This document shows positions 1 through 64,000 of a stretch of DNA of 64,000 nt, piece by piece. Within the stretch, counting starts at the first letter, position 1; each line of letters begins with the position of its first letter. A model generated the notes under the pieces. The model saw nothing but the letters and a program-made list of their open reading frames with translations, was not told the origin of the DNA and ran no database searches. The stretch is from Hemerocallis citrina (lineage: Eukaryota > Streptophyta > Magnoliopsida > Asparagales > Asphodelaceae), in NCBI GenBank assembly GCA_017893485.1, contig CM030366.1, forward strand, positions 46,746,283 to 46,810,282, read 5' to 3'. The position numbers and the translations under genes were made by a program.

Positions 1-429
1 GGAGTTTAAGGTGGGAGACCATGTTTTCCTTAAGGTATCGCTGTGGCGAGGTGTCATTCGTTTTGGTGGCGGGGGCAAGTTGAGCCCTAGGTTCATTGGA
101 CCGTTTGACATCGTGGAATGAGTAGGCAAGGTGGCCTATCGTCTTGCATTGCCACCGGCGTAATCTGGAGTGCACGATATCTTTCATGTCGCAGAACTGA
201 GGAAATATATCCTTGATAAGAGCCACATGATTGACTACTCGAGTTATCTGTGAGGCCGGATCTGTCTTGTGAAATTCTGCTAGTTGCTATTTTAGACCGG
301 CGGGAGAAGGTGTTGAAGCACAAGGTGAACAAGTTGGTTCGTGTTTCCTAGAATCCTCACCCGCCGGGTGAGTCGACTATGGAGCTGGAGGAGGATATCC
401 AGCGGAGGTTTCCTCATTTGTTTGTGTAG
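1..429 (+). pseudogene. Chromovirus pol 3' end (integrase C-terminus and chromodomain-like tail)
   Basis: This is the last part of a Ty3 chromovirus pol whose upstream portion lies outside the window. In frame 2 it opens with a GDHVFLKVS-type integrase C-terminal motif, followed by KLSPRFIGPFDIVE and HDIFHVAELRKY. The last 130 bases, in another frame, give a DRREKVLKHKV...ELEEDIQRRFPHLFV tail that resembles the chromodomain-like end of these proteins. It stops at a TAG just before a purine-poor spacer and the 3' LTR. Stops at about 119, 163 and 251, plus frame changes, show it is dead. The closest relative in the window is the pol end at 54491-54745. The family call is firm; the clade (Tekay/Del type) is inferred. 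Confidence 0.8.
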
Positions 430-835
430 TTCTTCTTTTGTTGTTCTTGCTTTTGTTGTTGTTTTCTCTTCTTTTGGGGTTACCCTATGTACTTCTTGTT
501 GAATTTTGAGAACGAAATTCTTCTTGTTATGTGGGTAGGATTTGTAACCCCTTTGACTCATTATTGTATTTTTGTTTGTATTTAATTAAATTCCTGGTTA
601 TTTCATTTTATTTCTGATTGTATTTATTTTCATCACTTTTGAATCGTGTGTTGTTCTTTCTCTCTTTATAATTCATTTTGCTTTGACTCAGCCTTTATTT
701 CTTAATTTGATTAATCTAAAAAATTGTTCTTACTCTTGTGTTTTGTCTAAACCTAATTCATGGCCAATTTGATTAATATATGACTATTTTTCTTCCTATT
801 GGATACAACCTAGTAACCCAAACCCACTTTGACTC

Positions 836-842
836 TATATAG
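836..842 (+). promoter_or_regulatory. LTR TATA box
   Basis: TATATAG sits about 290 bases into the LTR and upstream of the GC-rich transcribed-looking segment. Equivalent CTCTATAAATAC boxes occur in the sister LTRs at about 50521 and 55131, which supports a conserved U3 promoter. Activity is inferred. Confidence 0.5.
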
Positions 843-1296
843 CCCTACTAATCACACCCTAACCCTAATTATCTAAACCCCAATCTCTCCCTCCTAACAG
901 CCGTTACCCCCCCTATCCCGATCTCTCTCTCACTCCCTCCTGTCTGCACCCATCCATGTCGCACCCAGCATCCCCTGCCGTCGTCATCTTGACCCCTCCT
1001 CACCGGTGCCCCATCGCCCTGTGCCGTTGCTATCCTGCTCGAGTACCGCACCACCTTCATCCCAATGGCCTATCTCGTCCGAGCGCCGCTCACCACCGAG
1101 GCCAATCCATCCCCCGTCGCTGCCGTGGTCGAGCTACCCTCGACCAACGCTGTCGAAGCACGCCTTCGCTGTCGAAGCACGCCTTCGCCGCACTACTGTT
1201 GTCGCTACCGCCGTGTTGTGGGAACACGTGCACGTGTTGGCTACTCTTGTTCTAGTACGTGCTGTCTCTTATGGACATGTGGTTGTGTTCGTTGTT

Positions 1297-1311
1297 CGGG
1301 ATCGGTTCCCG
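1297..1311 (+). other. Conserved small LTR hairpin
   Basis: CGGGATCGGTTCCCG forms a 5-bp stem and is followed by GTTATTCTTT. The same position in three other LTRs (12073-12088 minus, 51011-51026, 55616-55631) has CGGGAT-loop-ATCCCG variants whose changes stay pairable as G-U in RNA. It may be a structured RNA element in R/U5. Confidence 0.5.
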
Positions 1312-3480
1312 TTATTCTTTCATCATCTTCATCGTCCTTATCAGGCAAGTAGCTTGTACGTATTTGTTCTTCATACAAGTTAAATACCGTAAGTAGTCTT
1401 GCATGCGTTTGTTGCCACTCCCATGATGATAATCATATCTTATCAGTTGATCCATTCCTTCATGTCTTGAGCATGATTGTTTCACAACAAATTTTCACCC
1501 ATTGCATGAAAAAATAAATTAGTTTAGATGGACATCTTGATTGTATGCTTGTTTGTGACACACCGTATGTTATAGATAATTGTTACATGGATGCTTTATT
1601 AGATGTACTATCTAATTATAGACTGTTAATACACATGCCATGTTGATTTGAGTAACCTAGATACCATGTTTTGTATGACATCTTAGAGTGGATCTATTGT
1701 AATTAAACTGTTTGATGAAATGCGTGAAATAAGTTTTGTTTTACTGCTGCCCTATTTTAGTACAGTAATTTTGTCCCTGTTAATTTCAGTAAAATAAACA
1801 AATTTGTGAGTATGATTTGTAGGCTTCGTTTTCTAGTTTTCAGAACTTTCGACGGATCTGAATTCCGATTTTTGAAGTGTGAGTTATCGCTGTTTTACTA
1901 CAGTTGTATCGTAAATTCCAGATTCTAAATTATATGATTTCTGTATGAATTATTATTTTAAAAGTGATATTAAAAGTATAATTTGGACTTGATATTTTTC
2001 TGGGTATGTTTAATTATGACTAGGATCAACCCCTAATTTTTGCAGAATTATTTAATGACTTTTATAACTCCTTTCATGCTTATGAAACCAATCACACAAT
2101 TTCCAAACTGCATGCTGTTCAGTAAAGAATTATGTTTTCAGCCTGATTTTATTCATTTTTTATGAAGACTTTGTGAATATGAACTATATCCTGAGTTGTG
2201 TATTTTAACACCCTTTTGACGGATTTGGATTTCGAATTGTATTTTGTGAATTATCTTTTTTTTGGTACTGTTGGGTCAGAACTTTCAGAATTACAATTTG
2301 GTTATACTACTCTATTTTCCCAATTATATTGACTATATTATCAGTAGTATAATTTCATGATATTTTATATGTTGAGAATAGATATGCTAGGGAATCTTCC
2401 AGATTTTTCTCATATTTAATTATGATGTTTTTAAACCTTGTTCATGCTTACAAACAAGATTTTGCATATTCTTGCTGAACATAAATTCTGTATTAAATGC
2501 TGTTTTAGACCCTGTTACTGTGGCTGATGTAAGACTTGTATATATGCGCTGGATTCGGCAGAGTCCAGTTTCCAGGTTTTTTAACAGATCTAGATTTACA
2601 GTTCTGTAGCAACGGGAATCTCATATTTGGTGCAGTAGTGTCTTGCTATCCAGAACTGAAAGTTTCGTTGTTTCAACTGTTATATGTTATTTTTGTCCCC
2701 GTTGTTTTCCCTATTCATCTTAGACTTGTCCTTTGTTCGTGCCATGTCTTTAGCCCTGTTTGTGTTCACATCCGTTTAATAATAATGAAAAATAATCAAG
2801 TCGGGGTTTAAGGGAAAGATCTAGTAGTGGACAATATAGAAATGTGTGTTCAGACGGGGACTCGTTTTCCCTAACTGTTTACAGTGGTACCAACTATTTT
2901 TTTTCTCTAGATGCATGAGGGTATGATCCATGACACCGTTACTGTTTGCTATTACTGTTGATGTTACTGTTTGTCTGAATATACAGCCCTATAGGTTCCA
3001 CTACAAAATCTAAAAACGAAACTTTTTGAACGTAGCAAGCATGTGGTAATATTTGGGACGAATGAAGTGCTACCTAGATAGTAATGAACATTAGATATAA
3101 GAATAACTATTTCGCTATCACATCCTGTTACTGTTACTGTTGTCCCTTACTAAAACTGTTACTATTATCGTTACTGTTTACCTACTGTTTCCTGTTTTCT
3201 GTAGACAGTCACATACTGTTTCTTTTCTCCATGTCAGTACTTCCTATTTTGTTTCATATTTTTCTCTTTCCATTTTCCTGCTTGTACTACTTGTGGCCCG
3301 AAACTTACAACTAACGGGCATCATGTCTTCTTGTCTTCCTGTCTTCCTATTTCCTTGTAATTGTTATATGAGCAGGTTTTGGTGATCATTTGCCACTGGA
3401 GTTAGTGAGCAAAAGTTTTGAGTTGCGCATTGGAAAATTCTTGCTTAATGTTTTGTTTTGAACTATTTCATAGATGTTAC

Positions 3481-4072
3481 TGTTGCCGCTGAATCTGGTG
3501 TGGGGGCAAACAGATAGTATTTGTGGGTTCTTTGGAAAACTGAATAGCAAACCAGTTACCTGTTCCGCCGGAGTTTGACGCTGTCTCCCGCCGCACACCT
3601 GCAAAAAGTACGAGACACCGGGGTTGTTCCCGGCGACGCACCCTCCGACGCTCAAGTCAGTAACCAGAAATGATTATGAAAGAGCACAAAACTGGCAAAA
3701 GATTGATTACCTCTTAATGGAGATGGATGGGGGGTATTTATAGGCGCCGCTGGGATCAGATTAGGAATGTAATCCCTGTGGTTAGATAAGGAATGTAATC
3801 CCTAATCCCCAGTGAAAGGATAGATATGAATCAGGGCCGTTGATTAGGATTAATCAGAAACCCAATTCTATCCTTTCTGGACTGGGCTTGTTGCGGGTTG
3901 GGACCCGCACCCAGTTGAGGTGGATCCGTTCGCGGGTTAGTGGGTCTCCGAGGAGGAGAACCAGTTTCCGCTCCAGACCTATTAGTAGGTGAAATTACCG
4001 TTTTACACCTGGGCTTCAAGATTCGTGCCCGATTTGGACGGTTCCGATTTAACCCCATTTTTAGCCATATCA
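3481..4072 (-). repeat. Tat-like LTR (3' LTR of the minus-strand element)
   Basis: 592 bp running from TGTTGCCGCTGAATC to TTAGCCATATCA, matching 8354-8947 with few differences and 59952-60572 more loosely. The adjoining internal sequence CGAGCCCCCAACTCC gives a purine-rich tract on the minus strand, as expected next to a 3' LTR. Confidence 0.9.
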
Positions 4073-4596
4073 CGAGCCCCCAACTCCTAAAGACTGAGTT
4101 TGATCGGCCTTTGAGGAGTAGTTTTACTGTTTTAATGGCTGGTGGAGTTGTATCAGAGTCCAAGTGGAGGGTTTTGAATCTCGAAGGAGGTAGTGAGATG
4201 ATTTTTCAAGCTGTTCGTTCTCTAAGTTGTTCTTGAGCTTCTCTGGATATCTGGCGGTTTTTATCTATTTTTTCGGATTACTTATTTAACTTTGCGATGT
4301 GTTAACCAGTCGTTCGGGGGTCTTAACAACACATTCTAGGCAATAATTGTTCGTTCAGGGGCTCAAAAATATTTCCCCGAATTCATAATTATTTTCTAGA
4401 ATTTCTAGTTAATTTTCCCGAATTTTTAGTAATTTTTTCGCAATTTTTAAATAAATAAAATGATTAAAATAAATAAAAACTAATTTTTAATACCTATTTA
4501 TGGCGTGGCGCGATCTGGGCCCACTATCAGCGCCGAGTGCGATTTTCTTAGCGATCGGACGATCTGCGTTCTTCGGCAGATAGTTTCTTCGTATGC
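4073..4596 (-). other. Non-coding segment between the 3' LTR and the tandem array
   Basis: The first 150 bases match 60573-60730, the equivalent place in the related element at the right end of the window. They hold the polypurine tract on the minus strand. The remainder is AT-rich with no recognisable gene. Confidence 0.55.
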
Positions 4597-5330
4597 GAGG
4601 GTCGGTTCCACGTCCCCTCGGCTCGGCAGCTCGGCACTTAGCTCGGAATCTGCCGAACTACGTGGCGAGATCCTGAGCGTCCATCTCAGTGCGGATCCCC
4701 AAAAAATGCTATCTTGTCGTTTAGTGAACGTGGCAAGATCTGAGTCGTCCATCACGCCGAGTGCGTTTTTTGACAAGATCCAACGGCTGAGGAGGGTCGG
4801 AGGAATTTTTCTCCATATATGAGGGTCGGTTCCTCGTCTCCTCGGCTCGGAAGCTCGGCGCTTAGCTCGAAATCTGCCGAACTACGTGGCGTGATCCTCA
4901 GCGTCCATCTCAGCGTGGATCCCCAAAAAATGCTATCTTGTCGTTTAATGAACGTGGCAAGATCCACGTCGAGCGCGTTTTTTGACAAGATCCAACGGCT
5001 GAAGAGGGTCGGAGGAATTTTTCTCCATATGTGAGGGTCGGTTCCTCGTCCCCTCTGCTCGGAAGCTCGACACTTAGCTCGGAATCTGCCAAACTACGTG
5101 GCGTGATCCTGAGCGTCCATCTCAGCGTGGATCCCCAAAAAACGCTGTCTTGTCGTTTAGTGAACGTGGCAAGATCTGAGCCGTCCATCACGTCGAGCGC
5201 GTTTTTTGACAAGATCCAACGGCTGAAGAGGGTCGGAGGAATTTTTCTCCATATGTGAGGGTCGGTTCCTCGTCCCCTCGGCTCGGAAGCTCGGCACTTA
5301 GCTCGGAATCTGCCGAACTATGTGGTAAGC
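4597..5330. repeat. Tandem repeat of about 224 bp, three and a third copies
   Basis: The marker GAGGGTCGGTTCC recurs at 4597, 4821, 5033 and 5257, giving spacings of 224, 212 and 224. The 212 unit lacks 12 bases next to GATCCACGTCGAG. Each unit holds GCTCGGaAGCTCGGC, CATCTCAGYGYGGATCCCC and TTTTTTGACAAGATCCAACGG. The array lies between the 3' LTR and the truncated RT, where the relative at 61130-61880 carries a different 58-bp array with similar GGGTCGGT and CTCGGCAGCT cores. Short open frames in it arise from the repeat and are not genes. Confidence 0.85.
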
Positions 5331-5334
5331 TGCA

Positions 5335-6144
5335 GTTCCATGAAGCTGAGGATTTCATGACCCGAAGTGTCATCAATCAGAGTGTCAATACTCGGAAGGG
5401 GAAGGGATCTTTGGGGCAAGCCTTGTTGAGATCGGTAAAATCGATACAAATCCTCCAGGTCCCATTGGACTTTTTCACCATTACCACATTCGACAACCAC
5501 TCGGGATAGTTCACCTCTTGTATGAACTGGGCCTTTAAGAGCTTGTCCACCTCCTGTTTATAGCCAGATGGCGCTCGGGGGCGAACTTGCGCCTCTTCTG
5601 TTGAACCGGTTTTGGACCCCAGAGCAACGCTGAGGTGGTGGACCAAGAGCTCTTCAGAAATTCTGTGCATGTCTGCAGCTGACCAAGCAAAGAGGTCTTG
5701 GTTCCTTCGGATGCACTGGACTATGTCTGAGCATAGGGCGGATGAGAGGGTCTTGCTAACAAAGAACTTTTGGGTTGGATCATGCTCAGAGAAGAGCACT
5801 TCCTCCAATTCATCTACCGGCTCGGACGTTGGTTGGGCAGCATCTTGGGGGATTTCCAGAGTTTCTAGGGAGAGGACTGGACCGAGGGTGGAGGTCATGT
5901 GGCACTTGCGGGTCGTTTCCTGATTGCCTTTTACCTCCCCTACTCCTGCCCGGGTGGGGAACTTCATCTTGAGGTGATAGGTGGAAGGGACGGCTTCAAG
6001 GGCAGTTAGGTCGGGCCGACCCAGAATGACATTGTAAGCTGCAGGAACATCTACGACCATGAAGTCCATCGACTTCGTTCGGGTAGTAGGAGTTTTGCCA
6101 GCGGTTACATCAAGGGTGATCACCCCTTCAATAGTCACTGGCAC
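5335..6144 (-). pseudogene. Ty3 reverse transcriptase, N-terminal part only
   Basis: The frame gives the end of the protease region (DVPAAYNVILGRPDLTAL). It then gives the RT start with KQEVDKLLKAQFIQEVNYPEWLSNVVMVKK and CIDFTDLNKACPKDPFP, typical of the Tat lineage. A frame change near 5430 continues as LPSIDTLIDDTSGHEILSFMEL and then meets the tandem array. The catalytic YxDD block, RNase H and integrase are therefore absent. It shares a reading frame with the gag and protease pieces upstream, as in Tat gag-pol polyproteins. Confidence 0.85.
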
Positions 6145-6189
6145 TCCCGTGAACCCATGGAGCGTGTAGCCGGCGGGCTTGAGTCTGTC

Positions 6190-6501
6190 TCAGGAGAGTT
6201 TTAGGCCTTTGAAAGCGGCGAAGAAGAGGATGTTAACGGAGCTACCATTGTCCACTAGGATCCTCTTCACTTTGAAGTTTGCTATATGGAGATTGATGAT
6301 GAGTGCGTCACAATGGGGGGTGCGGACACCTTCAAGATCTTCGTCTGAGAATGTAACGGGCACTCTAAGGCCTTTAGGAGGAGGGATGGCGCGAACCGAA
6401 TTGACTTCCCTAATGAACTCCTTTCGAGAAGAGTTTGAGGATCCCCCCATTGGGCCCCCATGAATGAGGTGTAGGACACGCTCCTCTTCGAGGTCGGGCA
6501 T
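6190..6501 (-). pseudogene. Retropepsin (aspartic protease) region
   Basis: This 103-residue piece contains FKVKRILVDNGSSVNILF, where DNGSS corresponds to the D-S/T-G active site. It is preceded by a linker with GVRTPHCDALIINLHIANF. It lies in the same frame as gag (right) and RT (left), separated by in-frame stops. It would process the polyprotein if intact. The asparagine in place of S/T is tolerated in several plant Ty3 lineages, so it alone does not prove inactivity. Confidence 0.8.
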
Positions 6502-6675
6502 TTCATCGCGTTCAGGATGCTTATTAGTCCCCTGAGGCGGGGGAGGAAGGTCGGCTCAGTCCTTTCTCACGAACTTGGTCAGCTGCCCCCTCTGGATGAG
6601 GGCTTCTATCTCATTCTTCAAAGCCCGACAATCATTGATGTCATGGCCATGGTCCCGGTGGTAACGGCACCACTT

Positions 6676-8302
6676 CTATTCATCCCTCTTCTTGGCAGGG
6701 GTGTTCATCCTCGGAGAAGGAGGTATGACCCCCTCCTTCTCAACTTCCAATAGAATGGTGGAGACATTGGTAGTGGGAGGAGTAAATTTCTCGAATCTGG
6801 GGGGAGGTCGGCGCTGGCCGCCATTATCCTTCTGGAGCTTCTTGGCTCCTTCCTCTTTTGTTCCCTTTCTCTTAGACCCGGAGGAAGACCCCTCCAAGTT
6901 GGGGCGGTGCTCAGCTTCTTCGGCCCGAATATACTTTTCACTCCGGAGGAGGTCAGAGAAGTTCTATGGGGGTTTCTTGGCGAAGGAGGAGCGGAGGGTG
7001 GAGTTGAGGACATTGGATTGAAATGCTGCTGCAGCGACCGACTGGTTGAGGGATGCTATGGACCTGGCTTCAGCTGTGAACCTTTTCACATAGTATCTCA
7101 GCTTCTCACCCTTCTTCTGGTGGAGGTAGAGTAGCGAAATGCTGGTCTTCTCAGTTCTACGGCTACTCACAAAGTGGGTGACGAAGAGAGTCTCAAACTG
7201 CTCGAAGGAGAATATTGAGGAAGGGGCGAGGCGAGAGTACCATTCTCGAGTTGGGCCCTTGAGAGTTGCGGGGAAGATTTTGCAGAGCAGAGCATCGGAA
7301 GCTTGATGGATGAGCATAAGGGTCTTGAAGCTTTCGATGTGATCAATGGGGTCGGTCTCCCCGAAATAGGTCTCAAATTGAGGGGGCTTGAAGCCGATCG
7401 GTACGGGTGCATCCATTATAGTTCGGGAAAAAGGAGGTCAACTAGGACGGAGGGTCCTTCCTCTAAGCTCTTCTTCTCGGTCTAACTGACCCAAGCACCT
7501 CTCCATTTTGTGGAGACGGCGGTAGACAGCGTCGTCCCTTCGACGGTAATCGGCCGAGCCTCTAGACTCGTCTTTGTACGAGAGAGAGCGGGGGCTACGA
7601 CAACGGTAGCTCCTGGAGCGGCGAGGACTTGGCATATGCCGGGAGTTGCTAGGAGTGGGAGGAGGAGTTGGGAAACGTCGGCGAGGACTTCGGACCGGAG
7701 GAGGAGAGGGAGCCTTTGGAGCATTGGTGTTAGGACGGAGATTGAGAGCTTGTAGGACGGTCGCTTGGAACTACTAGAACTCGGCACGGGTGATTGGTGC
7801 CTCATCGTTCCTAGGCTGCTGCCGACCTGCAGGGGAGTGTGGTCTTCTTCTGTGATGTTCGGGGGACTCTCTCCGCCCCCTTCGGATGGGGGACCTTCTA
7901 TTGTCTCGGCGGTGAGGAGATCGCTCATCCGGACGGTGTTGGCGGGAGGCTCTCTCTCGGACCCGCTTTTCATCCAGACGGCGGTGAAGATCCTCATCCT
8001 TCTGCCGATTGAGGACGATGTTGCGAAGGTCAGAAGCTTGGGGATTGTGGGAGGCCATCGAATCCGAAGAGGCATTGTGGATGGAGACGTGGTTGTTTCT
8101 GCGAGTTGGGGACCTTAGGAGGTTCTTGACTCTGAGGGGGAGGTAGGTCCTGTTGGAGAGGGTCCCCGGCTTGGGGCGGAAGTTGCCCCTGCTGTTGAGT
8201 GGGTTGAGGGGAAACTTCCTGTTGCTGATCGGGGTTGGGTCCTCGGTTGGACCCTCTGGATCTGGCTTTCCTAGGAGGCATGGCTGGAAAAGATCTGTTC
8301 AA
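6676..8302 (-). pseudogene. Ty3 Tat-type gag
   Basis: The region starts with a Q/P-rich leader (8302-8030, MPPRKARSRGSN at 8284) and shifts frame near 8095. It continues as an R-rich segment with MASHNPQASDL. The conserved gag domain follows at 7416-6964: MDAPVPIGFKPPQFETYFGE, DHIESFKTLM, ATLKGPTREWYSRLAPSSI and FVTHFVSSRRTEKTS, typical of Retrotrans_gag (PF03732). The C-terminal part near 6690-6600 reads CRYHRDHGHDINDC, a histidine/cysteine knuckle of Tat gags. Several in-frame stops and one frameshift disable it. Confidence 0.85.
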
Positions 8303-8335
8303 CGGGAAGAGGAGAGGCTGCTATTCGTTAGTTTC

Positions 8336-8350
8336 CCACAGACGGCGCCA
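8336..8350 (-). other. Primer-binding site, Tat-like element
   Basis: Minus-strand TGGCGCCGTCTGTGG begins three bases inside the 5' LTR. TGGCGCC-type sites pair with a tRNA 3' end and are standard in Tat-lineage elements. This fixes the element's orientation. Confidence 0.85.
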
Positions 8351-8353
8351 ATT

Positions 8354-8947
8354 TGTTGCCGCTGAATCTGGTGTGGGGGCAAACAGATAGTATTTGTGGG
8401 TTCTTTGGAAAACTGAATAGCAAATATGTTACCTGTTCCGCCGGAGTTTGACGCTGTCTCCCGCCGTACACCTGCAAAAAGTACGAGACACCGGGGTTGT
8501 TCCCGGCGATGCACCCTCCGACGCTCAAGTCAGTAACCAGAAATGATTATGAAAGAGCGCAAAAATTGGCAAAAGATTGATTACCTCTTAATGGAGATGG
8601 ATGGGGGGTATTTATAGGCGCCGCTAGGATCAGATTAGGAATGTAATCCCTGTGGTTAGATAAGGAATGTAATCCCCAATCTCCAGTGAAATGATAGATA
8701 TGAATCAGGGCCGTTGATTAGGATTAATCAGAAACCCTAATTCTATCCTTTCTGGACCGGGCTTGCTGCGGGTTGGGACCCGCACCCAGTTGAGGTGGAT
8801 CCGTTCGCGGGCTAGTGGGTCTCCGAGGAGAAGAACCAGTACCCGCTCCAGACCTATTAGTAGGTGAAATTACCGTTTTACCCCTGGGCTTCAAGATTCG
8901 TGCCCGATTTGGACGGTGCCGATTTAACCCCATTTTTAGCCATATCA
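8354..8947 (-). repeat. Tat-like LTR (5' LTR of the minus-strand element)
   Basis: 594 bp, TGTTGCCGCT to GCCATATCA. It is nearly identical to 3481-4072 and flanked outside by the GTTAC duplication. It serves as the 5' LTR because the PBS adjoins its left edge. Confidence 0.9.
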
Positions 8948-9259
8948 GTTACTGTACTGAAACTTGTATTAGGCTTGTAGTCCCGGAGTATTGTTTTGAT
9001 TCAGATCTTGTATTTGTTTGGGATATTTATTATTAATGCAAATAAATACTGTTGATTTATAATTATTCATAGATGTGTGGTTGAGTATATTGCTATATTT
9101 ACTATTGGGCTGAGTTAAGTAGATCCGCACAACTTATGGATGGTGAAAACCATTCGCTGGGCTTAGTCGCGTACCGTATTCCGTATTCCTTTTTTGGAAG
9201 CGGGGCGTGACATTGATCTTGATCGAACAGTGTGGGGTGGCGTTTGCACGGTTTGAAAA

Positions 9260-9261
<2 letters not shown>

Positions 9262-9309
<48 letters not shown>
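9262..9309. repeat. (AC)n-(AT)n microsatellite
   Basis: An A-run, about 16 CA units and then about 9 AT units lie directly beside the probable copia-type LTR. Its length will vary between individuals. Confidence 0.9.
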
Positions 9310-9310
<1 letters not shown>

Positions 9311-9574
9311 GATTGCGAAAATTCAATTTAAAAAAGATAAACACAAGAACATGAAAATGAAAGCTTTTATTGATAGTTGTAGCACACAAACACTCTTTCT
9401 TACAATACTTACTAAGGGCTTGATGATATAACATCAAGCCTTGGTTTCTCCTTATATAGATGGAGAAAGGCCTAGGGTTCTATTATTTAAAACAAACTAA
9501 ATTATTATAATGGACAAGATACACAACAAACATAATGCGAATATGCTTCACACTTGGCAAGTATGCCTCCAACA
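9310..9574 (-). repeat. Probable Ty1-copia-type solo LTR
   Basis: Read on the minus strand, the 265 bases start TGTTGGAGGCATACTTGCC. They contain a TATA box (CTATATAAGGAG) about 120 bases in and an AATAAAAGC signal further on, and end TTTTCGCAATCA. This TG...CA unit with promoter then polyadenylation signal is the usual short copia LTR. No PBS follows, so it is a solo LTR or a fragment. The flanks lie in an AT microsatellite and give no clear TSD. Confidence 0.5.
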
Positions 9575-9992
9575 TATTTTTTAATTATAACATGTCTTCT
9601 TGGTCATATCCTTCATATCTCTTTCTTCACAATAGTAGTTATCCTTCTTAGGTAAGTTACTTCTTGATTAAGCTTTTGGTAAATGTCACATTACCATGTT
9701 TCTATTTGTCCACCTACTTTTTGACTGATGCTTATTATTTTTGCCATATGTTCTCCTTTGTTTTTCTTTTACTTATTAGAGTTGTTGTTGAAGTGAATGA
9801 GTGTCATCTCAAAACTAATTGATGTACTCTAACATTTTATAATTATCTATTCTTAGTTGGTTGATCTGATCCTTTAGTTTGTAGATATCTCTGGTCTACC
9901 TTATTACGAGATCCGGGCCCACCATGCTTTCCTTGTCGCTTGCTTCGTGTTGGAGTAGCTGCTCGCTTGCTTCGTGTTGGACTAGCTACTGA
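9575..9992. other. Unassigned AT-rich spacer
   Basis: No coding or repeat structure is recognised apart from a duplicated CTCGCTTGCTTCGTGTTGGA phrase at about 9935-9985. Confidence 0.4.
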
Positions 9993-10206
9993 TTAATCTG
10001 ATGATCCCCCTTTAATTTCAGAATCACCGATACCCTCTAGTATATAAGGGAAGAACTGTGTCAGCATTGACTGTAATTTATACAAGTCATTACAATCAAT
10101 AGAGTCATGCTCTTCTTGATAATCTTCAATTATGTTGTAAGATTCAAAACATCCTAGGCAGATATAATAATCTTCTTCTAGGTTGAATGCTAAATTTCTT
10201 CGGACT
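9993..10206 (-). pseudogene. Coding remnant, possibly the continuation of the caulimovirid-like sequence
   Basis: A 70-codon minus-strand open stretch ends in a stop at 9993 and reads through residues such as EEDYYICLGCFESYNIIEDY. Its upstream end is cut exactly by the solo LTR target duplication at 10207. With that LTR removed it adjoins 13538-13952, which joins the movement-protein region. Its position downstream of the movement protein would suit the capsid region of a caulimovirid, but I do not recognise a diagnostic motif. Confidence 0.35.
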
Positions 10207-10211
10207 GCTAC

Positions 10212-13200
10212 TGTCACGCCCTGCTTCCCAGAATATGGGAACACAGGCACGTAACTGAGGCCCAGCGAATGATATAAGTACATCAACACATGTCATCCAT
10301 AAGCTGTACCAGTCTTAACTCAACAATATTAAAAAAAAATGAATCACAACCACGCAGAAAATATAATCACATAAACAAAAATGAAATTCAATAACCAAAT
10401 CTGGAATATAAGAACTTACCAAATATCTCGAGAGACTCCTGATCCAATCGTAGAAGAACTGCTCATCAATACCTTCTGGAAATTCTCCTTGTGCACCTGT
10501 ACTTGTTCATCTAAAAAGAAAGAATAGAGCAAGTACGGACAGCAAGTAATGAAAAGCAGAGAGTAAGGAGATAAGGTACATAAAGGAATATGGATCAAGA
10601 TCAAATTAGAAAAGCAATAACGGTACCAATAAACAAGGTCATAATCAAGTATATACGTGTCAACTAGATCTATTAGCATGTTGTTTCTCCTATCTAGTGC
10701 ACGTACTACTGCGTTCCATACCACAGGTTCGGTGCATGCACAACAGTGTTCTTTTTAGACTTCGTGGTGGGATCTACAGAGCGTGTACTCGGTGTATCAC
10801 GATAACAAGATAACAAGATACAAGTCACGACTCCATAAGTAATTCTCCACCTTCTATGTCAAGTTTCCATGTAACAAGAGGGCCCTACCGAGTACATTTT
10901 TTGAGACTATCCACTACAAAGTCAACCCTTATTAACCCCGGTTTGTTTTAGCTTTTTATTATTAAGTCATTCATGTCCATACAAGTGTGTATAAGACTGT
11001 CAAGGGAGATGATAAGAATGCAGCAACATGATGCATTGCACAATAATAAACAGAAAGCAGTGAATCTGAAAACAGCCGACACGGTCACACTAAAACAGCG
11101 ATAACTCATAGACTACAATTCATAATTCGAAGTTCCAGGATGCTATCAGCAACTAGACACTTAGAGCTACAACTTCAATTCAGTAACTTTCTGCTATTTT
11201 GACTGTAGCTAGGTTAAACACCCTATTCTTTGCAATTTAGCTGTTCTGGCAGCAACTAAATGTCAACATCTAATGGGTGGAAACATAATATAAATACAGT
11301 ATAAAAATCTACGAAAATTAGATATTAACCCTAAGCATGTCTATAAAGTTCCTGGAGATTTTCATGGCATTCTAATATTGTTAACATGGTGGTTTACTAA
11401 TAAATGTGTCGATATTGCATTAATTCTGCAGTCTGAAAAATGCAAACCAACAGAGACTAAAAATGTGATATCTCACAGCTCGTGACTCGGAATCAGGATC
11501 TGTCACTTGGGTTGGAAACTAGACTCAGTAAGCTAAAACTCTCTTTTGTATCATGTGTGTGAATTCTTATGGCAACAGGGTCGAAAACTCTGTGCAAAAC
11601 AGTACAGGCAGCAAGAGTTCATAACATATCATCACATTTAAGTTCATCAAGGTGGGTAATTAACATGCTATGGCATCATGAAATGTATCAAGGCTAATGT
11701 ACAGCAAGTAGTATGGGTTTTTCAATGTACAAGTCAATTATCATGCCATGGTTCAAGTCATAAGATCTCGATTAATCCACGTGTATTTGATCACGATGTA
11801 TTTCCTCATATACAAGTTCTATTCATTTTATTCATGTCAAGTATATGTTTAGGTTTGGGTTTGAGTCAATGGATAGTAATAAGATGTCAAGAGTACGTCA
11901 GGTTAGCTCGTGTAAACCCTCGATACTCCCAATGGAAAGGACATAGGGCAATTTAATGATAATTGAATTGGAACTACTTGCATAAGAGGTCAAAAATCTT
12001 GAACTAGAATAATTAATTGAGTTCAAGTGGACTTGTCTTTTGCAGATGATTAAATTAGAATAACCAGAATAACGAGATCAGAATCCCGGGGAGGCAAGTG
12101 CGCTCTACGTGAAAAATAGCAACAACAATAGTGAACACGGCACACAACAGCAACACACAGGATCGGATCTTCTACACCCAAAATAGTGGTCAACACCCCC
12201 TTCTCCCAAACACCAAACACAAGATCAAGATCCCACCTCCACAAAATACCAAACAACGATACAACCCACTCTCCTTCACAAAACAACACACACCCACAAT
12301 GGGATCCCCCGCACCAGATTGACACAAACAGCAACCACAGCAAATCAAAATAGTAACCAAACTCACCACAACGGATCCCAAGCACATACACAGAACACCA
12401 AACAACAAGGGTAGATCCCCCACTCTGAAACAACAATCACAAAAACAACCCAATCACTCATCGTCTCCTTCCTCACTCACTTCGGCAGAGAGAGAAAGAG
12501 GGTGGAAGAACTCAGTGACTATGCGGATGCGGCGGCGTGCTCAGGGTGAGGTGACACGCAGTGATGGGACGGTGGCGATAAGGGGCAGACGACAGCGGAA
12601 GGCTGTCGCGGCTGCTGGACGGCGCAACGGTGCACAGGGGTGGCTGCCGACGCGTCGAGAGGAGCACACACGGGCCGGGGCTGGCACAGTTGAGCAGAGA
12701 GCTCGAGCGGAGATGGGGACGATGACATCGTGGTGAAGCCGCGACGAGGAGAGAATGACGGAAGGTGGTCGTTGGCAGCGGATGAGGCGAAGAGGGGCAA
12801 GGTGGTTAGGTTTGGGGTCTTCGATAGAGCTTCGACGGCGAGCAGAAGCTCAATGGGTGTAGACGAGGGGGCTTGGGACTGAGGAAGAAGGGGCAAGGGT
12901 TATGGCGACCTGGGGAGGAGCTGTCGATGGGTTCTCGAAGTGAAGCGAGGCGATGGAGGTGATGGAACTGTGGAGGAGGCAATGGCAGTGGTGGTGGACG
13001 CAAGCGGGGGTGCAGGGGCTGAGCAGGAAGGAGTTGGAGGTAGGAGACGAGCGGCAACGGTTGGGTTGACGAGGAGGTGTGTGGTTTTGTTGGGTTAATT
13101 TGGGTTGGGTGGTTGGCAAAACAGAGAGAGAGGGAGAGATGAAGAGTCCGGAGAGAGAGTGGGGGAAGGGGAGTTTAATAATAATAAATATAATATTAAA

Positions 13201-13532
13201 TAAGGGTAGTTAGTGATAGTGGGGGATAGGGGATACAGGAAATTGTGCAATTGAGGAGAATGTGAACAAATTGTATACGGTTGAGTATAAGGGTTTGTGG
13301 GTTTGGGTTTTGGGTTAGATTCCAGTAGGAGATGGGCTAAATTTTGGGCTTCAAAATAAATAAATAAAAAGAAGAGAGACCAGATTCTAGTTTGGGTATA
13401 TATTTGGGTTTCAATAGGAGATTCAAAGGGATTTAAATGCATTGGAAATAATTTATACAGAAAATGAAATACAAGAATACATGGAGAAAAGAAAAAAATT
13501 GGAAATCCGTATAATCAGAAACATGGGTTACA
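10212..13532 (-). repeat. Chromovirus solo LTR, 3321 bp
   Basis: On the plus strand it runs from TGTCACGCCCTGC to ATGGGTTACA, the reverse complement of the TGTAAC...GGGCGTGACA LTR family at 543-9212 and 54827-59521. It is flanked by perfect GCTAC duplications (10207-10211 and 13533-13537). No internal sequence or PBS adjoins it, so it is a solo LTR left by LTR-LTR recombination. It has the family's GC-rich zone (about 12480-13080), a TATA-like region near 13395 and the conserved hairpin. The many open frames in the GC-rich zone are low-complexity and not genes. Confidence 0.92.
12073..12088 (-). other. Conserved small LTR hairpin
   Basis: Minus-strand CGGGATTCTGATCTCG forms a 6-bp stem with one G-U pair. 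It corresponds to the hairpins in three other LTRs of the family. Confidence 0.5.
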
Positions 13533-13537
13533 GCTAC

Positions 13538-13952
13538 ATAGAATCTTCCTGCTGATGGAAGAATCTAATTCTTTTTGCCACAGAAATAGCTTTTATGCTT
13601 CTGTATGAAGCTTTGAACTTCCTCCTTTTTTTATAAAGATAAATGTTAAATCTGCTACATCCATTGATGTATTTGCAAAAATTTTTAAAACACAATAGTG
13701 TAGAATTAATATTAAAAAAATTTGTAAATTCACCACGCTGGGCTGCATAGCTGTATCATACTTTGATATTTTTTATAGGAACTTTGACAATCATGTTTCC
13801 AAAATCATTAAAATCTTCTGTTGATTTTGTAGTATCATGTAATTTTTCTATGATCTGAATAGTTGCTCCTTCAATAGGCTGAGTTTTCCTAAAGCTCAAA
13901 CTTCTTATGTGTATATCTTTTAATATATTAGGTGTCAGTATTACTGAAGCCA
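13538..13952 (-). pseudogene. Caulimovirid-like remnant, segment downstream of the movement protein
   Basis: Codons 13953-13756 form an open minus-strand frame beginning ASVILTPNILKDI and ending IVKVPIKNIKV. The rest to 13538 is degenerate. The segment is cut on the right by the Athila-like element and on the left by the solo LTR target site. The viral assignment rests on collinearity with the movement-protein piece at 19822-20454, the other half of the same interrupted sequence. By itself this piece has no diagnostic motif. It is non-functional. Confidence 0.5.
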
Positions 13953-15640
13953 CGATGTGAATTTTTTACAAATGTACAAAATCGCAACAAGTAGTATAGA
14001 TAAGTGAAAAGAGTGTCAAATCCACAATGACTAATTATTTTATCAAGTACCGAAAATACTAGATTAACTACTATGTGGAAAACTGAAATTTTAATAAATA
14101 AAGCAACTAAATTAATCTAAACATTTAAACTAACAAAAGAGAACAAAAATATGAAATTTTTGTGATTTGTTAATGGCAAAACAAATTCTTCGGCTTTCGA
14201 TTTCACCTAATTAATCCCACACAATTTATAACTCCATGTGAATAAAAATATTATTCTTCCAAATTGTAGACCAAAATTCCCAAATTATTCAATATTCTTT
14301 CTCGAGCAATATCAAAAATATTCTCAACTAATTATTTGTCATAGTTCATGAACAAATTACTAATTGAAAATTCATTAAGATCTTTGGATTTCTTAATGGT
14401 CACATTAACAACAGTTCACTCTTGTAAAGGTGTTTAATTTTAATAATTCGAAATCTCAAATTAGCAGTTCGGTCTCTCCATGATTTAATAAATCATTCAA
14501 AAGTTGGCCAAACAATTGTAAGCATTAAGAACAAAAAAATCAAACACACAACCAAGGAAAAATAGAAAAATAATATGGAATTAAAATTGTGTTCTCAAAA
14601 CTAGGCTACATCAAATCCCTAGAAAGATAAAATTAGTTCATAATAAATTTGCAACTAACAACCATGTTCTTGGATTGCATAAAATAAATAAATAAATAAA
14701 TAATTTGTTGCCGAAAATCCAAGTCGAGACGCTTCGATTTTTGAGCCGACAAGTCAGACCCACGCTCATTCTTCTCTCTCCTCGAACCACGCGCCACAAC
14801 AAAGCCCACTTCTGACTTCACTAACGTGCTGACGTGGCCGCTGACTCGCTGACGTGGCCGCTGAAATAGAACACCTCTGGCTTCTTTCTCCTCGTTTCCC
14901 GTGCAGCTGCACCCACATCCAGATGCCCGCCGTCTCTCTCCTTGCTTTGATTTCCGCGCAGCAACCCACTTCCCGTTCTCTCTCTCTTCTTTCTGTTTTC
15001 CGTTGTCTCTATGTTAATTTTTTTTAATATATATATATATATGAGGTCAGCTGTGGCTCTCCCTCTTTTGTTAAGTGTGTCCTTGATTTGCTCTTGGCTG
15101 TTGTATTTATAGGGATCCGACCCTAGATTATTATGGTTTATTTTTGCAGAAAACTCCACATCTTCCTTTATTTCTTTCTTTATTTTGATTTTCTCTTTAT
15201 TTCTTGCTTCTTTTTCTTCTATTTCTCTTCTTGAAGCACGTGCTGCACACACACAAAATAAAATCAGAATTTAGTATTTAAAAAAAATAAAAATAAAATT
15301 AATTAGTTTAAATTAATTAAACTAACTAATTATCACATTGGCTCAATTAAACCCTTTTAAATTTGTTTATTTCAGTTTCACCTTCAATTGACAATTAAAA
15401 TTTTTATTTTACTTTCCACAAGGCCAAATTGTAAAATTCAAAATTCATCAAGTCAATAAAAATTCATCGATCATTCTCCTTATTTTCTTTGTTAATTTTA
15501 CTGAAAAAAACTTATTCCTTCAAAATAATTAATTAACTAAAATCTATGAAAATAAGATAATTTATTAACAAGATAGACGAATACAAGCAATTTGTATTGG
15601 TAAATGAGTACAAATATTTATATAAAATTTAGAGACATCA
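13953..15640 (-). repeat. Athila-like LTR (3' side)
   Basis: 1688 bp paired with 18072-19821. Both carry the GTACAAAATCGCAACAAGTA phrase near one edge and end ...GACATCA/ACACATCA. The first base has changed from T to C. The solo LTR at 57529-59113 is a more distant member in opposite orientation. Confidence 0.88.
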
Positions 15641-15663
15641 AATACTCCCAAACTTAAGATTTT
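15641..15663 (-). other. Polypurine tract of the Athila-like element
   Basis: On the minus strand it reads CTTAAGTTTGGGAGTATT just before the 3' LTR, the usual purine tract of Athila-type elements. Confidence 0.7.
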
Positions 15664-16923
15664 GCTTGTCCTCGAGCAAAAAGTAAAACCATGAATAAAG
15701 GAATAATAATCAATAATAGGCTCAACCCATCACACTAAGATATCTTTTCATGCAAGCATCAAAATTTCAACTTAAAATACAAACAATAGCAAATAAAGTA
15801 AAACTAAGCATACTCACTTTCTCTAGTGCAATTATTCATTTATAATTCCCAACCCAATCATATTTTTTCATGGAATTAATGTAATTATATCATGGAATAA
15901 CTCATTCTGTGATTATCCCTTCTCACTACTACAAACCGAGTACCAAAATTTTTTTTCCCCCTCTAAGTAGTGACTTGTCTTTTGACGCGAATGCAAATAT
16001 TTGTGATGAATTCACCTGGTTACTCAACAAGTCACAAACTTAGAGTGTTTTTGCAGACTCATATTTCAAGGTGTCGTTTGACGTAAATGTAAACATTGGT
16101 GATGAATACCTCTAGTTACTAAGCAACTCAAAACATTGGAGTAGAATGAACTTTATTCATTCAATTATTTGATCATTATCACTCTATTTACTTAAACTCT
16201 GTTTAGGACTAGATCAAAGGGGATAATCACAAGAAAAGCATCACATTTTTCTTTTATGTATAATCACATGACTGTCACAATTGTGTAAGGAATTTAGAAA
16301 TTCAATAATCCTAAAGTAAATAGGTATGCTTAATCTTGCTTCATAAGATATTGTCTATCCTAAAAATTATTTCAATGCTTTAGCACAATAAAGAACTCAA
16401 ACGTGTAATGGTAAGCCTAATTGCAGTACTTTGTTTTTTTTTTCTTTTCAAATATAAAAACAATATTTACCCTCACCCGCAAACTTGAATATCACATTTT
16501 TCTCAATGGGTAAGGAAAAAAGAAAAACAAAAGAATGTGAAAAGTTCAGAATTTCTCCCATGATTCATGTTAAAATTCAGGACGTGCGACGCCCATTGTT
16601 TCAGTGATATCTGGAGTTGTAGATATCCAAATTGTCAGATTCTTTTTGTTCTGGAAAGCTAAGACAATTTCCTACAATCGGTATGTTATACACTTTTCCA
16701 TATCAGATTGTATCCTGCTAAAAAACATCCAACAATGTAGGTATAGAAAACAACTCCGTCCGGCGACTTCCAAAATTATGCAATCCTATAAAATAAAATC
16801 AAAAATTAAAATTAAAATAAACTAAAAGAAAAGGAAAATCTAAATGCAGTAAAAGAAAATATGGGTTGCCTCCCAAGAAGCGCTAAGTTTTTAGTCTTCA
16901 GCCAGACTTGATAGCGGAGATGG
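15664..16923 (-). other. Non-coding interior of the Athila-like element
   Basis: About 1.25 kb without a readable frame. A roughly 65-bp motif (TTTGACGYRAATG...GTGATGAAT...GGTTACTNA) occurs twice, at about 15977 and 16077. Nothing else is recognised. Confidence 0.5.
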
Positions 16924-17502
16924 TTATGTGATGCCAAGATCCAACAACATCGAAACATCTTTTCTAATAATTTTCTTCATGTTTGGATTAGTTTTTCTTT
17001 GAGCATCCCCCAAGCTAGATGGCAGTGATTGAATCTTGAGTTTGAGTCGTTTCTTTCTTGAAGATGGTGTTCTTGATATCCCCACCTCCTTGAATGTCAG
17101 CTGAGAAGAAAAATCAATAGATGGTGCAACTTGAACGTATTCCAAAATCTTTTCTTTCTCAGATTCAAGAGTTGCTGAATTTGTTGGACACACTTTAATT
17201 AGTAATTTCTCAACTTTCGCTCTATGTGTCTCTCCCACAAGTAGATTAGTTTCACAAACTTGAAAATATGAGTGAGCTTCAGCAACAACCTCCATGAATT
17301 TAAAAACATCAAACATTACTTGCTCATCATCAAACCTCAATATAAGTTTTCCTTGTTGGACATCAATCAAAGCCTCAAGATTGATCATCGTTCTCTCTGC
17401 AAGCATGTTTGAAATCTGAACAATTTGAGCCTCAAGATTGCAAATTGAAGCCATATTATTTTGTATCACCAAATCTATCTTCTGCATGTATAGCATGAAC
17501 AT
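16924..17502 (-). pseudogene. Athila-like gag end fused to protease-region remnant
   Basis: 192 residues. The N-terminal part (ASICNLEAQIVQISNMLAER) matches the segment after the zinc knuckle in Athila gags. The next block, EALIDVQQGKLILRFDDEQVMFDVFKFM, resembles the end of the protease domain in these elements. The intervening catalytic portion is missing, so an internal deletion joined the two. The remainder is charged and unassigned. Confidence 0.6.
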
Positions 17503-17908
17503 ATATCTTCAAGTGTCGGCTTCTTTTTTTGTTGTGGAAAATTTTGAGGTGGTCTAATTCCTCCTTAATTGTTGCTCCAAGAAAAGTTGGGGTGATTTCT
17601 CCATCATGGATTGTTTGTGTTTGCATAAGGATTGTTTTGCTTTTAAAATTTTGACACAAAATTTGCTTGTTCGGCATTTGAATGAGCAAAAGGGTTCCCC
17701 ACTTGGCAATCTGTACTGGAGTGATTTCCTGACAAAGATCACAAATCATATTAGTTTGAATAGAATTAACATTCATATTACCTAATTGTTTAGATAAAAT
17801 ACCAATTTGTGTAGTCAATGTGGCAATAGGATCAAGCTCAAAAACTCCAGCCACTTTTCTTTGTATTGCTCTTTCTGAAGACCATTGGTAATTGTTGGAT
17901 GCCATCAT
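17456..17908 (-). pseudogene. Athila-like gag C-terminal region
   Basis: The 150-residue frame contains KVAGVFELDPIATLTTQIGI and ICDLCQE, followed by a shifted version of the Athila zinc-knuckle and asparagine-rich segment. It overlaps the next frame because of a frameshift. The N-terminal gag domain is not present between this ORF and the PBS, so gag is truncated at both ends. Confidence 0.65.
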
Positions 17909-18052
17909 GATACACTTCTATGTCTTGAAATATAGCTATTAAATAAAAAAACTAAAATAAATAAATAAATAAATAGTAAATAAAAAAATAAAAAATCCAA
18001 ATTAGTAACAATCTAGCAATTATCAATATCAATAAAAGAATAATTAGTCCTT

Positions 18053-18065
18053 GGCAACGGCGCCA
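18053..18065 (-). other. Primer-binding site, Athila-like element
   Basis: Minus-strand TGGCGCCGTTGCC lies six bases inside the right LTR. This sequence is characteristic of Athila-type elements and sets the orientation. Confidence 0.88.
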
Positions 18066-18071
18066 AAAACT

Positions 18072-19150
18072 TGATGTGAATTATTTGCAAGTGTACAAAA
18101 TCGCAACAAGTAGTATAGATAAGTGAAAAGAGTGTCGAACCCACAAGAACTAATTATTTTATCGAGTACCGAAATTACTAGATTAACTACTATTTGGAAA
18201 ACCGAAATTTTAATACATAAAGCAACTAAATTAATCTAAACATCTAAACTAACAAAAGAGAACAAAAATCTGATTTTTTTGTGATTTGTTAATGGCAAAA
18301 CACATTGTAAGGTTTTCTTTCACCTAGCTAATCCCATACAATTTATAACTCCAGGTGAATAAAAATATTATTCTTCCAAGTTATAGACCAAAATCCCCAA
18401 ATTATTCAATATTCTCTCTCGAACAATATCGAAAATATTCTCAACTAATTATTTTTCATAGTTCATGCGCTAATTACTAATTGAAAATTCATTAAGATCT
18501 ATGGATTTCTTAAAGGTCACATTAACAGCAGTTCGCTCTTGTAATGGTGTTTAATTTTATTAATTCGAAATCACAAATTAGCAGTTCGGTTTCTCCATAA
18601 TTTAATAAATCATAAAAAAGTTGGCCAAACAATTGTAAGCATTAAGAACAAATAAATTAAACACACAACCATGGAAAAATAGAAAATTAATATGGAATTA
18701 AAACTTTGTTTTCAAAACTACGCTACATCAAATCCCTAGAAAGATAAAATTAGTTCATAATAAATTTTCAACTAACAAACATGTTCTTAGATTGCATAAT
18801 AAAAATTAGAAGAGAAGAAGAAAGAAAAAAAAACTCTGTTTGTTTCCGAAAACGTAAGTCGAAAAGCCTCGATTTCCGAGTCGACAAATCAGACCCACGC
18901 TTTGTCTTCTCTCTCCTCGAACCGCACGCCACAACAAAGCCCACTTCTGACTTCACTAACATGATGATGTGGCTGCTGACTTACTGACGTGGCCGCTGAA
19001 ACAGAACACCTCCAGCTTCTCTCTCCTCATTTCGCATGCAGCTGCACCCACGTCCAGATGCCCACCTTCTCTCTCCTTGCTTTGATTTCTGCACAGCAAC
19101 CCACTTCCCCTTCTCTCTCTCCTCATTCTGTTTTCCACTATCTCTGTTTT

Positions 19151-19200
<50 letters not shown>

Positions 19201-19821
19201 GTCAGCCGTCGCTCTCCCTCTTTCGTTAAGCGTGTCTTTGATTTTCTCTTAGCTGTTGTATTTATAGGGATCCGACCCTGGATTATTAGGGTTTATTTTT
19301 GCAGAAAACCACACATCTTCCATTATTTCTTTCCTTATTTTGATTTACTCTTTATTTCTTGCTTCTTTTTCTTCTCATTCTTTTCTTGAAGCACGTGCTG
19401 CACACACACACAAAAAAGGCAGAATTTAGGATTTTAAAAAAAATAAATTTTAAATTAATTAGTTTAAATTAATTAAACTAACTAATTATCACATTAGCTC
19501 AATTAAACCCTTTTAAATTTGTTTATTTCATTTTCATCTTCAATTGACAATTAAAATTTCTATTTTACTTTCTACAAGGCCAAATTGTAAAATTCAAAAT
19601 TCAACAAATCAATAAAAATTAATCGATCTTTCTCCTTGTTTTTTTTGTTAATTTTTACTAAAAATATTCACTTTTTGCATATAAAAAATTCTTATTCCTT
19701 CAAAAATAATTAATTAACTGAAATCTATGAAAATAAGATAATTTATTAACAAGATAGACGAATACAAGTAATTTTTATGGATAAATGAGTACAGATATTT
19801 ATATAAAATTTGGACACATCA
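18072..19821 (-). repeat. Athila-like LTR (5' side)
   Basis: 1750 bp, plus-strand TGATGTGAATTATTT to TGGACACATCA. It contains a long TA microsatellite at 19156-19197 that is much shorter in the partner LTR (about 15027-15041). Confidence 0.88.
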
Positions 19822-20800
19822 TGCCTCATTTTCAATAAGTAAACTTTCATCTCTTCTAGTTGAATGGGAATTAGATCTACTAAGATAATATGTTTGTTTT
19901 AAAGAAGAAGTTTATCCTTCTATATTTTTGTATATAGTAATAATTTTATTTCCTGAAACAATAAATGTTTCTTCTGGGGTTTTTACCAGTTTAGGCTTTA
20001 GTTCATTTATGAACGAAGTCATATCATTATTAAATGCAATATTTTTTTGTTCAATTATTCTGGTTTGAATAACTTTTCTTGTACCCACTTCAAATAATTG
20101 TATGTAATCTTTAGATGTTTCTGCTTTGAAAGTGGCATCCTCATTAAGAGCTATGAATCTTTCCCATTGAATACTTAAAATCTTTTATCCATCTTCCATT
20201 TCTATGTCTTTTAGATTAATTGATAAGGTACAAATATCAGTAATGTTTTCATCTGTTAATGCAATAGAAAAACATGGATGAATATTGAATGCAAATCTTC
20301 TCTTTGCTAGATTAGATTTGGTTCCTCCAATTATATAGTTTAAAGGATCATTAATCCTTTCGTCTCTTACTATCATTAAAATTGGTCTATCTATTCCAGC
20401 ACGAAATTGTGCAATGAATTTTATTTGTATTAGTCGTAGATGAAGATAATTCATCTCTGGATATTTCTATTTTATTCTGTGACCTTCTCAGTGCTAATAA
20501 GCTTTATTGACAAGAGATCTTAGTTTCCTTTCAGTTCTATATTTCCTTCCATTCTTTCAAAAAAGTAAGTACTTTAGAACTACATCTTGATATAAGAGAT
20601 TTATTAGTTTTAAACACATCCCTTTTATCCTGATGTGAAATCATTTCTAATAGTTTTGTTAAATCATCAACGGAGATCATATATTTCCCCGGTATTATTA
20701 TCAATATCAATATTTATGGTATCATCTCACAAAACATTCATATTTACTTTGTATTCATAAAAGCTTTTCTTTTTATGTTCGTGTGTTCTTCTTTTTAAAT
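19822..20800 (-). pseudogene. Endogenous caulimovirid movement-protein-like region
   Basis: The best preserved frame, 20454-20185, reads FIAQFRAGIDRPILMIVRD, then FNIHPCFSIALTDENITD and LSINLKDIEME. This pattern matches the core of the 30K-type movement protein of Caulimoviridae (PF01107), which targets plasmodesmata. Degenerate coding runs upstream to about 20800 and downstream to 19822, with stops and frame changes. At 19821 an Athila-like element interrupts it, and the other half resumes at 13952. No RT has been found, so this is a partial, dead integration. The family call is good; the genus is unknown. Confidence 0.65.
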
Positions 20801-21409
20801 TGGATTTCCACAATCAAGTTGTTCTCTTCATCTCTAATGCTACCATATAGGCTTGTGGTTCTAGTTGCTCGTAGGGCTCGTTTTTGTGTTGCTTATTTCC
20901 CGTTGTGGCTTAGCTTGAAGCTGAACCCTGCTATAAATCCATGGTGTGGGAGTATGACGGTAGAGATGTTCGAATAGTCAAAGCACAAAAATAGTTAAAG
21001 AAATATTTTAAATGCTTATTACAGTAAAAACATAGCCATATCAGAAATTCTTTAAATGTTTACTATAGTAAGAGCTTAGTGAAACAAGAAATCTTTATAT
21101 ATATAAAAAAAGGTTTATTATAGACAAGCTAAACCAGCATAAATCCTCCAAAACTAGATACCATGAATAATTACCAAAATCAAAACTACAAAGAAGAAGA
21201 GTGGCACTTACACTAAAAACTAGTGACTACAGTCATTTTTGCTCATATTCCAACACTTCAAAAACTGTAAATTCCAATTACATAATAGGCATGTTAAAGA
21301 CTTTGGTTGACAATATGTCTAATATAATATTCAGTCTAGCCTATTTAGCCTAGAACGTAACATAGAAAAGAAAATCGATAATATCAGAACTCCTGGACTC
21401 GACAATATT
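20801..21409. other. Unassigned segment between the viral remnant and element N
   Basis: AT-rich with no recognised gene. A plus-strand 64-codon frame at 20783-20977 has no family resemblance. CTTTATATATATAAAAA at about 21092 is TATA-like but has no context. Confidence 0.4.
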
Positions 21410-22842
21410 TGTAATACCCCCAAAATAATTAAAAATTATTTTGTACAAAATGTGTTGCACCTGAACATTGTCGCACGAGTTAATAAATTTTTGTCTCAAC
21501 TAATGGTGTATGTTGTTAGAAATTGTATTTGCCACCTTATGAGACAAACAATTAAGTGTTAACAAACACTATGAACTGTATGGTTTGGACTCAACCCAAT
21601 TAAACTCAAATGAGCTAGATTCATATAGACAACCATAGGCTCAACTATACTAACTTGTTATGAACACGTGCATATTGTTACGTGAACAACACGTGAACAT
21701 GTTACCATTCAAACCATGAACATACCAAGTGTGAACAAGGGTAGCCCACAAATTTTGACACGAAGTCGGGTTAGCTTTTGTGTAACCCTAGAAAGGGTTA
21801 TGTGTATCCTAGGATGGATGAGGTGTACCCTTGAGTTAGATTAGGTGTAACCCTAACTCTAGGGGGGTTATTGATTATGTGGGAGACTAAACAACCATTG
21901 AACACTCTCCACACACCCACCCACCCACATCCACCCACATCCAAACACACCCGCATAACCATAACCCTAACCCTATCCATCATGGCCGGCCACCCCCTCC
22001 CCTCTATATATATGTGTGTGATGGCATGGAGAGAACCCCAGCTCATATTTCATTCCTTCATTCCAACATCATTCCACCAATCTGCTAGTTATCTCTAAGT
22101 GCTAATTGAGAAAGAGAAGATGTCAAGCAAGCTAGGAAGAGAAGATACTAGCTAGTGTGGTGTTGTGCTCTCCAAACATAAGGTGGGGTGTTCTAACCTA
22201 GTATGTTAATTTCCATTAGTTGTTTTAGTTGTTGTATGTTAACTTTCTTTAGTTATTTTAGTTGTTTGCTTGATGTGGTTATGTAGAATGGAAATTTCTT
22301 GTAGATCGAATAGTTATATACTTGAAAACTCATGTTTAGCAATAAGAAGTAGATGTAAATTGTAGCAGATGAAAGTGTTAAAAATGAAGCGACGTAATTA
22401 TGTTATGAGTTATTAAATACCAACCTCTAGATTAAATTCTGGACCTTGTAAATGCAAAGATAATTGTGTGAGAAAACATATTCATATTAGGTTTTTGTTG
22501 TAGAGGTTATGCGAGTTGGAACTTGTTACTAAGTTGATTAACATGTGTAACTAGGTTGCAGTCGTTTGGTGTTCAACTATTCGATTATTAAGTTAATATA
22601 GTAAATTGCAGTTAATCTAGAAAACTTGATTGGATCAACATAGTAAGTTAACCTAGAAACTAGAAGTGATGATAATGGAGCCATAAGAATCAGGAAAAGT
22701 TAGTGGATTGACGAACCAATCTAGCATAACTACATTCACTAGTTCTAGTGCTCGTTAGAAGGTTGTCATAGTTGCCTTAATATGTGTTTATCCCTAAATT
22801 GAGCATCGTGATTCTAGAGGCTAGGTTAGGCCCAGACAACCA
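21410..22842 (+). repeat. Element N 5' LTR, first part
   Basis: Begins TGTAATACCCCCAAAATAATT and aligns with the 3' LTR start at 49795 for about 420 bases. It includes a shared CACGTGNACAT segment and GTGTAACCCTAGAAAG. A TATA box (CTATATATATG) lies at about 22004. The LTR continues at 36098-36109 and 48150-48816 after two insertions, for a total near 2.1 kb. Open frames here are not genes. Confidence 0.85.
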
Positions 22843-23280
22843 CACTACAACAGACAAGCTATTCGCCGGCGTTTTTTTAGATATTCACCGACGGTTTTTT
22901 ACGCCGGTGAAAATGCCGGTGCAAATGTCGCCGAAGCGAGCGTCGTGGAAAGATAGGGGTATACACCGGCGTTTCTACTGGAAGCCGGTAGATCTTGAAA
23001 ATACACCGGCGGTCAGCTAATGCCGGTGTATGGGCAATTCTGAGTGCCATTCTTTTCCCCAATACACATTCACCGGCAGTCACATAACGCCGGTATATTT
23101 ATCTTCACCGGCGTTTCCACAAATGCCGGTGTATGTTCAATATTTACTGGCGGTCGACAAATGACGGTATATGCTTATTTAAGAGTGCCCTATTTTCCCT
23201 ACTTACAAGCACCGGCGTGTTGTAAAAACGCCGCTATAGTGAGATTCACCGGCATTTTCTGAAACATCGGTGTATGATCG
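22843..23280. repeat. CACTA left terminal inverted repeat and subterminal repeats
   Basis: CACTACAACA is followed by about ten copies of a CACCGGCG/CGCCGGTG core up to about 23270. In this class such repeats bind the element's own second protein. Confidence 0.85.
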
Positions 23281-24094
23281 TTTGTTTTTTGGGCTCCAGT
23301 TTTTTTATTCGATTTCAATTCATAATTTCATTTAAAAAACCTGTAAACTAATTCACAACCGATTCAACCAATTTCAGGTATATTAATGCGCAAATCACAA
23401 TCAAACACAAGGATTAAAGATAATAAAGTTTCACACATAGTCCATTAATCGTCCAAATTCACCGCAAAATTAACAGTGTCATAATTAACAAATACAGTAA
23501 TAAACATCCCAAATATCTCAACAATTACTTAAAACAACAATCCAGGACATAACAACAACAAGGACAACATAACAACAACAACTAGACTAGGCCGACCACA
23601 GATTCATATCCCTCGAGTCACTTCAGTCCTGATCATCAGAATTTCCTTGATCTGGGAGACTCACATTTGATTGATTGATCGGACCGCTCTGTGAAAAAAA
23701 AAAAAATTTAGTTCAACACTAGACCACAATACAGAATATACATATTTTTTGAACTTGCAAAAAGATCTACCCAATTCATAAGTTCTAAGATCAAAGTACC
23801 AATTGCAAATGGAATTGTTAATGATATATAGAGAGGTAAAATAACTATATTGCAGTGCTAAAAAGCTAGTACTTAATTTTGTTTTTGAATATATCTAAAA
23901 CAGTAAAACAAATGAAAATCAAGTATCTAACTTGAAACCTTTATATTCTCCTCTGATTGGGAATATCCAGTATCTAAAACAGTAAAACAAATCAAAATCC
24001 AGTATCTAAGCATATCTTTCATGGATTGTTCAGACAATCCATGAAACTGTCATCGTGGAAAGAAACCAAATATAAGAAAAATAAGAAAAATAAA
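23281..24094. other. CACTA left interior, unassigned
   Basis: About 800 bases without a gene. AT-rich, with an A-run at 23692-23705. It probably includes the untranslated 3' region of the minus-strand genes. Confidence 0.4.
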
Positions 24095-24423
24095 AAGGGG
24101 CTCATATCAAGTGTAGTTTTAAGGAACTGTCATCGTGGAAGGAAACCAAATATAGAAGCCAGAAATGGAAACATAAAGAGGAATGGTAGAGAATGAGGAT
24201 ACACCAGGCTAACATAGCGGCATTTTCCTCATCTCTCTCTCATCCCTTCTTTCTCTTCAGCACACGCACACAAAGAGACATCAGCAACAATAGCAAGAGC
24301 GACAACAACATCAATAATAATAAATCATAATAAATGAGATGTCTCTATATGGGTTTCCAGATCTCCACTCGAGCCCTCTCTTTCTAATCACAGCCCAATT
24401 AAGAACATAGACGACAGCCACTA
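24095..24423. repeat. CACTA internal repeat unit B, copy 1
   Basis: About 330 bp with GGCTCATATCAAGTGTAG at the start, ACCAGGCTAACATAGCGGC in the middle and GAGATGTCTCTATATGGG near the end. Copies 2 and 3 lie at 26752-27081 and 27451-27795 in the same orientation. Confidence 0.85.
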
Positions 24424-24449
24424 AAAAACTAAATAGTAGGGTTTTCAGA

Positions 24450-26645
24450 TTCTCAAAATGGCATTTTCTGACAAATTATCTCACAAACACTAATACACCT
24501 CTTTTATGGATTCTACGACCAACCCCATTTTGGTATACATCATCCTTAGATGACAATTAACCCATTTTGGTAAATAGCATTCTTAGATGACAATAATATG
24601 GCTAATATCCAGTATCTAAAACAGTAAAAGAAATGAAAATTTCCACTATCTAAGCATGTTTGTCTATTCTTCATCCCAACTTTGCCAATGATGTTTCCGG
24701 CTCCAAAAGAAACCTGCACACAGGTTTGTTCAGACCAATTCTTGATAGGTTTGGGAATTCTGAAGATTTTAGATACAGGATGAAAAATTATCTCACAAAC
24801 ACTAATACGCCTCTTTCATGGATTCTATAACCAACCCCATTTTGGTATACACCATCCTTAGATGACAATTAACCCATTTTGGTAAATAGCATGCTAAGAT
24901 GACAATGACATGGCTAATATCCAGTATCTAAAACAGTAAAAGAAATGAAAATTTCCAGTATCGAAGCATGTTTGTCTATTCTTCATCCCAACTTTGCCAA
25001 TGATGTTTTTGGCTCCAAAAGAAACCTGCACAAGGTTTGTTCTGACCAATTATTGACAGATTTGGGAATTCTGAAGATTTGAGATCCAGGAAGACAAATT
25101 AGAGCACAAAGAATAATACACCTCCTTCATGGATTCTACGACCAACCCCATTTTGGTATACAGCATCCTTAGATGACAATTAACCCATTTTGGTAAATAG
25201 CATGCTTAGATGACAATGATATGGCTAATATCCAGAATCTAAAACAGTAAAGAAATGAAAATTGTTCAATATCTAAGCATGTTTGTCTATTCTTCATCCC
25301 AAATTTGCCAATGATGTTTCCGGCTCCAAAAGAAACCTGCACACAGGTTTGTTCAGACCAATTCTTGACAGATTTGGGAATTCTGAAGATTTTAGATACA
25401 GGATGAAAAATTATCTCACAAACACTAATACGCCTCTTTCATGGATTCTATAACCAACCCCATTTTGGTATACACCATCCTTAGATGACAATTAACCCAT
25501 TTTGGTAAATAGCATGCTAAGATGACAATGATATGGGTAATATCCAGTATCTAAAACAGTAAAAGAAAGGAAAATTATGTGTAGCTAAGCATGTTTGTCT
25601 ATTCTTCATCCCAACTTTGCCAATGATGTTTCCGGCTCCAAAAGAAACCTGCACACAGGTTTGTTCAGACCAATTCTTGACAGATTTGGAAATTCTGAAG
25701 ATTTTACATCCAGGATGACAAATTAGAGCACAAAGAATAATAAGCCTCTTTCATGGATTCTATGACCAACCCCATTTTGGTATACAGCATCCTTAGATGA
25801 CAATTAACCCATTTTGGTAAATAGCATGCTAAGATGACAATGATATGGCTAATATCCAGTATCTAAAACAGTAAAAGAAATGAAAATTTCCAGTAGCTAA
25901 GCATGTTTGTCTATTCTTCTTCCCAACTTTGCCAATGATGTTTCCGGCTCCAAAAGAAACCTGCACACAGGTTTGTTCAGACCAATTCTTGACAGATTTG
26001 GGAATTCTGAAGATTTTAGATCCAGGATGACAAATTAGAGCACACAGAATAGTACGGCTCTTTCATGGATTCTATGACCAACCCCATTTTGGTATACAAC
26101 ATCCTTAGATGACAATTAACCCATTTTGGTAAATAGCATGCTAAGATGACAATGACATGGCTAATATCCAGTATCTAAAACAGTAAAAGAAATGAAAATT
26201 TCCAGTATCGAAGCATGTTTGTCTATTCTTCATCCCAACTTTGCCAATGATGTTTTTGGCTCCAAAAGAAACCTGCACAAGGTTTGTTCTGACCAATTAT
26301 TGACAGATTTGGGAATTCTGAAGATTTGAGATCCAGGAAGACAAATTAGAGCACAAAGAATAATACACCTCCTTCATGGATTCTACGACCAACCCCATTT
26401 TGGTATACAGCATCCTTAGATGACAATTAACCCATTTTGGTAAATAGCATGCTTAGATGACAATGATATGGCTAATATCCAGAATCTAAAACAGTAAAAG
26501 AAATGAAAATTGTTCAATATCTAAGCATGTTTGTCTATTCTTCATCCCAAATTTGCCAATGATGTTTCCGGCTCCAAAAGAAACCTGCACACAGGTTTGT
26601 TCAGACCAATTCTTGACAGATTTGGGAATTCTGAAGATTTTAGAT
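24450..26645. repeat. CACTA internal repeat unit A, seven direct copies
   Basis: A unit of about 305-315 bp is repeated head to tail. The marker CCCCATTTTGGTATAC occurs near 24525, 24836, 25147, 25459, 25772, 26084 and 26395. Each copy also has CTCCAAAAGAAACCTGCACA and GATTTGGGAATTCTGAAGAT. The copies are only slightly diverged. No coding frame is conserved. Confidence 0.9.
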
Positions 26646-26751
26646 CGATTATTTGATCGAACCGACATTCTAAAGAAAATGCCATTTGGAAGTATGAGGA
26701 TACATGTTTCTTAGATCACCAAAACTCCCATTATTATTGAAGAAAGATAAG

Positions 26752-27081
26752 AATAGGGCTCATATCAAGTGTAGTTTTAAGGAAATGTCATCGTGGAAGG
26801 AAACCAATTAAATATAGAAGCCATAAATGGAAACAGAAAGAGGAATGGTAGAGAATGAGGATACACCAGGCTAACATAGCGGCATTTTCCTCATCTCTCT
26901 CTCATCCCTTCTTTCTCTTCAGCACACGCACACAAAGAGACATCAGCAACAACAGCAAGAGCGACAACAATATCAACAATAATAAATTATAATAAACGAG
27001 ATGTCTCTATATGGGTTTCCAGATCTCCACCCGAGCCCTCTCTTTCTAATCACAGCCCAATTAAGAATATAGACGACAGTC
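26752..27081. repeat. CACTA internal repeat unit B, copy 2
   Basis: Closely matches 24095-24423, with a few base changes and a short AATTA insertion. Confidence 0.85.
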
Positions 27082-27114
27082 ACCAAATAATCCAATCACA
27101 GCCCAATCAAAATT

Positions 27115-27420
27115 CGTCATCCTGGATCTAAAATCTTCAGAATTCCCAAATCTGTCAAGAATTGGTCAGAACAAACCTTGTGTAGGTTTCTTTTGGAGCC
27201 AGAAACATCATTGGAAAAGTTGGGATGAAGAATAGTCAAACATTCTTAGATACTGAAATTTTCATTTCTTTTACTGATTTAGATACTGGATATTAGCCAT
27301 GTCATTGTCATCTTAGCATGCTATTTACCAAAATGGGTTAATTGTCATCTAAGGATGCTGTATACCAAAATGGGGTAATTGTCATCTAAGCATGCTATAT
27401 GTTAAAATGGGGTTGGTCAT
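27115..27420. repeat. CACTA internal repeat unit A, one inverted copy
   Basis: Reverse complement of the 305-bp unit, running from GTCATCCTGGATCTAAAATC to CAAAATGGGGTTGGTCAT. It contains a short duplicated ATTGTCATCTAAG segment. With the direct array it can form a large stem. Confidence 0.85.
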
Positions 27421-27450
27421 AGAATGCATGAAAGACATGTATTGAAGAAA

Positions 27451-27795
27451 AATAAGAATAGGGCTCATATCAAGTGTAGTTTTAAGGAACTGTCATCGTG
27501 GAAGGAAACCAATTAAATATAGAAGCCATAAACGGAAACAGAAAAAGGAATGGTAGAGAATGAGGATACACCAGGCTAACATAGCGGCATTTTCCTCATC
27601 TCTCTCTCATCCCTTCTTTCTCTTTAGCACACGCACACAAAGAGACATCAGCAACAACAGCAAGAGCGACAACAACATCAATAATAATAAATTATAATAA
27701 ACGAGATGTCTCCATATGGGTTTCCAGATCTCCACTCGAGCCCTCTCTTTCTAATCACAGCCCAATTAAGAACATAGACAGCCACTAGACGACAG
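27451..27795. repeat. CACTA internal repeat unit B, copy 3
   Basis: Third copy of the 330-bp unit, directly downstream of the second protein gene. Confidence 0.85.
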
Positions 27796-27862
27796 CCACA
27801 ATACAGACTCACAAACACTAATACGTGTCTTTCATGCATTCAAAATTATAAGCTCTTCAAAA

Positions 27863-29860
27863 TTACCAATTTAAAGACTTACCAGGTGGTGGGACTTGAG
27901 ATTGCTGCCTTATTAACTGGGACAATTGTTCTTGGAGGAGTGCCACTTGTGCCTTTAATTCTGTCATCTCCTCGTCCCGAGTCCCACTTGAAGTAGATTC
28001 ACTCCGTCCAAATAACCGCGAGGGGGTTGGTCCTAGCCCCATACCATGGACACGTCCATGCCTCTCCTTTTCCCTCACTGCAGTCAAGGCAAGTCGCTGC
28101 TGGATACGAAAATCTGTGGAAGCCGCCGTACGGTCAGAATCTGAAGCGGAAGAGATTTCATCATACTTTTTCCGAGTATTAGTCTTTAAAAGGACATATA
28201 GTCAGAGTTAAAAGCAGAAGAGATTTCGACTATCATTAGCCATTTACAAAAATAAGCTATAAATCATCAAAAAGTAAAAGCAACTGAAGATATATATGAA
28301 CAATAAAAACAGATATACACATATAAAATGATAAGCAAACCTTTAAAATAAAACCACTATGAAACTGTTATTTTACTGTTTGTATAATAGTGCACCCGAA
28401 CATTTATGTTACTGTTTGTATAACAATTTTTCAACACCATTGACCCTGTCATTCTTATGTCAATTGCTAATCGGTCCTGGTCTTGTCTACTAGTATTACT
28501 AATTGCATAAACATATAACATTGCTATAGCCTATAGTAGTAAATTTCTAAAAGCTCATCACTAAACTTATGTCATAGCCTATAGTCAATTTTGTGTTCCA
28601 ACTCAATTCACCAAATATTTAATTACCCATCACTAAAATAGTTATAATGATAGTCAATTGTAGATCTGATAGATATTAGTTCACAAATTACCACAATCCG
28701 TTCCGCCTCAGGGGTGGCATATGTCCCATCCTTCGACTTGTGGGTGGCATCGAAAAAATCTATGTCGCCAAACTCCGTAGGACCCCCCAAATCTTCTTCC
28801 TACATATTAGTAAGATGAATTTATTATAAACAAATAACTGTAAGTCAAAACTGTTCGATTTGATTGCGCTTACCAATTCTTCCCGAACGAGAGCAAAGCT
28901 CTGTGTGCCAGTGGTGTGCAACACCAGCTGCTTTGACCGACTGGCAACACCGACCTCCGCCCTTTTCTGTACATGCCACAATGAAGTTAACAAAAAATTT
29001 AATTAGAGTATCCATACAACCACAAAGTCATTAAATTTTGGTTAGTAATGTAAATACCTGACCGACCGCCGAACTCCAGTAGTGCACAAGGAATTGCCAA
29101 TCCGAAGGCTCCACATCGGGTGGCACATCCCTTGCATTATCCACCTCTGACTTGTTTTTGTCAAAAAACCTAGCCTTCAAGTGACTCTTGTAGTCTCTCC
29201 ACTTTTTGGAGAGTGACTTTTCAACCCAAGGCGTAAGGGAGTCTGGGAACGAGAAGTATTGCTGTAAAATTTATGAAGTTTAACAAAAGGATAACTGAAT
29301 TGCATAAACCAACTACCCATCACTAAAAATACATATTTCATTAATATATAAATGTACGAATTCCCTAATTTGATTTCATACTGTACATGGTTTGATTTCA
29401 TTAAAAAAGGATGTATATAATTCTACTGTGGTGATAATCCCTTTTTCATACTTTCAGATTGCCTATACATATGAATTGCGTAAACCAATTATATCTTTTA
29501 GATGGGAAATACCTTGATTATTGTAATTGCAGTTGCCTTTGTCGTGGTTGGCACCTTCGGCCAACTCTCGTACGACAAAGGAATTATCTGTGGGTTCCTT
29601 GCTATTACCCCAATAAAGGATGAGAATTTGCTTGCATTATCACCAACCGGTTGCCCGACACTGTTTTCCTCCACCACAATCCATTCGTCGTTCTTAAGTT
29701 TCCATATGTCCGTCATCTTAGTTCGCCCTCGATGTTTCTTGACAGTGGGCGTGCTACCCTCCCCCTCCTCTGTCTGACTATCACTAATATGTAGTGGCTG
29801 CTCATCCCCATGGATTTCGTTGCCATCATTTACATTGATCCTTTTTCCATGCCTCGGCAT
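27863..29860 (-). pseudogene. CACTA second protein (Ptta/En/Spm, Transposase_24 type)
   Basis: Exon 1 starts MPRHGKRINVNDG (29860) and runs to a donor at AAG|GTATTT near 29514. Exon 2 reads QYFSFPDSLTPWVEKSLSKK, WRDYKSHLKARFF and PSDWQFLVHYWSS (about 29263-29058). Later exons give KRAEVGVASRSKQLVLHTTG, DATHKSKDGTYATPEAERIV and ISSASDSDRTA. The last ends in a coiled coil, EMTELKAQVALLQEQLSQL. This order matches plant transposase PF03004 proteins encoded beside TNP2, thought to bind the subterminal repeats. I see no clear internal stop in the exons, so it may be intact. It is marked pseudogene only because the element's partner is broken and splicing is unproven. Confidence 0.75.
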
Positions 29861-29872
29861 CTTGTACCTGTC

Positions 29873-30446
29873 AAAGATTCAATAAATTCATTAGAGGAGC
29901 AAAATTAATTAATAACATAGTTTAATGTAAATGACACCAAGCAGTAGAAAATAGAAACCGTCGTTGCTAACATCAAGGTTACAACAATACACTAATGGTT
30001 GAGAGCAAATTGGCAGTTGAAAAAGAATGAATGTATGACCTACATCCATCCATTGTTCAACTTCAATAACGCTAGGCATTGGATTATATAAATTGTAGGC
30101 AAAATGGTAGATGAAAATAAAAACATTTGCAATGTTGCTTTGTTAAAGTTAAGATTATTATTATCTCCTCAGACTTGGAAACGCAATGTAAGGAAAACTA
30201 GTAAAAGGGTAGCACAGCATTAAAAATCTAACATCCATAGCCTTAAATGGTATAGAATAACCATCAAAGGTAATCCATAACCCAGGCGACAAAGAGTGAC
30301 AAAGAGGAAAAATCTATAGAAATCGTTCCATTCTTAAATTAACAGATAATTAAACCAATTATTAAATTCACATACAACATGTTCAGAATTACAAGACATA
30401 ATATTACAACAAGATTTAAGACACAAAAATTACAGGACATATAATA
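29873..30446. other. Spacer between the two CACTA genes
   Basis: About 570 AT-rich bases with no coding frame. It should hold the transposase 3' untranslated region and any promoter of the downstream gene. Confidence 0.4.
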
Positions 30447-33400
30447 TTAAGATTGAAAATCAAGTAAACTACAATACGACATCTTCCAATACATCACCCT
30501 CTTCTCCATCCTTGCGGAGCCAAGTCCCGCAAATTCCGCTGTAGTTGTGTTTAAATCAAACATAGGAAACTCAGAAGCAATGTAACTGTTCATGACTTTA
30601 TCGTCTTCATCTTCTGAAGTATCGCCCAGTTGTAATACATCTCTTGGTTGCATAATGAGAGCCACATAAGATTTTGGCAGGGTTGGATCTTCAATGTAGA
30701 ATACTTGTTGCACTTGGGATGGGAACACAAATGGTTCGTGACTAATGTGTGTACCGATGTGAATCAATTTTGAGAAGTTTATAACTGTGAAGCCTAAATT
30801 ATCCTTATTATTAGCAAAATTCCTATCAAACTCAGCCCAATCCCCACGAAATAAGACAACACGAAAATGACCAAAATAATTCAACTCAATGATATCCGTC
30901 AGCACTCCATAGTAGTCGAAATCTCCATCGACAGGCCTTGTGTCTGACTTGGAAGCATAACTTCTAGTCTTAGAAGTCACTACCATTCCACTATTTTGAG
31001 ATTTCAAATTACATTCACGATCCTTAGTACGAAATCTAAAGCCATTGAATATGTATCCTCCGTATCTTTTGACTATCTTATAGGGACCTTTGGCAAGTAC
31101 TTGTATTTCAGATGATACACCTTCAGGACCCAAAGAATGTACCTATAAATTTTGCGCAAATCGTATCAGCACCATGGATAACGTAGATATAATCAAGATT
31201 AACTTGCATTTTCCTAATTCACTTACATGAGATTCAAACCACTTATGAAATTTTTCATTCATCAACTTGTTTTGTTCACGTGGTGGCAATCTTCTTGGTC
31301 TAGCCCTTCGTTTGATGTCCCTAACAAATTCGGTAAAATACAAGCAATTGAAATAAGGAATAACAAATGTAAGTTAATATCGAACTCTGCGGTTTTCACT
31401 ATATTCGATTTAAATTCAAAAGCAACTTACTTTCGAAATGGCTCCACTGATGCATGGTGGTCTAGCACATATTGATGTGCCTGTTCTCACGTTAAGTTAT
31501 CTAGCTCAAATGCATCAACTTTACCAATAGTAGTGCCAGCGGTATCGAAAAGATATTTAGCACCATCAAGGTTGGAAATGTCTGGATTTCTCCTTGGTCT
31601 AGTCAAAGATGTCTCTACACCCTACAGATACCTGGAACAAAAATGTGAATACTCCTCTGATAGATATCCCTGAGCTATTAACCCTTCAGGAAATGCTCTA
31701 TTTTTAACATAACCCTTGAGTCGGTATAGGTACCTAAACATGTGCAATTAATGAATTAGAGCGGAGTAAGGGAATAAAAGAAATGAGCTTTTGAGAATTC
31801 AGTTTTGTAAGATGCATGAATTCTTTTACCTCTCAATGGGGTACATCCACCGATAATGAACAGGTCCGCCGATTCTGGCTTCACCAGTAAGGTGGATTAT
31901 CAAGTGAATCATTATAGTGAAGAACGATGGAGGAAATATCATCTCCATTTTACTAAGTGTCAATGCCGCGCGCTGCTCCAATTGGTCAATATCTTCAACA
32001 CGAAGCATTCCTGAGCAAATACCTTTATATATGCTACAAAGATCTTTCAGGACAGTAGTGATTTGCTCACACATTGAAGACCTTAGGGCCACAAGAAGGA
32101 GATCCTGCATTAGGATGTGGTAGTCGTGTGACTTTAGACCCTGAAGCCTCTTCTCCTTAAAGTTGACACACCTTGCTATGTTAGAAGAATAACCATCAGG
32201 AACTTTAAGTTCCAGTAGAACTTTGCAAAACAATTCCAACTCCGATTTTGACATTGAATAGATTGCAGGAGGTAGGAGTACTCTCCCGTTCGGTAATTCC
32301 TCTGGGTGCAACTCATGTCGGATGCCCATTGACTTCAAATCAAGTCGGCTCTTAAGATTGTCCTTTGTCTTCCGGTCATCTCCCATAACTGTTCCTATGC
32401 AATTTTTACCAATATTTTTTTCGATATGCATCACATCTAAATTATGTCGCAATAAGTTGAATTCCCAATACGGCAACTTGAAGAAAATACTTTTCTTCTT
32501 CCATGCACCTAAACTCGTCATGTTCTGATACTCATCTTCGCCACATAGATCGGTCTCCTCATCTTGCTCCGGCCTTGCCCTTTTCTTGCCCTTTTTGCTG
32601 ACTTGTGGTTCTTTTCCATATTTGAACTGATGACCATCTACCCGCCTCAGAATATCTGACCCAGAAGTAGCTCCAGGAGCATGTTCCCACTCGTCGGTAC
32701 CATCAAATGTCGCTCTCTCGGTCCGAAATATATGTGTGTCAGGCAATTATCTCCTATGACCCATATAGCAAAATTTTCTACCATTGTACAACCACCTTGA
32801 ACTAGTTTGGTCAGCACAACAAGGATATGCATAACGTCCTTTAGTACTATATCCACATAAATTTGCATATGCTGGAAAATCATTGATTGTCCAAGACAAC
32901 ACGACCCGAAGAGAAAATGTTTCTTTAGCCATTGCATCATAGGTTGGAACAGCCACCCACAATTTCTGAAGTTCATTTATTAACGGCTATAGGTACACAT
33001 CTATATCATTTTCAGGACCTTTCGGTCCAGGAACTATCATGGACAAAATAAATGAGGACTGCTTCATACATTTCCAAGGCAGCAAATTGTATGGTATTAA
33101 CACAACAGGCCATATGCTGTATGTACTACTCATTTGCCTAAAAGGGTTGAAACCATCACTAGCTAGTCCAAGTCTCACATTCCGAGGATCTTCCGCAAAA
33201 TCGGGATATCTTCCATCAAATTTTTTCCAAGATTGAGAATCAGTAGGATGTCTAAGAATCTCATCATTAATGCGACCTTCAGCATGCCATTTCATATCAG
33301 ACGAAGTTTTCGAAGACATAAACAACCTTTGTAGCCTAGGAATCAGAGGAAAGTAACGCAATAGTTTGGCAGACTTCTTTCTCCTACTTCTCTTAGTAGA

Positions 33401-34237
33401 TCCACTGGCTTGATCGTCTTGATTTGGTGTTTCTAACCATTTCGAAGAACCACAGACTTTGCAATTTTTCAGACTTTCCTTACCTCTCGTGAAAAGCATG
33501 CAGTCATTTGGACATGCTGCTATCTTCTCATACCCTAGATCGAAAGAACTTAGGAATTTTTTGATTTTATAGGTTGAGTTTGGAATACAGATTTCTGGAA
33601 ATGCTTCATTCAACAGTTCAAGTAGCATAGTGAAGGACTTAGCAGACCACCCATTTAAACATTTAATCTGAAATAGTCTGACAATGAATGAGAATTTAGA
33701 GAATTTGGTGCAATCGCGGTACAGCGGAGTACTAGCATCTTCAAGCAACTTAGCGAAGGATTCTTGCTGTTTATTATTTTCAGGGGCGGGGTCAGGCATT
33801 TCATCGTCCACCTCACCACCAATTTGTGATGTTTCTGTTGACTCATTATGAACTTGGGTTGTTGGATTATTGGTGTGGAAAGAAACATTATGAATCCCCA
33901 AGGTGTCTTGCAACAAAGCATGCATCTCATCGGGAACACTTAAGTCTTCGTTCACTAAGGGCTCATCTTCATTTTCTAATACAACCGGACGAACAGGAGC
34001 TGACGTATGATCCTTTCCATGACAAAACCACCGTGTGTACCCTTGAAGAAAACCGTTGACAACCAAATGTGTATGTACTACGTCACATGTCCTCAAATTA
34101 CAATTTGTACATCGGAGGCATGGACAAAGGATTAGGTTGGGATCACGGGAATGTCGTTTGGCAAAGATAATAAAATCTTTAATACCATCCCGGTACTCCT
34201 TGGATAATCGTGGTTTACTAATCCAACTTCTATCCAT
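30447..34237 (-). pseudogene. CACTA TNP2-type transposase, with premature stops
   Basis: The frame starts MDRSWISKPRLSKEYRDG at 34237, with a transposase-associated domain (CPCLRCTNC; PF13963). A Transposase_21/TNP2 core follows, with LSWTINDFPAYANLCG, YPCC, RKFCYMGHRR and LLRHNLDVMHIEKNI. Then comes DUF4218 (LKSHDYHILMQDLL...HLTGEARIGGPVHYRWMYPIER). An intron at 31829-31734 is supported by GAGAG|GTAAAA and TTTAG|GTACC, with YLYRLKGYVKNRAFPEG continuing after it. A DUF4216 end follows, DFDYYGVLTDIIELNYFGHF. In-frame stops occur at 32989-32987 (TAG) and 32749-32747 (TAA), and again after intron 1. The layout is otherwise complete. Confidence 0.88.
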
Positions 34238-34716
34238 TATAACAATAGCAGACAATCTGAAATTAAAATTTGATATATTAAATAGTATTAGATTTAAAAG
34301 GCTTTTTTTATATTTAATTTCACCTTTTTTAAAACCATCCCTAGCCGCAAATAAATAAACAATATAACAATTAACTGTAAAATAAAGAAATCTCAGTTCC
34401 AAAAATGTATAAAAAACAATTAAATCTTAATACAATCTACTCTATTCACATAACCTAAACTACCTTTGTGGAAATTATCTCAACCACCTTAGTGACATTT
34501 TATCGCACACCTTTTGTTCGAGTGTAATATCGATTCGACTATAGTCTCCCCTGTATTTGGCTTTCCGTTCAAGGAGATGATGATGGTAAAGGGTATTTGC
34601 TGAGGAAGAGAATAGGACGAATAACGAGGGCGCCGTGCTGTAAATACGATAACAAGAAGATCTGATGACTCATGAACTATTCTATTCATAGCTACTAATA
34701 ATCAGTTACTTATCCC

Positions 34717-34718
34717 AA

Positions 34719-34754
<36 letters not shown>

Positions 34755-34825
34755 CCCTATACCTCATCTACATTTGTTCTCATTTAACCTTTAAAGTGGA
34801 CTACATTTGTTCTCATCTATCCCAA

Positions 34826-34856
<31 letters not shown>
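34717..34856. repeat. Two (TAA)n microsatellites
   Basis: Runs at about 34717-34753 and 34825-34855 separated by a partly duplicated segment (CTACATTTGTTCTCAT twice), inside the CACTA 5' region. Confidence 0.85.
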
Positions 34857-35790
34857 TGAACTATCAAAGAACAATGTCAAAAGGTATCCATCACTCCAAA
34901 TCACCAACTCCAGATTTACATTTACTCATTCTCTCATAAAACACCCATCCCTAAATACCACAAAAAATTATATTCTCCTCTATTATCATTTATCAAGCAA
35001 ACACTTTACTCAATGATGGACAACAACTAAAAAATGGAAATTTCTTATTTAACTTCCTAAGTTTACTCCATACTTGCATGACATCTCAAGCATCTAAAAT
35101 ATAGTCTACAAACTATTCCTTACCAAATGTCAAAACACCTAAACCATGGACCAAATGACATATCTAACACAAAATTGGAAACATTAAATGAAATTTCACA
35201 CGATAACACATCAATCTAGTAAAACCACTTAATTCCATAGCCAAAATCTCATGTCGCGATGCATCAATCATCATTATGCAATCAAAAAGACCTTCATGTT
35301 CTAGTTCACAGTATCACAAACACAATATGTCCAACATATTTTGTAAACAGTAACGGATGAAAAATAAACGAAGAACTCTTCCATCATGAAGATGCTCTCA
35401 TGAAATCCCAAGCATTGAAAAAAAACGAGAAGAATAAAGCATTATACCACTCAATGTCCGATGAGTTGTTGACGGTAGGGGGGACTAGGGCTGTCGGAGA
35501 TGGCTGTCGGAGATGGCAGTGGGGGAACTGGGACTGGGGCGACGACGGAGGATATGGAGACGGTGACGGTGGGGCTGTCGGAGATGGCTCCTTTCGAACG
35601 CCTCTCGGATAGGGCGTTTTGGGAACTCCAAAATCGACGGTGAGAGAGAGAGAGAAGGAAGACAAGGGAAGGAGGGAGTTTTGATCGGCTTTGGGAACTC
35701 CAAATTCGACGAAGGGAAGGAGGGAAAACGAAGGGCGACACGCGAAAAAATTGGGTTTGGGAAAAAAGCATGCGAAATGTTAGGGTTCGC
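34857..35790. other. CACTA right interior upstream of the transposase
   Basis: No conserved gene. A GC-rich stretch at 35455-35760 includes duplicated GGCTGTCGGAGATGG phrases and gives several overlapping low-complexity frames. It is probably the 5' leader or promoter side of the minus-strand transcripts. Confidence 0.4.
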
Positions 35791-36094
35791 GGTGATTTAT
35801 CCCAGTTAATTCACCGCCGTTTTAAAAAACAAACGCCGGTGAATGGGAGAAGATTTTTGGCCACATTCGTCTGTATATTCGCCGGCGTGTTTTATTAAAA
35901 CGCCGGTGAATATTACCCTTCACCGGCGTTTTATCACAAAACGCTGGTGAATATCATAATTCCCCGGCATTTTATGGAGGCCGCCGGCATATAGCCATCC
36001 AATCTGATGCTCTTTTCCTGGTCTCTTCCTACCCCTGCGCGAATGGTAAAACGCCGGGGAAGATACGCCGGTAAATCGATGATGTGTTGTAGTG
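35791..36094. repeat. CACTA right terminal inverted repeat and subterminal repeats
   Basis: Contains at least eight CGCCGGTGAA/TTCACCGGCG motifs and ends TGTTGTAGTG, mirrored by the left end. Confidence 0.85.
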
Positions 36095-36097
36095 CCA

Positions 36098-36109
36098 ACA
36101 GAGATAAGT
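36098..36109 (+). repeat. Element N 5' LTR, 12-bp middle piece
   Basis: ACAGAGATAAGT is the only host sequence between the CACTA target copy and the next insertion. Its last five bases are the TAAGT target copy. Confidence 0.8.
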
Positions 36110-39100
36110 TGTAGCGCCCCAAATTTCCAATATGATATCTCAGAAATATGTTGCACAATTTCTAGCATCAACCTCAATTGTAATAGTAAATATAGCCAAA
36201 ACACAGAGAAACATTTTTCAACTTTTATTACATTAATTCTTTACAAAGCACAGCGGAAAACAAACATCTTGAATTACAAATTCTTTCTTCTACAACACAT
36301 TCTTTTACAGTTTACATAAGCCATAACATCATTCTATCTCAAGCATCAAAATCCCAATCTATAGGTACCTACCTATAAAACATGAGGCTAGAGATAACCC
36401 TAACCCCAAAAACTACAGGGATCAGCCATAACAGCGTGGGTGACATAAAAATAATTGCAGCATAAATAAAACATAAGGCATAGAGTCATAAACAACATGT
36501 AACCAAATAAGAAATAACAATAAATAAAACATGAAAACATCAAGTGAAACTAGGCTAAGTGTCAAGTGTAGAAAAACAGGAAACAACATGCATAAAACCA
36601 AGCCAAGAAAACATAAATGCTATATGTTGACTCTCTAATGCATACTTGTCGGATTCTATACATCCCACACTACATAGGTCTGGTGCAAGCCTTTATCGTT
36701 CTCCACTAGATAGGGTTTAATCTCCCGAATGTAGCTAATCATACTAAGATGATTACTATGGGATATAGATAAACTATGAGTATTAGCCCATGCCACAATA
36801 ATTGTGGAGATCAAACTCTATCCACAGATAATTCCGAAGACTATTTCACTCACACCTGAAAATTTTTGAGAATACCACACACCGCAAGCTATGGCGCCTC
36901 ATCACACGAATACCCCATGAGTGTCGCCTCGACCCCGATAATTTCGGAGATCAATCTCACACCGCAGGTAATTCCGGAGACTATTTCACTCACACCTCGA
37001 TAATTCTAGGGATTATCCCACACCACATGCCATACTGAGGTCCATAACCCATGTTCTCATTTCATTATATCACCGTCTAGTGCCTGTCCTTATCTATTTA
37101 AGTTGATTAATTATTTATTAGATTGCGAATCTCTTAGAGTTGGTGTACTCTACCGGGCTTAACTCAACTGAACAACAACCAAAATCTCAACCGCCGGTAG
37201 TTAGCGCCCCACACAATCTCTAAAGACTCATAGCTCAATCATCAATACCAAAACTTTCAATAAAACTCAAAAATTTATCATCAAAACGATTATATGAAGA
37301 CAACTTCTTAAATCAACAAAATTCCAAATCTATAATGTACTCATAAAATTCCAGAATTCAAATAAAATATTAAAACCATTAAATAACAGAATATCATAGT
37401 TCTAAGTTGGAGAATATCACAAAAACATCAATTCTTTTGAAAACACATATAACTTGCTTTAAAAGGTCATAAGAATACAATTAAAAATCTATTATAAATA
37501 AAATATAACTCTCTGTAAAATACTGTAATATGTAGTACAAATATCATCTAAAACAGTAGTGCAATAATCCATAATATCGAGTAAACAACTATTTAAAAGA
37601 AACGAAGAAAATTCAACAAAACAACCAAAATGGCAATTGAAGGTCGACCGCTCAAGAAGGGCTGTCGACTGTCAATTAGAAATCCTCAAAATAGAGGCAT
37701 GACGGTCGACCGTGACCTGCTACACAGCCGGTTAGGACTTGTGCATGTTTTCAACTGATATGCTAATGAATCTTTGAAAAATCAAAATTGAACTTCCTGT
37801 GATGATCAAATATAACTTATATAACATATAGAAGTTTATAAAACAATCAAAAACACGCCAAGATCTCAAAAGAGTGATTTTTCACAAAAATCATTCAAAA
37901 TCAGTAAAAGTGTATATATGTATATATTTATATCATCTTACAAGTGTTTAAGCATCAGTATAGCATTCAATTCTCATCAATTAGAAGTTGTATAACATTC
38001 AAACAATCTCAGTACCAAAAACAACTCAAATCCGATTGAAAACTTCACAAAACATCAACTTTTGACAATTCTTCAAATAGTATAAGTGTATATATATATA
38101 TAGGTGTAGTTAAGTGTATGTTTGCATCAGTAACATCAAGAAACTCAATGTATATATGCAGTATGAAGTTCAAAACAACCTTAGTACTAAAACAACTCAG
38201 ATTAGATCAAGATTCACAAAAACACCAAAACCCAGTTTCGGTCAGCATACAAATCAGACCCGAAACAAAGCCCCCTTTTTCTATACATGAAAACTTGATT
38301 TCTTTTTATTCAAAACTCTTCTACTACTTGTCATAACTACTCACCTCAGTTTCCCATGGGTATATGCAGGTTTTTAACATGTATTAATCAAGTAGTTCAC
38401 ATCAAAACATTGAGAACAGATCACATACATTCATACATAGTAATAGTTCAATTATTGTTTACTTTCATGCAATAACATCATACAACTCAATATATATGTT
38501 CGAATCAGCAACAATATGATTGAAAACATCTTACTCATGATTTATATTAGGTTCTTAACAAATCTTAAGTCATCAAATTAGGGTTTTAATCATAAATAGT
38601 ATAGTTTCATAAAAAGATTTAATTTTTAATTCACTTATTTATCAAAATTCATTATATCTTCATACCATCATCTAACATGCTTTCTAATAGAAAAATCATC
38701 ACATACAATATGCTTAGAACAATAAGAAAACAAACATAGGTCACTTACCTTATTGAAGAATCAACCGAAGATAATAAAGAAATAAGAAAAATCCCTCCTT
38801 TCGCAAGAAAACCAAGATCCTCGCTTGAAACTCCAAGAAAATAATAATAAAGAAATCCCTTTGTGTTTTGTAGCAAGGAGACGGCTGCACCTCACCTTTA
38901 ATAGGCCGGAATTAGGGTATCTAGGGTTTTTGAATAGATTTGCAAAATGCCTCTTTTAAATATATCTTTACATATATAAATCCTTATACTTGGAAATTAA
39001 ATAAAACCATCTTAATTGAAATTTAAAAACAAGAACAACCAATCTATTATCAGCCGGCACTATTTTGAAAACCCAGAAAACGAAATTGTACTTTTTGCCC

Positions 39101-39516
39101 TCTAAGTGGCAATTTTGTAAAAAGACCCTTCTTTATCAAAACTTGCAAAATAAACCAAATTTATTAAAACAAAAAGTGAACTCCTTACCTCTGAGTTGAC
39201 TAGGCATCATGCCCAGCCCAAGAATCAAAAAATCTGAAGTTTTTACTCTAAGTGGTAATTTTGCACAAAAATCCCTCTTTTTGTAATATTTGCAAATATG
39301 TCAAATATTATCAGAAAAATTCAGAAAATTCACAAATAATTTCTAATAATAAATAATGGGTTTTCCCAAAATAATTTTTGACTTTGAACTTCCCAAGAAA
39401 ATATTTGCACGTGTAAAAAGATAAAGTTTCAGAAAAATATTTTTTAAATCACCAAAAATCATTTTAATTCACTTATAAATCTTAAAAGCATTATTTTAAA
39501 AATCTGAGGTATTACA
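36110..39516 (-). repeat. Chromovirus LTR (3' LTR)
   Basis: 3407 bp, TGTAGCGCCCC to GAGGTATTACA, paired with 44305-48144. It holds a diverged set of GATAATTCCGGAGA phrases at 36790-37020 and a GGTCGACC palindrome near 37645 and 37704. Confidence 0.93.
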
Positions 39517-39703
39517 TCACTCCCTCCTTAGAATAGTTCTGTCCTCGGAACTACTACTAATAGGGTCCAAACAAAATAAAAAAAAGGAATTGAAATCTCA
39601 TAAATGGGAATATAGTTTAAGAAATACAAGTACATAAGAGAATATAATCTAAAAAAAGAAATACAACTCAACTCAAAAAGTACAATCATACAGAAGAATA
39701 CAA

Positions 39704-40189
39704 TCATACAAAAAGCTCAGGAAAATCCTTCTGCATGCGATCCTCCGGCTCCCAAGTAGCCTCCTCGAACTGCGGGTTCCTCCACAACACCTTGACCATA
39801 TGTATCACCTTACTCCTCAAAACCTTCTCCCTACGATCAACAATCTCTACAGGCTGCTCCTTGTAACTCAAGTTTACCTGTAGACCCTCAGGCACTTCTA
39901 TCAACTGATGACTCTGATCCGGTACATACTTCCTCGACAACGACACATGGAACACATCATGCACCTGTGCCAACTCCTCCGGTAGCTTCAATCTATATGC
40001 CGTCTTACCAATCCGCCCCAAAATCCTGTTTGGCCCAATATACCTTAGTGCCAACTTGCCTCCCTTACCAAACCTGATCACCCCCTTGGTTGGAGATACC
40101 TTGAGGAAAACTGCATCTCCAACCTCAAACTCCAAGTCCCTTCTTCGAGTGTCTGCGTAACTATTCTGCCAACTCTGAGCCTCGACCAA
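39704..40189 (-). pseudogene. Integrase C-terminal domain and chromodomain-like tail
   Basis: 161 residues: DLEFEVGDAVFLKVSPTKGV, the GPNRILGRIGKTAYRLKLP barrel region, HDVFHVSLSRKYV, and at the end WRNPQFEEATWEPEDRMQ resembling a chromodomain helix. It is the direct continuation of the integrase ORF, separated by one in-frame stop near 40226. A chromodomain-like end would direct insertion toward particular chromatin. Confidence 0.88.
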
Positions 40190-40225
40190 CCTTTGGCGAA
40201 TAAACTCTAACGTCTCCGATGTTTG

Positions 40226-41113
40226 CTACACAGTATTGGGCCCAAATATCTGCCTCTTGCCAACCTCATACCAACAAAAGGGTGTCCTGCACTTCCTCCC
40301 GTACAGAGCTTCATACGGAGCCATCCCGATACTCGCATGGTAACTGTTGTCATGAGCAAACTCAACCAATGCCAAGTACCTTTCCCAACTGCCACCAAAG
40401 TCCATAACACAAGTCCTGAGCATATCTTCCAATACCTGATTCACCCTTTCAGTCTGACCATCAATCTGCAGATGAAAAGCAGTACTGAAATCGGTTCTGG
40501 TACCCAAAACTGCTTGCAGACTCTTCCAAAACCTCAAAGTGAACTTCGCATCCCTGTCAGACACAATCGACACAGGAACTTCATGAAGCCTCACAATCTC
40601 ATCAATGTACAACTCTGCCAATTTCTCTAACGACCAAGTGATCTTCATGGACAAAAAGTGAGCTGACTTGGTCAAACAATAAACAATAACCCAAATCGAG
40701 TCATTTCCCTTCGCACTCCTTGGAAAACCTATAATGAAATCCATGCTGATATTCTCCCACTTCAACTCTTGAATGGGCAAAGGCTGCAACAAACCTCCAG
40801 GTTTCTGATTTTCTACTTTAATCTGCTGACAAGTCAGACACCTTGTCACAAAATCTACCACATCCCTCTTCATACCAGACCACCAAAAGTATTGTTTGAT
40901 GTCCTTGTACATCTTTGTGCCTCCAGGATGTACGGACAACAAGGTGCTGTGTGCCTCCTGCAAGATACTCTTCTTCAAATCTGCATTCTCCAGAACACAC
41001 AACCTCTCATCCATCCATAGAATTCCATCTTGGATACGGAACTCTGATAACTTACCATCGGAAACCTGCTGCAACATCTTCTGAATCTCTGCATCTGATT
41101 TCTGACCTTCCAC
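40226..41113 (-). pseudogene. Ty3 integrase, zinc-binding and catalytic domains
   Basis: 295 open residues. The HHCC motif is visible (EAHSTLLSVHPGGTKMY...CLTCQQ). The D,D-35-E core keeps ISMDFIIGFP, VSIVSDRDAKF and DGQTERVNQ, so all three acidic residues are present. A conserved HP is HL before QIDGQTE. This is the longest intact block of the element. It would insert the cDNA into the chromosome. Confidence 0.92.
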
Positions 41114-41134
41114 ACTCTACTCTCTCAGAGTAGG

Positions 41135-41724
41135 CTATAGCCTTAACTGAGCCAAAGACGCTCCCAAACCCTGCAGTACCACCTCGATACCTGCCTGATC
41201 AATCTCCGTTGCCAAATCACTCTGAGTAGTGATCAAACTCGCCAAACTGCTCTTCCGACTAAGCCCATCGACCACCACATTCACCTTGTCCGGATGATAC
41301 TTGATCTCAGGATGAATGTCTTCCAACACTTCCAACCACCTTCCCTGCCGAAGATTTAGATCCTTCTGCTGATAAATGTACTTCAGGCTCTTGTGGTCGT
41401 TATACATATTGACCTTCTCACCATATACATAATGTCTCCACGGCTTCAAGGCAAAGATAATAGCTGCTAACTCCAAATCATGCATCGAATAATTCTTCTC
41501 ATACGGACGCAACTGCCTTGAACCAAGGCAATAACCTTGCCTTCCTGCATCAAGACACACCCCAAACATCTGAGAGATGCATCACTGAAGATATCATAAT
41601 CCTTCCCAGCTTGTGGCAAAGCTAAGATAGGCGCAGTCGTCAACCTCTCCTTTAGCTCAAGGAAACTCGCCTCACACTTATCAGTCCATGTGAACGCCAC
41701 ATTCTTCCGAGTTAACCCTGTCAA
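41135..41724 (-). pseudogene. RNase H region of the chromovirus
   Basis: Two overlapping frames joined by a frameshift near 41530: ...KCEASFLELKERLTTAPIL, DYDIFSDASLRCLGCVLMQ (first acidic residue) and SMHDLELAAIIFALKPWRHYVYG. They end with NMYNDHKSLKYIYQQKDLNL and YHPDKVNVVVDGLSRKS. It degrades RNA in the RNA-DNA hybrid. The typical TDH is changed to NDH in this copy. Confidence 0.88.
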
Positions 41725-41814
41725 AGGAACTAAAATCTGTGCATAGCCCTAAATGAATCTCATGTAGTACCCAGCCAAACCCAAGAAACTTCTAACTTCC
41801 TTCACTGTCGTTGG

Positions 41815-42527
41815 CCTGGGTCAATCCTTCACAGCTTCAACCTTCTGAGGATCAGTGTCCACTCCCTTCTTAGAAAGGATATGACTAAGAAAAGCTACCT
41901 CGAACTTGCAAAACTCACACTTCGATAGCTTGGCATACAAGTTATGCTCATGTAACTTCTGTAACACCTCTGTCAAGTGCATAGAATTCTCTTCCTCCGA
42001 TTTCAAATAGACAAAAATATCATTAATGAAAACCACCACGAAGGAATCAATAAATGGTCGCAATATCTAATTCATCATATCCATGAATACTACCATTGCA
42101 TTCTTCACTCCGAATGGCATTACCAAAAACTCGTAGAGTCCATGACGAGTCCTGAAAGCTATTTTACTCACATCTTCCTCCTTGACTTGAACCTGATGAT
42201 ACCCTGATCTCAAATCAATCTTTCAAAACACAGCTGCTCCCCGAAGCCTATTGAACAGATCATCAATCCGTGGAAGCGGATACTTGTTCTGAATAGGCAC
42301 CCTATTCAACTCTCAATAGTCAATGCACATCCTCGTTGACCCATCCTTCTTCTTTACCAACAACACTAGTGCACCCCACGGTGAAGAACTCGGCTTGATC
42401 AAATCCTTACTAGCAATTCCTCAGTCTGCTTCTTAACTTCAACCTGCTCTATAGGTGCCATCCTGTACGGAGCCTTAGAAATCGGAGCACTCCCCGGCTG
42501 AACATTAATGCAAATCTCCACATCACG
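41815..42527 (-). pseudogene. Reverse transcriptase of the chromovirus, damaged
   Basis: RT blocks can be followed through several stops: [58 protein letters not shown] and FVVVFINDIFVYL, then LSKCEFCKFEVAFLSHIL. The normal F-I-D-D catalytic pair reads F-I-N-D near 42033-42019, so the first catalytic aspartate is lost, probably by C-to-T deamination. Stop codons confirm it is inactive. Confidence 0.9.
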
Positions 42528-43114
42528 CTACGGCGGCAATCCTGGTAAATCTTCCACGAACGCTGTAGGAAAATCCTTAACAACTGGAATGCCTCTGACT
42601 TCATCTGGAATCATCAACTTAGACACCACTGCAGCCACTTTCGGGTCCTTCATCTTCCCTTGAAAAGTCACTGCGGGACCACCTGGTGCCTTCACCAACA
42701 CCTCTTTCTTCTTGCATTCAATTGTGGTATCATATGTTGCCATCCAATCAATGCCCACAATCACATCCGCACCCAGAACTTGCAGCTCAATAAGATCAAT
42801 GCCAAATATTCTTCCACCAATCTCGATATCACAGCCCTCGCAATATCGATCAGCAATCACTTCTTCTCCTGGCGGCGTTGCCACCGACAAGACTCTGCCT
42901 GGAAACAACTTAGGTTCGCACCTATGACTTTTGCAAAATTGGGCGACACAAATGTATGCAAAGAACCAGTATCAAATAAAACTTTTGCTTTTATTCCATT
43001 AACCAAAACGAATCCCTGGATCACATCCACTGAGTTACCTGCATCCTCCTCAGTCAATGCAAACAATCGCCCTTGCCTCTGAAATTTGACTCTGCCTAAG
43101 CCCACATTCTTCAA
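42528..43114 (-). pseudogene. Retropepsin region of the chromovirus
   Basis: Contains LFDTGSLHTFVSPNFAKVIG with the DTG active site. A frame change near 42880 continues with VIADRYCEGCDIEIGGRIF, DLIELQVLGADVIVGIDWMA and the linker to RT. The active-site triad itself is preserved. Confidence 0.9.
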
Positions 43115-44070
43115 TCGTGGACAGAAAAGCTTAGTATGCCCTACTTACCCACACTGAATACAAGTCTGCTTCGCCAGTTTAGGACATGCTGACCTGAAGT
43201 GACCTGCCTCCTTACAGTAGTAACAAGCCACTTCCTGAGTTGCAGGTGCCCTCTGCTATGGCCTACAGAACTTGCCATGCTTCACTAGGAACTTCTTTCC
43301 ACTCTGACTAGCTGCTGGCCTCTTGTTCCTGTTCCAGGTCTCTTGCTTCTTCTGGAACTGGTTCATATCCTCTTCTGTCATAGCTGCTCTCCTGACCAGC
43401 TTATCTAACCTCCTTATGCCCAACGTAATCATCCTCGACCTCGAATTTAACCTCAAGCCCTACTCAAATTTCTTGGCCTTCTTCGCTTCATCAACAATCA
43501 GCTCTGGTGCATACTACGATGGCTGAGTGAACTTAGTCTCATATTCACGCACTATCATATTGCCTTGCTGAAGATTCAAGAATTTTGTTGCCTTCTTCTC
43601 CTGAATATCTAGAGGAAAGAAACGATCCCTGAATTCATCCATAAAAGCTTCCCAAGTCACTTGCTGATCTCCAAAGGTCCTCTTCACTGACTGCCACCAG
43701 ACGCCAGCATCCTTCTCTAACTGCATAGTAGCCAATTTCACCTTATTGACTGCTAGGGTTTCTAAGACTTCGAAGACCATCTTTATCTGTCTAATCCAAT
43801 CATCAGCCTTATTTGGATCAGAATGTCCCTCAAACATAGGCAGCTTCATCCGCTTGAAGGATGCAACCTGCTTGATCGGATCAGCATTAACAAACACTGG
43901 TCCAGCCCCCTGATTCGGATTCTAGTTTTGATTTTGTGCCATATTAGCTACCATGAACGCATTCAAGGTCAGATACATCCTGGCAATCTCAATCTCAAGA
44001 TCAAGTCCAGCCCCATGAAAACTTCCAGCCCCATCACATTACCATTCCTAGTCCTGGGTCCTGCCATTAC
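43115..44070 (-). pseudogene. Gag of the chromovirus
   Basis: The core reads MKLPMFEGHSDPNKADDWIR, VNKVKLATMQLEKDAGVWW and FMDEFRDRFFPLDIQEKKAT (Retrotrans_gag). After a stop it continues with EEDMNQFQKKQETWNRNKR. A CCHC knuckle, CYYCKEAGHFRSAC, is followed by a second CIQCG-type half knuckle. The start lies near 44064. Several stops interrupt it. Confidence 0.88.
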
Positions 44071-44287
44071 TAAATATTGCAAAATGAGGGTAAAGTTACA
44101 GCATCACAATACAATTCGTATTCACATCAATACCTCATGGCAAAACCTCAACCATACCCCAAACAAAAACATCATGTTCTAACTCTACGTGATACTCACA
44201 CTGTAATGTCCACATCTAGGTACTCACGCTCTAATTTCAACACCTAGGTTTATTTTCATACCATGTTTATTATTACAATTGAAGCAT

Positions 44288-44299
44288 GCTCTGATACCA
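44288..44299 (-). other. Primer-binding site, tRNA-iMet type
   Basis: Minus-strand TGGTATCAGAGC lies five bases from the right LTR. It is the common initiator-Met primer site of plant chromoviruses. Confidence 0.92.
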
Positions 44300-44304
44300 A
44301 TCTC

Positions 44305-47300
44305 TGTAGTGCCCCAAATTTCCAATATGATATCTCAGAAATACGTGGCACAATATCCAGCATCAACCTCAATTGTAATACTAAACATAGCCAAAACATA
44401 GAGAAACATTTTTCAACTTCTATTACATTAATTCTTTACAAAGCACAACAAAAATCAAACACCTTAAATTACAAATTCTTTCTTTTACAACACATTCTTT
44501 TACAATTTACAGAAGTCATAACATCATTCTATCTCAAGCATCCAAATCCCAAGCGATAGGTACCTACCTGTAAAACATGAGACTACAGATAACCCTAACC
44601 CCCAAAACAACAGGAGTCGGCCATAACGGTGTGAGTGGCATAAAAATAAATGCAAAATAAATAAAATATAAGGCATAGAATCATAAACAACATGTATTAT
44701 CAGCAAGAATAAATGATATAAGAAATAAGGCAAAATTTAAAAAAACGTCACAATAGTTTGGTGCTGTTTAAAAAAACGTCACAAAACTTTGACTTTTTAA
44801 AAAAACCGCACAAAGTTTAACTCTCAACTCACGGAGTTATCCAACCGTTAACTGGGTTATACGTAATGTTTAAAAAAACATCACAAAACTATTGTTTTGT
44901 TTAAAAAAACAACACAAAACTATTATTCTGTTTAAAAAAACATCACAAAAGTTTCCATTTGTTTTAAAAAACATCACATAACTATCATCCCAGTTAATAG
45001 TTGGATAACTCTGTGAGTTGAGAGTTAAACTTTGTGCGGTTTTTTTAAAAAGTCAAAGTTTTGTGACGTTTTTTTAAACAGTGCCAAACTATTGTGACGT
45101 TTTTTTAAATTTTGCCAAGAAATAACAATAAATAAAACTTGAAAACATCAAGTGAAACTATGCTAAGTGTCAAGTGTAGAAAAACAGGAAACAACATGCA
45201 TAAAACCAAGCCAAGAAAACATCAATGCTATATGCTGACTCTCTAATGCATACTTCTCGAATTCTATGCATCCCACTCTACATAGGTCCGGTGCAAGCCC
45301 TTATCGTTCTCCACTGGGTAGGGTTTAATCCCCCATTATGAAACTAATCCTACTACGATGACTACTATGGGATATAGATAAACTGTGAGTATTAGCCCAC
45401 GCCTCGATAATTCCGGAGGTCAATCTCTATCCACAGATAATTCTGACAATTATTTCACTCACACCTAGGAATCTTCGAGAATACCCCACACCACAAGCTA
45501 TGGCGCCTCATCACACGAATACCCCATGAGTGTCGCCCCGACCCCAATAATTTTGAAGATCAATCCCATACCGTAGGTAATTTCGGAGACTATTTAACTC
45601 ACACCTCGATAATTCTGGAGATTATCCCACACCGCAGGCCATACTGAGGTCCATAACCCATGTTCTAATTTCATCATATCACTGTCTAGTGCCTGTTCTT
45701 ATCTTGTTAAGTTGATTAATTATTTATTAGATTGCGAATCTCTTAGAGTTGCTGTACCCTACCATGTTTAACTCAACTGAACAACAACCAAAATCTCAAC
45801 CACCGGTAGTTAGGGCCCCACTCAATCTCTAAAGACTCATAGCTCAACCATCAATACCAAAACATTCAATAAAACTCACAAATTCATCATCAAAGCGATT
45901 ATATGAAGACAACTTCTTAAATCAACAAAATTCCAAATCTATATAATGTACTCATAAAATTTCAGAATTCAAATAAAATATTAAAACCATTAAATAACAA
46001 AAAATCATATTTTTAAGTCGTAGAATATCACGAAAACATCAATTCTTTTGAAAACACATATAACTCTCTTAATAAGGTCATAAGAATACAATTAAAACTC
46101 TATTATAAATAAAATATAACTCTCTGTAAAATACTGTAATCTATAGAATAAACATCATTTAAAACAGTAGAGCAATAATCCATAATATCGAGGAAACAAC
46201 CGTAAAGAAATGAAGAAAATTCAACAAAACAGCCAAAATGGCAATTTACGGTCGACCGCTCAAGAATGGCAATCGACTGTCAATTAGAAATCCTCAAAAC
46301 AGAAGCATGACGGTCGACCGTGCGGCCAACCGTGACCTGCTACACAGCCGGTTAGGAATTGTGCATGTTTTCAACTGATATGCTAATGAATCTTTGTAAT
46401 ATCAAAATTGAACTTCCTGAAATGATCAAATATAACTTGTATAACATATAGGAGTTTATAAAATAATCAAAAACTCAATACGATCTCAAAAGAGTGATTT
46501 TTCACAAAAATCTTTCAAAATCAGTAAAAGTGTATCTATATGTATATATTTATATGATCTTACAAGCGTTTAAGCATCAGTATAGCATTAAATTATCATC
46601 AATTAGAAGTAGTATAACGTTCAAACAATCTCAGTACCAAAAACAACTCAAATCCAATTGAAAACTTCACAAAACATCAACTTTTGACAATTCTTCAAAT
46701 ATTATAAGTGTATATATATGTATGTGTAATTAAGTGTATGTTTGCATCAGTAACATCAACAAACTGAATGTATATAAGTAGTATGAAGTTCAAAACCACC
46801 TCGGTACTAAAACAAATCAGATTAGATCAAGATTTCACAAAAACACCAAAACCAAATTTCAGTCAGCAGACAAATCAAACCCGAAACAAAGCCTCTTTTC
46901 TATACATAAAAACTTGATTTCTTTGATTCAAAACTCTTCCACTACTTGTCATAATTACTCACCTCAGTTTCTCATGGGTATATGCAGGTTTTTAACATGT
47001 ATTAATCAAGTGGTTCACATCAAAACATTGAGAACGGATCATATACATTCATACATAGTAATAGTTCAATTTTTGTTCACTTTCATGCAATAACATCATA
47101 CCACTCAATATATATGTTCCAATCAGCAACAATATGATTGAAAACATCCTACTCATGATTTATATTTGGTTCTTAAAAAATCTCAAGTCATCAAATTACG
47201 GTTTTAATCATCAGTAGAATAGTTTCATGAAAAGATTCAATTTTTAATTCATCTATTCATCAAAATTCACTATATCTTCATACCATCATCTAACATACTT

Positions 47301-48144
47301 TCTAATAGATAAATCATCACATAAAACATGCTTAGAACAATAAGAAAACAAACATAGGTCACTCACCTTATTAAAGAATCAACCGAAGATAATAAAGAAA
47401 TAAGAAAAATCCCTCCTTTACAAGAAACCAAGATCCTCGCTTGAAACTCCAAGAAAATAATAATAAAGAAATCCCATTGTGTTTTGCAGTAAGGAGACGA
47501 CTACAACTCACCTTTAATAGGACGGAATTAGGGTATCTAGGGTTTTTGAATAGATTTGCACAATGCCTCTTTAAATATATCTTTACATATATAAATCCAT
47601 ATACTTGAAAATTAAATAAAACCATCTTAATTGAGATTTAAAAACAAGAACAACCACTCTATTCTTAGCTGGCACTGTTTTGAAAACCCAGAAAACAAAA
47701 TTGTACTTTTTGCCCTCTAAGTGGCAATTTTGCAAAAAGACCCTTCTTTATCAAAACTTGCATAATAAACAAAATTTATTACAACAAAAAGTAAACTATT
47801 TACCTCTAACTCGACTAGGCATCATGCCCAACCCAAGAATCTAAAAATCTGGAGTTTTTACTCCAGGTGGTAATTTTGCACAAAAGTCCATCTTTTTGTA
47901 ATATTTGCAAATAGGTCAAATAATTATCAGAAAAATCCAAAAAATTCACAAATAATATCTAATAATAAATGAAGGGTTTACCCACAATATTTTTTGACTT
48001 TGAACTTCCCAAGAAAATATTTGCACGTGTTTTTCACGTGTAAAACGATAAATTTTCAGAAAAATATTTATTAAATCACCAAAAAACCATTTTAATTCAC
48101 TTATAAATCTTAAAAGTATTATTCAAAAAATATGGGGTATTACA
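44305..48144 (-). repeat. Chromovirus LTR (5' LTR), carrying a MITE
   Basis: 3840 bp including the MITE and its duplicated target; 3443 bp without them, against 3407 bp for the partner. It differs from the partner by scattered substitutions and small indels, including extra GCGGCCAACCGT at about 46322 and a CACGTGTTTTTCACGTGT duplication at about 48025. Confidence 0.93.
44729..45116. mobile_element. 388-bp Mutator-type MITE with 128-bp inverted repeats
   Basis: Bounded by GGCAAAATTT and AAATTTTGCC, with almost perfect inverted repeats 44729-44856 and 44989-45116. It is flanked by a 9-bp duplication AAGAAATAA (44720-44728 and 45117-45125). The left LTR has the uninterrupted site near 36512. 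Long TIRs plus a 9-bp TSD point to a Mutator-like parent. The centre repeats a GTTTAAAAAAACATCACAAA unit several times. There is no coding capacity. Confidence 0.93.
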
Positions 48145-48149
48145 TAAGT

Positions 48150-48816
48150 GATTACTTAGGACCAGAGTATGTTAACTCTACGACGTGTGACTATTGTTTG
48201 TAAGGACAGGCACAAGTTGGCGTGTACTCACCAGTCACTAGATAAATATCAAAAACATAGTTAGAGTACAAGAATAGGTCTGTATTGCAAGGGATCGAAC
48301 CTTATAATTCGGATTACGTTCGAGCTTGATTGTGGAGCATGCAGTATGGGATGCATATATTTCCAATCAAGTGTGCATTAGAATAAGTGTGTGTATTTTA
48401 GTTGTACATTAGATTCTAGGTCATGACATACACTGACACTTCTATTTGTATTACTTTCACGTTTTTCTATTCCATTAATATTGATTGTTAAGGATTGAGA
48501 GATCGCTAGTTTCTTCAGTATTGTGTTAGTTGCATTCAACTGATGTGCCCACAATTGGTTAGTTGTAGGACTGCCTGGTCATGGGAGCAGAATATTCGAG
48601 TTGTGGAGCATCTAAGTGGAGGATATAGTTTCCTTGTACAATATAATTTATTGGTGAAATTTATGATGTAAATTTATGTAAGACTACATTGTACATTATG
48701 ATAATGTAATAAAAAGTTTTTCAATTTCCTGTGATTTTCTGTGTTTTGTACTCATTTGAAGTAAAGATCCTGAATAGTGTTACAAAATTCTAGTGCACAG
48801 AATTCGGGGCACTACA
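48150..48816 (+). repeat. Element N 5' LTR, last part
   Basis: Continues the LTR beyond the chromovirus and ends AATTCGGGGCACTACA immediately before a PBS. No gene. Equivalent 3' LTR sequence lies outside the window. Confidence 0.85.
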
Positions 48817-48819
48817 AAG

Positions 48820-48831
48820 TGGTATCAGAGC
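48820..48831 (+). other. Primer-binding site of element N
   Basis: TGGTATCAGAGC lies three bases after the LTR end. It is identical to the PBS of the 12-kb chromovirus and of the array at 59529. Confidence 0.9.
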
Positions 48832-49202
48832 CAGACTTCAAATTGTAGTATTAATACAACAGCAAATTAGACTTGGATGCCCCAGTTAGAGTTGAGTTAG
48901 TTGGATAGGAGGAATGTCATTATCATATTCAATTTATGATTATGAGGTCTTGTATCCAGAACCAACACTATATATGTTTTCTTATTATAATAAGATGTCT
49001 GAAAGAATAGAGATTTGCCAGGCCTAGTGCTTCTCCTTGAGAATCACCGATATTGGATATTCTTAACCTTGTCCTTTTTCTAAGGATGGAGTGGCCACCG
49101 ACCCTCAAAGGGTGCGAACCGAAAGTTAGAGGACATGTTGAGAATATGCATAGGGTACTAGAAGAAAGATATGAAAAGCAAGAGAAACATGAGATGTCGG
49201 CT

Positions 49203-49655
49203 CCAGAATGATCTGCAGAGTGGGATTGATCTCCAGTATTCCGGGATGAGAGCGACACTCATAGGAAGTTAGTGTGATAAGTGCACCAGAATGATCCATG
49301 GAGTGGGATATTCCCCAGTATTCCGGGACGAGAAACGAAATAGGTCTCAGAATGAACTACGGAGTGGGATTGATCTCCAGTATTCTGGGACGAGAGTGAT
49401 GTGAAGAGGGCTCTAGAATGATCTGCGAAGTGAGATATTCCCCAGTATTCTGGGATGAGTGATAAAAAGTGCCCTAGAATGATCTGCAGAGTGGGATTTA
49501 TCTCCCGTATTCCGGGATGAGAGCGATGTGATAAGGGCTCCAGGATGACCTGCAGAGTGAGGTTTTCTCCAACTTCCCGAATGAGAGTGAAAAGTCTCTA
49601 GAATGATCTGTGGATAAAGATTGACCTTCAGTATTTCAGGGCGAGAACCAATACT
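49203..49655 (+). repeat. Seven degenerate 58-82-bp repeats in element N
   Basis: The unit is CAGAATGATCTGCAGAGTGG, then GATTGATCTCCAGTATTCCG and GGAYGAGAGTGATGTGA with a variable tail. Starts lie near 49203, 49287, 49350, 49411, 49472, 49539 and 49597. Alternate units differ in the middle (GATTGATCTCC versus GATATTCCCC), suggesting a two-unit founder. Function is unknown. Confidence 0.85.
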
Positions 49656-49794
49656 CACAAGATGTTGAAGTTGTCATTAAGATGGGTTGTATAGCGAAGA
49701 AGGGATTGGACCCTGTTATGAGAAAATTCTGAGTTATTGGATTTACCTCACCACAGAGCGTTGTTCTGGGGACAGAACGATTCTAAGGAATGAG

Positions 49795-50220
49795 TGATCT
49801 AATATGCCCAAAATAATTAATAATTATTTTGTACAAAATAGGTTGCATAAGAGCATTATCGCACGAGTTAATAAACTTGTGTCTCAACTAATGGTGTATA
49901 CTATTAGAAATTGTATTTGTCATTTTATGAGACAAACAATTAAGGGTTAACAAACACTATGAATTTGTATAAGTTGGATTCAACCCAATTAGACTCAAAT
50001 GAGCTAGATTCATATAGACAACCATAGACTCAACTATACTAACTTGTTACGAACACGTGCATATTGTTACGTGAACGACACGTGAACATGTTACCAAATG
50101 AACCATGAACATACCATGTGTGAACAAGGGTAGCCCACAAATTTTGACATGACGTAGGGTTAGCTTATGTGTAACCCTAGAAAGAGTTATGTGTACCATA
50201 AGAGGGTTATGTGTACACAC
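49795..50220 (+). repeat. Element N 3' LTR, first 426 bp
   Basis: Starts TGATCTAATATGCCCAAAAT and aligns to 21410-21830 with small indels. It is cut by the chromovirus array that begins at 50221. The remainder must lie beyond the window. Confidence 0.85.
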
Positions 50221-51458
50221 TGTAACTACCATTTTCATTCTTTTCATTTATGCCCTTCATTGTAATATTTTATTTGCAATTAAATAAAACACCCTTTTTT
50301 TTCTTGATCATCTTAATCAATTTTATTCATGAACAACTCTTGTTCTTCTTGTTGAGCTATTTCCATATAGATCCCATTTTATTTGATTGTGACTATTTTA
50401 TGTGAATCATATTGTCTTTAAATCCATCTCTTATTGAAACCAAAATCCAATTACAATTGTTTCTAGACCCAAACCCATTATTATTGGATCCTAGCCCATT
50501 AACCCCACAACCAAATTCCACTCTATAAATACAAACCTATTGCAAACCCTAAAAACACAAAATACAAACCCTAATTCTTAGCTTTGTCTCTCTCTCCTTG
50601 GATTTTCTCCCTCCCCGACCTCCAACTTTTCCCACCTAAACCCGCGATTATCCCATCTCCAGCAACCCAATCCTGCTCCACCTACGGCAATCCCCAGCAC
50701 CGTCTACACCCTCTTTCGTTGAGCCACAGCCAGTGACTCCCAACCCCGATCACCCCCTCCGCCGCTCCTCAGTTCCCGCGACAGCCACCCCAATCCATGA
50801 TAACCTCTGCTACCTCCCTTTCTCGTCGATGACAGTAGAACCGATGCCACACCACACTGTCAGTCCTGCCGCCGTCAGCCACCGCCAACAGCAGTAGTAG
50901 CCACCCTTGCTGCCTCTGTTCTTGCTCGTGCTATTCTGGGTATTTGCTGTGAATGCTATGTTCCCTTTGTGCACATAGTGTGCACATATTTGTTCTTGGG
51001 TTCGTTGCTCCGGGATTCTCATCCCGTTATTCTTTAGTATTCGAATTTATCGTCCATAAGGCAGGTCACTTTTCCTCTTGAATTGAATCTTGTATCAAAT
51101 TCGAATTTTTTTATTGAAATTCTTGCAAGTAGATCCAATTGTCCATCGTATCATATATTGTTCTCTCTCTTTCGTTGAGTATATTGAGGGTTTACACGAG
51201 CTAACCCAAATATTCTCAACTTTGTATCTTTATTGACTCTAAAGATCGAATCTTCATGCATTCATATAGTACTGGAAATAGGAGTTGATCATATAATCAT
51301 CACACAAAGATACTATCTTAGAATTGAATACTAGGTTGATTGCTTGAATAATTGATTGATGAATTGTGTGGTTAATTTAGTGTATCTGTGTATTCTTAAT
51401 TGTATTTACCATGCTTTTATGCCTACCATGTTGATTATGAAGTTTATTAACTAGTTGT
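50221..51458 (+). repeat. Chromovirus 5' LTR, truncated
   Basis: Matches 54827-56060 closely from TGTAACTACCATTTTC to TTAACTAGTTG. A CTCTATAAATAC TATA box lies near 50521, followed by the GC-rich segment (50590-50900) and the hairpin at 51011-51026. The last 1.9 kb of LTR and the PBS are missing, replaced by a 22-bp filler and the protease region. Confidence 0.88.
51011..51026 (+). other. Conserved small LTR hairpin
   Basis: CGGGATTCTCATCCCG is a perfect 6-bp stem with a four-base loop, followed by TTATTCTTTAG. It is the best preserved of four copies in the window. Confidence 0.55.
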
Positions 51459-51471
51459 ATTTAGTGTATCT

Positions 51472-51780
51472 GTGTATTCTTCTCGTACCCATATTCTTTT
51501 TATTCCGGTGTCATCTATTCTTTTCATTTCTGCTCGTTTGGTCGATCAGCATCGCTTGATCTACTACGACTTGTCAGTAGCTTGGAACATCACTAGGAGA
51601 GGAAGTGTCGTCTTTTGCTCCATGGTATGCAAGCAGCGTCTTTTGGTTATTGGTGGTGTTGTTTTTGTTGCCGACTTGATTGTCATCAACAATTTAGGTT
51701 TCGATGTAATCTTGGGGATGGATTGGCTTGGTGTCCCTCGTGCTGTATTTGACTGCAATATGAAGAAGCTGGTATTTTGA
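51472..51780 (+). pseudogene. Protease remnant of the gag-less chromovirus
   Basis: Reads LVDQHRLIYYDLSVAWNI, VFCSMVCKQRLLVIGGVVF and LGFDVILGMDWLGVPRAVF, the C-terminal half of a Ty3 protease. The active-site segment just upstream is frameshifted; in the sister copy at 59810 it reads DSGVIHSF. It shares a frame with the RT downstream, separated by TGA at 51778. No gag precedes it. Confidence 0.85.
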
Positions 51781-52869
51781 ATGCCAGGACATCAAAAAAT
51801 TGAACTCTATGCCGATGAAACACCGCTTGCTTGTGTGGAGAAGTTGGCAAGTCAAAAGGTTGGAGTGATGGAAGAAGTGTGTGCAGATGGTGATGTTGCA
51901 CTATTGGTTGTGCGAGACTTTCTGGATGTTTTTCCTAAGAAATTGTCGGGATTACTGCAAGATTGTGAAGTGGTGTTCAGTATTGATGTTCAGCCGGGTT
52001 CAGCTCCGATCTCTAAGAGTCTGTACAGAATGGCTGCTGTTGAGTTGGCTGAGCTGAATGAGCAGATTCAGGAATTGCTGGATAGAGGTTTTATCAGGCC
52101 AAGTGTTTTGCATTAGGGAGCTCCGGTACTATTCATCAATAAGAAGGATGGCAGTCGCAGGTTGTGTATTGACTACCGTGAGTTGAATAATGTCACAGTG
52201 AATAATTGGTATCTGTTGCCAAGGTTTGATGACTTATTTGATCAATTGGAAGGTGCTTCTGTATTTTCGATGCTGGATCTTCATTCTGGTTACCATCAGG
52301 TTAAGGTGAAAGCCGATGATGTACAGAAGACTGCTTTCTGTACAAGATATGGGCACTATAAATTCTTGGTGATGCCTTTCGGAGTTACCAATGCTCCAGC
52401 TATGTTCATGAGCTTGACGAATCGGATTTTCTCTCTCTTTTTGGAGAAGTTTGTTGTGGTGTTCATTGATGATATTCTCGTCTACTCTCGGAACCGTGAT
52501 GAGCATGTTGAGCACTTGAAGGTTGTTTTGCAAACATTGAGGGATCATCATCTGTATGCGAAGCTTAGCAAGTGCGAGTCTTGGCTGGATCGTGTGGCAT
52601 TCTTGGGCTATATTATTTTTGGGGATGGAGTTTTTGTCGATCCGTCCAAGATTTCTGCAGTTAAGGATTGGCCAACGCTGAAGTCAGTATCAGAAGTTTG
52701 GAGTTTTCTTGATCTAGTGGGGTACCACAGGAAGTTAGTTCGGGATTTTTCGAAGATTGCTGGACCATTGACCAAGTTGACTGGGAAGGATCAAAAGTTT
52801 GTGTGGGATGAGTCTTGTGATGAAGCCTTCGCTGAATTAAGAATCGGTTGCCCTCAGCACCTGTGTTAA
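51781..52869 (+). pseudogene. Reverse transcriptase of the gag-less chromovirus
   Basis: The N-terminal block VVRDFLDVFPKKLSGL is followed by [18 protein letters not shown], a TAG at 52114 and [16 protein letters not shown]. Then come [28 protein letters not shown] and [15 protein letters not shown], with the catalytic FIDD at 52462-52473 preserved. [18 protein letters not shown], the thumb and the start of the connection domain follow. It ends where a one-base frameshift near 52840 throws RNase H into another frame. Two stops and one shift are the only visible defects. Confidence 0.92.
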
Positions 52870-53203
52870 CTATACCAGATGGATCAGGAGGTTTCGTAAT
52901 TCACTGTGATGCTTCAGGAAAAGGTTTGGGTGCTGTTTTGATGCAACGAAGCAAGGTTGTTGCATATGCATCTGGACAACTGAGAAGAATTATCCTACAC
53001 ATGATTCCGAGCTTGCAGCTCTGATCATTGCCTTGAAGCTTTGGAGGCATTACTTACTTAGAGACCGAGTGGAGATCTACACTGACCACAAAAGTCTCAT
53101 GTATGTGGTCACTCAGAAGGAGCTAGATATGAGGCAGAGACTATGGTTGGAATTAATGGCGAATTATGATATCAGTTTGCAGTATCATCCTGATTAGATT
53201 AAT
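52840..53203 (+). pseudogene. RNase H of the gag-less chromovirus
   Basis: After the frameshift the residues include SGGFVIHCDASGKGLGAVLM, a short deletion near 52985, DSELAALIIALKLWRHYLL, EIYTDHKSLMYVVTQKELDM and YHPD. The acidic residues of the D-E-D-type site (CDAS, SELAA, TDHKS) are all visible, though not in one frame. Confidence 0.85.
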
Positions 53204-54210
53204 TTGGTGCCTAATGCTATGAGCAGAAGACTGGTTGCCTTGGTTCTCACTGAGCTGTATGAGCTTGTGGAAGCTATGAGGAGATTATATTTGGAAGTGG
53301 TTTTGCCTGGTTCCGAGCAGAGTTCTATGGTGCTTCAGTTGCATTCGTCTTTGGTGGATCAGATTAAGGAAGCACAGTCTGGGGATGAGCAATTGCAGAA
53401 ATTTCGAGAAGAATTTGAGGCTGGTTCAAGGACTGATATGGTGATTCATGAGGATGGATCTCTCTGCTTTGGGACCCATCTATGTGTTCCAAAGGGCGAA
53501 GTCAGGCAGAAGTTACACGAAGAAGCTCACCGTTCTTTGTATTCTATTCATCCCGGTGGTACAAAGATGTATCGGGATTTGAAGTTGCATTTCTGGTGGC
53601 TTGGTATGAAGAGAGCTGTTGCAAGATTTGTTTCGCAGTGTCTGATCTGTCAATAAGTAAAAGCAGAACATCAGAGGACTGCTGGATTTCTTCAACCGCT
53701 TCCTGTTCCGGAGTGGAAGTGGGAGAACATTACTATGAATTTTATGACTGCTTTGCCTCGAAGTCCCAAGGGTCATAATGTCATATGGCTGATTGTGGAT
53801 CACTTGACGAAGAGTGCTCATTTTATTCCCTTCAAAGTGGGTCAGTCTACGGAAAGCCTTGTAGAGAAGTATATGCAAGAGATTGTCAGATTGCATGGTG
53901 TTCCTATCAGTATTATATAAGACAAATATATACTAGATTCAGATCTCAATTCTGGGAGAGTCTTCAGAACAGTCTTGGGAGTAAGCTGAGATTCAACACT
54001 GCATTCCATCCGCAGTTAAATGGACAATCGGAGTGGACTATTCAAACATCAGAGGATATGTTGAGGTCCTCTAATCTTCAGTTTGGAGGATCTTGGGAAG
54101 ATTATTTACACTTGGTGGAGTTTTCATACAACAATAGCAACCAAGCAAGTCTTAAGGCAGCTCCGTATGAAGCTTTGTATGGTCAGAAGTGTAGATCACT
54201 AGTGTGCTAG
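53204..54210 (+). pseudogene. Integrase of the gag-less chromovirus, first catalytic Asp changed
   Basis: The zinc domain reads EEAHRSLYSIHPGGTKMY...CLICQ, then a stop at 53654. The catalytic core gives ITMNFMTALPRSPKGHNVIW, where the usual D is N. The second Asp block (VPISII then a stop at 53918) is destroyed. After a frame change it continues with FHPQLNGQSEWTIQT, keeping the Glu, and GGSWEDYLHLVEFSYNNSNQ and APYEALYGQKCRS. It is inactive. Confidence 0.9.
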
Positions 54211-54745
54211 GATGACATTGGTGAGAGGAAGCTTTTGGGGCCAGAGTTGATTACGAGGACTGTTGATGCAGTGGCCCAAATCAGGAAGTATCTTCAGGGA
54301 GCTCAGGATAGACAAGGAAATGGGCAGACATTCACAGGAGATCGTTGGAATTCGATGTGGGGGACCATGTGTTCCTCAAGGTAAGGGGGCAAGCTAAGCC
54401 CTAGATTCATTGGTCTGTTTGATGTGGTGGAGCGAGTAGGCAAGGTGGCCTATAGACTCGCGTTGCCACCGGCTCTATCTTGAGTGCACGATGTCTTCTT
54501 TGTCTCCCAACTCAGGAAGTATTTCAGGGATGATAGTCATGTTATTGAATACTCGGAATTGTTTGTTCGACCAGATTTGTCCTGTGAGATACCGTCCAGT
54601 TTCGATTATGGACCGACGGAAGAAGATTTTGAAGAATAAGGTTATCAAATTGGTTCGTGTTGCTTGGAATCCTCACTCGCCGGGTGATTCGACTTGGGAT
54701 CTTGAAGAAGAGATTAAGAAGAAGTTTTCTTATCTTTTTGTGTAG
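54211..54745 (+). pseudogene. Integrase C-terminus and chromodomain-like tail
   Basis: Frame-broken GPELITRTVDAVAQIRKYL is followed by a region matching 1-250 of the window. The open tail is VRYRPVSIMDRRKKILKNKV, then LVRVAWNPHSPGDSTWDLEE, ending SYLFV at 54745. It resembles the chromodomain-like end of Tekay-type elements. About 24 bases of the barrel region are deleted near 54382 compared with the copy at position 1. Confidence 0.88.
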
Positions 54746-55615
54746 TCTTTTCTTTTCTTCGGGGTTACCCTACTACCACTTGCTTAAATTTCGTGGACAA
54801 AATTTTATTTGTAAGGTAGGCAGGATTGTAACTACCGTTTTCGTTCTTTTCATTTATGCCCTTCATTGTAATATTTTATTTGCAATTAAATAAATTACTC
54901 TATTTTTTTCTTGATCATCTTAATCAATTTTGTTCATGAACTATTCTTGTTCTTCTTATTGAGCTATTTTCTTGTTGATCCCATTTATATTTGATTGTGA
55001 GTATTTTATTTGAACCCTACTGTTTATAAATCTATCTCTTATTGAACCGAGAACCCAATTACAATTGTTTTTATACCCAAACCCATTATTATTGGATCCT
55101 ATCCAATTAACCCAACAACCTAATTGCTCTCTATAAATACAACCCTATTGCAAACCCAAAAAATACAAAATACAAACCCTAATTCCTGGTGTCTCTTTCT
55201 CCATGGATTTTCTCTCTCCCCGACCTCCAACTTTTCCCCCCTAAACCCCCGATCAGCCCATCTCCGGTAACCCAATCCTGCACCACCACCGGCGATCCCC
55301 ACCGCCGCCTACACCCTCTTCTGTCGAGCCACAGCCAGCAATGCCCAACCCCGATCACCCCCTCTGCTGCTCCTCTGTTCCCGCGACAGCCACCCCAAGC
55401 CGCGATCACCTCTGTTTCCTCCCTTTCCCATCGATGGCAGCAGATCCAACGCCGCACCTCGCCGTAGTCCCGCTGCCGTCTGTTCTGCCGTTAACCACCG
55501 CCAGCAGCAGCAACAACCACCCTTGTTGCGGATGTTCTTGCTCTTGTTGTTTTGGGTATTTGCTGTGATTGCTGTGTTCTCTTTGTGCACGTAGTTGTTC
55601 GTGGGTTCGTTGCTC

Positions 55616-55631
55616 CGGGATTTTCATCCTG
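55616..55631 (+). other. Conserved small LTR hairpin
   Basis: CGGGATTTTCATCCTG, a 6-bp stem with one G-U pair in RNA, at the same LTR position as the other three. Confidence 0.5.
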
Positions 55632-56701
55632 TTAATCTTTAGTATTTGAACTTATCGTCCATAAGACAAGTTACTTTTCCACTTGAATTGAATCTTGTAT
55701 CAAATTCATGTTTTTATTGAAATTCTTGCAAGTAGATCCAATTGTTTATTGTATCATATATTGTTCTTTCTCTTTCGTTGAGTATATTGTGGGTTTACAC
55801 AAGCTAACCCAAATATTCTCGACTTCGTGCCTTTATTGACTCTAAAGATCGAATCTTTCATGCATTCATATAGTATTGAAAATAGGAGTTGCTCATATAA
55901 TCATCACACAAAGATACTATCTTAGAATTGAATACTAGGTTGATTGCTTGAATGATTGATTGATGAATTATGTGGTTAATTTTGTGTATCTGTGTATTGT
56001 TAATTGTATTTACCATGCTTTTATGCCTATCATGTTGATTATGAAGTTTATTAACTAGTTGAAGTGTAACCCATCATGTTTAATTGCTTTATTTCCTGAA
56101 AAATATCAAGAATCTGTATGTTTACTTGCTGTCAGGATTTTGCCTGTTGTTTTCGACGCAATATTTGATCTCAAAATAAATAACTTTCTGAATAAGAGTT
56201 GTATCCCTATGTCTCTAGTTTCCTGAATATCTTGAATCGCTGAATTCCGAGTTGTATTGCAAATGTTATGTTGATTTTAATACTGCTGTGTTTTATTTCC
56301 AGAATTTCAGATTCATGTATGTTTTAATGTTTAAACTATTAAAAGGCTAAGTTAATATTAGAATAATGCTCTGATAATTTCTAGAATGTTAGTTAACATC
56401 TTTAGGAGTCTAATGAATATTTTTGATGATTTTTTATAATTGATTTTTTGCTGATTCTCAAGATATAACAACTTGATGTCGATTTTGTGTCAGAACATAT
56501 AACCTGTAAAGGATGATGTGTTTGACCTAGCCATTGTTGTCGGATTTTGTATTTTAAATATGCATTGGAATCTTATGGATGTCTAGTTTCCATAATTTCT
56601 TACAGTTTTAGTTTTCAATTTCTGTCGCAGCGGGAAAACCGATTTTTGTACAGTGACCACTTGCTGTCCAGAAATTCGTTTTCCATATTTTCTTAATATA
56701 A

Positions 56702-56702
<1 letters not shown>

Positions 56703-56757
<55 letters not shown>
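56703..56757. repeat. (TA)n microsatellite
   Basis: About 27 TA units within the LTR; absent from the other LTRs of the family. Confidence 0.9.
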
Positions 56758-56759
<2 letters not shown>

Positions 56760-57528
56760 TTGTATTGCATGAATTGAAGTATATATGTTGCATTGCATGA
56801 TCCTAATGTGCTATTGTCATCATTCTATTTGTTTCATCCAAGTTTGTCATTCTATTGTTCCTCTATTGTTAATATCGTTCATCTCATGTCTCTAATTGCA
56901 TAATTTATTGTTGCATTGATCAAATAATTAACAAGTTGGGGTTTAAGGGATTGACTTGAGTAGTGAACAATATAGTGACTGTGTTGGCATGTATTTTATC
57001 GATTGATTGTTGGAGTACTGACTACGGCGCCCCAATCTTTCATGTATCGTCTCAGTATATCAGTGTATCAGTGAATCATTATAATGTATCGTGCACAATA
57101 TTGTTACCGTATCGGTGATTACCGTACCGACTCATGATCTATAGAATTCTCTACTAGAGTCTAAACGAAATTGATTGTATGCTTCGAACCTGTGGTATGG
57201 AACATATGGGACACAGTAGTATGTGCATTAGTTATGATGAAAATGATTAATAGACTTAAGAATTGACACAACATCGACATTGCATATTGTACATCATGTT
57301 TTCTGTTGATATCGAATATTGCCTAAGAGTTATTGACATCGACCATTGTACATTGTCATTGAATAATGGATCATTATTTATAACCATTGCATCGTTTACC
57401 ATGATATTGATTATTGCTATTATCCCATATTATGGATTCCTATTGACCCATTGAATTCATTGTTATATCATTATTTCATTGTTTCTTGTTTTCTCTACTT
57501 GCGGTCCATGACTTGCTCTAAGGACAAT

Positions 57529-59113
57529 TGATGATTTTAATTTATACCTAAATTTTAGTACTCTTTTATGTATCAAAATTACGAGTTCTTGTTTATTTCT
57601 TTAAAATTTATCTCATTTCTACTTATTTTTATTTATTTGTTTGAACTTGTAGGAATGAGATTTATAACTTCAAAAAGATATGAATTTTGGTAAAAATCAA
57701 ACAACAAACAAGGATAAAGATTTTTAATACCAAATTTATTTTTTAATGATGATTTGTAGAAAATTTAAGCACTCAAATGCATGTTTTTACAAATTGGCTC
57801 TTTCAAGAATTAATAAAAATATAATGTTCAACTACAGGGTGCAATAAAATTTTGGAATAATTTTTTAAAAAAAATTAAATAAAGCAACATCACCTAATCT
57901 AATAATCTTAATTAATTATTTAAATATTTACACTTATCATATTAATTATTTAATTAATTAAGTATCCTGAATAACTAACCTACCTACCTAACCCTAATCC
58001 TATATATACATGTGGCTGCAGGTCTGGGTTGGTGGGCGGCATGAAGGAAAAATAGAAGAGAGGAAGGCGGCGTGAACTTAAAGAAGGAAAAAAAAACTAA
58101 AAAAACTAAAAAGAAAGAAAGAGAATTAGAGATAGAGAAGAGGAAGGAGCGTGAAAAGAATGGGCGCGTGATTCGAGGCGTCAACGTCAGCAAAACACAG
58201 CAGAGGAGAGAGAAGGAAAAGGTTGTGGCGGCACAGTTTTCAAAGCGTCAACGTCAGCGAAGTCAGCAGGGTCTCTTGGGTCGCTCTGTGTCAGCGACGA
58301 GTTTTTCGAGGCGTTCAGTTTGGATTTTTTTAACAAAACAGAGTTCTTTGTGTCTCTCTTTTCTTCCTCTAATTTTTATTAGGCAGCCCAAAACAGTAAT
58401 TGTTAGTTGCAATTTTATTATGAACTAAATTTATTTTTCTAGGGCTTTGATGTAGCCTAGTTTTGATAACACAATTTTAATTCCATGTTATTTTTCTATT
58501 TTTCCATGGTTGTGTGTTTGATTTGTGTTCTTAATGCTTACAATTGTTTGGCCAACTTTTGTAAGATTTATTAAATCATGGAGACACCGAACTGGTAATC
58601 TGTGATTTCAAATTAATAAAATTAAACACCGTTACAGGAGCGAACCTTTGTTAATGTGACCGTTAAGAAATCCATAGATCTTAATGAATTTTCAATTAGT
58701 AATTTGTGCATGAACTATGACAAATAATAAGTTGAGAATATTTTTGATATTGCTTGAGAGAGAATGTTGAATAATTTGGGGATTTTGGTCTACAACTCGG
58801 AAAAATAATATTTTTATTCACATAGAGTTATAAATTGTGTGGGATTAACTAGGGGAAATCGAAAGCTCTGGAATTAGTTTTGCAATTAATAAACAACAAA
58901 ATTTCAGATTACGCTACTTTTAATTAATTTAGTTAGTTTTTTAGATTAATTTAATTTAGTTGCTTTATTTATTAAAATTTTGATTTTTCAAATAGTACTT
59001 AATCTAGTAATTTCGATACTCGATAAAATAATTACTCCTTGTGGGTTCGACACTCTTTTCACTCATCTACACTACTTCTTGCAATTTTGTACACTTGCAA
59101 ATAATTCACATCA
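57529..59113 (+). repeat. Athila-like solo LTR
   Basis: The plus-strand TGATGATTTTAATTT to AATTCACATCA segment matches the reverse complement of the Athila-like LTRs at 13953 and 18072, most clearly from 58500 to 59113. It has a TATA box (CTATATATACAT) near 58001 and a purine-rich segment with repeated GCGTCAACGTCAGC. CAATT occurs at both junctions but overlaps the ends, so the TSD is uncertain. It interrupts the chromovirus LTR and has no internal sequence. The 118-codon lysine-rich frame at 58072 is low complexity. Confidence 0.82.
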
Positions 59114-59521
59114 ATTTTCTCCTCTTTTTAGATGAAGTGTTCACAAGTGATCGTGGAGAATTACCTGCAGGAATTGGAGAACAGACTTTCTAAAGATTAA
59201 TGATTTCTAGAGTATTTTTATTGCATTGGACTTACTGTATTGAGACTTATTATTATTGTGATTGGATTTATTATTGTATTGGGCTTATGACCCGGATATT
59301 ACTATTTGTTTTCAGATGTTGGATTATCATATTTGGTTATTTCATATTGTTTATCCCAGTATTATTGTTCAAGTGATTATTATTATTATTGTTTGCACAA
59401 TTGTTTTGTATTGTTATTATTGTTGAGTTGAATGGTTAAACAACTTATGGATGAAGCAAGTCATTCGCTGGGCCATTGTCACGTGCTTGTGTTCCGAATT
59501 TTTGGAAAGCGGGGCGTGATA

Positions 59522-59951
59522 AGATTTTTGGTATCAGAGCCCGGGTTTGGAGAATATATTAGTCAAACATGACTAACATATGGAAGTTTCACTTTGACTG
59601 ATATATTATTCAGATTTGGGTTTTAACCGGTTTGACTCAATATTATATGCAAAACAGGAATCACATGAATAATTAATAACCGACATTCTGGATACTAGTC
59701 TTCCTTTTGGTCCCTTCATATTTAGTTCATCCATTTCTTATTTTCTTTGTTCCTTGCAGTCGTCCTTATTCATTGATTCCTTATTGGGTATAATTTCATT
59801 CTTCTCATACCCATATTCTTTTGATTCTGGAGTCATCCATTCTTTTCATTTCTGCCCGTTTGGTTGATCGGCATCGCTTAACCTGCTACGACTTGTCAGT
59901 GGCTTGGAACTTCACCAGGAGAGGAAGTGACATCTTTTGCTCCATGGTATG
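59522..59951 (+). mobile_element. Leader and protease fragment of a second gag-less chromovirus copy
   Basis: A tRNA-iMet PBS (59529-59540, TGGTATCAGAGC) follows the LTR. About 250 bases of leader then pass directly into the protease active-site segment at about 59798, which matches 51479-51620 (DSGVIHSF then LSVAWNFTRRGSDIF). No gag intervenes. The sequence is cut at GTATG (59947-59951) by the Tat/Retand-like element. Confidence 0.8.
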
Positions 59952-60572
59952 TGTTGCCGCTAAAATCGGTGTGGGGGCAAACAGATAGAATTTGTGGATT
60001 CTTAGGAAAACTGAATAGCAAACCTGTATACCTGTTCCGTTGGAGTTTGACGCTGACTCCTGCCGTACACCTGCAAAAAGTGCGAGACACCGGGGTTGTT
60101 CCCTCCGACGCACCCTCCGACGCTCAAGTCAGTAATCAGGGAAGATTATGAAAGAGCGCAAAAACTGGCAAAAGATTGATTACCTCTTAATGGAGATGGA
60201 TGGGGGGTATTTATAGGCGTCTTAGGGACTGGATTAGGAATGTAATTCCCGTGATCTGATAAGGAATATTCTCCTTGTAAACAGATTAGGAATGTAATCC
60301 CTAATTCCCAGTGGAAGGATAGGCATGAATCAGGGCCGTTGATTAGGATTTAACCAGGAACCCTAATTCTATCCCTATGGATTGGGCTTTCCGCTGGTTG
60401 AAACCCGCATCCGATTGAGGTGGATCCGTTAGTGGGTTATTGGACCTTTGACGAAAAGATCCAGTACCCATCTCAGACCCATTGGTAGGTGAAATTACCG
60501 TTTTACCCCTGGGCTTCAGGATTCGTGCCCGATTTGGACGGTTCCGATTAAACCCCATTTTTAGCCATATCA
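59952..60572 (-). repeat. Tat/Retand-like 3' LTR
   Basis: 621 bp, TGTTGCCGCTAAAATC to GCCATATCA. It is related to 3481-4072 but with many substitutions and an extra segment near 60255. Confidence 0.88.
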
Positions 60573-61127
60573 CGAGCCCCCCACTCCCGAAGACTGAGCT
60601 TGATCAGCCTTTGAGGAGTAGTTTTACTGTTTTAATGGCTAGTGGAGTTGTATCGGAGCCCAAATGGAAGGTTTTGAATCTTGAATGAGGTAGAGCGGTG
60701 ACTTTTCAAGTGGATTGAACTCTGAGTCACTCCTGAGCTCTCATGGTCGTGTGGTGTTCTCGTAGGAATATCCTTTTAACTTTGCGAAGTGTCAATTCGT
60801 CGTTCGGGGGTCTTAGAAGATTGTTCTTGGCAATAATCGCTTATTTGGGGACTAGAAAATGCTTCCCCACCTCTACAATTGCTTTCCAGGAGTTCTTCCT
60901 TAATTTCCCGAATTTTTAATTGTTTTTTCACGATCTCTTGGTAGACGGCTCGGCCGTTTTCCTTCGTTGTGTGGCCTACATGCTTGTTTCACACTTCTGA
61001 CCCCTTCCAGCGCTCGCTGCCCAGGAGGCCGAGGTCTGTAGGTGGTTCGGCACCTCTTTCCGAAGAGGAGAGGGACCTCGGCTAGGTTGTGAGTGCTGAG
61101 AGGGAGTTCGGCGAAGTCCAAGGTCCA
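60573..61127 (-). other. Non-coding 3' region with polypurine tract
   Basis: The first bases (CGAGCCCCCCACTCCCGAAG) give the minus-strand purine tract. The first 150 bases match 4073-4220. The rest has no recognised gene. Confidence 0.55.
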
Positions 61128-61886
61128 ATCTTTCCACGTAATAGGGTCGGTGCCAAGAGCGCTCGGCAGCTAGTGTCGAACCCCAATTTTTCCCCGTAAC
61201 GGGGGTCGGTGTCAAGAGCGCTCGGCAACTGGTGTCGAACCCCAACTTTTCCTCGTAACAGGGTCGGTGTCAAGAGCGCTCGGTAGCTTGTGCCGAACCC
61301 CAATTTTTTCCCGTAACAGGGTCGGTGTCAAGAGCGTTCGGCAGCTGGTGCTGAACCCCAATTTTTTGCCGTAACGGGGTCGGTGTCAAGAGCGCTCGGT
61401 AGCTGGTGCCGAACCCCAACATTTCCCCGTAACAGGGTCAGTGTCAAGAGCGCTCGACAGCTGGTGCCGAACCCCAATTTTTCCCCATAACGAGGTCGGT
61501 GTCAAGAGCGCTCGGCAGCGGGTGCCGAACCCCAACTTTTCCCCGTAACAGGGTCGGTGTCAAGAGCGCTCAGCAGCTGGTGCCGAACCCCAATTTTTCC
61601 CCGTAACGGGGTCGGTGTCAAGAGCGCTCGGCAGCTGGTGCCGAACCCCAATTTTTCCCCGTAACGGGGTCGGTGTCAAGAGCGCTCGGCAGCTGATGCC
61701 GAACCCCAATTTTTCCCCGTAACGGGGTCGGTGTCAAGAGCGCTCGGCATCTGGTGCCGAACCCCAATTTTTCCCCGTAACGGGGTCGGTGTCAAGAGCG
61801 CTCGGCAGCTGGTGCCGAACCCCAATTTTTCCCCATAACGGGGTCGGTGTCAAGAGCGCTCGGCAGCTGGTGCCGAGGTCCAAGAC
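61128..61886. repeat. 58-bp tandem repeat, thirteen copies
   Basis: The GGGTCGGTG marker (or a one-base variant) occurs thirteen times from 61144 to about 61841 at about 58-bp spacing. Each unit contains three dyads: CCCCGTAACGGGG, GAGCGCTC and CGGCAGCTGGTGCCG. Copies in the right half are almost identical, which suggests recent amplification. It lies between the 3' LTR and the antisense gene promoter. Confidence 0.92.
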
Positions 61887-62120
61887 TTGGCATTTTTGGC
61901 CTAGGATGCACTGCGGGGTTGGTGGCTTCTGCGCAGCTGGCAGACGTGGCAGTCATTAAATGTGATGGCTTCTGAACCTCTGACAGCTCTGACGGATGAG
62001 ATGCTCATTTAATGCTGTGACCTCTGAGCTTCTGTCAGATGAGACTGTAATTAATGCGATGTACGGCTTGATGTGGTAAACAAGGCGACGATTGAGGTCG
62101 CTGTTGTCGTTTTGTGTGAA
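61887..62120 (+). other. Upstream region of the antisense gene
   Basis: Non-coding. It contains two related phrases, about 60 bases apart, with the words TTAATG and CTTCTG (near 61955 and 62010). Probably part of the promoter. Confidence 0.4.
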
Positions 62121-62174
62121 TGGGCCGGTAGTACAGGCCCATTAACCTCGTTTGGCGCACCTCTCTCTATAAAA
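62121..62174 (+). promoter_or_regulatory. Promoter of the antisense gene: site II pair and TATA box
   Basis: TGGGCC (62121-62126) and GGCCCA (62136-62141) form an inverted pair of the plant site II motif, which TCP-type factors bind. TATAAAA follows at 62168-62174, about 170 bases before the ATG. A C-run and a pyrimidine-rich leader come next. The spacing is that of an ordinary plant promoter. Activity is inferred. Confidence 0.6.
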
Positions 62175-62336
62175 CCTCACCCCCCCCCCCTCCTTTCATT
62201 TTTCACTTCTCCTCTCTTTTGCTCAGGCGATCTTTTGTGCTAAGCGAGTGTTTCCGGTGGTCAAGGTTCGTTTTCTGGTGAAGTTTCCGGCAGCTAATCT
62301 TTTAAGGTAACTTATACTCATTTTACTTCATAAACT

Positions 62337-64000
62337 ATGTCTCTTGCTTCTGTCTCCGAGTCGACCTCTTGGTCCGAGCCCTCCATTGAAGTTGTCAAAG
62401 ATCGTACTCCAAACAAGGGCAAGAAGGTGTTCGGCAAAGATTCGATTGTGGAGGATCCGAAGCATATGGGAGAGTTCGGAAGATTGTCGGGGCAGCTGAC
62501 TGGGCTTCACAGAGTTCGAGAGCTTCCGGAGGATCAAGCCGAGCGAATTGTTCACGGGAGGGGGAGGTCCTTCGAGGAGAATGCAGCGAGGGAGACGACG
62601 GAGGCGGACGAGACGGTGTCGATCCTTCGCGAAGAGGACTTGGGAGTGATCCGTGACTATTTCCAGATCCCGGAGGAGTACGAGCTTATGCTGCCGGGTC
62701 CCGGGGTTAGGGCCAACTCACCGCTGCCAGTGACCATGTGTTGCTGGCCGGATGACGCCTTTATCGCCGGGGCTCGGCTACCTCTCCATCCGTTCGCTAT
62801 CCTCGTCCTGAGTTGGTTCGGGGTCAGCCCCATCCAACTCATGCCGAATGCATGGAGAGTCATAAACGGCCTCGTACTTCACTGCCAAGCCGTTGGGATC
62901 GAGCCGGAGCTGAACGTGCTTCGGACAATCTATCGGCTACACCAAGGGAATAAGTCGGAGTACCAATACTATTTGGCTCCGAGGATGGTGGCAGGCTCAT
63001 CATATGCCCCGACTCCATCAAGCACTGGCGTGAAAAGTACTTGATAATGCAGAGTCCGGAGGCCTGGCCGATCCCCTCCGGTTGGGTGGAAGGGGTGCCG
63101 AAGAGGGTGAGGGCGCTGCCCAAGCTTCATCCTGAAGAAGAAGAGGCAGTTCGGACACTTCTCGATCGGCCGAAGTATGATTGGAAGGAGCTGACCGAGG
63201 ACATCTTGTTCAAGGGAGGGCTCTGCCATGTAGATCCCAGTACGCGGCTTCTTTTATGGTTTGTTTTTCATATTTTATTTTGCACGAGTTGTATAGCGCT
63301 AACGAACTTTGTCTTTAATGTAGAAGCGATGGACTACGACGCGGTGCTAGCTTTGAGGGCAGGCCTCGCCAGTAAGGCGCCGAAGAAGCGCAAGAGGGTG
63401 GCCACCAAGTTGCCGACCCCAAAGACTCCGAGGGTCACGGAGACGATCGAGGAGACGGAGACCCTCAGTAGCCCGGTCGTTGTCGGTGGCGGCGCCTCGA
63501 CATCGAATGCGGTCGGAGAGTTCCCCATCGCCGCAGCCCTCGGGATGACGACATCGCCGCTGTCAGTGGCGGCCGAGGAGCTCCTGACCAAGGAGCATAG
63601 GAGGATCCATATTCCAGACTGGCAAGTTCGGAAGCATGATGGATTCCTCGGCAATTCCTTGGCGAGCATGCAGGCCGTCAAGCATCTGGCGGCGTCGAAG
63701 GATCGCGCTGCCATGGAGGCCGGGCAAGAAGGTGACGACGTTATCGAGATCGCTCGCTCGGCCGTTTCGGTAAGTATTGGATTTCTGCCGTCGTTGAATT
63801 TCTTTAGCTATAATTCTTCTAACTCTTTTGGTTCTTCTTTCCTTGTCGCAGATCATTGTCCATTTTGGACACCTCACCGAGAGGCTGGCGGCTCTGGAAA
63901 AGGATCTGAAGCAGGAGTCCGACCAGGCTCGAAAAGAGAAAGCTTGGATGGGGAACGAGCTCGACAAGGTCAGGGTCGAGTTCGAAGGGAAGGCGGCGAG
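62337..64000 (+). CDS. Spliced antisense gene of the Tat/Retand-like element (Transposase_28-like), 3' end outside window
   Basis: The ATG at 62337 follows a pyrimidine-rich leader. Exon 1 has an acidic N-terminus. It then gives LGVIRDYFQIPEEYELMLPG, LHPFAILVLSWFGVSPIQLM, NAWRVINGLVLHC and LNVLRTIYRLHQGNKSEYQY, a pattern matching the putative gypsy-type transposon domain PF04195. A one-base loss near 62982 shifts the frame, after which IICPDSIKHWREKYLIM and PSGWVEGVPKRVRALPKLH continue the domain. Introns at 63240-63323 and 63770-63851 keep the frame. Exon 2 carries a nuclear-localisation-like KAPKKRKRV. Exon 3 begins a charged coiled coil (LTERLAALEKDLKQE). The role of this family is unknown. 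The direction is opposite to the element's gag-pol. Confidence 0.75.
63240..63323 (+). other. Intron 1 of the antisense gene
   Basis: 84 bp, GTACGCGG...TTTAATGTAG, T-rich. Splicing joins DP to KAMDYDAVLALRAGL in frame, and the unspliced sequence loses base-composition continuity. Confidence 0.7.
63770..63851 (+). other. Intron 2 of the antisense gene
   Basis: 82 bp with a consensus GTAAGT donor and a TTGTCGCAG acceptor, T-rich between. Splicing joins IARSAVS to IIVHFGHLTERLA in frame. Confidence 0.85.

Follow-up and report, generated by a model that had tools for sequence, protein, structure and literature searches.

A probable spliced protein gene opposite to gag-pol in a Retand-lineage LTR retrotransposon of Hemerocallis citrina

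Can an LTR retrotransposon keep a protein gene with spliceosomal introns, and what might such a gene do for the element? The question is raised by the right end of a 64,000-nucleotide stretch of Hemerocallis citrina DNA (the window, C9:46746283-46810282 of a 3.78-Gb genome; DNA beyond its right end is given in L009 positions, which equal the window coordinate minus 64000). A first-pass annotation, made from the letters alone, had proposed that a Tat/Retand-like retrotransposon carries here an antisense gene with introns and a promoter of its own. Judged by sequence comparison, both the lineage and an antisense, intron-containing gene with its own conserved promoter motifs are supported.

The right element, whose sense is the − strand, has a 3' LTR at 59952..60572 (−) that matches the 5' LTR of a left element at 83% in BLAST (88.8% of aligned bases with gaps excluded). 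From there the order is LTR, polypurine tract, subterminal zone, 58-bp array and antisense gene: the tract and subterminal zone adjoin the LTR at 60573..60602 (−), a purine-rich end common to the left element, and the tandem array (58-bp unit x 12.9, 61125..61876) lies upstream of the antisense promoter. On the pol side, behind the gene, lies a further array (113 bp x 12.3, L009:1918-3322), and the gene is flanked by the two. The left element, at 3481-8947 (−), is an internally deleted element of the same kind with LTRs that are 96.8% identical, a 5-bp target duplication (GTTAC), a PBS-like stretch behind its 5' LTR, a gag with PF03732 (1.1e-12) and a partial pol. It holds a 224-bp array at 4584-5325 and has no antisense gene. 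As the left and right elements point the same way, gag-pol of the right one is expected on the − strand. A short core may be common to the 58-bp and 224-bp arrays; the likeness is weak, its score being reached by 8 of 1,000 shuffles for one unit and by 98 of 1,000 for two others. Elsewhere in the window, seven tandem units of 312 bp, which themselves contain 37-bp repeats, occupy 24469-26646, and a 92% match between the element flank (59902-59951) and 51580-51629 suggests insertion into a copy of another repeat.

Two sets of copies were compared with the window. The first comprises 40 sister copies (window included; subfamily A) scored out of 7722 loose candidates, with a 90-100% match over nearly all of 1880 bases; the 39 others were taken with 1.7 kb beyond and aligned with the window. 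Because they were found with the gene's own DNA, introns included, these copies say nothing about the frequency of the gene among elements, and copies without introns would be under-represented. The second set was found with the pol of the left element, which gave 16427 loose candidates, of which 40 were scored; 8 of the 40 listed places were used. All eight of these pol-found relatives carry the antisense gene, its exons in unchanged order to the extent that the pieces match, which answers in favour of the gene the presence test that the first-pass annotation had proposed. They fall into subfamilies B (L054, L055, L056, L058) and C (L052, L053, L057, L059). The 58-bp array was detected in seven of eight copies examined (the window's own counted) and not in the eighth; this copy, L002, is 95% identical over the gene with no 58-bp array within 1.5 kb upstream, so the array may be dispensable for retention of the gene.

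The strand relation can be read from sister copies whose pol is preserved. On C8 the antisense gene is on + and pol on − (L051 region), on C4 the gene is on − and pol on +, and in both pol lies at the expected distance on the opposite strand with RVT_1, RNase H, RVT_3 and rve domains; the stretch near a third copy, on C649 (L049), is other DNA with no recognisable pol. L051 carries RVT_1, RT_RNaseH and RVT_3 (PF13456, E = 1.2e-15), followed by an rve match below its cut-off, while rve is above the cut-off in L050. We take PF13456 in L051 to be the additional RNase H (aRH). The Tat/Retand lineage has such an aRH between RH and INT (PMC6317226, cited in part). Two further lineage traits are present: an antisense 3' PF04195 ORF, with L050 and L051 showing pol on the other strand, and tandem arrays between pol and the 3' LTR, here the 58-bp and 113-bp arrays that flank the gene; arrays in this place are reported for about half of Retand clusters. 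Antisense TRP28 (PF04195) ORFs are described in all but two Retand clusters of a flowering-plant survey, of which parts are cited here (Vicient 2025, PMC11963269) and which counts, over 63 clusters, 104 antisense ORFs of which 57 have TRP28, predicts DNA-binding capacity for the TRP28 ORFs and finds tandem arrays frequent. PF04195 has also been reported in 23% of Retand elements (Neumann 2019, PMC6317226). The antisense PF04195 gene itself is a known Retand trait (PMC11963269).

The gene would start from motifs of its own. An inverted site II pair at 62121..62141 (+; TGGGCC at 62121, GGCCCA at 62136) is followed by a TATA box at 62168..62173 (+), and the ATG at 62337 is the first after the TATA box. 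Such a set occurs in none of 2,000 dinucleotide shuffles of 61881-62336, and the 64 kb contain one further site II/TATA set, at 13333. Across the 40 copies the first site II reads TGGGCY in 38 and the second GGCCCA in 35, the TATA motif TCTATAAA is kept in 37 and the ATG in all 40. In the older subfamilies the inverted pair lies upstream in 4/4 B and 3/4 C copies and the exact TATA motif in 4/4 B and 0/4 C copies. The site II pair and TATA box named in the first-pass annotation were correctly placed and are rare in shuffles; like the ATG, they are conserved across copies.

Exon 1 (62337..63239, +) encodes a PF04195 (Transposase_28 / TRP28) domain at 62754..62942 (+), which the first-pass annotation had called PF04195-like and which a profile search confirms (E = 1.2e-12; 48.2 bits in the ATG frame against a cut-off of 26.2). 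The continuous product proposed with it is not one open frame in this copy: a one-base deletion downstream of the domain breaks exon 1, the ATG frame meets a TGA at 63042 and the remainder of the exon is in another frame. The deletion is private to the window copy, being absent in 39/39 others, and exon 1 is open in 22/40 copies. The window copy cannot make the whole protein because its exon 1 changes frame after the domain. For an intron bridging the frameshift there are 160 formal candidates, and the best-scoring one would remove the domain; the idea was rejected because no other copy has the shift. No X-XXY-YYZ heptamer of the kind used in programmed frameshifting occurs within 62901-63060.

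The next two exons are separated by short GT-AG introns, which the first-pass annotation had placed exactly. Intron 1 (63240..63323, +) has 84 nt and phase 1, with GT in 38/40 and AG in 38/39 copies, and intron 2 (63770..63851, +) has 82 nt and phase 0, with each end held in 38/40. Exon 2 (63324..63769, +) contains, as had been noted, the basic motif KAPKKRKRV (63374..63400, +), a pattern that we take to be NLS-like; in its coding DNA one 20-base stretch is identical in 27/40 copies, and the seven commonest forms listed cover 35/40. Exon 3 begins at 63852..64000 (+) and runs past the window to L009:427. The coiled coil of the first-pass annotation fared less well: the reading frame of exon 3 is rich in charged residues and has few G and P, but 217 of 2,000 shuffles reach its heptad score, which is therefore weak.

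Base composition and splice signals differ in what they contribute. GC content is 0.345 and 0.366 in introns 1 and 2 against 0.56-0.63 in the exons, of all separate 83-nt windows in the gene the two poorest in GC fall in these introns, which are T-rich and show no codon bias, and third-position GC is 0.67-0.77 in exons against 0.31-0.33 in introns. Among 86 GTs the donor of intron 2 ranks first and that of intron 1 21st. A pair as good as intron 2 arises in 87/200 shuffles (8/200 with low GC added), so splice-site scores by themselves are no evidence and the case rests on the comparison of copies. Both splice ends are right in 36/40 copies for each of introns 1, 2 and 3; GT or AG pairs chosen arbitrarily within the three introns hold at a mean rate of 0.66-0.92, and the conservation count by itself is modest evidence because many single arbitrary GTs or AGs hold equally well.

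Length and frame say more. Intron 2 measures 82, 83, 84 and 86 nt in 23, 14, 2 and 1 of the 40 copies, and none of the 40 stays open if it is retained. Within the 40-copy family intron 1 could pass for coding, given its near-constant length (84 nt in 39/40) and few in-frame stops (1/1078 codons, as rare as in exons), and all eight copies that are open over three exons stay open with it too. Its retention is rejected on the older relatives, where intron 1 has 92 nt in subfamily B and separates exons that lie in different frames, and has 88-91 nt in subfamily C, against 84 nt here; splicing is thus needed to keep the frame. The relatives have a GTACGC donor for intron 1 in 8/8 and its AG end in 7/8. 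A rival donor at 63259 scores better and was discarded, being present in 1/40 copies. Intron 2 spans 82-87 nt in 7/8 relatives measured (L055 is without its start), with GTAAGT in four and ATAAGT in three (L058, L052 and L053), the latter by decay or as a tolerated change.

The gene appears to continue beyond the window. The exon 3 frame runs on to a stop at L009:437-439, and a second open frame spans L009:610-1581. A predicted intron 3 (L009:428-660, +; 233 nt), with GT at 428 in 37/38 copies and AG at 659-660 in 39/40, both in phase 0, would join exon 3 to the second frame as exon 4 (L009:661-1581, +). Like introns 1 and 2, the intron 3 stretch is present in 40/40 copies; its acceptor is the same in 4/4 B copies and a phase-0 acceptor is found in 4/4 C copies. 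The first-pass annotation therefore had the first part of the gene right and its extent too short, the gene being longer by a third intron and a fourth, coiled-coil-like exon. The first 70 codons of exon 4 have a dN/dS of 0.40, against 0.90 and 0.96 in the shifted frames, and look read as a continuation for that reason. We consider the four-exon form likely on this evidence.

The strongest competing explanation divides the locus into two antisense genes, one behind the other: the first, with three exons and TRP28, would end at L009:437-439, and the second, coding for a coiled coil, would occupy exon 4 and have a leader and start of its own. The stop at L009:437-439 agrees with this, being kept in 37/40 A, 4/4 B and 4/4 C copies, as does an AATAAA or AATGAAA block after it in 7/7 aligned sequences, and the consulted part of the survey lists several antisense ORFs (PMC11963269). 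The window element, however, has no ATG in the first 70 codons of exon 4, which are equally constrained (7/40 copies have one there), and a phase-0 acceptor lies at the edge of exon 4 in three subfamilies, with a phase-0 donor three codons before the stop. Two genes are therefore unlikely, and we keep to one gene with four exons.

The same conserved features may have another use within the single gene. After the intron 3 donor, all three subfamilies read V-x-P-stop, and in subfamily A the three codons that separate donor from stop all show their greatest variation at the third position. Inside the intron, about 50 bases (L009:483-530) form a block that is conserved in all seven aligned sequences (1 A, 2 B, 4 C), namely in L052-L054, L056, L057 and L059 as well as the window element, across subfamilies with proteins about 40% identical; its end reads AATGAAA in A and B and AATAAA in C, and much of the remaining intron is unconserved. 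We infer that this block could be the polyadenylation region of a short form. The whole set of donor 3, stop, block and acceptor recurs in three subfamilies, of which one has a protein only about 40% identical to the others. A conserved choice at intron 3 between two proteins is conceivable, at slightly less than an even chance: polyadenylation inside the intron would give a short TRP28-NLS protein with an acidic tail, and splicing would add the second coiled-coil exon. The model predicts an isoform switch. If it is true, a retrotransposon would carry a complete, alternatively processed gene that could be preserved only on the antisense strand.

Selection on the protein was estimated from dN/dS ratios, pairwise and pooled over copies, with gap or stop codons set aside. 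In frame, the ratio is 0.29 for exon 1 up to the shift, 0.28 for the PF04195 domain, 0.40 for the rest of exon 1, 0.23 for exon 2, 0.34 for exon 3 and 0.41 for exon 4; the shifted frames, run for the first part of exon 1 and for exons 2, 3 and 4, give 0.90-1.34. The first-pass annotation had named a ratio near 1 across copies as counting against the gene; at 0.23-0.41 in frame the gene stands. For intron 1 the value is 0.64 within wide limits (0.29-2.09), and dN/dS can be biased in T-rich stretches, as intron 3 is also low in two of its three frames (0.46-0.57). Polymorphisms carried by at least four copies have nonsynonymous to synonymous ratios per site of 0.20, 0.39, 0.15, 0.22 and 0.30 over five exon parts; singletons have 0.60, 0.53, 0.85, 0.87 and 1.21 over the same parts, with those in two or three copies omitted. 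Shared polymorphisms mostly arose while the family replicated, and singletons mostly after insertion. The stronger constraint on the shared class suggests that the protein mattered during replication and decays in resting copies. Open frames persist in 8/40 copies over three exons and 5/40 over four (5/40 and 2/40 with intact GT-AG as well). As judged from these patterns every exon is under purifying selection, strongest in changes common to several copies, and a spliced, selected protein gene is almost certainly present.

Could the element instead have captured a host gene by transduction, the introns being kept since capture was antisense? The introns and the site II/TATA promoter look host-like. 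The gene is, however, in all eight pol-found relatives, four of which have proteins only about 30-55% identical, and the consulted part of the flowering-plant survey gives a TRP28 ORF in all but two Retand clusters (PMC11963269), so that capture is improbable as an account of this gene; an ancient capture before the lineage spread is possible. The divergence is graded: in subfamily B the protein is mostly 74-85% identical and the array is 58-bp-like, and in subfamily C the protein is 30-55% identical over exons 1 and 4, with exon 2 pieces at 34 to 73% and a match to the 224-bp array of the left element. PF04195 is found in 5/5 of the relatives' exon 1 proteins scanned. Least probable of all is that the antisense RNA is the functional product, controlling gag-pol through dsRNA or siRNA with the protein incidental: the gene is opposite to the element's RNA and antisense transcripts can act so (PMC7264820, cited in part), but protein-level selection on all exons is needless for a regulatory RNA, which may act in addition to the protein.

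What remains is at sequence level a gene with promoter motifs, four coding exons and three introns at conserved positions. Our preferred reading, which we regard as reasonably probable, is that a Retand-lineage LTR retrotransposon has here, between pol and its 3' LTR, a spliced accessory gene that runs antisense to gag-pol and encodes a nuclear protein acting on the element. Site II motifs serve proliferation genes. Host RNA polymerase II would transcribe the antisense gene from its own site II/TATA promoter, probably most in dividing cells in view of those motifs, and the host spliceosome would remove the introns. The introns would survive because the RNA that is reverse-transcribed is the sense RNA, in which they are reversed and unspliceable. 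The protein, with its TRP28 domain, basic NLS-like motif and coiled coils, would enter the nucleus, bind DNA, probably as an oligomer, and regulate transcription or integration of the element. We put a nuclear DNA-binding role at even odds. Binding of the arrays by the protein is a conjecture, as one of eight copies has no detected 58-bp array and the array type changes between subfamilies.

Database and structure searches added little to this picture. Pfam gave nothing above cut-offs in exons 2, 3 and 4, with sub-threshold coiled-coil families the only hits in exon 4. A protein database returned no relatives of 62337-62996 (E 0.001) or 62996-63769 (E 0.01); a gag control search there found one protein, so plant elements seem hardly covered in it. 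There were no matches in viral_contigs, genome_contigs, NCBIfam or PDB sequences. Structure models reached pLDDT 33 and 36, too poor for a fold search, and DNA binding rests on the published prediction for that reason.

The comparison suggests that Retand-type elements use a spliced accessory protein. If the antisense ORFs belong as exons to a single spliced gene, surveys based on ORFs may have tallied its parts (104 ORFs in the part of PMC11963269 cited here), and the exon model defines a protein for expression and testing. The gene would also show a route by which spliceosomal introns are retained for long in a retroelement. The literature searched, which does not extend to the 2013 Grande gene23 paper and the 2011 extra-ORF survey, gave no description of introns in the antisense PF04195 gene, and neither PMC11963269 nor PMC7264820 uses the word intron in its main text. 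Attention to antisense and spliced transcripts of such elements has been called for (Vicient and Casacuberta 2020, PMC7264820, cited in part).

Among known systems, the closest are the Retand TRP28 ORFs in the consulted parts of PMC11963269, which share place between pol and 3' LTR, orientation and domain, and often lie beside tandem arrays; they are ORF Finder predictions, whereas here the ORFs appear as exons of one gene with conserved introns. ORF4 of Silene Retand is likewise antisense with pfam04195 (PMC7264820, in part), in an element with an amplified tandem repeat. For gene23 of maize Grande, an accessory gene that also lies antisense between pol and the 3' LTR, a promoter of its own and a product found in the nucleus are reported (PMC7264820, in part). 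The likeness to gene23 is one of description; what the present gene has in this respect are conserved promoter motifs and an NLS-like motif. HBZ of HTLV-1 is an antisense nuclear accessory protein of a retro-element, an analogy named in the part of PMC11963269 cited here and not a claim of sequence kinship; its antisense promoter lies in the 3' LTR, unlike here. The first-pass annotation had held that a retrotransposon can keep introns only in genes antisense to its genomic RNA, which is too strong: Ogre and EVADE have sense introns (PMC12786077) and Bagy2 is spliced on the sense strand (PMC7264820), as reported in the parts cited. These plant LTR retrotransposons also use splicing, but their introns are lost from the spliced sense RNA, whereas the introns described here are antisense.
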